Virus record (IMG/VR): IMGVR_UViG_3300050821_003855 | Span: 1-31,229 of that record | Reading direction: 5' to 3' (one strand) | Source of the DNA: a virus | Length of the DNA stretch: 31,229 nt | Part shown: positions 1 to 31,229 of the stretch, in pieces | Layout of the letters: each line of letters opens with the position of its first letter | Position numbering within the stretch: position 1 is the first letter of the stretch | The notes under the pieces: generated by a model | What the model saw: only the letters and a program-made list of their open reading frames with translations | What the model was told of the DNA's origin: nothing | Database searches by the model: none | Position numbers and translations under genes: made by a program

Positions 1-2
1 GG

Positions 3-335
3 TTCGGGTCGGGCCCTCGCCCGCCCCAGCCGCCCCGGGTGAGGCGCACATTGCCGCCGCTCGCCAGCGAGCAGACAACAGTTGGCCCGCCGTTGGCCCC
101 GGTGTTGGCCGCCCCCAAGCCGCCTAAGCCGCCCCCTGCCCCGGCCGCCACACCAAGGCCGGCGACGGGCAAGGAGCCGCCCTGCTGCTGGCCGATCGGC
201 GAGCCGGGGATGCCGGGCTTCCGGTTCTGTGGCTGCGTCGCGCTGCCGGGCAAGCCGTACTGCGCCGAGCATGCCGGGCTGGCCTATGTGCCGGTGTCCC
301 GCTCGCGCCGGGACGTGGCGGAGGCGATCTCATGA
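3..335 (+). CDS. gcrA: GcrA-type cell cycle regulator, 5'-truncated by window edge
   Basis: The frame is open from base 3, so the gene starts before the window and 110 C-terminal residues are visible. The last ~60 residues carry the GcrA C-terminal signature: CCWPIGEPG, then FRFCG, then YCAEH, then LAYVP. The N-terminal DNA-binding half is off the edge. A proline/alanine-rich linker precedes the Cys/His block. In Caulobacter, GcrA binds sigma70-RNA polymerase and activates promoters with particular adenine methylation marks; a phage copy could redirect host transcription, which is inference. The 3' end overlaps the convergent gene at 284-748 by 52 bases. Identity as GcrA C-terminus is strong; whether the full protein is intact cannot be seen. 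Confidence 0.85.
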   Translation, partial: FGSGPRPPQPPRVRRTLPPLASEQTTVGPPLAPVLAAPKPPKPPPAPAATPRPATGKEPPCCWPIGEPGMPGFRFCGCVALPGKPYCAEHAGLAYVPVSRSRRDVAEAIS

Positions 336-748
336 TCGGGCGCCGGCAGCCGGCGGAGGCGTTCCGGGGGCCGCATCCCGGCCGCCGTCATCGCCTCGGC
401 CATCAGCCGGTCGGCCGCCTGCATAACCTGCCCGCGTGCCGGCCACACGGCGCCACGCAGGGCGAGATAGTCGCGGTAGGCATGGACGTAGCGCACCACC
501 TCGTCGGGCGTCAGGGCGGGCTTCGTGGCCGGCGGGCGGGGCGATTCCGTGGGCGGCAGGATCGCGTTGTTCCCCTGGCGCTCGGCCAACAAGTCGACCG
601 CCTGGGCCAACCAGGCGGCGACCGAGACGCCGGCGAGCTTGGCGGCGTTGACCGCGCGCATCCGGGTTTCCAGCGAGACATTCTTAATCGTCCAGTTGTT
701 CGACCGGGCGAGCGCGACGGCATCGCTCGAGATGTCTCCAGCGTCCAT
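284..748 (-). CDS. Probable ribbon-helix-helix-like DNA-binding protein
   Basis: 154 aa. The start is the ATG at 748, preceded by GGGGTG at eight bases; upstream in-frame starts are less likely because they would run through the repeat-rich control region. Residues ~18-55 (IKNVSLETRMRAVNAAKLAG, then SVAAWLAQAV) look like a ribbon-helix-helix or MobC/CopG-like unit: a short strand followed by two helices. A proline-rich linker and a second helical segment follow. It is the only leftward gene in the left block and diverges from the rightward genes, which fits a local repressor. Three GTTG repeats spaced 11 bases lie 19-46 bases upstream of its ATG, a plausible autoregulatory site. Its 3' end overlaps the gcrA-like gene. 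The fold call is by pattern only. Confidence 0.65.
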   Translation of the reverse strand: MDAGDISSDAVALARSNNWTIKNVSLETRMRAVNAAKLAGVSVAAWLAQAVDLLAERQGNNAILPPTESPRPPATKPALTPDEVVRYVHAYRDYLALRGAVWPARGQVMQAADRLMAEAMTAAGMRPPERLRRLPAPDHEIASATSRRERDTGT

Positions 749-761
749 TTTTCTATCACCC

Positions 762-792
762 CAACAGTTGGCCCCGAGTTGGCCAGGCGTTG
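762..792. promoter_or_regulatory. Helically phased GTTG direct repeats (candidate operator)
   Basis: GTTG occurs at 767, 778 and 789, exactly 11 bases apart, the first two as GTTGGCC. The first is also part of the 9-base palindrome CAACAGTTG. The array lies immediately upstream of the leftward gene starting at 748 and in the divergent region with the rightward gene at 916. One-turn spacing suits cooperative binding by a small dimeric repressor. A related array occurs inside the gcrA-like gene at 76-110. Function is inferred. Confidence 0.45.
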
Positions 793-824
793 CATAGTGC
801 ACGAGGGTGCCGCAAGCGGTCCCG

Positions 825-903
825 ATCATCGGGCGGACAGGACCAGGAGGAGCCGCGCCTCTAAGTGCCTGGATCAGCAGGCCGGTCCTGTCTCCCCGAT
901 GAT
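825..903. repeat. Long imperfect inverted repeat in the divergent intergenic region
   Basis: Arms at 825-844 and 884-903 are complementary at 18 of 20 positions and separated by 39 bases. The spacer contains smaller complementary pairs (GAGG/CCTC, CCTG/CAGG). The right arm ends just before the GGCGGGG ribosome-binding region of the gene at 916, so a transcript starting upstream could fold and affect that gene's translation. No T-tract follows, so it is not a typical intrinsic terminator. It could instead be a protein-binding site or a recombination or replication site. Confidence 0.5.
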
Positions 904-915
904 GCGGCGGGGCCC

Positions 916-1173
916 GTGACGACGCCCGGATACTGGATGTATGAGACCTCGGGCGTGCTGCGCCCGGTCATCCTGGCCTATCTGGAGGGCGCCAACCTGT
1001 CGGGTGAACAGATGGCACTGATGCTGGCGTATCTACGCCAGTGGATCGAGCACCCGGATTGGGTGGGACCCGATATCGACCTGCTGCGCGCCACGGTCGG
1101 CAGCCTGAGAACGCGGCACGACATCAGCCGCTGGCTCGAGGTCGCCGAGCGCAACTGTCTCGACCCGCTGTGA
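916..1173 (+). CDS. Conserved phage hypothetical protein, 85 aa
   Basis: GTG start at 916 chosen because GGCGGGG lies a few bases upstream; an ATG at 937 is the alternative. The protein is acidic and helical. It has a compact pattern I associate with small conserved proteins of phages and proteobacterial prophages: VLRPVILAYLEG, then LRQWIEHPDWVGPDID, then a helix ending near the C-terminus with DPL. No catalytic motif or membrane segment is visible and no function can be given. It is the first rightward gene after the divergent control region and may be affected by the inverted repeat that ends just before its ribosome-binding site. Confidence 0.7.
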   Translation: MTTPGYWMYETSGVLRPVILAYLEGANLSGEQMALMLAYLRQWIEHPDWVGPDIDLLRATVGSLRTRHDISRWLEVAERNCLDPL

Positions 1174-1185
1174 CGACTCGGGCCC

Positions 1186-1279
1186 GATTCGCTCCGAATC
1201 ACCCGTTCGCTCTCTGTTCAGGGGGTAGGGCCATCGGTCCGGGGTTGCCGGGGCGGCAAGTCATCGTGCAGATTGCACG
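1186..1279. promoter_or_regulatory. Intergenic stretch with three short perfect inverted repeats
   Basis: The 140-base gap between the genes ending at 1173 and starting at 1314 holds GATTCG-CTC-CGAATC (1186-1200), TTGCC-GGGGC-GGCAA (1245-1259) and CGTGCA-GAT-TGCACG (1265-1279). None is followed by a T-tract. They may be operator sites or small RNA hairpins controlling the gene at 1314. I could not identify a convincing -35/-10 pair. Confidence 0.3.
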
Positions 1280-1313
1280 CTTGCGTCCACCAACAATGCG
1301 CCGGGAGGGTCCC

Positions 1314-1598
1314 ATGAAGCCCATGAGGAAAGCCATCTTCTTCGTCGATGGCGGCACCTTAGAGGCGATCGGGAAGCTCCCGGTATGGCAGGCCGATGAG
1401 CGGCGGCGAGAATGGCCGCGACCGACGGCGTCATCGTGGGAGCAGCCGACCTCCGACCACGTGATCTCCATGCTCAACGACCGCCTCGCCGAAACCGAGG
1501 GGCTGATCGAGCGGCTGTTCGACCTGGCGCAAGAGGAACAGCGCAAGCTCGGGGCCCGGTTGGCGCGCATCGAGGCGCTGCTGAGAGGCGAGGAGTGA
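1314..1598 (+). CDS. Hypothetical protein with C-terminal coiled coil, 94 aa
   Basis: ATG at 1314 is preceded by GGGAGGG at a short spacing; an in-frame ATG at 1296 is less well placed. The N-terminal ~45 residues (KAIFFVDGGTLEAIGKLPVW) are not recognised. Residues ~50-94 form a strongly heptad-like charged helix (MLNDRLAETEGLIERLFDLA, then further E/R/L-rich turns), suggesting oligomerisation through a coiled coil. The next gene starts two bases after its stop, so the two are probably translated from one message. No function is assignable. Confidence 0.65.
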   Translation: MKPMRKAIFFVDGGTLEAIGKLPVWQADERRREWPRPTASSWEQPTSDHVISMLNDRLAETEGLIERLFDLAQEEQRKLGARLARIEALLRGEE

Positions 1599-1599
1599 C

Positions 1600-1848
1600 A
1601 TGATCAAAGCGACTGCTACGAGCTCGACCGGACGAAAGGTGCTGATGCTCGGGCTTTCCTTCGCCAATCTGGATGAGTTCCGCGCGCATCCGCGCGACAC
1701 GATGGTGCGTATCGACGGAAAAGAGCTCGGTCTGCCGGTCGACGTGTTGCTTTTCTCCGGCGAAACCGAGGCGGCGATGGCCGACATGCTTGCCGACTTC
1801 ATCAGCCCCGCCACCAAAGTCCAGGTCAGCCCGAGGCTGAAGTCGTGA
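1600..1848 (+). CDS. Hypothetical protein, 82 aa
   Basis: ATG at 1600, with the purine-rich GAGGCGAGGAG end of the preceding gene serving as ribosome-binding region. The sequence is a mixed alpha/beta small protein (VLMLGLSFANLDEFRAHP, then TMVRIDGKELGLPVDVLLFSG). It has no cysteines, signal peptide or membrane segment. I do not recognise the family. Its stop overlaps the GTG start of the following gene (GTGA), indicating translational coupling within this rightward unit. Confidence 0.65.
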   Translation: MIKATATSSTGRKVLMLGLSFANLDEFRAHPRDTMVRIDGKELGLPVDVLLFSGETEAAMADMLADFISPATKVQVSPRLKS

Positions 1849-2021
1849 CCCAGGACGATATCGACGCCGTCGCCCGCGATCTGCTGCAACACTGGCTCGA
1901 TGCCCATCTTGGCGCGCCCACGTCGCCGGACACCCGCGCTCGGGTGCTGTGGGCGATCGCGCGCGTCGCCGAGGAAATGGCCGAGCAGGAGATCGCGCAA
2001 CTGCCGCCGTGGGACGGATGA
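1845..2021 (+). CDS. Small hypothetical protein, 58 aa, GTG start
   Basis: Starts at the GTG at 1845, overlapping the preceding stop as GTGA, and ends at TGA 2019-2021. The product is short, acidic and almost wholly helical (DDIDAVARDLLQHWLDAHLG, then VAEEMAEQEI, ending LPPWDG). The tight overlap with the upstream gene and codon use matching its neighbours support it as real. No function is recognised. Confidence 0.55.
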   Translation: MTQDDIDAVARDLLQHWLDAHLGAPTSPDTRARVLWAIARVAEEMAEQEIAQLPPWDG

Positions 2022-2062
2022 ACATGTGTCACGGGCGCAAAGTCATCTTATCGGACGGAACT

Positions 2063-2109
2063 TCTCAGGCTGAGAGATCGGCGTCTCAGTCTCCTGAGAC
2101 GCTGAGACG
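2063..2109. promoter_or_regulatory. Cluster of TCTCAG/CTGAGA half-sites (candidate operator or hairpin)
   Basis: Five half-sites occur in 47 bases: TCTCAG at 2063 and 2084, and CTGAGA at 2070, 2094 and 2102. They form one compact palindrome (2063-2075), one perfect 8-base inverted repeat CGTCTCAG / CTGAGACG with a 4-base loop (2082-2101), and a direct third copy CTGAGACG (2102-2109). The cluster lies in the 172-base gap upstream of the gene at 2194. No T-tract follows, so an operator or regulatory hairpin is more likely than a terminator. Confidence 0.5.
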
Positions 2110-2193
2110 GCAAATCCCCCGAGGCGCGAACCGACCGCCCAGGTTTCGGCGCGGACTGACCGACGTGCACCAGAGATATCAACGGATTAACCA

Positions 2194-2508
2194 ATGACCG
2201 ACAAGCACGCCTTCTGCGTCATGCTCCAGATCGAGACGACCGACCCGCGTCTCTCCGTCGAGGCGATGGCCGAGGCGATGCAATCGGCCGGCGGCGTGGC
2301 GAGGCTGCGCCACGCCGTCCTGCAACACCTGCCGAAAGACGTGGCGCGGTTGATCGCGGTGTTCCCGGTCGAGCAGGCGAAGATGCTGATGAAGCTGCAT
2401 GAGGCGGTGGGCGAGGACATCGCCGAGAAGCTTCGGGAGAAGGGTCTCGACGCCGACCCGCTCTTCCAGCGCCCGCCGTCCGACTACGTACCGCCAACCC
2501 AGGAGTGA
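2194..2508 (+). CDS. Hypothetical protein, 104 aa
   Basis: ATG at 2194 after an intergenic gap; the ribosome-binding sequence is weak, so an internal ATG (2221) cannot be excluded. The protein is helical. An N-terminal strand (AFCVMLQIETTD) is followed by helices rich in Ala/Glu/Met (VEAMAEAMQSAGGVARLRHA, then VARLIAVFPVEQAKMLMKLH). It has a proline-rich acidic C-terminus. No known domain is recognised. It begins a run of overlapping or closely spaced genes to 4525 and is preceded by the half-site cluster at 2063-2109, which may control the run. Confidence 0.65.
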   Translation: MTDKHAFCVMLQIETTDPRLSVEAMAEAMQSAGGVARLRHAVLQHLPKDVARLIAVFPVEQAKMLMKLHEAVGEDIAEKLREKGLDADPLFQRPPSDYVPPTQE

Positions 2509-2511
2509 CCA

Positions 2512-2724
2512 ATGGACGACAAACTTAATCCGCTGTGGATCATGGAACGGCTGCGCGAGTTGCGGGCCGTCGCAGAGCGCGAGATGCAGCCGGAGGGCTG
2601 GGATATGTCGTTCCACATGAGCGTGAGCTACCGCCCGAACGATGGCAGTGCCGGCCGGGTCACGTTCATGGTGGACGGTGGGTATGTATACGACGACGAG
2701 ACCCCGGCGGACGGCGAGGAGTGA
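2512..2724 (+). CDS. Hypothetical protein, 70 aa
   Basis: ATG at 2512, with AGGAG from the end of the preceding gene as ribosome-binding site. The N-terminal half is a helix (LWIMERLRELRAVAEREMQP). The second half looks like a beta-hairpin (MSFHMSVSYRP, then GRVTFMVDGGYVYDD). The C-terminus is acidic. The helix-plus-hairpin layout is small and compact, but I recognise no family. It ends three bases before the next gene. Confidence 0.6.
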   Translation: MDDKLNPLWIMERLRELRAVAEREMQPEGWDMSFHMSVSYRPNDGSAGRVTFMVDGGYVYDDETPADGEE

Positions 2725-2727
2725 CCG

Positions 2728-2901
2728 ATGGATCCGAAAGCTGAGGACGCGATTGACGAAGGGATCGAGGCAGCGGGCGTGTTTGTGAAGTCGCTCGCGG
2801 ACAACACCTGGGGCGAGAAGGAGTTCAATATCGCCCGGGTCGCGGCAACCGCCGCGGTGCAGCATTATCTGGGCGAACCCCTGGAGGGCGCGACCCGATG
2901 A
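2728..2901 (+). CDS. Small acidic hypothetical protein, 57 aa
   Basis: ATG at 2728 follows GGCGAGGAG of the upstream gene; the TGA at 2899-2901 overlaps the start of the next gene. The product (MDPKAEDAIDEGIEAAGVFV, then two further helices) is alanine- and glutamate-rich with no cysteines or membrane segment. Support is contextual: matching codon use and overlap with both neighbours. No function is recognised. Confidence 0.5.
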   Translation: MDPKAEDAIDEGIEAAGVFVKSLADNTWGEKEFNIARVAATAAVQHYLGEPLEGATR

Positions 2902-3089
2902 TGCCGCTCCGCGATATTCATGCCGTGTTGCAGCACGCGTTCGAGCAGATCGCCTCGCTGCATGACGAGTGCGATGACGTATCGACCGACACCGCGTTCG
3001 CGATCGGCGAGGCATTGGGGACGATCTCCAAGGCCAAGGGCTTGGTCGGGCGGGACATTGACGACGACGCGGCACGCCAGAAGCCATGA
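2898..3089 (+). CDS. Small hypothetical protein, 63 aa
   Basis: Two adjacent ATGs (2898, 2901) are possible starts. The first is preferred because GGAGGG at 2883-2888 lies nine bases before it, and it overlaps the upstream TGA. The product is helical and acidic (IHAVLQHAFEQIASLHDECD, then AFAIGEALGTISKAKGLVG). Its TGA overlaps the ATG of the following cysteine-cluster gene (ATGA at 3086-3089), so the two are likely coupled. No function is assignable. Confidence 0.6.
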   Translation: MMPLRDIHAVLQHAFEQIASLHDECDDVSTDTAFAIGEALGTISKAKGLVGRDIDDDAARQKP

Positions 3090-3739
3090 GCGGCTATTAC
3101 GAGTTCGCCGGCGACAAGATCGTGCTCACGCACGAAGAAGGCCGCGACGTCGTCACGTTCGGCGACACGGGCACCGGCCGGGAGTGCGGCACCTGTCAGT
3201 TGTGCTGCAAGGTGATGCCGGTCGCAGGTCCGCCGCTGAACAAGCCGGCCGGGGTGCGGTGCAAGCACCAGCGCACCGGCAAGGGCTGCGGCATCTACGC
3301 CACCCGGCCGCTACCATGCCGCGTCTTTGCGTGCCGCTGGTTGGCCGATCGCGAGACGGCCGGCATGCCTCGCCCCGATCGCTGCCACTACGTGATTGAC
3401 CTCAAAGACGACTACGTTGAGCAGGTTCTTGAGGACGGCACGCGGACACGCATCGGTGTGGTGCAGGTATGGGTCGATCCACACTTCCGTGATTCCTACC
3501 GGCGCCCCGAACTGCGCGCTTACATGCTGCGCATCGCGGAGCGGTGCGGCCAGGGGACCATCGTCCGCTTTTCGAGCCGCGAGGCGATTACGATATTCCC
3601 GCCGCCGCTCTGTGCCGACGGGGAATGGCACGAAATCGGCGACGGCGTGATGATCGTGGATCGCGACGAAATGGACCGCCGGGTGATGGAGGATGCCGCC
3701 CGCTACAAGGTCGGCACGGTCGATGCCGAGGCCCGATGA
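3086..3739 (+). CDS. YkgJ-type CxxCxxCC cysteine-cluster protein, 217 aa
   Basis: The N-terminal third contains C34-G-T-C37-Q-L-C40-C41, then C59, C68, C78 and C83. The spacing matches the YkgJ/UPF0153 family, proposed to bind zinc or an iron-sulfur cluster. The context GIYATRPLPCRVFACRW around C78/C83 is the usual family sequence. The remaining ~130 residues form an alpha/beta extension (VGVVQVWVDP-like strand, a helix, then a beta-rich end). No membrane segment is seen. Enzymatic activity in this family is not established, so the role in the phage is unknown. It is embedded in the rightward accessory run by ATGA overlap upstream and lies just before the 171-aa gene at 3736. Confidence 0.75.
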   Translation: MSGYYEFAGDKIVLTHEEGRDVVTFGDTGTGRECGTCQLCCKVMPVAGPPLNKPAGVRCKHQRTGKGCGIYATRPLPCRVFACRWLADRETAGMPRPDRCHYVIDLKDDYVEQVLEDGTRTRIGVVQVWVDPHFRDSYRRPELRAYMLRIAERCGQGTIVRFSSREAITIFPPPLCADGEWHEIGDGVMIVDRDEMDRRVMEDAARYKVGTVDAEAR

Positions 3740-4251
3740 AACTGATCCATTACAGCAATGCCCCGGTGAAGCTCGACACGCTGATCGCGCGCGGCCAGGA
3801 CGAGGACGGCGCGATGAAGCCCAAGGGGCTGTGGCTGTCCGATGAGGATGCCGAATGCGCGTGGCGAGAGTGGTGCATCGCGGAAAACTTCCGCCTGGAT
3901 CTGCTGACCCACGTCCATGAGGTGACGCTGTCCAACACCGCCAACCTGCTGATCCTCGACACGCCGGACGCGATCAGAAAGTTCGGTCGCACGTTCGCCA
4001 TGACGCACGGCCGGTTCGCGCAGGCAGGGTTGCGCGGCAATATGATGCTGGACTGGGTCCGGGTGATCCAACGCTGGCACGGGCTGATCATCACGCCGTA
4101 TCAGTGGGACTGCCGGCTCGCTACCGACTGCGTCTGGTATTACGGGTGGGATTGCGCCAGCGGTGTCATCTGGGATCCGTCAGCGATCGGCAACGTCATC
4201 CTGCGCGAGATCGTCGAAGCGCCAACGGCCGAGGATCAGACCGATGCCTGA
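3736..4251 (+). CDS. Conserved phage protein, possible ADP-ribosyltransferase-like fold, 171 aa
   Basis: ATG at 3736 overlaps the end of the preceding gene. Conserved-looking blocks in order are HYS (residues 5-7) on the first strand, KPKGLWLS (28-35), WREWC and ENF (43-52), DW (106-107), PYQW (121-124) and WYYGWDCASG (134-143). I recall this arrangement from uncharacterised proteins of many tailed phages. An N-terminal H-Y-S strand, a GLW-S strand and later Trp/Tyr-rich blocks resemble the H-Y layout of some ADP-ribosyltransferases, but no catalytic glutamate can be assigned with confidence. The activity is therefore a hypothesis. The next gene overlaps its 3' end by eight bases. Confidence 0.6.
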   Translation: MKLIHYSNAPVKLDTLIARGQDEDGAMKPKGLWLSDEDAECAWREWCIAENFRLDLLTHVHEVTLSNTANLLILDTPDAIRKFGRTFAMTHGRFAQAGLRGNMMLDWVRVIQRWHGLIITPYQWDCRLATDCVWYYGWDCASGVIWDPSAIGNVILREIVEAPTAEDQTDA

Positions 4252-4525
4252 TCGTTTGATTTCCAGCGAGCCGACGCCGGGGCAGTTCATCACCGAAATC
4301 CACTGCTGGGTCGCGACCTACGCCGACGGCACCGAGGGAATTATTGCCGGCGGTCTCCCAGGCCTGGGCATGACGACGCTGCTGAGTTCGCACCGCCACA
4401 TCGCGGAATCCCTGGAGGATACCGCGCGCCGCGCGATGCGCATGACCATGCATCTGCCGCAGGACAAGCGCGTCGTCAGCGTGCGCCTGGTCACCTTCAC
4501 CTCGACCGAGGGAACGCGGCAATAA
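4244..4525 (+). CDS. Hypothetical protein, 93 aa, last gene of the rightward block
   Basis: ATG at 4244 lies inside the 3' end of the preceding gene. The product begins with a polar segment, then a strand and loop rich in glycine (GIIAGGLPGLGMTTLLSS), a helix (ESLEDTARRAMRMTMHL) and a terminal strand (VVSVRLVTFTS). The pattern suggests a small alpha/beta protein; GGLPGLGMTT is not a proper Walker A. It ends immediately before the intrinsic terminator of the convergent late operon. No rightward terminator is visible after it. Confidence 0.6.
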   Translation: MPDRLISSEPTPGQFITEIHCWVATYADGTEGIIAGGLPGLGMTTLLSSHRHIAESLEDTARRAMRMTMHLPQDKRVVSVRLVTFTSTEGTRQ

Positions 4526-4553
4526 AAAAAGCCCCCGGCTCAGATCCGGGGGC
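4521..4553 (-). terminator. Rho-independent terminator of the leftward late operon
   Basis: Perfect 8-base GC stem GCCCCCGG (4531-4538) / CCGGGGGC (4546-4553) with a 7-base loop. On the minus strand it is followed by TTTTTTTATT (4530-4521), the intrinsic terminator layout for leftward transcription. On the plus strand no T-tract follows. It lies 68 bases beyond the last late-gene stop (4621). The intervening bases can form a weaker hairpin (GTGGG 4576-4580 with CCCAC 4609-4613). Confidence 0.92.
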
Positions 4554-4620
4554 GGAAGGAAGTTCCATCCAAGTCGTGGGTCGGTAACGGCGTAGCTATA
4601 GCCGATCGCCCACAGACAAG

Positions 4621-4830
4621 TCACTCGTTGCGTTGCACCGAGACCCATTGATTGCGGTTTAGCGTCGCCACCCGGCTGGTGCCGGTGTCGAGCTCGGCCA
4701 GCGTCACGTCCATGTTTTCTGGACGGAACGAGTTGGCGAGGCCGGTCACCGTCCCTGACCCGACGATACCGGTCATCACATCGCCGAACCGCAACAGCCT
4801 GACCTGTGTGGTCACCGATCTGGCCGTCAT
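4621..4830 (-). CDS. Hypothetical protein, last gene of the late operon, 69 aa
   Basis: ATG at 4830 overlaps the stop of the upstream gene (ATGA). The protein is beta-rich and polar: VTTQVRLLRFGDVMTGIVGS, then MDVTLAELDTG, then an NQWVSV end. No cysteines, signal peptide or membrane segment are visible. Position after the tail fibre suggests an accessory virion, fibre-assembly or lysis-linked role, but nothing in the sequence decides it. Confidence 0.65.
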   Translation of the reverse strand: MTARSVTTQVRLLRFGDVMTGIVGSGTVTGLANSFRPENMDVTLAELDTGTSRVATLNRNQWVSVQRNE

Positions 4831-5036
4831 GGCGCGGTCGCCTCGTTCTGCCGCGTCATCCCCGGCGGCTGATGCTGCTGTTGATACAACTGGATCTGCG
4901 CCTGCGCCTGATTGCGCAATTCGACGATCAGTTCGGCGACGCGCTCGAACGGCTGCTGCGCGAGCACCGACAGGATGGTGTTCGCCTGGTCCATCGGCAG
5001 CGTCCAGGTGATCTCCGGTTCATTCGGTCGCGGCAT
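4827..5036 (-). CDS. Small helical protein downstream of tail fibre, 69 aa
   Basis: The start is the ATG at 5036; a longer frame to 5162 would begin in a low-complexity arginine/serine stretch and is not credible. The product begins with EPEITWTLPMDQANTILSVL, then a helix, and ends with a glutamine-rich helix (NQAQAQIQLYQQQHQPPG). The W-T-L-(x)n-N-T-I-L-x-x-L-A-Q-x-P pattern resembles small helical phage proteins found near tail fibre genes, of unknown function. It overlaps both neighbours. Confidence 0.65.
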   Translation of the reverse strand: MPRPNEPEITWTLPMDQANTILSVLAQQPFERVAELIVELRNQAQAQIQLYQQQHQPPGMTRQNEATAP

Positions 5037-5250
5037 CGGCGCGTTCCTTCTGTTGTTCTGGCGGCAGTTTTGCTGTGGGGATGTTCGGGACGGTCGGCGG
5101 GATGATCGGTGGCGGCACCGGCTCGCCGGTAACGATCGGCGCTGGCTGCCAGGGGTGCGCAATGGGCACGGTCGCGGCTGGCTGCACAGATGGCGCTTGC
5201 GTGGGTGGCGTCGGCACGCTGGTGCCTGGGGAGGGCTCAGTGTCTGGCAT
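5020..5250 (-). CDS. Proline-rich small protein, 76 aa
   Basis: ATG at 5250 lies three bases after the tail fibre stop, with GGAG upstream. About a third of residues are proline, alternating with Thr/Val/Ile (PTPPTQAPSVQPAATVPIAH, then EPVPPPIIPPTVP). It ends in a charged segment, so the chain is probably disordered. Low complexity makes coding harder to judge, but spacing, ribosome-binding site and 17-base overlap with the next gene fit the operon style. No function is known. Confidence 0.5.
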   Translation of the reverse strand: MPDTEPSPGTSVPTPPTQAPSVQPAATVPIAHPWQPAPIVTGEPVPPPIIPPTVPNIPTAKLPPEQQKERADAATE

Positions 5251-5253
5251 GAT

Positions 5254-7281
5254 TTAAGCTCCTACAGATGAGATCCTCGCTTCCAACTGCTGGATCGCGC
5301 GGAACAGGTGGGCGAACATCGCCATCGGATCGATATGATCGACCGGGTCCACCGCCTCGTCTGACACGGCCTCCATCACCGCATCCGGCAATGTCTGGCG
5401 GATATCGGTGCTGATGAGCCCGTATGGCACGGGCGGCATGTTGTAGTCTTCACGCCATTCGAATGCGCGTATCGGCGTGGCGACGATCGCGGCCAAACTG
5501 TCGAAGTCTTCGGCCTCGCGGATGTTGCGCTTGAACCGCGCATCGCTGCGGTAGGTATTGGCGAACCATCCGCTGCCATCTGAATCGATCCAATGCATGG
5601 TGACGCCGCTCATGCCGAGTTGGCGCACGCGCTGGCTGTTGTCGCCCTGGATCACTTCGCGCTGGTCGCCGTTGCAGAACCGCCAGAACGTCGTCCCATC
5701 GAACATAAACGCGATGTTGTAGGCCGGCCCCCTGCCTTGATAGACGATGCCGTCGTTGGTCACGTATGCGCCGTTGCCGGACGAGGCATAGAGCCATCCG
5801 GCCGCCCACAGATTGGCGTTGGCATAGACCGTGCCGGCTACCGAGACATTGTTGTTGACGAAGAGCGTGTCGTCGACGGTCAGGTTCTGGTAGAACACCC
5901 CGGATTGGCTATAGACCGTGCCGTTGCAATTGATGCTGCCATTAACCTGGGCCCAGCCGGCGGTCGTGGTGGACCCATACATGGTGATGTAGCCGTTGTT
6001 ATCGACCAGCATGTGCCCGGACGATGGATTGGCGGAGCCATCCATGTTGCCGAGCCACAGGCCAGAGCCGTCGGCCCAGAAACCGACCGCGACGCCGCCG
6101 GTCCAGTAGGCGCAGACCGACGGAGAATACGCGCCAGCGATGCTGAGGATACGCCCGGCATTGGAGCGATAGGTGCCGCTGTTAGAGAGGTTGCCCTGGA
6201 AGTCGAGCGTCATCCAGTAACCGTTCTGACCCCAGCCGCGGGTGCCCGTCGCGCCGTCCCAATAGTCATACCAATTGCCGGCCCATTGCCGGTAACGATA
6301 GCGGCCGTCCCAGTTGTTAACGAAGTCGCCGAGGTTGGCAAAGTAAGTGGTGCCGGCATTCCATGTGTTGCCATAGACGGTGAGGCTTGAATTGACGACC
6401 AGTCCGCCGGTAATGGTTCCTCCAGCGAGTGGTAAATAGTTGCCCGCTACGCCACCGACGTAGCCCGTGGTCGCGATGGCACCGACACCTGTGCCGTCGA
6501 CCGCCATCTCGACGAAGGAACCGTCCCAGCCGAACGCGAGATGGTGCTGCCCCCAGTAACCGCCGAGGCCAGGGAATGCGATGCCGGTGCTGCCCACGCC
6601 GAGCGTTCCGCTCATCACCCCGCCGGCCAAAGGCACATAGGGCAGCAACGCGCCGTTGACGGTCGGCGGGTGCGAGAAGTTTACGACACCCGTCGCACGG
6701 TTGATCGCCAGCGGTGCGTCGAGATAGGTGCCAGCGTCGCTGTAGCGTGCGATGGTGAAATTAGAACCGGAGTTGCTGCCTTGCTCCGGCGCATTGTCAG
6801 CGAACACCGTCGCCCAGCGGAGCAACGTTCCGGTGTAGCCGAGCAGCTGCGCGCCCTGGCCTTGCTGGCGGCTCAGGCTGATCTGCGCCCACGTCCCCGC
6901 CGTCGCGGTGATCCCGAACGTGCTGGCGTTGATCTGCAACGGCCCGGTCAATGTGCCGCCGGTGAGCGGCAGGAAGTTCGTGCCAATCGAAGACTGCGCG
7001 ACGTGAACCACGGCAGCGCGGAAATGCGCCTCCAGCGCCGCCAGCCCGCCCGGCGTTCCGTCGTCCAGCATGTCCTGGCCGATTTCGTCGACGGTGAACT
7101 GGCCGATCATGTGCGACACGATCGACGCCTGCCGCCACACCTTATTCAATTGTATGGACAGCGCTGTGCCGGTGCTAAAGCCGAGGATGCGCGCGGTAAA
7201 ACCCGGGTCGATATAGGCAGCCTGCGTCAGCACATCCGCAGCCGGATCGCCCGCGAAAGTTTGGAAGTCGTTGGTCGCCAC
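5254..7281 (-). CDS. Tail fibre with C-terminal S74 intramolecular chaperone, 675 aa
   Basis: GTG start at 7281 with AAGGGGA upstream. Residues ~1-90 form a helical attachment region. Then come repeated beta modules opening with [24 protein letters not shown] and LPLAGGTITGGL, typical of trimeric phage fibres. A long Gly/Ser/Tyr/Trp-rich shaft (~300-575) follows. The C-terminal ~97 residues are a peptidase_S74 chaperone: SDARFK, with S579 and K584 at the five-residue spacing of the Ser-Lys dyad, then SLAAIVATPIRAFEW and PYGLIS. In this family the domain folds the trimer and then cleaves itself off before the serine. The role is receptor binding at the baseplate. It follows the DUF2612 gene. 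Confidence 0.9.
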   Translation of the reverse strand: MATNDFQTFAGDPAADVLTQAAYIDPGFTARILGFSTGTALSIQLNKVWRQASIVSHMIGQFTVDEIGQDMLDDGTPGGLAALEAHFRAAVVHVAQSSIGTNFLPLTGGTLTGPLQINASTFGITATAGTWAQISLSRQQGQGAQLLGYTGTLLRWATVFADNAPEQGSNSGSNFTIARYSDAGTYLDAPLAINRATGVVNFSHPPTVNGALLPYVPLAGGVMSGTLGVGSTGIAFPGLGGYWGQHHLAFGWDGSFVEMAVDGTGVGAIATTGYVGGVAGNYLPLAGGTITGGLVVNSSLTVYGNTWNAGTTYFANLGDFVNNWDGRYRYRQWAGNWYDYWDGATGTRGWGQNGYWMTLDFQGNLSNSGTYRSNAGRILSIAGAYSPSVCAYWTGGVAVGFWADGSGLWLGNMDGSANPSSGHMLVDNNGYITMYGSTTTAGWAQVNGSINCNGTVYSQSGVFYQNLTVDDTLFVNNNVSVAGTVYANANLWAAGWLYASSGNGAYVTNDGIVYQGRGPAYNIAFMFDGTTFWRFCNGDQREVIQGDNSQRVRQLGMSGVTMHWIDSDGSGWFANTYRSDARFKRNIREAEDFDSLAAIVATPIRAFEWREDYNMPPVPYGLISTDIRQTLPDAVMEAVSDEAVDPVDHIDPMAMFAHLFRAIQQLEARISSVGA

Positions 7282-7297
7282 GGCATGTCCCCTTTAT

Positions 7298-7984
7298 TTA
7301 TGCTTCCAGCACGATCACGCCCCAGGCTGCCTGATTAAAACCACCGAGCAATCCGCCCTCCTCATAAGGCACGTTGAACGCAAAGATGGGTTGCGTGCTG
7401 ACGGTCGTCTCGATGAAGTTGATATGCACGCCACTGGGCTTGATCGGGAAGTCCTGTTCCAAAATCGCCAACAGCAGCGAACTGACGAACGCGCCAGGGA
7501 TCAACACGTCCATCGACATCAGCCCGGTCGGCGTGTCGCCTAGATCCTGAATTGCGATGCCGGGAAACACTGCGTCGAGCGGCTCGGCGATCTGCGCCAG
7601 CGTGCCGTCCCATTGGTTGGCGATGGCCTGCAGCTTCAGCACCGTGCGATAGGTGTCATCGTCCATCGCGGTGATCGCGTCGGTCGGATCATACTGGCCG
7701 AGCCAGATGCCCTGGTTGAACCCGGTCCTCGCGCCGCCGCCATCATTGAACGAAAAGAACACACCCCTGATCGGCGTCTCGACATAGCGGGTGCGGCCGA
7801 TCCACTGGCCGACCTGATCGAGTTGCACGCCGACGGCGGTGTCGAGGTCGAAGTCCGCCGTGAGCTTCGCCAGCATGTCCTGCGCATCGACAAGCGGCTG
7901 CACCAGGGCGGCGACCGTGTTGACGAACCGCGGCTTGTCGGAATGCCACGAGGTGATGAGGCCGAGGTAATCCGCGAGCGTCAT
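7298..7984 (-). CDS. DUF2612 baseplate protein, 228 aa
   Basis: Order and sequence match DUF2612 phage proteins: an N-terminal helical part (PRFVNTVAALVQPLVDAQDM, LDTAVGVQLDQVGQWIGRTR), a middle segment with DDDTYRTVLKLQAIANQWDG, and a beta-rich C-terminus. In contractile-tail phages this gene follows the gpJ-like wedge gene and precedes the fibre, as here. It is the likely counterpart of P2 gpI, linking the wedge to the fibre. Domain identity is good by pattern; the linking role is inferred from position. ATG at 7984. Confidence 0.85.
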   Translation of the reverse strand: MTLADYLGLITSWHSDKPRFVNTVAALVQPLVDAQDMLAKLTADFDLDTAVGVQLDQVGQWIGRTRYVETPIRGVFFSFNDGGGARTGFNQGIWLGQYDPTDAITAMDDDTYRTVLKLQAIANQWDGTLAQIAEPLDAVFPGIAIQDLGDTPTGLMSMDVLIPGAFVSSLLLAILEQDFPIKPSGVHINFIETTVSTQPIFAFNVPYEEGGLLGGFNQAAWGVIVLEA

Positions 7985-7985
7985 G

Positions 7986-9173
7986 CTAGCTCACCGTGAT
8001 GACCACGTCGGCCGGATCGCACGTCGCCTCCTGGAAAATGCTGATCGGGATGTTCGCCGTGCCATAGGTGCCGGCAGGCGGCGTCGCGATGGTCATCGCG
8101 GTGATGTCGTAGGTGTTGGTGGCGTTGGCGTCGTCCAGATCGGCCGGCGACCAGAGCTTGGAATAGATCACGTCATCGCCCGAGCCGAGCGCGTTGATGT
8201 AGTCGGCCACCGACTGACTGATCGCCGCGCCGACGATCGTCGAGTACCCGGCCTTTGCCGTCAGCGTGATCCGCACCCCGATCGGCACGGTGACCGGGAT
8301 GAAGAACCCGATGTCGTGGCTCAGCCCGTAGATGTCCTGCACCGTCTCGCGCGTGCTGCCATAGGTGTAGCAGCCCGGCGTCTTTTTGGTGAGGATGGTC
8401 TGGCAAATTTGCACAGCATCGCCGCCGGCGACCACAAGCGAGATGCTGTGCGGCGGCAGGCCATTCGCGTCGGTCGCATTGGTGTCGTTCTCATAGCCCA
8501 CGGTTTCGACCACGCCCGGCAGCCCGGCGACCGCGCCGATGATCCCATCCAGCACCGACAGCGCCGGCAGCGCCGTCGATTGGCTTTGGCGCACGCGCAG
8601 CAACGGGTCGCTCTCGACCGGCGCGCCCGGTGTCGCCGAAGCCGGATTGGTGGCGGACTGCCAGCCCAGGGTGACGGTGGCGATGCGCGAAATATCATTG
8701 GGTGGTGCAGTGACTGCGCCGAGGGTCTGACAGGTCGCGGTGACGGTGACGGTGCCGCTCGGCGGGATGATCACACTGGGTGGCAGCGCCCAATTGTTGC
8801 CCGGCGTGTCCTGCACGATGCCGTTGGTGATCACCGCGCCGGCCTGTCCGATCAGCACCAGCGCTGCGGACGAAGCCGATGGCACATGGCGTGCCATGCC
8901 GTTGATCTTCACCATCGAGCTCAGCCCGACACCCTGCGATGTGCTCGGGCTGTAGGAGTTGTAGACCGCCATGCACGCGGCATTCGTATCGCTCACCGCG
9001 AGCGCAAAGATCCCGATGAGCTGGCCGTCCTGCGACGACGGATCGACCACGATGTCGGCGCCGTAGATGGCCTGGAACTGCGAGATGAGAAACGCCTGAA
9101 CGGCGGAAAATGTCGGCGCGTGAATGCCGGTCGCATCGACATAGGCCGCCGTGGGCGAAACGCTTCCCGACAT
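7986..9173 (-). CDS. Baseplate J/gp47-like wedge protein, 395 aa
   Basis: The Mu gp47/P2 gpJ family is recognised from an N-terminal helix (FSAVQAFLISQFQAIYGADI) followed by DPSSQDGQLIGIFALAVSDT. Next comes a beta-rich central domain with repeated GAV/NGI/TPGNNW-type turns, then RVRQSQSTALPALSVLDGII. The C-terminal part is the family's VADYINALGSGDDVIYSKL region. The protein is an arm of the baseplate wedge that transmits the contraction signal. ATG at 9173; the upstream gene's stop lies next to it. Length is typical for the family. Confidence 0.92.
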   Translation of the reverse strand: MSGSVSPTAAYVDATGIHAPTFSAVQAFLISQFQAIYGADIVVDPSSQDGQLIGIFALAVSDTNAACMAVYNSYSPSTSQGVGLSSMVKINGMARHVPSASSAALVLIGQAGAVITNGIVQDTPGNNWALPPSVIIPPSGTVTVTATCQTLGAVTAPPNDISRIATVTLGWQSATNPASATPGAPVESDPLLRVRQSQSTALPALSVLDGIIGAVAGLPGVVETVGYENDTNATDANGLPPHSISLVVAGGDAVQICQTILTKKTPGCYTYGSTRETVQDIYGLSHDIGFFIPVTVPIGVRITLTAKAGYSTIVGAAISQSVADYINALGSGDDVIYSKLWSPADLDDANATNTYDITAMTIATPPAGTYGTANIPISIFQEATCDPADVVITVS

Positions 9174-9590
9174 TCACCACACTCCGGCTGCGAGAGAGAG
9201 ACGAAACTGCGTGATGTTGACCAGCCCCGTCTGCGTGAGATCGGCCGGCACCATGACGATGCGGGTGCCGCCCGTGGCCTGGATCCCCACCGCCGTCGCG
9301 ATCGGCACCGCTGGCGCTACGTCTCGCGGCGCCGGCCCAGGCGCGCGCAACGCCAGCCTGACCGGTGCGGGCGGCGGCGGCACCACAAGGCGCAGCACGG
9401 GCGAGGGGGCGACCGGAGCCAGGGGCGACGGACGCCTGGCGGGGCGTGGCGGCGGCGCGACAACCAGTGGGGGGACAAGCCGCACCCGCGGCGCGACGGC
9501 GCGTAGCGTCGGCTGTGGCCGCGGACGGGGGGCTTCGCGGGCGCGGGCTATCCGGCCTGGCGGCAGCGCCCGCAGAACGGCAATCGGCAT
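9174..9590 (-). CDS. Short paralogue of the wedge protein C-terminus, 138 aa
   Basis: ATG at 9590 overlaps the stop of the upstream gene. The first ~85 residues are a Pro/Arg/Ala-rich, probably disordered tail. Residues ~95-138 resemble the end of the neighbouring 175-aa protein: GIQATGGTRIVMVPADLTQT here against GLGIAGGTALTMVPADLTQG there, both ending in LAAG-x-W. This suggests partial gene duplication. It may be a minor baseplate component; no enzymatic motif is visible. The frame has the same GC-rich codon use as its neighbours, but low complexity in the first half lowers confidence. Confidence 0.65.
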   Translation of the reverse strand: MPIAVLRALPPGRIARAREAPRPRPQPTLRAVAPRVRLVPPLVVAPPPRPARRPSPLAPVAPSPVLRLVVPPPPAPVRLALRAPGPAPRDVAPAVPIATAVGIQATGGTRIVMVPADLTQTGLVNITQFRLSLAAGVW

Positions 9591-10117
9591 TACCAGCTTC
9601 CTGCTGCGAGGGTCTTGATCTCGAAGTCGGTGACATCGCTACGCGGGCCCTGGGTCAGATCGGCCGGCACCATCGTCAGCGCCGTGCCGCCCGCTATGCC
9701 GAGCCCGGTCGCCGCGATCTGCGTGCCGCTCGGCGCGGCCGGCGGCAGCGGCGGGACCGTCGCCGGCAGCTTGGTCGCCGCCAGCGCCACCGGGCCGAAC
9801 ACCGTGTCCAGCGTCATCGCCACGCTCCAGGTGCGCGTGTCATCGATCCGCGACCCGTAGCTGGGGATGTCCTGCACGCCGATGGTGTCGAGCACTTGGC
9901 CACGCACCACGAGGTCACGCGTCGCCGCGGTGCGCTCGCCCAGCACCTCGGTCTTCCACGGGGTGCCCTGCGTCAGATCGGCGAACCACTCGCCCTGGTT
10001 CAACCGCAGCCGCGTCATCACCAATTGGCCGACGCCCTCCGGCTGGTTGATCCACAGGTTGCCTTGGCCCTGGCCGAACGTGGCATCGCCATTGGCGTCC
10101 AGACGGCGCAGTCGCAT
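9590..10117 (-). CDS. gp25-like baseplate wedge protein, 175 aa
   Basis: The start is the ATG at 10117 (a frame extending to 10225 begins in non-protein-like sequence). The N-terminal block MRLRRLDANGDATFGQGQG, then EGVGQLVMTRLRLNQGEWF, DLTQGTPW and VRGQVLDTIGV is the usual pattern of a phage family taking the gp25/gpW wedge position: the strand, LRLNQGEWF core and TPW turn are diagnostic. A proline-rich hinge (~115-130) leads to a C-terminal beta unit with VPADLTQ that is repeated in the next gene. It sits between the spike and gpJ-like genes as expected for a wedge subunit. Confidence 0.8.
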   Translation of the reverse strand: MRLRRLDANGDATFGQGQGNLWINQPEGVGQLVMTRLRLNQGEWFADLTQGTPWKTEVLGERTAATRDLVVRGQVLDTIGVQDIPSYGSRIDDTRTWSVAMTLDTVFGPVALAATKLPATVPPLPPAAPSGTQIAATGLGIAGGTALTMVPADLTQGPRSDVTDFEIKTLAAGSW

Positions 10118-10118
10118 C

Positions 10119-10931
10119 TCAAGTGCCCGGCGTCGGGGTTGATGGCGAGCCGGAGTGCTTCCAGTGCTTCGATAGGGTGACGTAGCCCATGGTCTGCGAC
10201 TGGGCGATGATCTCGCCATAGGCATGGATGTCGCCGGTCGCGATCACCATCGGCGCATCAAGCGTCACCTGATAGGGCGTCTTCAAGGTCACCTCGCGGC
10301 CCTGTCCGTCCACCAGCACCGATGCGGTGCCTGACTGCAGGGTGACTGCGTTGTTGGCGCCATCGACGAACACGACCGCCTCCTGGTTGTCGCCGCCGCC
10401 GGGCACGCTCGTTGCGTAGAGCGTGATGGTTTTGTTTTTGCCGTCGATCTGCACCAGGGTCATCTTGTCGTCGCTGCGCATCTGCACGGTGTTAGGATCG
10501 ACAGCCTGCGGCACCGCCGGCTGAGCCCGTGTCCCCACCATGACGAACGCATCGTTTATGTCATGCATCCGCCAGTCGGATGGCTGCTGCACGCTGCCGT
10601 GCTGATGCCAGTTATCGATCGATCGTTCCGAAAAAATGATCAGGCACTCGTCGCCGGCCGCGACCGGGAAGGTAAAGATATGTCCGCCGCCACCAGGGAA
10701 ATGCACCGGCACATCTTGAATCGGCGAGATGGTCACCGGCTGACGCGTGCCATCCATCATGGTGCGCATGCCTTGCAGCGCCGGCTGCACGACCGCCGTC
10801 ATGGTCGCTGCGTTGTAAGACACGATGACGCCGGGCATCGCCGTGTGGATCTGCGACTGCCGCGCATCATGCTCGGTTTGCGAGGCTTCCAGATCGTCGG
10901 CATAGACCTGACGCGGATCAAGATAGCTCAT
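10119..10931 (-). CDS. gp138/gpV-like central baseplate spike, 270 aa
   Basis: ATG at 10931, three bases into the overlap with the plug gene. The N-terminal OB-fold-like domain (residues ~25-140) has the Gp138_N pattern: MPGVIVSYNAATMTAVVQPA, DVPVHFPGGGGHIFTFPVAA, GDECLIIFSERSID, HDINDAFVMVG. The C-terminal half is a repetitive beta-prism (ITLYATSV, NAVTLQSGTASVLVDGQGRE, VTLKTPYQVTLDAP) that would form the trimeric needle. No HxH iron-binding tip is evident at the C-terminus, so a separate tip protein may exist. It punctures the outer membrane on contraction. Confidence 0.9.
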   Translation of the reverse strand: MSYLDPRQVYADDLEASQTEHDARQSQIHTAMPGVIVSYNAATMTAVVQPALQGMRTMMDGTRQPVTISPIQDVPVHFPGGGGHIFTFPVAAGDECLIIFSERSIDNWHQHGSVQQPSDWRMHDINDAFVMVGTRAQPAVPQAVDPNTVQMRSDDKMTLVQIDGKNKTITLYATSVPGGGDNQEAVVFVDGANNAVTLQSGTASVLVDGQGREVTLKTPYQVTLDAPMVIATGDIHAYGEIIAQSQTMGYVTLSKHWKHSGSPSTPTPGT

Positions 10932-11266
10932 GCGGGGATCCAGTATAAATGGCCGCCAGGAACGGCGCCGAGGTTGAGGTAGGTCGGCACAGCATCCGGC
11001 GCGCCATCTGTCGTCACCCATAGCTGGCCGCCGAACGCGAGATAGGCGTATTGCGCCAGCAGATCGGCGCCGGTCACCAGGGGAATGCCGCACAGGATGG
11101 GATTGCCGCCGGTATCGTTGATGTCCAGCACCCAACCGCCGCCACCGGCCCACGCAGCCGGCGCATCGCGATACTGGAACACGAACTGATAGGTCGTGCC
11201 GGCCAGCGCGATGTTATAAAACAGCGCGCCGCCGCCAGTCGGAATTTCGTAGACCGTGCCGCTCAT
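10928..11266 (-). CDS. Baseplate plug protein (Pam3 gp18-like), 112 aa
   Basis: A small beta-rich protein with the plug family pattern: IPTGGGALFYNIALAGTTYQ, then FQYRDAP, WVLDINDTGGNPILCGIPLV, TGADLLAQYAYL and LWVTTDG, ending YLNLGAVPGGHLYWIPA. In cyanophage Pam3 and related myophages this protein closes the tube lumen inside the hub. It overlaps the spike gene by four bases downstream and the Dit-like gene upstream, matching the order in related phages. ATG at 11266. Confidence 0.8.
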   Translation of the reverse strand: MSGTVYEIPTGGGALFYNIALAGTTYQFVFQYRDAPAAWAGGGGWVLDINDTGGNPILCGIPLVTGADLLAQYAYLAFGGQLWVTTDGAPDAVPTYLNLGAVPGGHLYWIPA

Positions 11267-12069
11267 GGCGATGCCTTGTGATAACCAGGGCCACCCAGCA
11301 GCGTCTGCGCGCTCGAGTTATCCTGTGGTGCAGGCTGCTGCGTGCCGCCATCCTGCGGCGCCGCGGTGGTCTGTGGGATCGCCGAATTTTGCGGCGTCTC
11401 CGGCCCGGTGTCGGCCAGATCGATCATGATCACTTCCTGCATATGCACTTCGATGATCAGCGCATACTCGGTGTGTCGGTCGTTGGTGACCGCCAATTCG
11501 GTGATGACCATGTTGCCGGCGCTCGGCTTGCTGCCGGTAAGGCTGCCGGTGGTGAACAGGTTGGACACGGCGCTGCCGAGACTGAGAGAACTCAGCGGGC
11601 TTGTGGTCTGGTCCGGATAGCTGCGCTTGCCGGTGGTCAGGACGAACGCCTGTCGGCTGGTCTGCAGGTCACGCAGCTTCTTGTATATTTGGTTGCAGCG
11701 CTGTTCGGTGAACAGGCCGAGCACATTACTCCCGGTATCGAGCAGCGAGGCGCCGCCGGCAATCGCACCGATCCCCGCCTGCACCAGCCCACCGACAATG
11801 TTGGAATTCGAAAAGCCGCACCGCATCGTCACGGTCTTCGGCAGCATGAACATATGATCGGAGACCGTCGTATTGGTTGCCACCGGATGCTGCGTCACCT
11901 GGGCGCGGTCGCTGAAATGCTCCTCGATAGTAACATCTGGAATAATGGCGCTTGTGCCGGCGCCGATCGAACGCGGCGCGCGGATGAATGCCGGCATCAG
12001 GCCGGACGCTGACAGCGCCTGCTGGCCAACGCCAGCAAACACCGATACGCCCATCAAGGCGCCGCTCAT
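11263..12069 (-). CDS. Dit-like baseplate/tail protein, 268 aa
   Basis: The core has the Dit_like phage tail pattern: VTIEEHFSDRAQVTQHPVAT, then SDHMFMLPKTVTMRCGFSNS, LRDLQTSRQAFVLTTGKRSY, NMVITELAVTNDRHTEYAL and MQEVIMIDL. This fold forms a ring linking tube and hub. The C-terminal ~45 residues are a glutamine/proline-rich, likely disordered extension (PQTTAAPQDGGTQQPAPQDN) beyond the domain. A glycine/alanine-rich helix around 95-110 interrupts the core. ATG at 12069 overlaps the tape measure stop. Confidence 0.82.
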   Translation of the reverse strand: MSGALMGVSVFAGVGQQALSASGLMPAFIRAPRSIGAGTSAIIPDVTIEEHFSDRAQVTQHPVATNTTVSDHMFMLPKTVTMRCGFSNSNIVGGLVQAGIGAIAGGASLLDTGSNVLGLFTEQRCNQIYKKLRDLQTSRQAFVLTTGKRSYPDQTTSPLSSLSLGSAVSNLFTTGSLTGSKPSAGNMVITELAVTNDRHTEYALIIEVHMQEVIMIDLADTGPETPQNSAIPQTTAAPQDGGTQQPAPQDNSSAQTLLGGPGYHKASP

Positions 12070-14261
12070 CGCAGCACGTTCGCGGTGTTGCGCACCATCG
12101 TCTCATTGACGCGGGTTTGCGCCCGATGGACATGGGCAGCGGTTTCCTGCGCATTGGCGCCGCCCTCGACGTGAATCGTGGTCTGCTGGTGCAGCGTGAC
12201 ATTGGTAGCGCCATCGCCATCGGTTTGTCTGCCAGCGGTGACAGCACCGGGGGGTTCGCCGCCCGGCTTAAGCGCCAGCTGAATGCCGCCCATGATCTGC
12301 GCTGGGGTCAATGCGCCACTCGAGATCGAGCGGCCTTCATGTTTGAATTGTTCCTCCAGCAGCCGCTCGAGAACGTTCGGATCGGCGTGGGCGACGTCAA
12401 ACTGCGCGTTGGGATCCATGCCGAGCTTGTCGACGTAGGACAGCTGTGCCCAGCCATGCAGCGCTCCGGCCAGCGTCGTGCCGTAGCGCGCCTGATTGCG
12501 TATCATCAGTTTTACCGCCGCGGCGACGCCCTCCTGCATCGATGAGAACACCGCCATGGTGTGCTGGTCGTGGGCTTGCGGGTCGGTGTATTGAAAGCGC
12601 CCCGAGGCGCCTTCCCAGTCGGCGTAATTCATGTTGCCGGGGTTATTCGCCCGCGTGCCGTAATCGCCGACCGTGCCGGGCAGATTGGCGAGCAGTGGCG
12701 GCGCGCCGGCTCCGTTGTAGCGGGGAAGCACAGCGCCCGTGACCGGCGCAGCCGACGCTGATGGAATGATCTCCCGCTTGGCCCATTGCAGCGCGTCGTT
12801 TGCATACTCCCAGAACTGGCTGGCGCCTTCCTCGTGCATCTTCTTGATGTCGTCGGAACGCCCCTTGCCGGAAATCCAGTCGACGATGGCATCGCTGCCC
12901 TTGTTCAATTGGTCTTGCAGCCAGTCGGTGATCATCACCGAAATCGCGACGCCTACACCCGCGCGGACCAAGCCCCCTATGGTCGCGGCCGTTCCGACCG
13001 TCGCACCAGACGCTGCGCCTGCGCCTGCGGCTGCCCCAGCGCCTGCGGCACCAGCGGCGCCGAAAATCGCGCGCCACAACATGCCGCCCATACCCATCCA
13101 AGCCCCGGCGCCGATCACTCCCAGGGCGGCTGCGATGGACCAGAGGTCGACCTTGATGCCAGCAATGCAGACGCTGAGATCGCCGAACTTGTCGACCCAA
13201 CTCCAATCCCAGTGACTGGTGCCGCCCCGCTCATAGGTGGCGAGGTCGTCTAACAGCAGCACCAGCGCGGACAGACCAGCGACCATCCAACCGATAGGCG
13301 ACATCATCATTGCTACGCCGAGGCCGATCAGCGCTTCCGCAGCATAGCGCAGCACGTCGGGCAATTGGCCGAACAACTGGAAGATCTCTTGCAGGCCATG
13401 AACGAGGTGGCTGCCGACATCAATCAGGTCAGTGAGCAGCGCGAGGAACACGGAAATCGCTGTTGCCGCGGCTTTCAACAGAGCGTTGATCTGCGGCATG
13501 TTGTCTTTGATTATGTCGAACAGCCGGTTCAACAGCGGCAACAACTGCGGCAGCAACGCCGCGCTGAATGCAGCGCGCATCGCCCCGAACTCCTCAGTGA
13601 TGCCGCGCCACGCATTCATGTATTCGTGCGCGGTCTTGCCTGCCTCCTTCTGCTTTTCCTCGGTCAGCCCGATCGCCTCGTAGACCTGCTTATGGACCTG
13701 GGCGAAATGCTCCATCTCGCCCGACGTCATCGCCAGCATGGTTTGCACGTTGATGCCGAAGCTCTCGGCCAGCGCTCGGGCCATAGCGAACTGCTGACGC
13801 TGCGCGTCGGTGCCGTGCATGAATTCAAAAGTGCCGCCGCGCTCGCGCAGCACCTCGCCAAGTTGCTTAAATTGCTCTGCGGTATCCGTCGCGTTGATGC
13901 CAAGCATCTTCAGGAAGCCGGAGCCGGCGCTGCCGTAACGCGACGCCCAGTCGGCGAAGCCGGCCATCGACGCCTTGGCCTCTTCGCTGGAGACGCCGAG
14001 GTTGGACATCGCGAAGCTGATGGCGCGGATGTTCTCGACGGATGTGCCCATCCGCATCGACATCCAATAGAGTTTCTCGCCCGCCTCGGCGAGCGACACC
14101 GACAGCTTCACCAGCGCGCCGGTCAGCAGGGTGAGCTCAGCCGCCAGCCCCTTGGCCGACAGCGCACCGCGCGCCAGTCCCTGCAGGAAGCTCTGCTGCG
14201 AGGCAGAGTCGACCGTGTAGCGAACCGAGACGAGGAACTCTTGTAAGGTGGTCGCCGCCAT
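12066..14261 (-). CDS. Tape measure protein with C-terminal lysozyme-like domain, 731 aa
   Basis: The N-terminal region is helical with the phage tail tape measure pattern (LQEFLVSVRYTVDSASQQSF, then MRMGTSVENIRAISFAMSNL). Hydrophobic helices near the middle (ISVFLALLTDLIDV; IGLGVAMMMSPIGWMVAGLS; a Gly/Ala-rich stretch) may insert into the inner membrane. A C-terminal domain (~530-650) begins NNPGNMNYADW and continues VFSSMQEGVAAAVKLMIRN, with a Tyr and Trp-rich core resembling lysozyme or transglycosylase domains of tail proteins that clear peptidoglycan; the catalytic glutamate is not certain from pattern alone. It sets tail length. It follows the hub gene directly (TGATG overlap). Confidence 0.88.
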   Translation of the reverse strand: MAATTLQEFLVSVRYTVDSASQQSFLQGLARGALSAKGLAAELTLLTGALVKLSVSLAEAGEKLYWMSMRMGTSVENIRAISFAMSNLGVSSEEAKASMAGFADWASRYGSAGSGFLKMLGINATDTAEQFKQLGEVLRERGGTFEFMHGTDAQRQQFAMARALAESFGINVQTMLAMTSGEMEHFAQVHKQVYEAIGLTEEKQKEAGKTAHEYMNAWRGITEEFGAMRAAFSAALLPQLLPLLNRLFDIIKDNMPQINALLKAAATAISVFLALLTDLIDVGSHLVHGLQEIFQLFGQLPDVLRYAAEALIGLGVAMMMSPIGWMVAGLSALVLLLDDLATYERGGTSHWDWSWVDKFGDLSVCIAGIKVDLWSIAAALGVIGAGAWMGMGGMLWRAIFGAAGAAGAGAAAGAGAASGATVGTAATIGGLVRAGVGVAISVMITDWLQDQLNKGSDAIVDWISGKGRSDDIKKMHEEGASQFWEYANDALQWAKREIIPSASAAPVTGAVLPRYNGAGAPPLLANLPGTVGDYGTRANNPGNMNYADWEGASGRFQYTDPQAHDQHTMAVFSSMQEGVAAAVKLMIRNQARYGTTLAGALHGWAQLSYVDKLGMDPNAQFDVAHADPNVLERLLEEQFKHEGRSISSGALTPAQIMGGIQLALKPGGEPPGAVTAGRQTDGDGATNVTLHQQTTIHVEGGANAQETAAHVHRAQTRVNETMVRNTANVLR

Positions 14262-15466
14262 CAGCCGAGCTTCGGCGCTTGGCTGGCGGGATTGGCGGCC
14301 TGGGTGATCACGTCGGTATACCAGGGATTGCCGCGGGTATCGCCGGAGTGCTTCACCGACCAGACTTTGTAGACGCCATCCTGCGCGCCGCCGATATGCA
14401 CAGCAGCCTGCTGGAATTGCACCTGTTGCACCTCCTCGGGCAATCCACTGCCGCCCGGCACCGGGCTGGTTTGCGACAAGGTCTTGCGGGTGATCTCATC
14501 ATTGTTGAGATGGATCTGAGTGAACGGCAGGATCGCCGGGTTGAGCAGACACCGCGCACTCATGCCGCCATCGACGTTCTGACTCGGTATGCCGATCATG
14601 CCGGTCTTGTAGTTGAATTCGATGATCGGCGTGTTGGGGTCTGCTGGCGCCAGATTGTCGCCGGTCTTCAGGATATTGACCCGGCCTACAGCGTCTATGT
14701 AGACAAACCCGCCGACGCTCTGTGCGGTGTCACGCAGGATCTCGCGCGGCATTCCATAGAGCGTGCGCCCGCGCGGTGACTTCACGTCCCCCATGCCAGG
14801 GGTCAACACGCCGAGCTTGACGCCTGGATTGTCCTTCGCCATCGCATCGACGCAGGCCTGCACCACATCTTTCTGGGTGTAGCCGGCCGGCAGCGTGGTA
14901 TTGATCACCGCTTGGTTGTGCGCAACGTCGAAGCTGTTGGCGTAGATACGCAAAAATGTATCGGTGGAATTGCTGTCGCGGCCCCGCTCATACCAGACCA
15001 CGTCCCCGGTAAATATCATGCTGCCACCCGACTTGTAGCCCTGCGGCAGTATCGGGCTGCTGGGGTGCGGAAACTGATAGCCGGCGACCAGGACGACGTT
15101 GGTGTATTGCGCGGCGATCTGGTTGGCGAGGCTCGGCGGCACATTGTAGACCGTCGCCGTCAGTTTCCATGGCATATGCGAGGTCACCAACTCGACGTCG
15201 AACACAATGCGGAAGTCCGCCAGCGAGAGGGCGCCGCCGCCTTGGGTCCGGCTTGCCGAACTGGAGCCAACGTCTACGGCAGCTGTCCCGGGCGGCGGCG
15301 TCTGTTGCCCCACCACCAGATCCCAGGAGCGCAGCCATTTCTTGTTGCTCGCGGTCGATGCCGGAATCGTCGGCGCAGGCGGCGTGGCCGGCTGCGTGTT
15401 GGTGATGGAAAAGTCCGGCGCGCCTGGGGTGTCTGCTGGGATGTTGTCCCACAAGGTGACGCTCAT
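14261..15466 (-). CDS. Baseplate hub protein (gpD/gp27-like), 401 aa
   Basis: A disordered, proline- and threonine-rich N-terminus (~1-75) precedes the hub pattern: FRIVFDVELVTSHMPWKLTA, TVYNVPPSLANQI, VVLVAGYQFP, IFTGDVVWYERGRDSNSTDT, FLRIYANSFD. Then come VVQACVDAMAK and TGMIGIPSQNVDGGMSARCL, LNP; the last is typical of phage hubs. The protein forms the trimeric base on which the spike sits. ATG at 15466 lies inside the stop codon of the frameshifted chaperone product (ATGA), so its translation may be coupled to the frameshift frame. In related phages this gene usually lies after the tape measure gene; here it lies before. Confidence 0.8.
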   Translation of the reverse strand: MSVTLWDNIPADTPGAPDFSITNTQPATPPAPTIPASTASNKKWLRSWDLVVGQQTPPPGTAAVDVGSSSASRTQGGGALSLADFRIVFDVELVTSHMPWKLTATVYNVPPSLANQIAAQYTNVVLVAGYQFPHPSSPILPQGYKSGGSMIFTGDVVWYERGRDSNSTDTFLRIYANSFDVAHNQAVINTTLPAGYTQKDVVQACVDAMAKDNPGVKLGVLTPGMGDVKSPRGRTLYGMPREILRDTAQSVGGFVYIDAVGRVNILKTGDNLAPADPNTPIIEFNYKTGMIGIPSQNVDGGMSARCLLNPAILPFTQIHLNNDEITRKTLSQTSPVPGGSGLPEEVQQVQFQQAAVHIGGAQDGVYKVWSVKHSGDTRGNPWYTDVITQAANPASQAPKLG

Positions 15467-16103
15467 TTCTGTCGTTCCAATGCTGCGCGCAATCGACGCT
15501 CATTCTCGGCTTCGACGTCGAGCGCATGATGCGCCAGGGCGACGTGCTCGAGATCGATCGAGCCATCAAGCAGGCTCTCCATGCGGTAGATGCCACGCAA
15601 TACCGGTCGCATCAGATACCAGTCCTCGTAGGTCACATATTCGACGCCGCCAGGGTTGGGCGGGTCGGGGAGGCCTGACCGCTCTCTGACGGCCTGATAG
15701 ACAAAAAACCCGAGAGATTGTCCCGCACAACGTTGCTGGTGATCTGCATGATGTCGCCCAGGTTCGCCAGATCCTCAAACATGAACGTCTTGGAGCGTGG
15801 CTCGAAAATCGGCCCCCATACCGGAGCGCCGCCGTTGGGCGATATCTGGCGCTGCACCACGGCGGCACAGGTCATGATGACGAAATCGAGGTCTTCGTCG
15901 GCGATGTCGTGCAGCGCGGCCAGGAACTTTTCCATACCGACAAGGTTGGGATCGATGCCGGCATCCTCGGGTTTTGTGCCCTGCATCTCCTCGCGCATCA
16001 GCTTCAGTAGCGGCGGCCCGATGCGCTTCAGCACGTGCATCTGCTTGAACGTGTCCAGCTTGCGCGCGCGATAGGTAAAATCGCCGACCTGGAAGTCCAG
16101 CAT
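15463..16103 (-). CDS. Frameshifted tail assembly chaperone, G-T form, about 213 aa
   Basis: Predicted -1 frameshift product of the chaperone gene. The zero frame is read to codon 134 (TTG, 15704-15702) of the slippery heptamer T-TTT-TTG. The ribosome would then read 79 more codons from 15702 (starting VYQAVRERSGLPDPP, with EYVTYEDWYLMRPVLRGIYR and a final helix LRAALERQK), ending at TGA 15465-15463. The extra frame fills the otherwise empty 170 bases before the hub gene and is protein-like throughout. In lambda gpG/gpGT, P2 gpE/E' and related systems, the extended form bridges tape measure and tube subunits during assembly; the role here is by analogy. This entry spans the shift, so coordinates are not one continuous frame. 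Confidence 0.8.
15633..16103 (-). CDS. Tail assembly chaperone, short (G) form, 156 aa
   Basis: ATG at 16103, three bases after the tube gene stop. The helical pattern FTYRARKLDTFKQMHVLKRI, FLAALHDIADEDLDFVIMTC, VWGPIF and MFEDLANLGDIMQITSNVVR is that of phage tail assembly chaperones found directly after DUF3277 tube genes. After the slippery site the zero frame adds a short Ser/Pro/Arg-rich tail and stops at 15633. The expected majority product is this form, with a minority frameshifted form. Chaperones of this kind are not part of the mature virion. Confidence 0.85.
   Translation of the reverse strand: MLDFQVGDFTYRARKLDTFKQMHVLKRIGPPLLKLMREEMQGTKPEDAGIDPNLVGMEKFLAALHDIADEDLDFVIMTCAAVVQRQISPNGGAPVWGPIFEPRSKTFMFEDLANLGDIMQITSNVVRDNLSGFLSIRPSESGQASPTRPTLAASNM
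15702..15708 (-). promoter_or_regulatory. Programmed -1 frameshift slippery site (T TTT TTG)
   Basis: On the minus strand the codons are GGT TTT TTG, so T_TTT_TTG fits the X_XXY_YYZ rule for -1 slippage. The downstream -1 frame is open to the hub gene. A weak 5-base stem AGGCC (15695-15691) / GGCCT (15675-15671) lies seven bases downstream; I would not vouch for a strong stimulatory structure. Confidence 0.85.
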
Positions 16104-16106
16104 GGA

Positions 16107-16565
16107 TTATGCTCCCACGCCGGCCGTGCCGTCGCCCAGGATGCCGTTGATGGCACCAGCGTGGAACGCCCATTCCTGCACCCCACCATCCTTCGCATAG
16201 TTCACGTTCGGCCAGCGCTGGAAGGCACACTGCGTGCAGCTGATCTGATCGCCGCGCGCCGGATCGGAGATGACGATTGTGTTGTTGCCCCACAGCGCCG
16301 ACGACACGCGTTGCAAGTCCAGCATGACCGATAGCTGCTGATTGGTCGGCGACGTCTTCAGGAAGCGCAGCGTGACGGTGCCGGAATTGCCAGCGTGCAG
16401 GCTGTGCATGACCGAGCCGTCGGCGCCGACGGTCATGGTATTTTTTTCCTCGGTCATGGCGATGGAAATGCCTTCCTCGGCATTGCCGCTGCCATAGCCG
16501 AGCGAGAACGCGCCGCCAGGGCCGACAATCGATGCGGCCACATCGATAAATGAGTACGTGCTCAA
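16107..16565 (-). CDS. Tail tube protein, DUF3277 family, 152 aa
   Basis: The sequence has the whole DUF3277 pattern: STYSFIDVAASIVGPGGAF, LGYGSGNAEEGISI, NTMTVGADGSVMHSLHAGNS, TLRFLKTSPTN, WGNNTIVISDP and a final WAFHAGAINGILGDG. The start is TTG at 16565, preceded by AAAGGAGGT at 16579-16571, five bases away. It is the inner tube of the contractile tail. Neighbours are a membrane protein gene upstream and the assembly chaperone downstream. A rare TTG start with a very strong ribosome-binding site is notable for what must be an abundant subunit. Confidence 0.93.
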   Translation of the reverse strand: MSTYSFIDVAASIVGPGGAFSLGYGSGNAEEGISIAMTEEKNTMTVGADGSVMHSLHAGNSGTVTLRFLKTSPTNQQLSVMLDLQRVSSALWGNNTIVISDPARGDQISCTQCAFQRWPNVNYAKDGGVQEWAFHAGAINGILGDGTAGVGA

Positions 16566-16620
16566 GGCACACCTCCTTTCGCGAAGTTAGAGTTGGCTCA
16601 GGGTGGAGAGAGGGGCGCGA

Positions 16621-16830
16621 CTAGCGCGCGGGCCTGTTGGTCAGGCAGCTTTCGATGATCCTCTGGATCATCTGATTGCGGACCTCGGTGTTGTGCTGAA
16701 AGGTCCAGGCCGCAACACCGAGGAACACAATGTTTAGGATCACCAGCAACAGAAAGGCCGGCGGGAGAGCGCGGATCAGCTTTTCACTGACCGTAGCAAT
16801 CACGCCAGCCTTGCCGTCGCTGTCCGACAT
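16621..16830 (-). CDS. Small single-pass membrane protein, 69 aa
   Basis: A hydrophilic N-terminus (~1-20), one transmembrane segment (~22-44: LPPAFLLLVILNIVFLGVAA) and a polar helical C-terminus (QHNTEVRNQMIQRIIESCL). ATG at 16830 overlaps the stop of the proline-rich gene. Such proteins can be holin-like or spanin-like, or can be tail-associated; nothing here decides between them. It sits between sheath and tube genes rather than in a lysis cassette, and 55 bases separate it from the tube gene, which has its own strong ribosome-binding site. Confidence 0.7.
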   Translation of the reverse strand: MSDSDGKAGVIATVSEKLIRALPPAFLLLVILNIVFLGVAAWTFQHNTEVRNQMIQRIIESCLTNRPAR

Positions 16831-17417
16831 CAGGTCTTAGGCGCAGGCGTCGGCTGGATCGGCTGGCTCACCGTTGGCGGCGCACCACCCGGCGCGATCG
16901 GATGGGTCGGACGTTCGCCACCAGGCGCGATCGGATGGGTCGCTATTCCACCGGGCGGTGTCGGCAGCGGATAACCGACCGACAGCGACGGATCGACCAC
17001 GGTGTAGCCAACGACCTCCAGACCGCCGCCCGCCGATACCGCGACGATGGCAACCAAGAACTTCTGCGACGGAAGCCCATGATCCGGTCGCGGCTGCTGG
17101 CCGGGGAGCCCTTGATCAGGATGCGGCGGCGCGCCTCCCACGGGAGGTAGGCCCTGGTCAGGGTGTGGTGGCGAACCCGGAGGTATGATCGGACCGCCCC
17201 CGATGACCGGAGGCCAGATCGAACCCGGTGGCATTGGGTAATCCGGCGGCAGCGGCGTCGGCGGCCAAATCGACACAGGCGGCGGCCAAATACCGGGAGG
17301 CGGCTTCGGCAGCGCGATGGGATGCGCAGGGTGCGCGGGTGGGATGGGCAGCGAGTTGTCCGGTCCGCCGGGGATAATGATGACGCTGCCTTCAGGAATC
17401 GGAACAGTAGTTGCCAT
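16830..17417 (-). CDS. Proline-rich repetitive protein, 195 aa
   Basis: ATG at 17417 with GGAGA upstream; an in-frame start at 17471 adds a poorly coding stretch. After VPIEGSVIIIPGGP-like strands, proline-rich repeats fill the middle: IWPP three times between ~50 and ~80, then HPDQGLP twice and PDHGLP (~97-125). A short non-repetitive beta segment (KFLVAIVAVSAGGGLEVVGY) is followed by THPIAPGG repeats to the end. The layout suggests an extended, mostly disordered chain with one small ordered domain. Its position after the sheath and before the tube suggests a virion or assembly accessory; no known domain is recognised. Confidence 0.6.
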   Translation of the reverse strand: MATTVPIPEGSVIIIPGGPDNSLPIPPAHPAHPIALPKPPPGIWPPPVSIWPPTPLPPDYPMPPGSIWPPVIGGGPIIPPGSPPHPDQGLPPVGGAPPHPDQGLPGQQPRPDHGLPSQKFLVAIVAVSAGGGLEVVGYTVVDPSLSVGYPLPTPPGGIATHPIAPGGERPTHPIAPGGAPPTVSQPIQPTPAPKT

Positions 17418-17500
17418 GAAGCTTGTCTCCAGTTTGAGGTGTAGACACGCAGGTCCATACGCTCTCGCCACGCGACTGCGTGTGACGGTATGGGGTCGTT

Positions 17501-19369
17501 CTATCTGTTAACGTTTACGATTACGTTCGCAAAATGTACGGCTCCGGCGAGCTTGATCCCCGCCTGAATCGTCGGTGCGATGCGCTGTTCGCGGATCGCC
17601 TGCGGCTGGCTTTCGACCAGCGGAGCCCAGATGTAGTAGCCCTTGGGCAACATCTGACCGAACGCGATCTGGCCGAACCCCGGCGCGTTCCATTGCCCCG
17701 GCGCGATCATGCCGTTGACCACGCCCTGCTGTATGCTGTTCTCCACCGTGGCGACCAGAATATGGATGCCCTGGTTGGTCTGCGGGATCTTGCTGGGTGC
17801 GGTGTAAAGCACATTGAATAGGTCGGTCTGGATGCGATTGGCCAGCCAGTCGGCGTTGTGGCGTTCGTCGAAGAACAGCCCGGAGCACATCACGCCCTCT
17901 TGGATGATCGCCACGTCGTTGCTGTAGAACACGAACACGTTGGCGCGTTTCAGTTTGAGCGCAGCGGCTTGGTTCTCGGTCAGGATCTCGCCGGAGACGC
18001 CGGGCTCTTGTTTGAATTTGAGGGTAATCACCGTGTTGGAGGCCTCGAAATCCACGGTGAATGCGCGGCCATACATCGAACAGCAGGCGTAGGGGCTCGA
18101 ACTGCTGAACTGGCCGAACGTGCGCGTGTAGCCGAGCGCCGTCATCTGCGAAAAGATGTCGTTGGTCACCGTCGGATCGAGCGCGTCGGTATCCTGCGAG
18201 GTGAAACCGAAGATCGAACTCGGGTCGCAGCCTTCGATGAATTCCGCCACGTTGACGTAGTCGGTCACCGAGAGGTCGGTGGTCAGCGCGAAGGTCAGGC
18301 CATACCACTGTGGATGCGCGCGCAACGCGATGGCGGCCTGCAACGCGGTCTCGGCGGCGATGCCGTCGACCGGCACCGAGGCGCCGGAGGCCTGCGTCAG
18401 CTTCAGCGGCGTCGAGACGTCCTGGCCGACGCCGGCCGACGAGGCATAGGAGATGGTCGAGGTCGGGCCGGTGGTGGTCGACTGGATGTGAAACCGCGTG
18501 CCGTCAAACCAGACGGTGCCGCCGGTCAGCGCATTGTTGAGAATGGTCGCTGCGCCGTTCAGGTTGGTGACGCCGGAGAAATCCATCCCCGCCGTGCCGT
18601 TGGCGGGTGTCTGCGCCAGGGCCGATGTGAGCTTCAACGTCGCCGACACGTCGGTGCCGGCCGCGCCGGCGCTGGCGGCGGTGATGGTGGAAGCGGTGCC
18701 GGTGGTCGAACTGCGAATGACGAACGCCCCGAGCGTGGTGTTCCAGGTGCAGGTGCCATGCGTGGTCAGCGCTGTGCTGATGAGGGCCGCCGCACTGGTG
18801 AGATTGGTCGGCGTGTCGGTGCCGACCATCGCGGTGAAATCGATCGGCCCGGTCTGCACCAATGTGCCGTTGATGGTGATGCTGAACTGGCCGTTGGTGA
18901 CGCCCTGGAGCGTGGTCACCAGAGCATCCTGATCGATCGGACTGAACGATCCGCCCGTCAGGTTCGCCGAGGTTGCCTGCAACGTGTGGACGATGCCGTC
19001 GATGGTGATTTGCATCGTGCCGTTGGTGACCAGCTTCAGCTGGTTTAACAGCGTTGCCTGCTGCGGCGGTGTCAGGATGCCGCCGTGCAGGATCGCCGAC
19101 GAACCGGTCTGCGCGAAGCGTCCGACGTAGAGGATCGCTGGCTGCGGCGACTGGGAGAAAAACAAATCGGCGGCCAGGAATTCCGGTGACGTGCTGCCGA
19201 AGTCGGTCGCCACGCCATCGAGCGTCGCGTACTGCCGGAGGCGTTCGGACACATCGATGACCGGCGACGGGCCGGCAATGCACAGCGCGCCGAAGTTGCG
19301 CAACGGCGTTGCCAGCGGGCTCATGTTGATCTGCACGTTCACCACATCCGAAACAGAAAGGCCCGGCAT
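17501..19369 (-). CDS. Tail sheath protein, DUF3383 family, 622 aa
   Basis: The N-terminal pattern VNVQINMSPLATPLRNFGAL, then LRQYATLDGVATDFGSTSPE and AILYVGRF, marks DUF3383 sheaths. A long insertion (~105-345) contains about three related beta modules (NGTMQITIDG, NGQFSITINGTLVQTGPIDF, then NLNGAATILNNAL-type units with STTG). The rest is conserved: GLTFALTTDLSVTDYVNVAE, LGYTRTFGQFSSSSPYACCS, GVMCSGLFFDERHNADWLAN, then a C-terminal helix and VNVNR. It forms the contractile sheath. Ribosome-binding site AAAGGAGG (19385-19378) lies within the end of the HNH gene. The tandem modules probably decorate the outer surface. Confidence 0.93.
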   Translation of the reverse strand: MPGLSVSDVVNVQINMSPLATPLRNFGALCIAGPSPVIDVSERLRQYATLDGVATDFGSTSPEFLAADLFFSQSPQPAILYVGRFAQTGSSAILHGGILTPPQQATLLNQLKLVTNGTMQITIDGIVHTLQATSANLTGGSFSPIDQDALVTTLQGVTNGQFSITINGTLVQTGPIDFTAMVGTDTPTNLTSAAALISTALTTHGTCTWNTTLGAFVIRSSTTGTASTITAASAGAAGTDVSATLKLTSALAQTPANGTAGMDFSGVTNLNGAATILNNALTGGTVWFDGTRFHIQSTTTGPTSTISYASSAGVGQDVSTPLKLTQASGASVPVDGIAAETALQAAIALRAHPQWYGLTFALTTDLSVTDYVNVAEFIEGCDPSSIFGFTSQDTDALDPTVTNDIFSQMTALGYTRTFGQFSSSSPYACCSMYGRAFTVDFEASNTVITLKFKQEPGVSGEILTENQAAALKLKRANVFVFYSNDVAIIQEGVMCSGLFFDERHNADWLANRIQTDLFNVLYTAPSKIPQTNQGIHILVATVENSIQQGVVNGMIAPGQWNAPGFGQIAFGQMLPKGYYIWAPLVESQPQAIREQRIAPTIQAGIKLAGAVHFANVIVNVNR

Positions 19370-19372
19370 TTT

Positions 19373-20044
19373 TCATTCCTCCTTTGCTCTACAAGCGAGC
19401 CACTCCTCCATCGTCTTAGTGCCTTTCGACACGTTGCACCGACGGCAGAGGGCTTGCAGATTCTCCGGCCAATTGGACCCGCCACGGATCAGCGGCGTGA
19501 TGTGATCGACGTGGAAGCGGCGCAGCAGGTCACAGCCGCATCCGTTGCAGCGATAACCCTGTCGTTCGAGTTGTTCGTCTATGTCGTCGGCGGTAAACGT
19601 CCCCGGCGCCGATCTCAATCGGGCCAGATAGCGTTGTGTCTTGGCGACGTTCTTGGACGGATTAGCTCGTGACCAAACGAGAGACCTCCCGGCGTTCCGT
19701 TCGCGGACAAGATCGGGATTAGCCCGTCGCCATCGTTTGGCTCTTTCGCGATCTGCGGCGCGGCGGTCGGCGAGATGTTTGAGTTTGGATTTGGCAGTGC
19801 GTTTCCTTGCTAACGCTGCCGCCGCTTCCGGGTCCTTTTCTACCCAGCGATCATGGTTGGCTTGCACCTTCTCAGGATTGGCAACGCGCCATTTGTCGTG
19901 GCGTTCCTTCTTGCAGACGACGCATTTCCAATCGAGCACCGACCGCGCGGCGATGTGCCCGTTCACACATGGCTCGCCTGTGAAGTATCGCTTCAGCCCC
20001 CGCGCAACAGCTTCGGTCCGCGCGGCATTCTTCTGCCACACCAT
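19373..20044 (-). CDS. HNH homing-type endonuclease, 223 aa
   Basis: The N-terminal zinc-binding motif is C26-x3-H30 then C41-x2-C44 within KRYFTGEPCVNGH, as in many phage HNH enzymes. A long basic, Lys/Arg-rich helical linker (~46-140) follows. The catalytic HNH core is C166-x2-C169, H178-V-D180-H181, N195, and C200-x2-C203, with HVDHITPLIRGGSNWPENLQ between. It sits between two structural genes with a weak ribosome-binding site (ATG at 20044), and looks like a free-standing mobile endonuclease. Its last codons include the ribosome-binding site of the sheath gene. No intron ends are visible. Confidence 0.92.
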   Translation of the reverse strand: MVWQKNAARTEAVARGLKRYFTGEPCVNGHIAARSVLDWKCVVCKKERHDKWRVANPEKVQANHDRWVEKDPEAAAALARKRTAKSKLKHLADRRAADRERAKRWRRANPDLVRERNAGRSLVWSRANPSKNVAKTQRYLARLRSAPGTFTADDIDEQLERQGYRCNGCGCDLLRRFHVDHITPLIRGGSNWPENLQALCRRCNVSKGTKTMEEWLACRAKEE

Positions 20045-20077
20045 TCGGACGTGATAACGGATAGTCCCGGCATAAAG

Positions 20078-22540
20078 CTAGGCCAGCATGTTGGCGCGCG
20101 CCTGAATGACGGCGCCGGAGGTGCCGCTGGCCGCGAGGCTGTCGTCGGCCTGGGTGACATTCAGCGTGCCGGCGATCGAGATGGTGCCGGCCGCGATGAC
20201 GATCTGGCTGTCCTGGATCAGCGCGAGCACCGCACCGACGGTGACGATGCCGGCCGCTGCGACGGTCTGGTCTTCCTGAGTCGCAGCCAGTGCGCCGCCG
20301 ACGGCGATCCGCACCGCCGACGACATCCATTGATCCGCCTGGGTGCACGCGAGCGTCCCGCTGACGGGGATGCTGACGGTGGATGCCAGATGCTGGTCCG
20401 CCTGGGAGATGGCAAGCCCGCCAGCGACCCGCGTCCCACCGGCCGCCACCAGGGTCTGGTCGGCCTGGGTGAGGTTCAGGCTGCCCAGGGTGAGGGGGAC
20501 GACATAGGCGGTCGCTGCGAGCGTCTGCGGCGCCTGGGTGACGGTGAGCGCGCCGCCCAGCCCCGATATGACCATGGCGTTCGCCACGAGCGTCTGCGGC
20601 GCCTGGGAGAGCGTGAGCGTGCCGATGATACGCGTGCCGCCTGCTGCGGCGATCGTGTCGGGTGCCGCGGTAACGCCGAGCGTGGCGCCGACACGAGGCC
20701 CGCCGGCCGCAGCGAGGCCCTGGGCGGCCTGGGCAACTGCCAGGGTGGCAGTGACGCCGCCCCCGCCAGACGCCGCCAGCGACTGCGCTGCCTGGGTCTG
20801 CGTGAGGCTGGCGCCGACACGGGGACCGCCGGCTGCGATGACGGTCTGGTCGGCCTGGGTGACGCCGAGTGTCGCGTCGGCGCGCGGCCCACCAGAGGCG
20901 GCAATGGTCTGCGGCGCCTGGGTGACTGTCAGGGTGCCGGTGTTCGGCGGGTAACCGACCGAACCGTTCGCCGCGAGCGTCTGGTCGGCCTGGGAGAGGG
21001 CGAGCGTGCCAGTGATGGCAGACGGCGCTGATCCAGCTGGTCTGAACGCCGCGATGACGGCGGAAGACTGCAAGTTACCGGTTGTCCAGTACCACGTCGG
21101 ATTGGCCACCGCCGCGGTCGTCTGGATCAGATACCCGCCGACAACGCCCTCCTGGCCATCGCCGGTTCCGCTGTTATAGCCAAACCCGACGTAATCCGTG
21201 GTGGTGAACCCACCGCCGCTCTCGTAATAGGGCGTGGTGCCGCCATCCACGATGCTGCAACCGGAGACGATCAGCGAACCGTCCTGGCTCGGTGTGAGTG
21301 GACATGGCTGAGACGAACCATAATACAGGTTGGTGGAAGAGCCGCTCTCGACATCGAACGGCGAAGCCGCAGCCCCGGAAAACGCCAGCACCACAAAGGT
21401 CGAAAACCCGCCGGAATAGCTGAAGACGTGCCCGGTTCCGACCGTGCCGCCTTGCGAGTAGAACATGCGCGCGTAAGAGTTGCCGCCGGTCTGCCCGGTC
21501 AGAGCAGTCCAGGTGTTGCCCTTCGAGTCGCTGACCGCTCCGGGAGAAACGCCGGAATATTGACTGGCAACGACGACCAGCAGATTGGCGCCCGTCGTGT
21601 CCATGGCTGATGTGGTGCTGCCGTTGGTGCCTGGGGTGGTTGAGCCGGTGTGCGCGATGAGTGTGAAGCCATGAACAGGATCGGCGACAGTGCCGGTCGC
21701 GCTGATCGTTTGGTCGGCTTGGGCGATGCTGCCTTGGTCGGGCACGAACGGCGCGGCGGGTGGCGTAAAGGCGCCGCCATAGCGAACAACTCGGCTGATC
21801 CGCACCTCGTCGATGAAACCCCTGACGCCGCGGGCCAAGTCGATGGTGTTGCCGATAACGACCGGCATCGTCGATACGTTCAGCGGTGGGATGGTGCCGG
21901 AGCCGGTAACGGTGCCGTTGGCGTAGATCCGCAGCGTCCCGGCGCCGTTGCCCTCGGCTGCGAGATGCACCCAGGTGTTCAGCGGTAGTGTGTAGAGGCC
22001 GCTGACGAGAACGTTCGCGCCGCAGACAAACCCCATCGAGGAGCCGTCGACGTAGAACACAAAACCGCTGTTGCTTGGGTTCGCCGCGGGGTCGTATTGC
22101 GTCAGGATATAAGTCGAAGAGCCTGCGGGACTGACAGTAAAATAGCACCACGCTTCGAGCGTGAACGGGCCGGAACCAAAGTTGAAGTCGGCCGGCGAGC
22201 CGCCGACGACAAGACTGGGTTGTGTCGACGTAAAGTTAGCGCAGCCGGTGCCGAACTTCGGAGCCGCCGTGCTGACCGTGGGGCCATTGGCTGTCAGAGG
22301 GTGGGCAAACGCCGATGCGTCGGTGAACGTCGTCGAGCCGCTGGTCCCGTCGCAGTGCACCAACAGGACGGTCTGGCTGTTCCGCGGCCCGAGCGCGCCG
22401 CTCACATCGACCGAACCATGCGCCGCGAGGGTTTGATTGGCCTGTGTGGTGACGAGACGACCGATGATGGTCGGTAGTGCGGTGCTGACTTGGCTGACCG
22501 CGGCGACAACTGTGGCGTCGAGCGGATCGTGCCAGATCAT
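20078..22540 (-). CDS. Large virion protein with LamG domain and TQADQT repeats, 820 aa
   Basis: ATG at 22540 overlaps the stop of the upstream gene; a frame extending to 22828 begins in sequence that is not protein-like. One TQANQTLAAHGSV repeat lies at ~32-45. A concanavalin A/LamG-like domain follows (~56-265: GPFTLEAWCYFT, TWVHLAAEG, LRIYANGTVTG, VIGNTIDLARGVRGFIDEVR). A second repeat (IAQADQTISATGTV) is followed by another beta-rich domain (~291-508). The C-terminal ~300 residues are 14 tandem copies of a ~21-residue unit with consensus GTLxVTQADQTLAAxGxxxV. LamG domains often bind sugars, so the protein may be an adsorption or decoration protein; this is inference. Confidence 0.75.
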   Translation of the reverse strand: MIWHDPLDATVVAAVSQVSTALPTIIGRLVTTQANQTLAAHGSVDVSGALGPRNSQTVLLVHCDGTSGSTTFTDASAFAHPLTANGPTVSTAAPKFGTGCANFTSTQPSLVVGGSPADFNFGSGPFTLEAWCYFTVSPAGSSTYILTQYDPAANPSNSGFVFYVDGSSMGFVCGANVLVSGLYTLPLNTWVHLAAEGNGAGTLRIYANGTVTGSGTIPPLNVSTMPVVIGNTIDLARGVRGFIDEVRISRVVRYGGAFTPPAAPFVPDQGSIAQADQTISATGTVADPVHGFTLIAHTGSTTPGTNGSTTSAMDTTGANLLVVVASQYSGVSPGAVSDSKGNTWTALTGQTGGNSYARMFYSQGGTVGTGHVFSYSGGFSTFVVLAFSGAAASPFDVESGSSTNLYYGSSQPCPLTPSQDGSLIVSGCSIVDGGTTPYYESGGGFTTTDYVGFGYNSGTGDGQEGVVGGYLIQTTAAVANPTWYWTTGNLQSSAVIAAFRPAGSAPSAITGTLALSQADQTLAANGSVGYPPNTGTLTVTQAPQTIAASGGPRADATLGVTQADQTVIAAGGPRVGASLTQTQAAQSLAASGGGGVTATLAVAQAAQGLAAAGGPRVGATLGVTAAPDTIAAAGGTRIIGTLTLSQAPQTLVANAMVISGLGGALTVTQAPQTLAATAYVVPLTLGSLNLTQADQTLVAAGGTRVAGGLAISQADQHLASTVSIPVSGTLACTQADQWMSSAVRIAVGGALAATQEDQTVAAAGIVTVGAVLALIQDSQIVIAAGTISIAGTLNVTQADDSLAASGTSGAVIQARANMLA
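20120..21018 (-). repeat. Tandem coding repeat encoding ~21-residue TQADQT unit (14 copies)
   Basis: About 14 degenerate units of roughly 63-69 bases. On the plus strand the shared core looks like GTCTGGTCGGCCTGGGTGA with variants (CTGGGAGAG; GCGCCTGG). Variation is mainly in the last third of each unit. Copies remain in frame and are codon-varied, so the array is ancient rather than a recent expansion. Confidence 0.85.
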
Positions 22541-23325
22541 GCGATCAGGCCGTGCACGAAGATGGAGATCGTTTGAGCATTGGCGGCGCTGGCCTGGAGC
22601 CTGACCGCCAGGCGAATGCCGGCCGGCAGGTCGCAGGGGTATGGACCCTGCATGCTCGGAAACAGTGCGAAGTTGAACCCGGCGGTAAACAGAATGCGCT
22701 CGCTCCCGGCTGGACCCCAGCCGACTTGGATCAGCACATTGGTGGAACTGACCGTGGTGCCACGTTGCTCGTAGCTCCAGTAAAGCCCGGCGATGCGATA
22801 CAACGTCGCAGCCGTCATCTGGGTCCACGCCGAGAACGTGGTGCCGGCCATGAGCACGCCGGTCGTGGGCTGTCCGGTGGTGATGTCCGTCAAACAGGCG
22901 AGACCGCGAAAGCCGAGTGCTATGTTGTTGTTGCCCTGGACGCCCGTCAGCATCACGTTGGCCCCGGCGCTCGCGGTCGTCGCTTGCATCCTGACCTTGA
23001 CAGCGGCCCCGGCGGGAACCCGCACCGGGATGAGGCCGCTGGTAAGCTGAAGTTGGGCGCCGCCCGTCGTGTGCGGGATCGTCACAAAGGGAACGATGAC
23101 TTGGTCAGACCCGCCCGTGTTAATAACGACGGTAAGCAGGTTGACTGTGTTGCCGCCCTGCGTGGTGAAATAGATACCGTCGTAGTCGAATGACGCCGTG
23201 CCGAGCGTCACCGTGGCTCCGGTCGAGTTCGCCGTCGAGCCCGACGTGACGTTGGTTCCTATGCCGGTCGTCGCGCCGAGGGTTTCGTAGCGGGCCGACG
23301 CCGCGCTTGGCTGGCCGTAACCCAT
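22537..23325 (-). CDS. Beta-rich virion protein of unknown role, 262 aa
   Basis: Start at 23325 overlaps the upstream stop (TGATG). The sequence is Gly/Thr/Ser/Val-rich with alternating hydrophobics: GIYFTTQGGNTVNLLTVVIN, then VPAGAAVKVRMQATTASAGA, IRLAVRLQASAANAQTISIF. It reads as an all-beta, jelly-roll-like protein of the kind found in phage decoration or fibre-associated proteins. No family is recognised. Position between small tail-side genes and the LamG gene suggests a virion surface component. Confidence 0.65.
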   Translation of the reverse strand: MGYGQPSAASARYETLGATTGIGTNVTSGSTANSTGATVTLGTASFDYDGIYFTTQGGNTVNLLTVVINTGGSDQVIVPFVTIPHTTGGAQLQLTSGLIPVRVPAGAAVKVRMQATTASAGANVMLTGVQGNNNIALGFRGLACLTDITTGQPTTGVLMAGTTFSAWTQMTAATLYRIAGLYWSYEQRGTTVSSTNVLIQVGWGPAGSERILFTAGFNFALFPSMQGPYPCDLPAGIRLAVRLQASAANAQTISIFVHGLIA

Positions 23326-23684
23326 CAGGCACCGTTCAGGTTCAGCACGGACCAGTTCAGGGTTCGTGCGGTGCCGGCTGTCTGTTTGACGGTAAACTGG
23401 ACAAACCCTTCGGTGACGATGGTCGGCGAGAAATGCGCCGGGTTGCCCTGTCCGTTGGCGAGTGAATAGTAAAACAACTGGCGCGTGGTCGCTGAGCCAC
23501 CCGGCTTGTCGTAGCCACGCACTTCTAAAACATCGCCGTCGGCAAGGTTGATGGTTTCCAGGTTCAGCACATAGGTGCCCGACGCCGTGCCGTTCGCCAG
23601 GATTTGCTCGGTGCCGATCACGCAGGTCTGCGATCCCACCGCCGGGCTTGGCGTCAGCAGCGAGGTGATAACCGGGCCGGGCAT
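23325..23684 (-). CDS. Small beta-rich virion protein, 119 aa
   Basis: The start is the ATG at 23684, one base overlapping the upstream stop; the frame extended to 23795 begins in unrelated-looking sequence. The sequence is beta-rich and polar: TCVIGTEQILANGTASGTYV, LEVRGYDKPGG, FTVKQTAGTARTLNWSVLNL. It resembles small jelly-roll structural proteins that appear beside phage tail genes. No function is assignable. It overlaps the following gene by TGATG. Confidence 0.65.
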   Translation of the reverse strand: MPGPVITSLLTPSPAVGSQTCVIGTEQILANGTASGTYVLNLETINLADGDVLEVRGYDKPGGSATTRQLFYYSLANGQGNPAHFSPTIVTEGFVQFTVKQTAGTARTLNWSVLNLNGA

Positions 23685-24076
23685 TATGCGTTGCCGGCAG
23701 TGACCGAGAACTGCGTGACAGTGACGGTCTGCCCAGTGGCGATCGATTGGTTGTTCAGCACCATATCCGTGATGGTATCGCCCTGCACGTGACACACCGA
23801 CGCGCCGTCATACATGCGAAAGCTCTGCGCGTTGGTGCCGGAACCACCGGCGCTCGCGACAGCCTGCCATGTGCCGGCGATCGTGGTCACGCCGTTGGTT
23901 GAGGTGAGGAATGTCGCGGGCAGGGTGATGGTGCACAACAAACCGGACGGATCGGCTGCCGCACAGTTCGCCGGTTCCGCGCCCGAGAATATTTTGAGCG
24001 TGCCGGATGCGCCGACGCTCGCCTGGATCTGCGCCACCTGATTGGTGCGCAGGACCACGCCATACTTATACGCCAT
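23684..24076 (-). CDS. Conserved phage structural protein, 130 aa
   Basis: MAYKYGVVLRTNQVAQIQAS is followed by GTLKIFSGAEPANCAAADPS, LLCTITLPATF, FRMYDGASVCHVQGD and a GQTVTVTQFSVTAGNA end. I recall this set, especially GTLKI-SG-EPANCAAADP and GQTVTVT-F--T--N, from uncharacterised tail-side proteins in many alphaproteobacterial and betaproteobacterial phages. It is all-beta with no membrane segment. Its stop overlaps the start of the gene at 23684. Likely a virion component; exact role unknown. Confidence 0.75.
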   Translation of the reverse strand: MAYKYGVVLRTNQVAQIQASVGASGTLKIFSGAEPANCAAADPSGLLCTITLPATFLTSTNGVTTIAGTWQAVASAGGSGTNAQSFRMYDGASVCHVQGDTITDMVLNNQSIATGQTVTVTQFSVTAGNA

Positions 24077-24079
24077 CGC

Positions 24080-24607
24080 TTAGCTCCCCCGATTCAACAG
24101 CACAGTGATTCCGACATCCGACAGCGTCGGGTCCTGCCCTGGTGGCGTCATCAGTTGCAGCGTGTCGCCAGTCGCCAGTCTGCCGCCGCTACCGATCAAC
24201 ATGACGCCAATGTCCGGCGTGAACGTGATGGTGCCGAGCAAGGTCACGGTGCCTGCGCTGATCTGATTCAACATGAATGTTCGCGGGTTGGTTGGCAGCG
24301 TCATCGCATAGGTCGTGGTGCCGGCTAGGCCGGGCGGCACAGTCAGCGGAAAGGTCATCGGCACGCCGATTTCGGAGTTCGATGTCGGCTTGCCGTCGAA
24401 CGGAAACGACACCGGCACCTGTTGCAGCCCCGGCGGCAGCTGCGCATAGCTGACCGGGATGGATGCCCAGTTGCCCACCTCGACCACCTGAACGAGGGGC
24501 GGCGGCGCGATGACATCGACGGCCAGCGCAGCCGGCGGCGGCACGATCACATCCACGGTCAGGGTGGATGCCTCGACCGTCACCACATCGACGATGATCT
24601 CGCTCAT
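24080..24607 (-). CDS. Hypothetical structural protein, 175 aa
   Basis: ATG at 24607 overlaps the stop of the gene starting at 24969. The N-terminus is a repeat-like strand set (EIIVDVVTVEASTLTVDVIV, then PPPAALAVDVIAPPP). A beta-rich body follows (PVSFPFDGKPTSNSEIGVPM, AMTLPTNPRTFMLNQISAGT, PDIGVMLIGSG). Its sequence is entirely beta/loop with valine-rich strands and no catalytic motif. Likely a small virion protein that packs against neighbouring subunits. Function not recognised. Confidence 0.65.
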   Translation of the reverse strand: MSEIIVDVVTVEASTLTVDVIVPPPAALAVDVIAPPPLVQVVEVGNWASIPVSYAQLPPGLQQVPVSFPFDGKPTSNSEIGVPMTFPLTVPPGLAGTTTYAMTLPTNPRTFMLNQISAGTVTLLGTITFTPDIGVMLIGSGGRLATGDTLQLMTPPGQDPTLSDVGITVLLNRGS

Positions 24608-24969
24608 GCGACGCTGCGCAGAACCCGGCCGGCCGCGCTGTCGGTCACGTCCGGCGTCACCGTCACCGGGCCGGCGAGCACGGTCGCGACATCGCCGGTC
24701 GCGTAGGTCAGTTGCAAATCCCACACGCCGGCTGGTGGCAGTGACTGGCTTGAGGTCGCGTCGAGCGACATGGCGATGATATTCGGCAGACTGACCGCAC
24801 AGGTCAGGTTGATCACCGTGCTGCCGGCCGGCTTGTCCCTGATCTGCGCCTTGGCGACGACGCCCGTCAGGTCGGCCGGCTGCGTCTTGGCGGCATCGGC
24901 CCACAGCACGAACGACCAGCGATAGCTGTCGCCGCGATAAAGCACGAGCGGGAAGGCGCCTGGGGTCAT
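24604..24969 (-). CDS. Small Ig-like phage structural protein, 121 aa
   Basis: The start is the ATG at 24969 (a longer frame to 25125 is not protein-like at its front). The pattern FPLVLYRGDSYRWSFVLWAD, DLTGVVAKAQIRDKPAGSTV, then GVWDLQLTYATGDVATVLAG and a VTVTPDV strand is typical of small beta-sandwich proteins in tail operons. The segment YRGDSY...DLTG...AQIR is common in these. It overlaps both neighbours by four bases. It may belong to the neck, fibre or baseplate periphery; the sequence does not decide. Confidence 0.7.
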   Translation of the reverse strand: MTPGAFPLVLYRGDSYRWSFVLWADAAKTQPADLTGVVAKAQIRDKPAGSTVINLTCAVSLPNIIAMSLDATSSQSLPPAGVWDLQLTYATGDVATVLAGPVTVTPDVTDSAAGRVLRSVA

Positions 24970-25595
24970 GGTCTGATCACCGTATCCTCCCGCACGCTCA
25001 CGTCGGTGTCGGCTGCGCCGTTGTCCTGGCGGATCACCACATCGGCGCCGTCGAGATTGAGGATCGGGTAAACGCGGTCGATCTGGTGACGGAAATCGAT
25101 CTGCACATCGAGCCGGTCGATCCACTGTTGGTTGACGAGTTCGGGCATGCGCGCCAGGTCGAGGATGTCGCGGAACTTCAGCCCGACCGCGGCCATCGGC
25201 TCCCAGTTCTGCTGGATGTAGAGCCCGTCGCGCATCGCTCCCGCCGCACTCTCCGACGCTGGTCCGTAGAAGGTCACAAGGACGGTGACGGTCGAATGCC
25301 GCTGCATCCTATCCACGCCAGGCCCGGCGGCCCCCACAAGCTGCGTGACGCCGTCGTGGCGGATATAGGGGTAATCATCCGCCTCGGTGCGCGTGATGCC
25401 CACAGAGGCCCACGTGACGCTCGCGTCGGGCTGTGCCGGCGGCATCGGCTGCCAGCGTGCCCGCACCAGGGAGCCCGGCAGGCCAGCGAGCGTCGCGATC
25501 ATCGTCCGAATAGCGGCGGCGATCTGATCGCCGGAGGGCGGCGGCGGCGGGATGTCGGTGACGAAACCGCCGGTCGCCGAGGTGTTGCCGCTCAT
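24966..25595 (-). CDS. Neck terminator-like (gp12-like) tail completion protein, 209 aa
   Basis: A proline-rich front (~1-20) precedes the pattern of phage neck terminator proteins: LVRARWQPMPPAQPDASVTW, ASVGI, DYPYIRHDG, STVTVLVTFYGPASESAAGA, MRDGLYIQQNWEPMAAVGL, then MPELVNQQWIDRLDVQIDF and VYPILNLDGADVVI. The sequence VxVxFYGPxAxxxAxxxRDGLxIxQN is the most diagnostic part. It would cap the tail tube at the neck. ATG at 25595 overlaps the tiny zinc-ribbon gene. Confidence 0.82.
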   Translation of the reverse strand: MSGNTSATGGFVTDIPPPPPSGDQIAAAIRTMIATLAGLPGSLVRARWQPMPPAQPDASVTWASVGITRTEADDYPYIRHDGVTQLVGAAGPGVDRMQRHSTVTVLVTFYGPASESAAGAMRDGLYIQQNWEPMAAVGLKFRDILDLARMPELVNQQWIDRLDVQIDFRHQIDRVYPILNLDGADVVIRQDNGAADTDVSVREDTVIRP

Positions 25596-25687
25596 TGGTT
25601 CACACGCACCGCAGGTTTACCGCAGCGCGGGCAGACCGGTGGCCACGCGAAGCCGATCTTGCAGCCATTGCACCACCACAGGCTCAT
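25592..25687 (-). CDS. 31-residue zinc-ribbon-like protein
   Basis: Open from ATG 25687 to TGA ending 25592. The product holds two CxxC pairs: C6-N-G-C9 and C19-P-R-C22, nine residues apart, with MSLWW at the front. The layout is a minimal zinc ribbon. It overlaps the ATG of the next gene and the stop of the previous one in the same style as its neighbours (ATGA), which supports translation. Function is not known; small zinc ribbons occur in many phage operons. Confidence 0.6.
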   Translation of the reverse strand: MSLWWCNGCKIGFAWPPVCPRCGKPAVRVNQ

Positions 25688-25926
25688 GGCCTGGCGGAGC
25701 GCAGCCAGAAGATCATCTGCTCGAGCATGCTGCGCGACATGGCGATCTGGTGCGCGCGGCCCTCGCCCAAGCGCAAAGCCAGGGCGTCGATGAAGGCCTT
25801 GCAGTGGAGGCGCAGCGCGTCGATCTCGTCGGCTGCCTGGGCCGCGTTTTGCTGCGACGGATCGCGCTGGCGGGCATAGGCGATCTGGTCCTCGAGACTC
25901 GCGGCTTCGGTCGATTTGTCGCTCAT
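25684..25926 (-). CDS. 80-aa helical protein, possible Acb2/Tad1-like domain
   Basis: The start is the ATG at 25926 (an extended frame to 26046 adds low-quality sequence). It reads as two or three helices: ASLEDQIAYARQRDPSQQNA, then DEIDALRLHCKAFIDALALR, then GRAHQIAMSRSMLEQMIFWL, ending in RSARP. The final helix with an I-A-x(6)-L-x-x-M-x-x-W/L-R pattern and ARP end, and the short hairpin format, recall the Acb2/Tad1 hairpin family of phage anti-CBASS cyclic nucleotide sponges. Short helical proteins match easily, so this is a weak call. It overlaps both neighbours and lies among head-tail genes. Confidence 0.6.
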   Translation of the reverse strand: MSDKSTEAASLEDQIAYARQRDPSQQNAAQAADEIDALRLHCKAFIDALALRLGEGRAHQIAMSRSMLEQMIFWLRSARP

Positions 25927-26312
25927 GGCGGCCCCGCTGGTGGTGAGATGGTTTTGATTTCCATGACGCCTTCGTAGTGTCCGGCGCTGTTGGCGAAGTT
26001 GCCGAAGCGGCCGATCGAGGTGACCACGAATTCGATCCCCCGCCACAGCACGGTGTCCGCTTTGGACGAATTGGTCGCGGTCGCCAGCGGGAACGTGGTG
26101 ATGACCTCGTAGCTGCCGCCGGTGCGGGCGAGATCAGGCGTCACCATCAGATCATCGCCGCCCATCGCCTGGATCGACGCGAGGATCGGAATCGACTGCG
26201 TGGTGTAGGTGACGATGCCGTCCGAGCCGACCGTCTCGACCTGCCGCAACACGGTGCACGGGTCGCAGAAGTCGGCGTCGAACAGCAGTTCGGCTACACT
26301 GATATTCGCCAT
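25923..26312 (-). CDS. Head closure / head-tail joining protein, 129 aa
   Basis: ATG at 26312. A beta-rich core begins with LRQVETVGSDGIVTYTTQSI, then IQAMGGDDLMVTPDLARTGG, EVITTFPLATA, ADTVLWRGIEFVVTSIGRFG, FANSAGHYEGVMEIKTISPP. The segments ADTVLWRG-x-F-x-V and GHYEGVME match a family of small head-completion proteins adjacent to gp10-like genes in myophages. It is expected at the portal-neck interface. Its gene overlaps the next by four bases. Confidence 0.75.
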   Translation of the reverse strand: MANISVAELLFDADFCDPCTVLRQVETVGSDGIVTYTTQSIPILASIQAMGGDDLMVTPDLARTGGSYEVITTFPLATATNSSKADTVLWRGIEFVVTSIGRFGNFANSAGHYEGVMEIKTISPPAGPP

Positions 26313-26557
26313 GCGGTGACCCTCTGCATTGTCTGGTGCAGCCGCCAGCAGGCCATGATGTCGGGCGCTGGATGGCGGCGCTCGAGGCGCGAGTTGCCGC
26401 GGAAGACGAGGCCGATATGCTCGCGCTCATTCCAGTAGGCGACCTGGGTGTTGGTCAGTCCCACGATGCGCGCGGCATCGGCGAGATAGACGCCAAGCGC
26501 GGCGAGCTCCCGCAGCTTGACGATATCCCGGCCCGAGGTGCGTCTGGCTGGTGTCAT
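26294..26557 (-). CDS. Helix-turn-helix-like small protein, 87 aa
   Basis: ATG at 26557. Residues ~12-45 have a helix-turn-helix look: IVKLRELAALGVYLADAARI, then VGLTNTQVAYWNERE, with the hydrophobic pattern and the GLTNTQV turn of a MerR- or DUF-type HTH. The N- and C-termini are basic. It overlaps the head closure gene by 19 bases and is overlapped by the upstream membrane protein gene. A DNA-binding protein here is unexpected; it may be a small late regulator or a DNA-associated morphogenesis protein. Function is uncertain. Confidence 0.6.
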   Translation of the reverse strand: MTPARRTSGRDIVKLRELAALGVYLADAARIVGLTNTQVAYWNEREHIGLVFRGNSRLERRHPAPDIMACWRLHQTMQRVTAWRISV

Positions 26558-26673
26558 GGCAAACCCCGCGGGTGTTCCGCCGCTGCCATCCGCGCGAGAT
26601 GGTGGCGATGAGCACGCCAGCGCGCGAAGAAGAAGACGAAGCAGATTACTAAGCCCGCAAGAATGACGCTCAT
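26554..26673 (-). CDS. Single-pass 39-aa membrane peptide
   Basis: ATG at 26673 with the stop overlapping the start of the HTH-like gene (ATGA). One transmembrane segment at residues 2-17 (SVILAGLVICFVFFFARW) is followed by a basic, histidine-rich tail. With the adjacent 61-aa two-segment membrane protein it could be a lysis or membrane-anchoring pair, but no holin signature is decisive. The short length lowers confidence. Confidence 0.55.
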   Translation of the reverse strand: MSVILAGLVICFVFFFARWRAHRHHLARMAAAEHPRGLP

Positions 26674-26687
26674 ACGCGCCTCCCCGC

Positions 26688-26873
26688 TCACGTCGCCAGC
26701 AGCCACCGGTGTCGCGCGAGGCCGACGAGAACGATGATCAGGCAGACCAGCACGATCAGCAGCTTGAGGATCGGGTCGATCAACACGGGCCCCCGCGCGA
26801 CGATGATCACCAGATCGACGAGCCAGCACGCGAGCCACGCGACGACCGCGTAGACGATCGCTTTCTCTTGCAT
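26688..26873 (-). CDS. Small two-segment membrane protein, 61 aa
   Basis: ATG at 26873. Two hydrophobic segments: residues ~6-27 (IVYAVVAWLACWLVDLVIIV) and ~33-53 (DPILKLLIVLVCLIIVLVGL), joined by a short loop, with a basic end HRWLLAT. The layout fits a class II-like holin or a small membrane protein of unknown role. It lies between the gp10-like gene and the 39-aa membrane peptide, 14 bases apart. No endolysin gene is beside it, so a lysis role is unproven. Confidence 0.65.
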   Translation of the reverse strand: MQEKAIVYAVVAWLACWLVDLVIIVARGPVLIDPILKLLIVLVCLIIVLVGLARHRWLLAT

Positions 26874-26885
26874 GGGGATATCCTC

Positions 26886-27458
26886 TCAGCGGCGGCGGAC
26901 AACGTAGGTTATCGAAGCTCTCAGCTGACCTGAATCTATGAGCGGATGGATATTCGGGTTGCCAGACGCATCGGTTTCCGCCGCCCACTGCGTCACGGTG
27001 ACCCCGCGCTTCTTGATCTGCTTGAGCTTGCGGCGGCCTGCCTGCGTCTTGCGCAGACGCGCGCGGATCGTCGCCGGCTTCAGCGGCACGAACGGCGGGA
27101 CAGGATCGGTGATCTCGTTGACGACCGAATTGCGCGCCAGGATGCCCACCTTGTTCAGCACCTGATCGACGTTCGACAACTTGCCCGTCAGCGCGTCCTT
27201 CGCGCCCTGCTGCATCATGGCGATCGCCTGGGGCCGAATCCTCTTTATGCCGGGATACAGGAACGGACGCGCCGGGATGTTATGCGCCGGGCTGCCGAAT
27301 TCGTGGATATAGGCGAGCGAGGCGTTGTTGATCGGGCCCTGCTTCCGCCCAGCCTTTTCCTGCGGCACCCCAACCAGCACATCGCTCTTGGCCAGCGCGT
27401 TGACGTTGCCGAGGATCTTGGCGACGTTGTCGATGGTCTTAAAAACGCCAGTCGCCAT
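26886..27458 (-). CDS. HK97 gp10 / gpG-like tail completion protein, 190 aa
   Basis: The start is the ATG at 27458 (upstream frame to 27524 is unlikely). The pattern of the phage virion morphogenesis family is present: SDVLVGVPQEKAGRKQGPIN, NASLAYIHEFGSP-x-N-x-PARPFL, the gp10/gpG signature, then a long basic helix and IHPLIDSGQLRASITYVVRR at the C-terminus. It likely completes the head-tail or neck interface. Its front is strongly basic and helical. The operon position, just downstream of fibre genes and upstream of the head closure and terminator-like genes, agrees. Confidence 0.88.
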   Translation of the reverse strand: MATGVFKTIDNVAKILGNVNALAKSDVLVGVPQEKAGRKQGPINNASLAYIHEFGSPAHNIPARPFLYPGIKRIRPQAIAMMQQGAKDALTGKLSNVDQVLNKVGILARNSVVNEITDPVPPFVPLKPATIRARLRKTQAGRRKLKQIKKRGVTVTQWAAETDASGNPNIHPLIDSGQLRASITYVVRRR

Positions 27459-27460
27459 CG

Positions 27461-27703
27461 CTACAGCTTCCTGGTGACCAGCACCTCGTCCCCGCTCCAC
27501 GTCATCTCCCAGGCCTGCCCGCATGTCGTGCAGTGGTTGGTGGCGATGTAGACATTCGGGTCCGAGTTGGTGGCGTTGCCGTTGCCGTCATAGACGATGT
27601 CCCACTCCAGCGCCGGCTCCTGCGGAGCGACCACGCGGGTGATCCGGCACAGCGCTGGATCGTTTGGGCAGTCTGGATTGCGCTGGCGCGCGATGCCGCT
27701 CAT
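27461..27703 (-). CDS. Cysteine-containing small protein, 80 aa
   Basis: ATG at 27703 overlaps the tail fibre stop (TGATG). The N-terminus has C12 and C19 in CPNDPALC; the C-terminus has CTTCGQAWEMTWSGDEVLV with a CxxC. Four cysteines in two pairs, with a WEMTW strand after the second, suggest a small metal-binding or disulfide-linked module in a beta-rich protein. No family is recognised. It is the first gene after the fibre. Confidence 0.65.
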   Translation of the reverse strand: MSGIARQRNPDCPNDPALCRITRVVAPQEPALEWDIVYDGNGNATNSDPNVYIATNHCTTCGQAWEMTWSGDEVLVTRKL

Positions 27704-29208
27704 CAGTGCAGCCTTGCTTCCAGGGTTTCGACGCGCGCGGTCAGTGCTGTGTTCATCGCAGCGAGTTCCTTGATCGCATTGACCGCGGCGGCGAGGATCG
27801 GTGCGTCGGTGATGCCAAGCGATGGTTCGTCACCGTCATCCGGCATTGCCATGCCGACGACGCGCACAGCCTCGGGAATGATCGGGCGCAGCTGTTGCGC
27901 ACTGAAGCCGATTTCCGGCGGGTGAATGACCATCGTCGCATCGTCCGGCACAATGCCTGGAATGCGGATGAAGCCGATCGGCTCTATTTGCAGGATCTCC
28001 TTCAGCCCGACCGTCGCTGGTGCAATGTTCTGCTTGCCGCGCACATCAGAGTTGGAGGTGTAGCCGGCAGCGTTGATCCAGCCACTGAATTGTGCGGTGG
28101 CACCGCCGTTGGTCGCATACAGCGTGGCATCGACGTATAAATCCCAGAATGTAGGGGTGCTGTGGTAATCGACGTTCTGGTTGGGCGTGTAGGCTCCAGC
28201 TGCTTTCCACCGCGCGTCGCCCTGTCCAGCCGTCAGCAACTGCCCCTGACCGCCACCATTGATCGCGTAGTTCAGCGCGTAGCCATCCCAGCCGAACGCA
28301 TACCAAACGCCGCTGTTGTAGACGCCCGTGAAGTTAAGGCCGAGGCTACCGTTGATCGTGATATTGCTGATGGTCGGATTGTTGAAATATGGGTTGCTGC
28401 CATAATTGACGACTTGGTCCGGCGTGTAAGTGTTGATGCTCAGGAACTGGCTGTAGCACCACTGCGGGCTGATGATCTGATATTGATAGCCGCCATCGAC
28501 GTAACATGTGACCCACGAACCATCCCAGCCGAATGCGTGGGTGTGGCCGCCGCTGTAGTTTGCGTAGCTGATGCCGGTGCCGAACGTGGTGATCGTGCCG
28601 ACCGGGTCGATGTAGAACTGCGCCGCCGCCGTCCCCGTGCCGCTGCCGATCCACGCCAGAGCACCATTGCTCCGGTTCCACTGCCACCACCAGCCGCTTT
28701 GAAATTGAAAATTGAGGGTGCTCGCGTCGCCAGCCAGCACGTAGTCCGATGCGACATCGCGCGCGGCATAGACCTGCGCGGCATAAACGCCGCCTCCCGC
28801 GGAGATATATCCGTCCGCCTGGATATTGCCGTTCGAGACGACAGCGTTCGCGGTGACGGTGCTGTTCACCGTGAGAGGGCCGGTCAGCGTGCCGCCAGAC
28901 AAAGGCAGGCCGGCGTTCGCATCGACATACTGCTGGGTCGCTGCCTCCAACGGCGCAGCTGGATCGGCCGCCAGCGTCAATGGGCCGGTCAGGGTGCCGC
29001 CGCTCCTCAGCAGACCGTTTGCTGCCGTTATATCGGCAGCGACCAGCGCGACTGCCCCGGTTCGCGTGTTGAACGACACGACACCGGCCGATCCGCCAGC
29101 ACCGGCACTGGCGACCCACTTGGTGCCGTCCCACGTCCAGACGACGCCGTTGGGGCCGGTGTAGGTCAGGCCATTGGTGGGCGCGTCGGGGAAGTTCAGC
29201 GCGGCCAC
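27703..29208 (-). CDS. Tail fibre with C-terminal S74 chaperone, 501 aa
   Basis: ATG at 29208, three bases after the upstream fibre stop. The front is ALNFPDAPTNGLTYTGPNGV then a carbohydrate-like VWTWDGTKWV strand, SFNTRTGAVALVAADITAAN, GLLRSGGTLTGPLTLAADPA, and a second LPLSGGTLTGPL. A beta-rich Trp/Tyr/Gly shaft follows. The last 115 residues are an S74 chaperone: SDVRGK with S387 and K392 at the five-residue dyad spacing, then LKEILQIEPIGFIRI and a C-terminal helix. It is expected to trimerise and self-cleave. It shares the SFN-RTG/SGGTLTG module with its neighbour. Confidence 0.88.
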   Translation of the reverse strand: MAALNFPDAPTNGLTYTGPNGVVWTWDGTKWVASAGAGGSAGVVSFNTRTGAVALVAADITAANGLLRSGGTLTGPLTLAADPAAPLEAATQQYVDANAGLPLSGGTLTGPLTVNSTVTANAVVSNGNIQADGYISAGGGVYAAQVYAARDVASDYVLAGDASTLNFQFQSGWWWQWNRSNGALAWIGSGTGTAAAQFYIDPVGTITTFGTGISYANYSGGHTHAFGWDGSWVTCYVDGGYQYQIISPQWCYSQFLSINTYTPDQVVNYGSNPYFNNPTISNITINGSLGLNFTGVYNSGVWYAFGWDGYALNYAINGGGQGQLLTAGQGDARWKAAGAYTPNQNVDYHSTPTFWDLYVDATLYATNGGATAQFSGWINAAGYTSNSDVRGKQNIAPATVGLKEILQIEPIGFIRIPGIVPDDATMVIHPPEIGFSAQQLRPIIPEAVRVVGMAMPDDGDEPSLGITDAPILAAAVNAIKELAAMNTALTARVETLEARLH

Positions 29209-29211
29209 GGC

Positions 29212-31229
29212 TCAGAGGTCCGCTGATGCACTAAAGCCAAAGGTCCAGGCGTAGGCTCCATCAGCCACCCCGATCACGGAGGCGAATAAGCCATCGGGGC
29301 AGCCGGCGTAGCCTGAGCTTGATACGTTGGTCAGGGCCTCGCCGAAGACAGCGATCGTCGGCGGCGCACGCATCAAAGTGGGAAATGGTTGCGTGATGTA
29401 TATCGTGGTCCCTGCCGAGATATATCCCGCATAACTGCCCCCCAGATAGTTCGCTGCCGTGCTCGCATAGAAGAAGCGGAGGCACTTGGCCCAGTCCTGC
29501 TGTGGGTCCGGCTTCTCCAGCGGCGTTGCGACGCTACCGATTTCTAACTGCACACCCCATAGTGTGAAGGTGCCACTTTGCACGCCGATGCCACCAGCGA
29601 ATGAATTATTGGTGGTGCCGGATGACAACCAGAAGCTCACCGGCGTTGCGCTATCACCATTGGTGCCGACTGTTTTGCCGCTCGTGCTCGGCACTGTGAA
29701 AGTCCGGCTGTAGCGGGTCCACGTCGTGCTGATGGTAACGGCCTGTCCGGTGCCTGACACATAAGCTGATGGTGAACCGCCTGAACCAAAACTCTGGTCG
29801 ATTGATACACCGATCTTTGGTGTGCCAGTCGCCGCTTTGGCCCAGAATGATACTGTCACCGTCTTGTTAGACAGCCGCCGGACATCTTCCATATTCTGGT
29901 AGAAAGCAGAGTAGCTCGCAGCCCCAGCGCCCCCGGTAAACACAATCTGTGCTGCTCGCGTCGCTGCTTCGTCACCGATAGCCGCACGGTCGGCATCTGT
30001 CAGTGCAATGCTGGTAACGCTCATGGTGCCGTTGGTGAACCCAACCCAAAATCTGTCGAGGCTCACGGCAGAGGTGGTGAACGGTCCATTGCCACGCTGC
30101 GCGATGTTGAATAACGGGTTGTGGAAGAAATTGCGTCCGACGTTGCTCGCGTTCGCTGGTGTTGCGGTTGCTGCGGCAACGGCTGCGGTAACGAATGCGG
30201 TCGAAGCCACCGATGTATCGTTGTCTCCAGGGGCTGCGGTCGGTGCTCGCGGATCACCAGTGAATACGGGGGAAGCCAGCGGCGCATAGGGCGCGAGCGT
30301 GGTGGTCCAGTCGGTGATGTCGGAATGCGTCAGCGTGATCGCACCAGTGCGCGTCGCCACGCTTTGCACGGGCGCGGCGGTTGCAGCACCTGCTGCTGTG
30401 ACATAACCCGCCGGGTTGTTTGCGGCATACCGCGATGTGTCGGTCGGATGCACGTGATCCGGTCTGGCGTATGTCGCCAGCGTGCCGATGGCGGCCGTGC
30501 CATTCATCAGTGGTGTGGTGACGGTGTTCGGCGCTGGCGGCGCGGCGCCATTGCTGGCTGCTGTCAGGCGGCCCTTGGCGTCTACCGTGAGCGACGCATA
30601 GGTGTAGCTGCCTGCTGTGACCGCGGTCGCGACCAGCGTCGGGCCTGGATACGTGCCGGTGAGATCGCCGCTTGCCGCACCGGATGGCGGTCCAGAATGA
30701 GCATCGACATACTGGCGCGTCGCCGCCTGCAACGGGGCGGATGGGTCGGCGCTTAGGTTGAGTGCTCCGGCAAGGGTGACATCACCGCTACCCTGCGCGA
30801 TGGTGACGGCGTGGGTTCCCGCCGTGGCGTCGAATATCCAGAATCCGGCCGTGCCTGCCCATGCACCAGCCCACCATACATTGCCGCCTGTGGCATTGTA
30901 ACGAATTAGACACGGGCTACTGTCGGATTGTAGCACGATCGGCGTCCAAGAATTGTCTTGGATCGCGAGCGACCCCGTCAAAGTGCCGCCGGTCAGCGCC
31001 AAGGGCGTGTAGGTCAACGCCGTCGTCACATCGCCCGACGTGAGCGAGACGACTCCGGTCCGGCTGTTGAATGACGCGACACCAGCCGTCCCGCCGCCGC
31101 CGGCCCCGGCATTCGTCGCTGCGACCCAGGCCTGCGAGGTGCCGTCGTCAAAGGCGATATAAAGCTGACCGCCCGTGCTGTCCCACCACAGCGTCCCTGG
31201 CGGTTCAACCGGCGGCGTCGGGGAGATCA
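29212..31229 (-). CDS. Tail fibre, 5'-truncated by window edge (~672 aa visible)
   Basis: The frame is open from the edge (31227) with no stop; a GTG at 31029 is internal. Visible N-terminal sequence includes [19 protein letters not shown] and QAWVAATN, typical of phage fibre fronts, then [20 protein letters not shown] and [12 protein letters not shown]. Middle modules include [36 protein letters not shown] and [16 protein letters not shown]. The C-terminal ~300 residues begin [20 protein letters not shown] and resemble a beta-sandwich carbohydrate-binding end with DRFWVGFTN. No S74 motif is seen. Receptor binding is likely. Confidence 0.85.

Follow-up and report, generated by a model that had tools for sequence, protein, structure and literature searches.

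The gene that runs from 16103 to 15463 on the minus strand of the window (the whole stretch of viral DNA analysed, 31,229 nucleotides) very probably encodes two tail assembly chaperones, the second through programmed -1 ribosomal frameshifting, a reading to which we assign a probability of about 95% from the sequence and its relatives. Most ribosomes would stop at 15633 and release a chaperone of 156 aa, and a minority would slip by -1 at GGGTTTTTTG, where the two tRNAs could re-pair at T_TTT_TTG, at G_GGT_TTT or at both. The slipped ribosomes would produce a 213-aa fusion ending in a DUF6889 domain. Frameshifting in tail chaperones is a classical and widely conserved feature of tailed phages, and its mechanism is textbook knowledge.

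The zero-frame chaperone ORF (15633-16103, minus strand) starts with an ATG at 16103 and its translation ends at a TGA at 15635-15633, giving a gpG-like short form. The protein matched Pfam family PF21822 (Phage_TAC_15) with an E-value of 4e-15 and a score of 56.9 bits, above the curated cut-off of 22, as well as phrog_1688, annotated as tail assembly chaperone (E 6.7e-17). Its structure was modelled with confidence (pLDDT 92.7), and a fold search in BFVD retrieved predicted viral tail assembly chaperones, the best named one with an E-value of 4e-8. The tape measure chaperone of Moogle was a weak fold match (E 0.65), and comparison with the PDB gave nothing at E ≤ 0.001, neither by sequence nor by fold. 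The structure alignments had as their rows only the window and the contig loci. An earlier note on this DNA had placed the end of the short frame at 15633, about 170 bases before the hub gene; this proved right, the computed gap being 166 nt.

In the zero frame, the sequence at 15710-15702 (minus strand) reads GGT TTT TTG. The heptamer T_TTT_TTG (15702-15708), which had been pinpointed exactly in the earlier note, is in frame and is the same as the heptamer of P2 E/E'. A second heptamer, G_GGT_TTT (15705-15711), overlaps it in the same frame and had been overlooked; the full site (15711-15702) holds both. G_GGT_TTT would allow full re-pairing of the Phe tRNA in the A-site. It is common to the window and to the relatives L002/L003 and L004, and its position reads AAATTTT, CCCTTTT or GGGTTTT in many other relatives. 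Because the two candidate heptamers overlap, the junction residue may be either Leu or Phe, the fusion reading SGFLVYQ after slippage at T_TTT_TTG and SGFFVYQ after slippage at G_GGT_TTT. No significant RNA fold was found 3' of the site in the window and two relatives (z of -0.8, -1.1 and -1.3). A search for an intrinsic terminator at the T run gave a single weak stem of 5 pairs, with shuffles giving 0.3.

The -1 frame extension, the putative T-like part, occupies 15463-15702 (minus strand) and consists of 79 open codons (VYQAVRER...LERQK, in full VYQAVRERSGLPDPPNPGGVEYVTYEDWYLMRPVLRGIYRMESLLDGSIDLEHVALAHHALDVEAENERRLRAALERQK) closed by a TGA (15465-15463); the ATG of the following gene (15466-15464) overlaps this stop. 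The earlier note was right in every coordinate and length that it gave for the extension, namely the 79 codons, the TGA lying on the hub ATG and the fusion of about 213 aa. The extension matched Pfam family PF21829 (DUF6889) with an E-value of 1.3e-12 and a score of 47.7 bits, above the curated cut-off of 23.9, and phrog_4364 with an E-value of 5.5e-16; the domain itself lies at 15475-15585. Both families are listed as of unknown function, and we found no mention of DUF6889 in the literature searched. In the structure model, a disordered linker is followed by a helix-loop-long helix arrangement, with the short helix preceding the long one. This model had no match in the PDB at E ≤ 0.001, so that a T-like role rests on context and not on structure. 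From that context, a role as the T-like domain of the fusion is likely for DUF6889/phrog_4364.

Evidence that the -1 frame is used as coding sequence was obtained from substitution rates, conservation of this frame among relatives being a check that the earlier note had proposed. For codons 24-79, dN/dS was 0.089 between the window and L003, 0.093 between the window and L004 and 0.252 between L003 and L004, so that the core gave values of 0.09 to 0.25. The same pairwise comparisons gave 0.69 to 1.04 for codons 1-23, and for the other two frames the ratio exceeded 1 when the whole extension was taken. As judged from these ratios, the core of the extension is under strong purifying selection, and the first 23 or so codons are a fast-evolving, loosely constrained linker. 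Since these first codons evolve fast, the case for a conserved fusion depends on the open frame and the domain downstream.

To these pairwise data we added a comparison across viral contigs, genomes and phage records, which yielded 106 loci with the extension domain, 90 of them distinct. A chaperone ORF lay upstream of the domain in all 106. We looked for relatives lacking the frame or the heptamer, the finding by which the earlier note would have been contradicted; in all of the distinct loci (90/90) the extension lay in frame -1 relative to the chaperone, and a canonical in-frame XXXYYYZ heptamer was present in the searched region in 84/90, nearly always at the same codon. As the loci share ancestry, these counts are not independent events and overstate independence. 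Apart from the two closest relatives, the chaperones shared only 17 to 39% identity with that of the window. The search of genome contigs contributed two loci only, both with the same arrangement, and AB560486, which is phage KPP12 and not KPP10, was left out. Six further phages had the site and a -1 extension, which was DUF6889 in Mulock, SEN34, GZ7 and yong1 and divergent in RHEph04 and Erebus. The latter two (L111, 2468-3111, and L112, 2473-3095, respectively) are alphaproteobacterial phages with a more distant chaperone. Their slippery site is CCCTTTTTTC or a T run, and their -1 extension contains a EALDLKGAMSEKA motif that the DUF6889-based profile missed; this extension is possibly a divergent form of the DUF6889 domain.

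In 79/85 relatives a canonical heptamer fell in a span of four codon steps where the chaperone domain ends, compared with a background of 14 canonical in-frame heptamers in 10,540 codon steps of related chaperone gene bodies, and its presence at the homologous site is therefore beyond chance. That the -1 frame encodes a recognised family, DUF6889, likewise speaks against chance. Downstream of the site, the overlap contained no -1-frame stop in 1536 codons, compared with 161/3440 (about the chance rate) over the 40 codons that precede the site and with 51/1450 for third-frame stops in the overlap region. Like the codon choice at the site and the substitution rates, this count does not hinge on which heptamers are selected. 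The heptamers themselves varied and included TTTTTTC, TTTTTTT, TTTTTTG, AAATTTT, CCCTTTT, CCCTTTC, GGGTTTT, GGGAAAT and others. The six of 90 loci devoid of a canonical heptamer kept a TTT codon at the site, mostly as NNT TTT. More generally, the conserved Phe of the slip site was encoded by TTT in 82/86 loci, against 198/437 for the other Phe codons of the same genes (Fisher p = 2e-20), and this preference was also found in the G+C-rich loci (35/38 at the site against 46/182 elsewhere, p = 7e-15). The preceding codon ended in T in 85/86 cases and encoded Gly, Asn, Pro, Ser, Asp, Arg or Thr. Because TTT is preferred, and because the preceding codon has T in third position whatever the residue encoded, the codon counts indicate that selection at the site acts on the nucleotides, beyond the amino acids. 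The changing heptamer shows that the slip site is maintained while its letters change.

How this region is annotated in related phages bears on whether the DUF6889 part could be an independent small gene that has a start codon of its own. We examined 14 annotated phages. The two frames were joined in 2 (Magia and Mulock), the extension was a separate small CDS in 6 (ZHS, BgManors32, MD-2021a, GZ7, yong1 and Erebus) and it was omitted in 6 (IFTN9, Ab105-1phi, BUCTT20, YP3, SEN34 and RHEph04). This supports the remark in the earlier note that an ORF-only annotation would miss the fusion. A small gene is what six of these records propose, and the window does offer in-frame starts, for example a GTG at 15636 or an ATG at 15612 (57 and 49 codons from the end, respectively). 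Yet a gene with its own start could lie in any frame, and all 90 are in -1. In addition, 44/84 loci lacked an ATG, GTG or TTG located 18 or more codons ahead of the ESL core (i.e., upstream of the conserved domain), and in L002/L003 a CTG stands in place of the GTG candidate of the window. Without exception, the open -1 frame extended back through the slippery site, where TTT is selected. We therefore consider a separate gene very unlikely.

Even less probable is that the fusion arises from slippage of RNA polymerase on the T run rather than from slippage of the ribosome. The site in the window has six consecutive T, and many relatives have 6-7, but for transcriptional slippage to be efficient, a run of six is short. 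Moreover, many relatives only have short runs (CCCTTTTA, AAATTTTA and GGGAAATA). With runs of three or four bases in many of them, a mechanism depending on run length cannot be the conserved one, and we rejected transcriptional slippage in this capacity since several relatives lack a run. The loci do share an NNT_TTT in phase with the codons, which is what re-pairing of tRNAs would predict. Finally, an error in sequencing, or a gene in decay whose frameshift has become fixed, is conceivable in that only one metagenomic viral contig underlies the window; it can be practically dismissed, as isolated phages and 90 distinct loci showed the same -1 arrangement (on which ground sequencing error was rejected) and the core of the extension is under purifying selection.

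The position of the frameshifted gene is that expected for a tail chaperone with an extension, in that the short ORF and the overlapping -1 ORF stand between the tube and tape measure genes, with one hub-like gene intervening. In the order of transcription, the genes are the sheath (DUF3383), the probable tube (KPP10_Orf10), the chaperone, the hub-like gene (phrog_196), the tape measure (phrog_2276) and a Dit-like protein; going by these family matches, the neighbourhood is a contractile-tail module. The sheath (17501-19369, minus strand) matched DUF3383 (E 5.8e-135) and the tail sheath family phrog_205 (E 3.3e-119). The presumed partner of the extension is a probable tail tube protein encoded upstream of the chaperone at 16107-16565 (minus strand; Pfam KPP10_Orf10, E 1.7e-58), and its homologue in phage Magia is annotated as putative tail tube. 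The baseplate hub-like gene whose ATG overlaps the TGA of the extension lies at 14261-15466 (minus strand; phrog_196, E 7.3e-51), and the tape measure protein, the presumed client of the chaperone, at 12066-14261 (minus strand; phrog_2276, E 3.3e-46).

Several other features of this region were observed. A hub-like gene between the chaperone and the tape measure is present in the window and its two closest relatives (an ORF ending at 6681, plus strand, in L003; 1802-2974, plus strand, in L004), while in Magia, Mulock, SEN34 and others the chaperone is directly followed, among the annotated genes, by the tape measure or a long tail protein. Between sheath and tube, the window encodes a proline-rich protein with HPDQGLP-like repeats and no Pfam match (16830-17471, minus strand), and a similar repeat protein is found in L003 (2203-2751, plus strand). 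At 622 aa the sheath is a long protein; DUF3383 matches it in three stretches, and the first half of the protein contains an apparently inserted, internally repetitive region. An HNH endonuclease gene (19373-20044, minus strand) lies directly upstream of the sheath gene, within the tail module. Two proteins of the window (5254-7281 and 27703-29208, both on the minus strand) have a C-terminal Peptidase_S74 domain (endosialidase-type intramolecular chaperone).

The earlier note had likened the locus to lambda gpG/gpGT and to P2 E/E'. The likeness is one of arrangement and mechanism. The heptamer of lambda is GGGAAAG, unlike that of the window, and lambda is a siphophage; what is alike is a short chaperone and its -1 fusion ahead of the tape measure gene, a pair whose function is established in lambda. 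There, gpG and gpGT are produced at a ratio of about 30:1, and each binds the tape measure protein; the tube protein is brought in by the T part before gpG and gpGT leave (PMC5009743). In P2, the -1 frameshift takes place at TTTTTTG, with no downstream hairpin reported (PMC3091744). P2 has in common with the window this identical heptamer, a contractile tail and the place between tube and tape measure; it differs in the size of the products (91 aa for E, 142 aa for E+E'). By analogy with lambda and P2, slippage in the window would occur at a low set rate, both forms would bind the tape measure protein, and the extension would recruit tail tube subunits.

Closer examples are Burkholderia phage Magia and Klebsiella phage Mulock, whose chaperone has already been annotated as a frameshift product (PMC7883833). 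They have a homologous chaperone and extension, the -1 frame, the same slip codon and the same position after the tube gene, but their heptamers (CCCTTTT in Magia, GGGAAATTTTTTG in Mulock) differ from those of the window, and their tape measure gene comes directly next, whereas a hub-like gene stands between in the window. A paper of December 2025 argued that the TAC locus of Pakpunavirus (phage Adele), Vandenendeviridae and Andersonviridae is frameshifted; a -1 open frame was present in every genome examined of Pakpunavirus and relatives, with a slippery poly-T motif (GTTTTT) where the chaperone ends (PMC12846349). These phage families are other than that of the window and resemble it in the -1 open frame and the poly-T site.

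Taken by itself, the locus of the window appears to be a well-supported but ordinary case of tail-chaperone frameshifting. What is added here is the link between DUF6889/phrog_4364 and a T-like role, together with the size of the comparative support: a Pfam/PHROG family listed as unknown would thus have a likely role, as the T-like domain of a frameshifted tail chaperone, and most records mis-annotate the extension that contains it. We think it rather probable that DUF6889 (PF21829, phrog_4364) is not free-standing and exists only as a frameshift-encoded, tube-recruiting domain of TAC_15 chaperones across hundreds of myophages, in a family that shifts between the overlapping slip registers NNT_TTT and T_TTT_TTN. 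The heptamer that changes at a fixed codon provides a comparative data set on slippery sites. If the proposal is true, this two-register family would be a natural series showing how the ratio of the two products is kept while the letters of the site drift.
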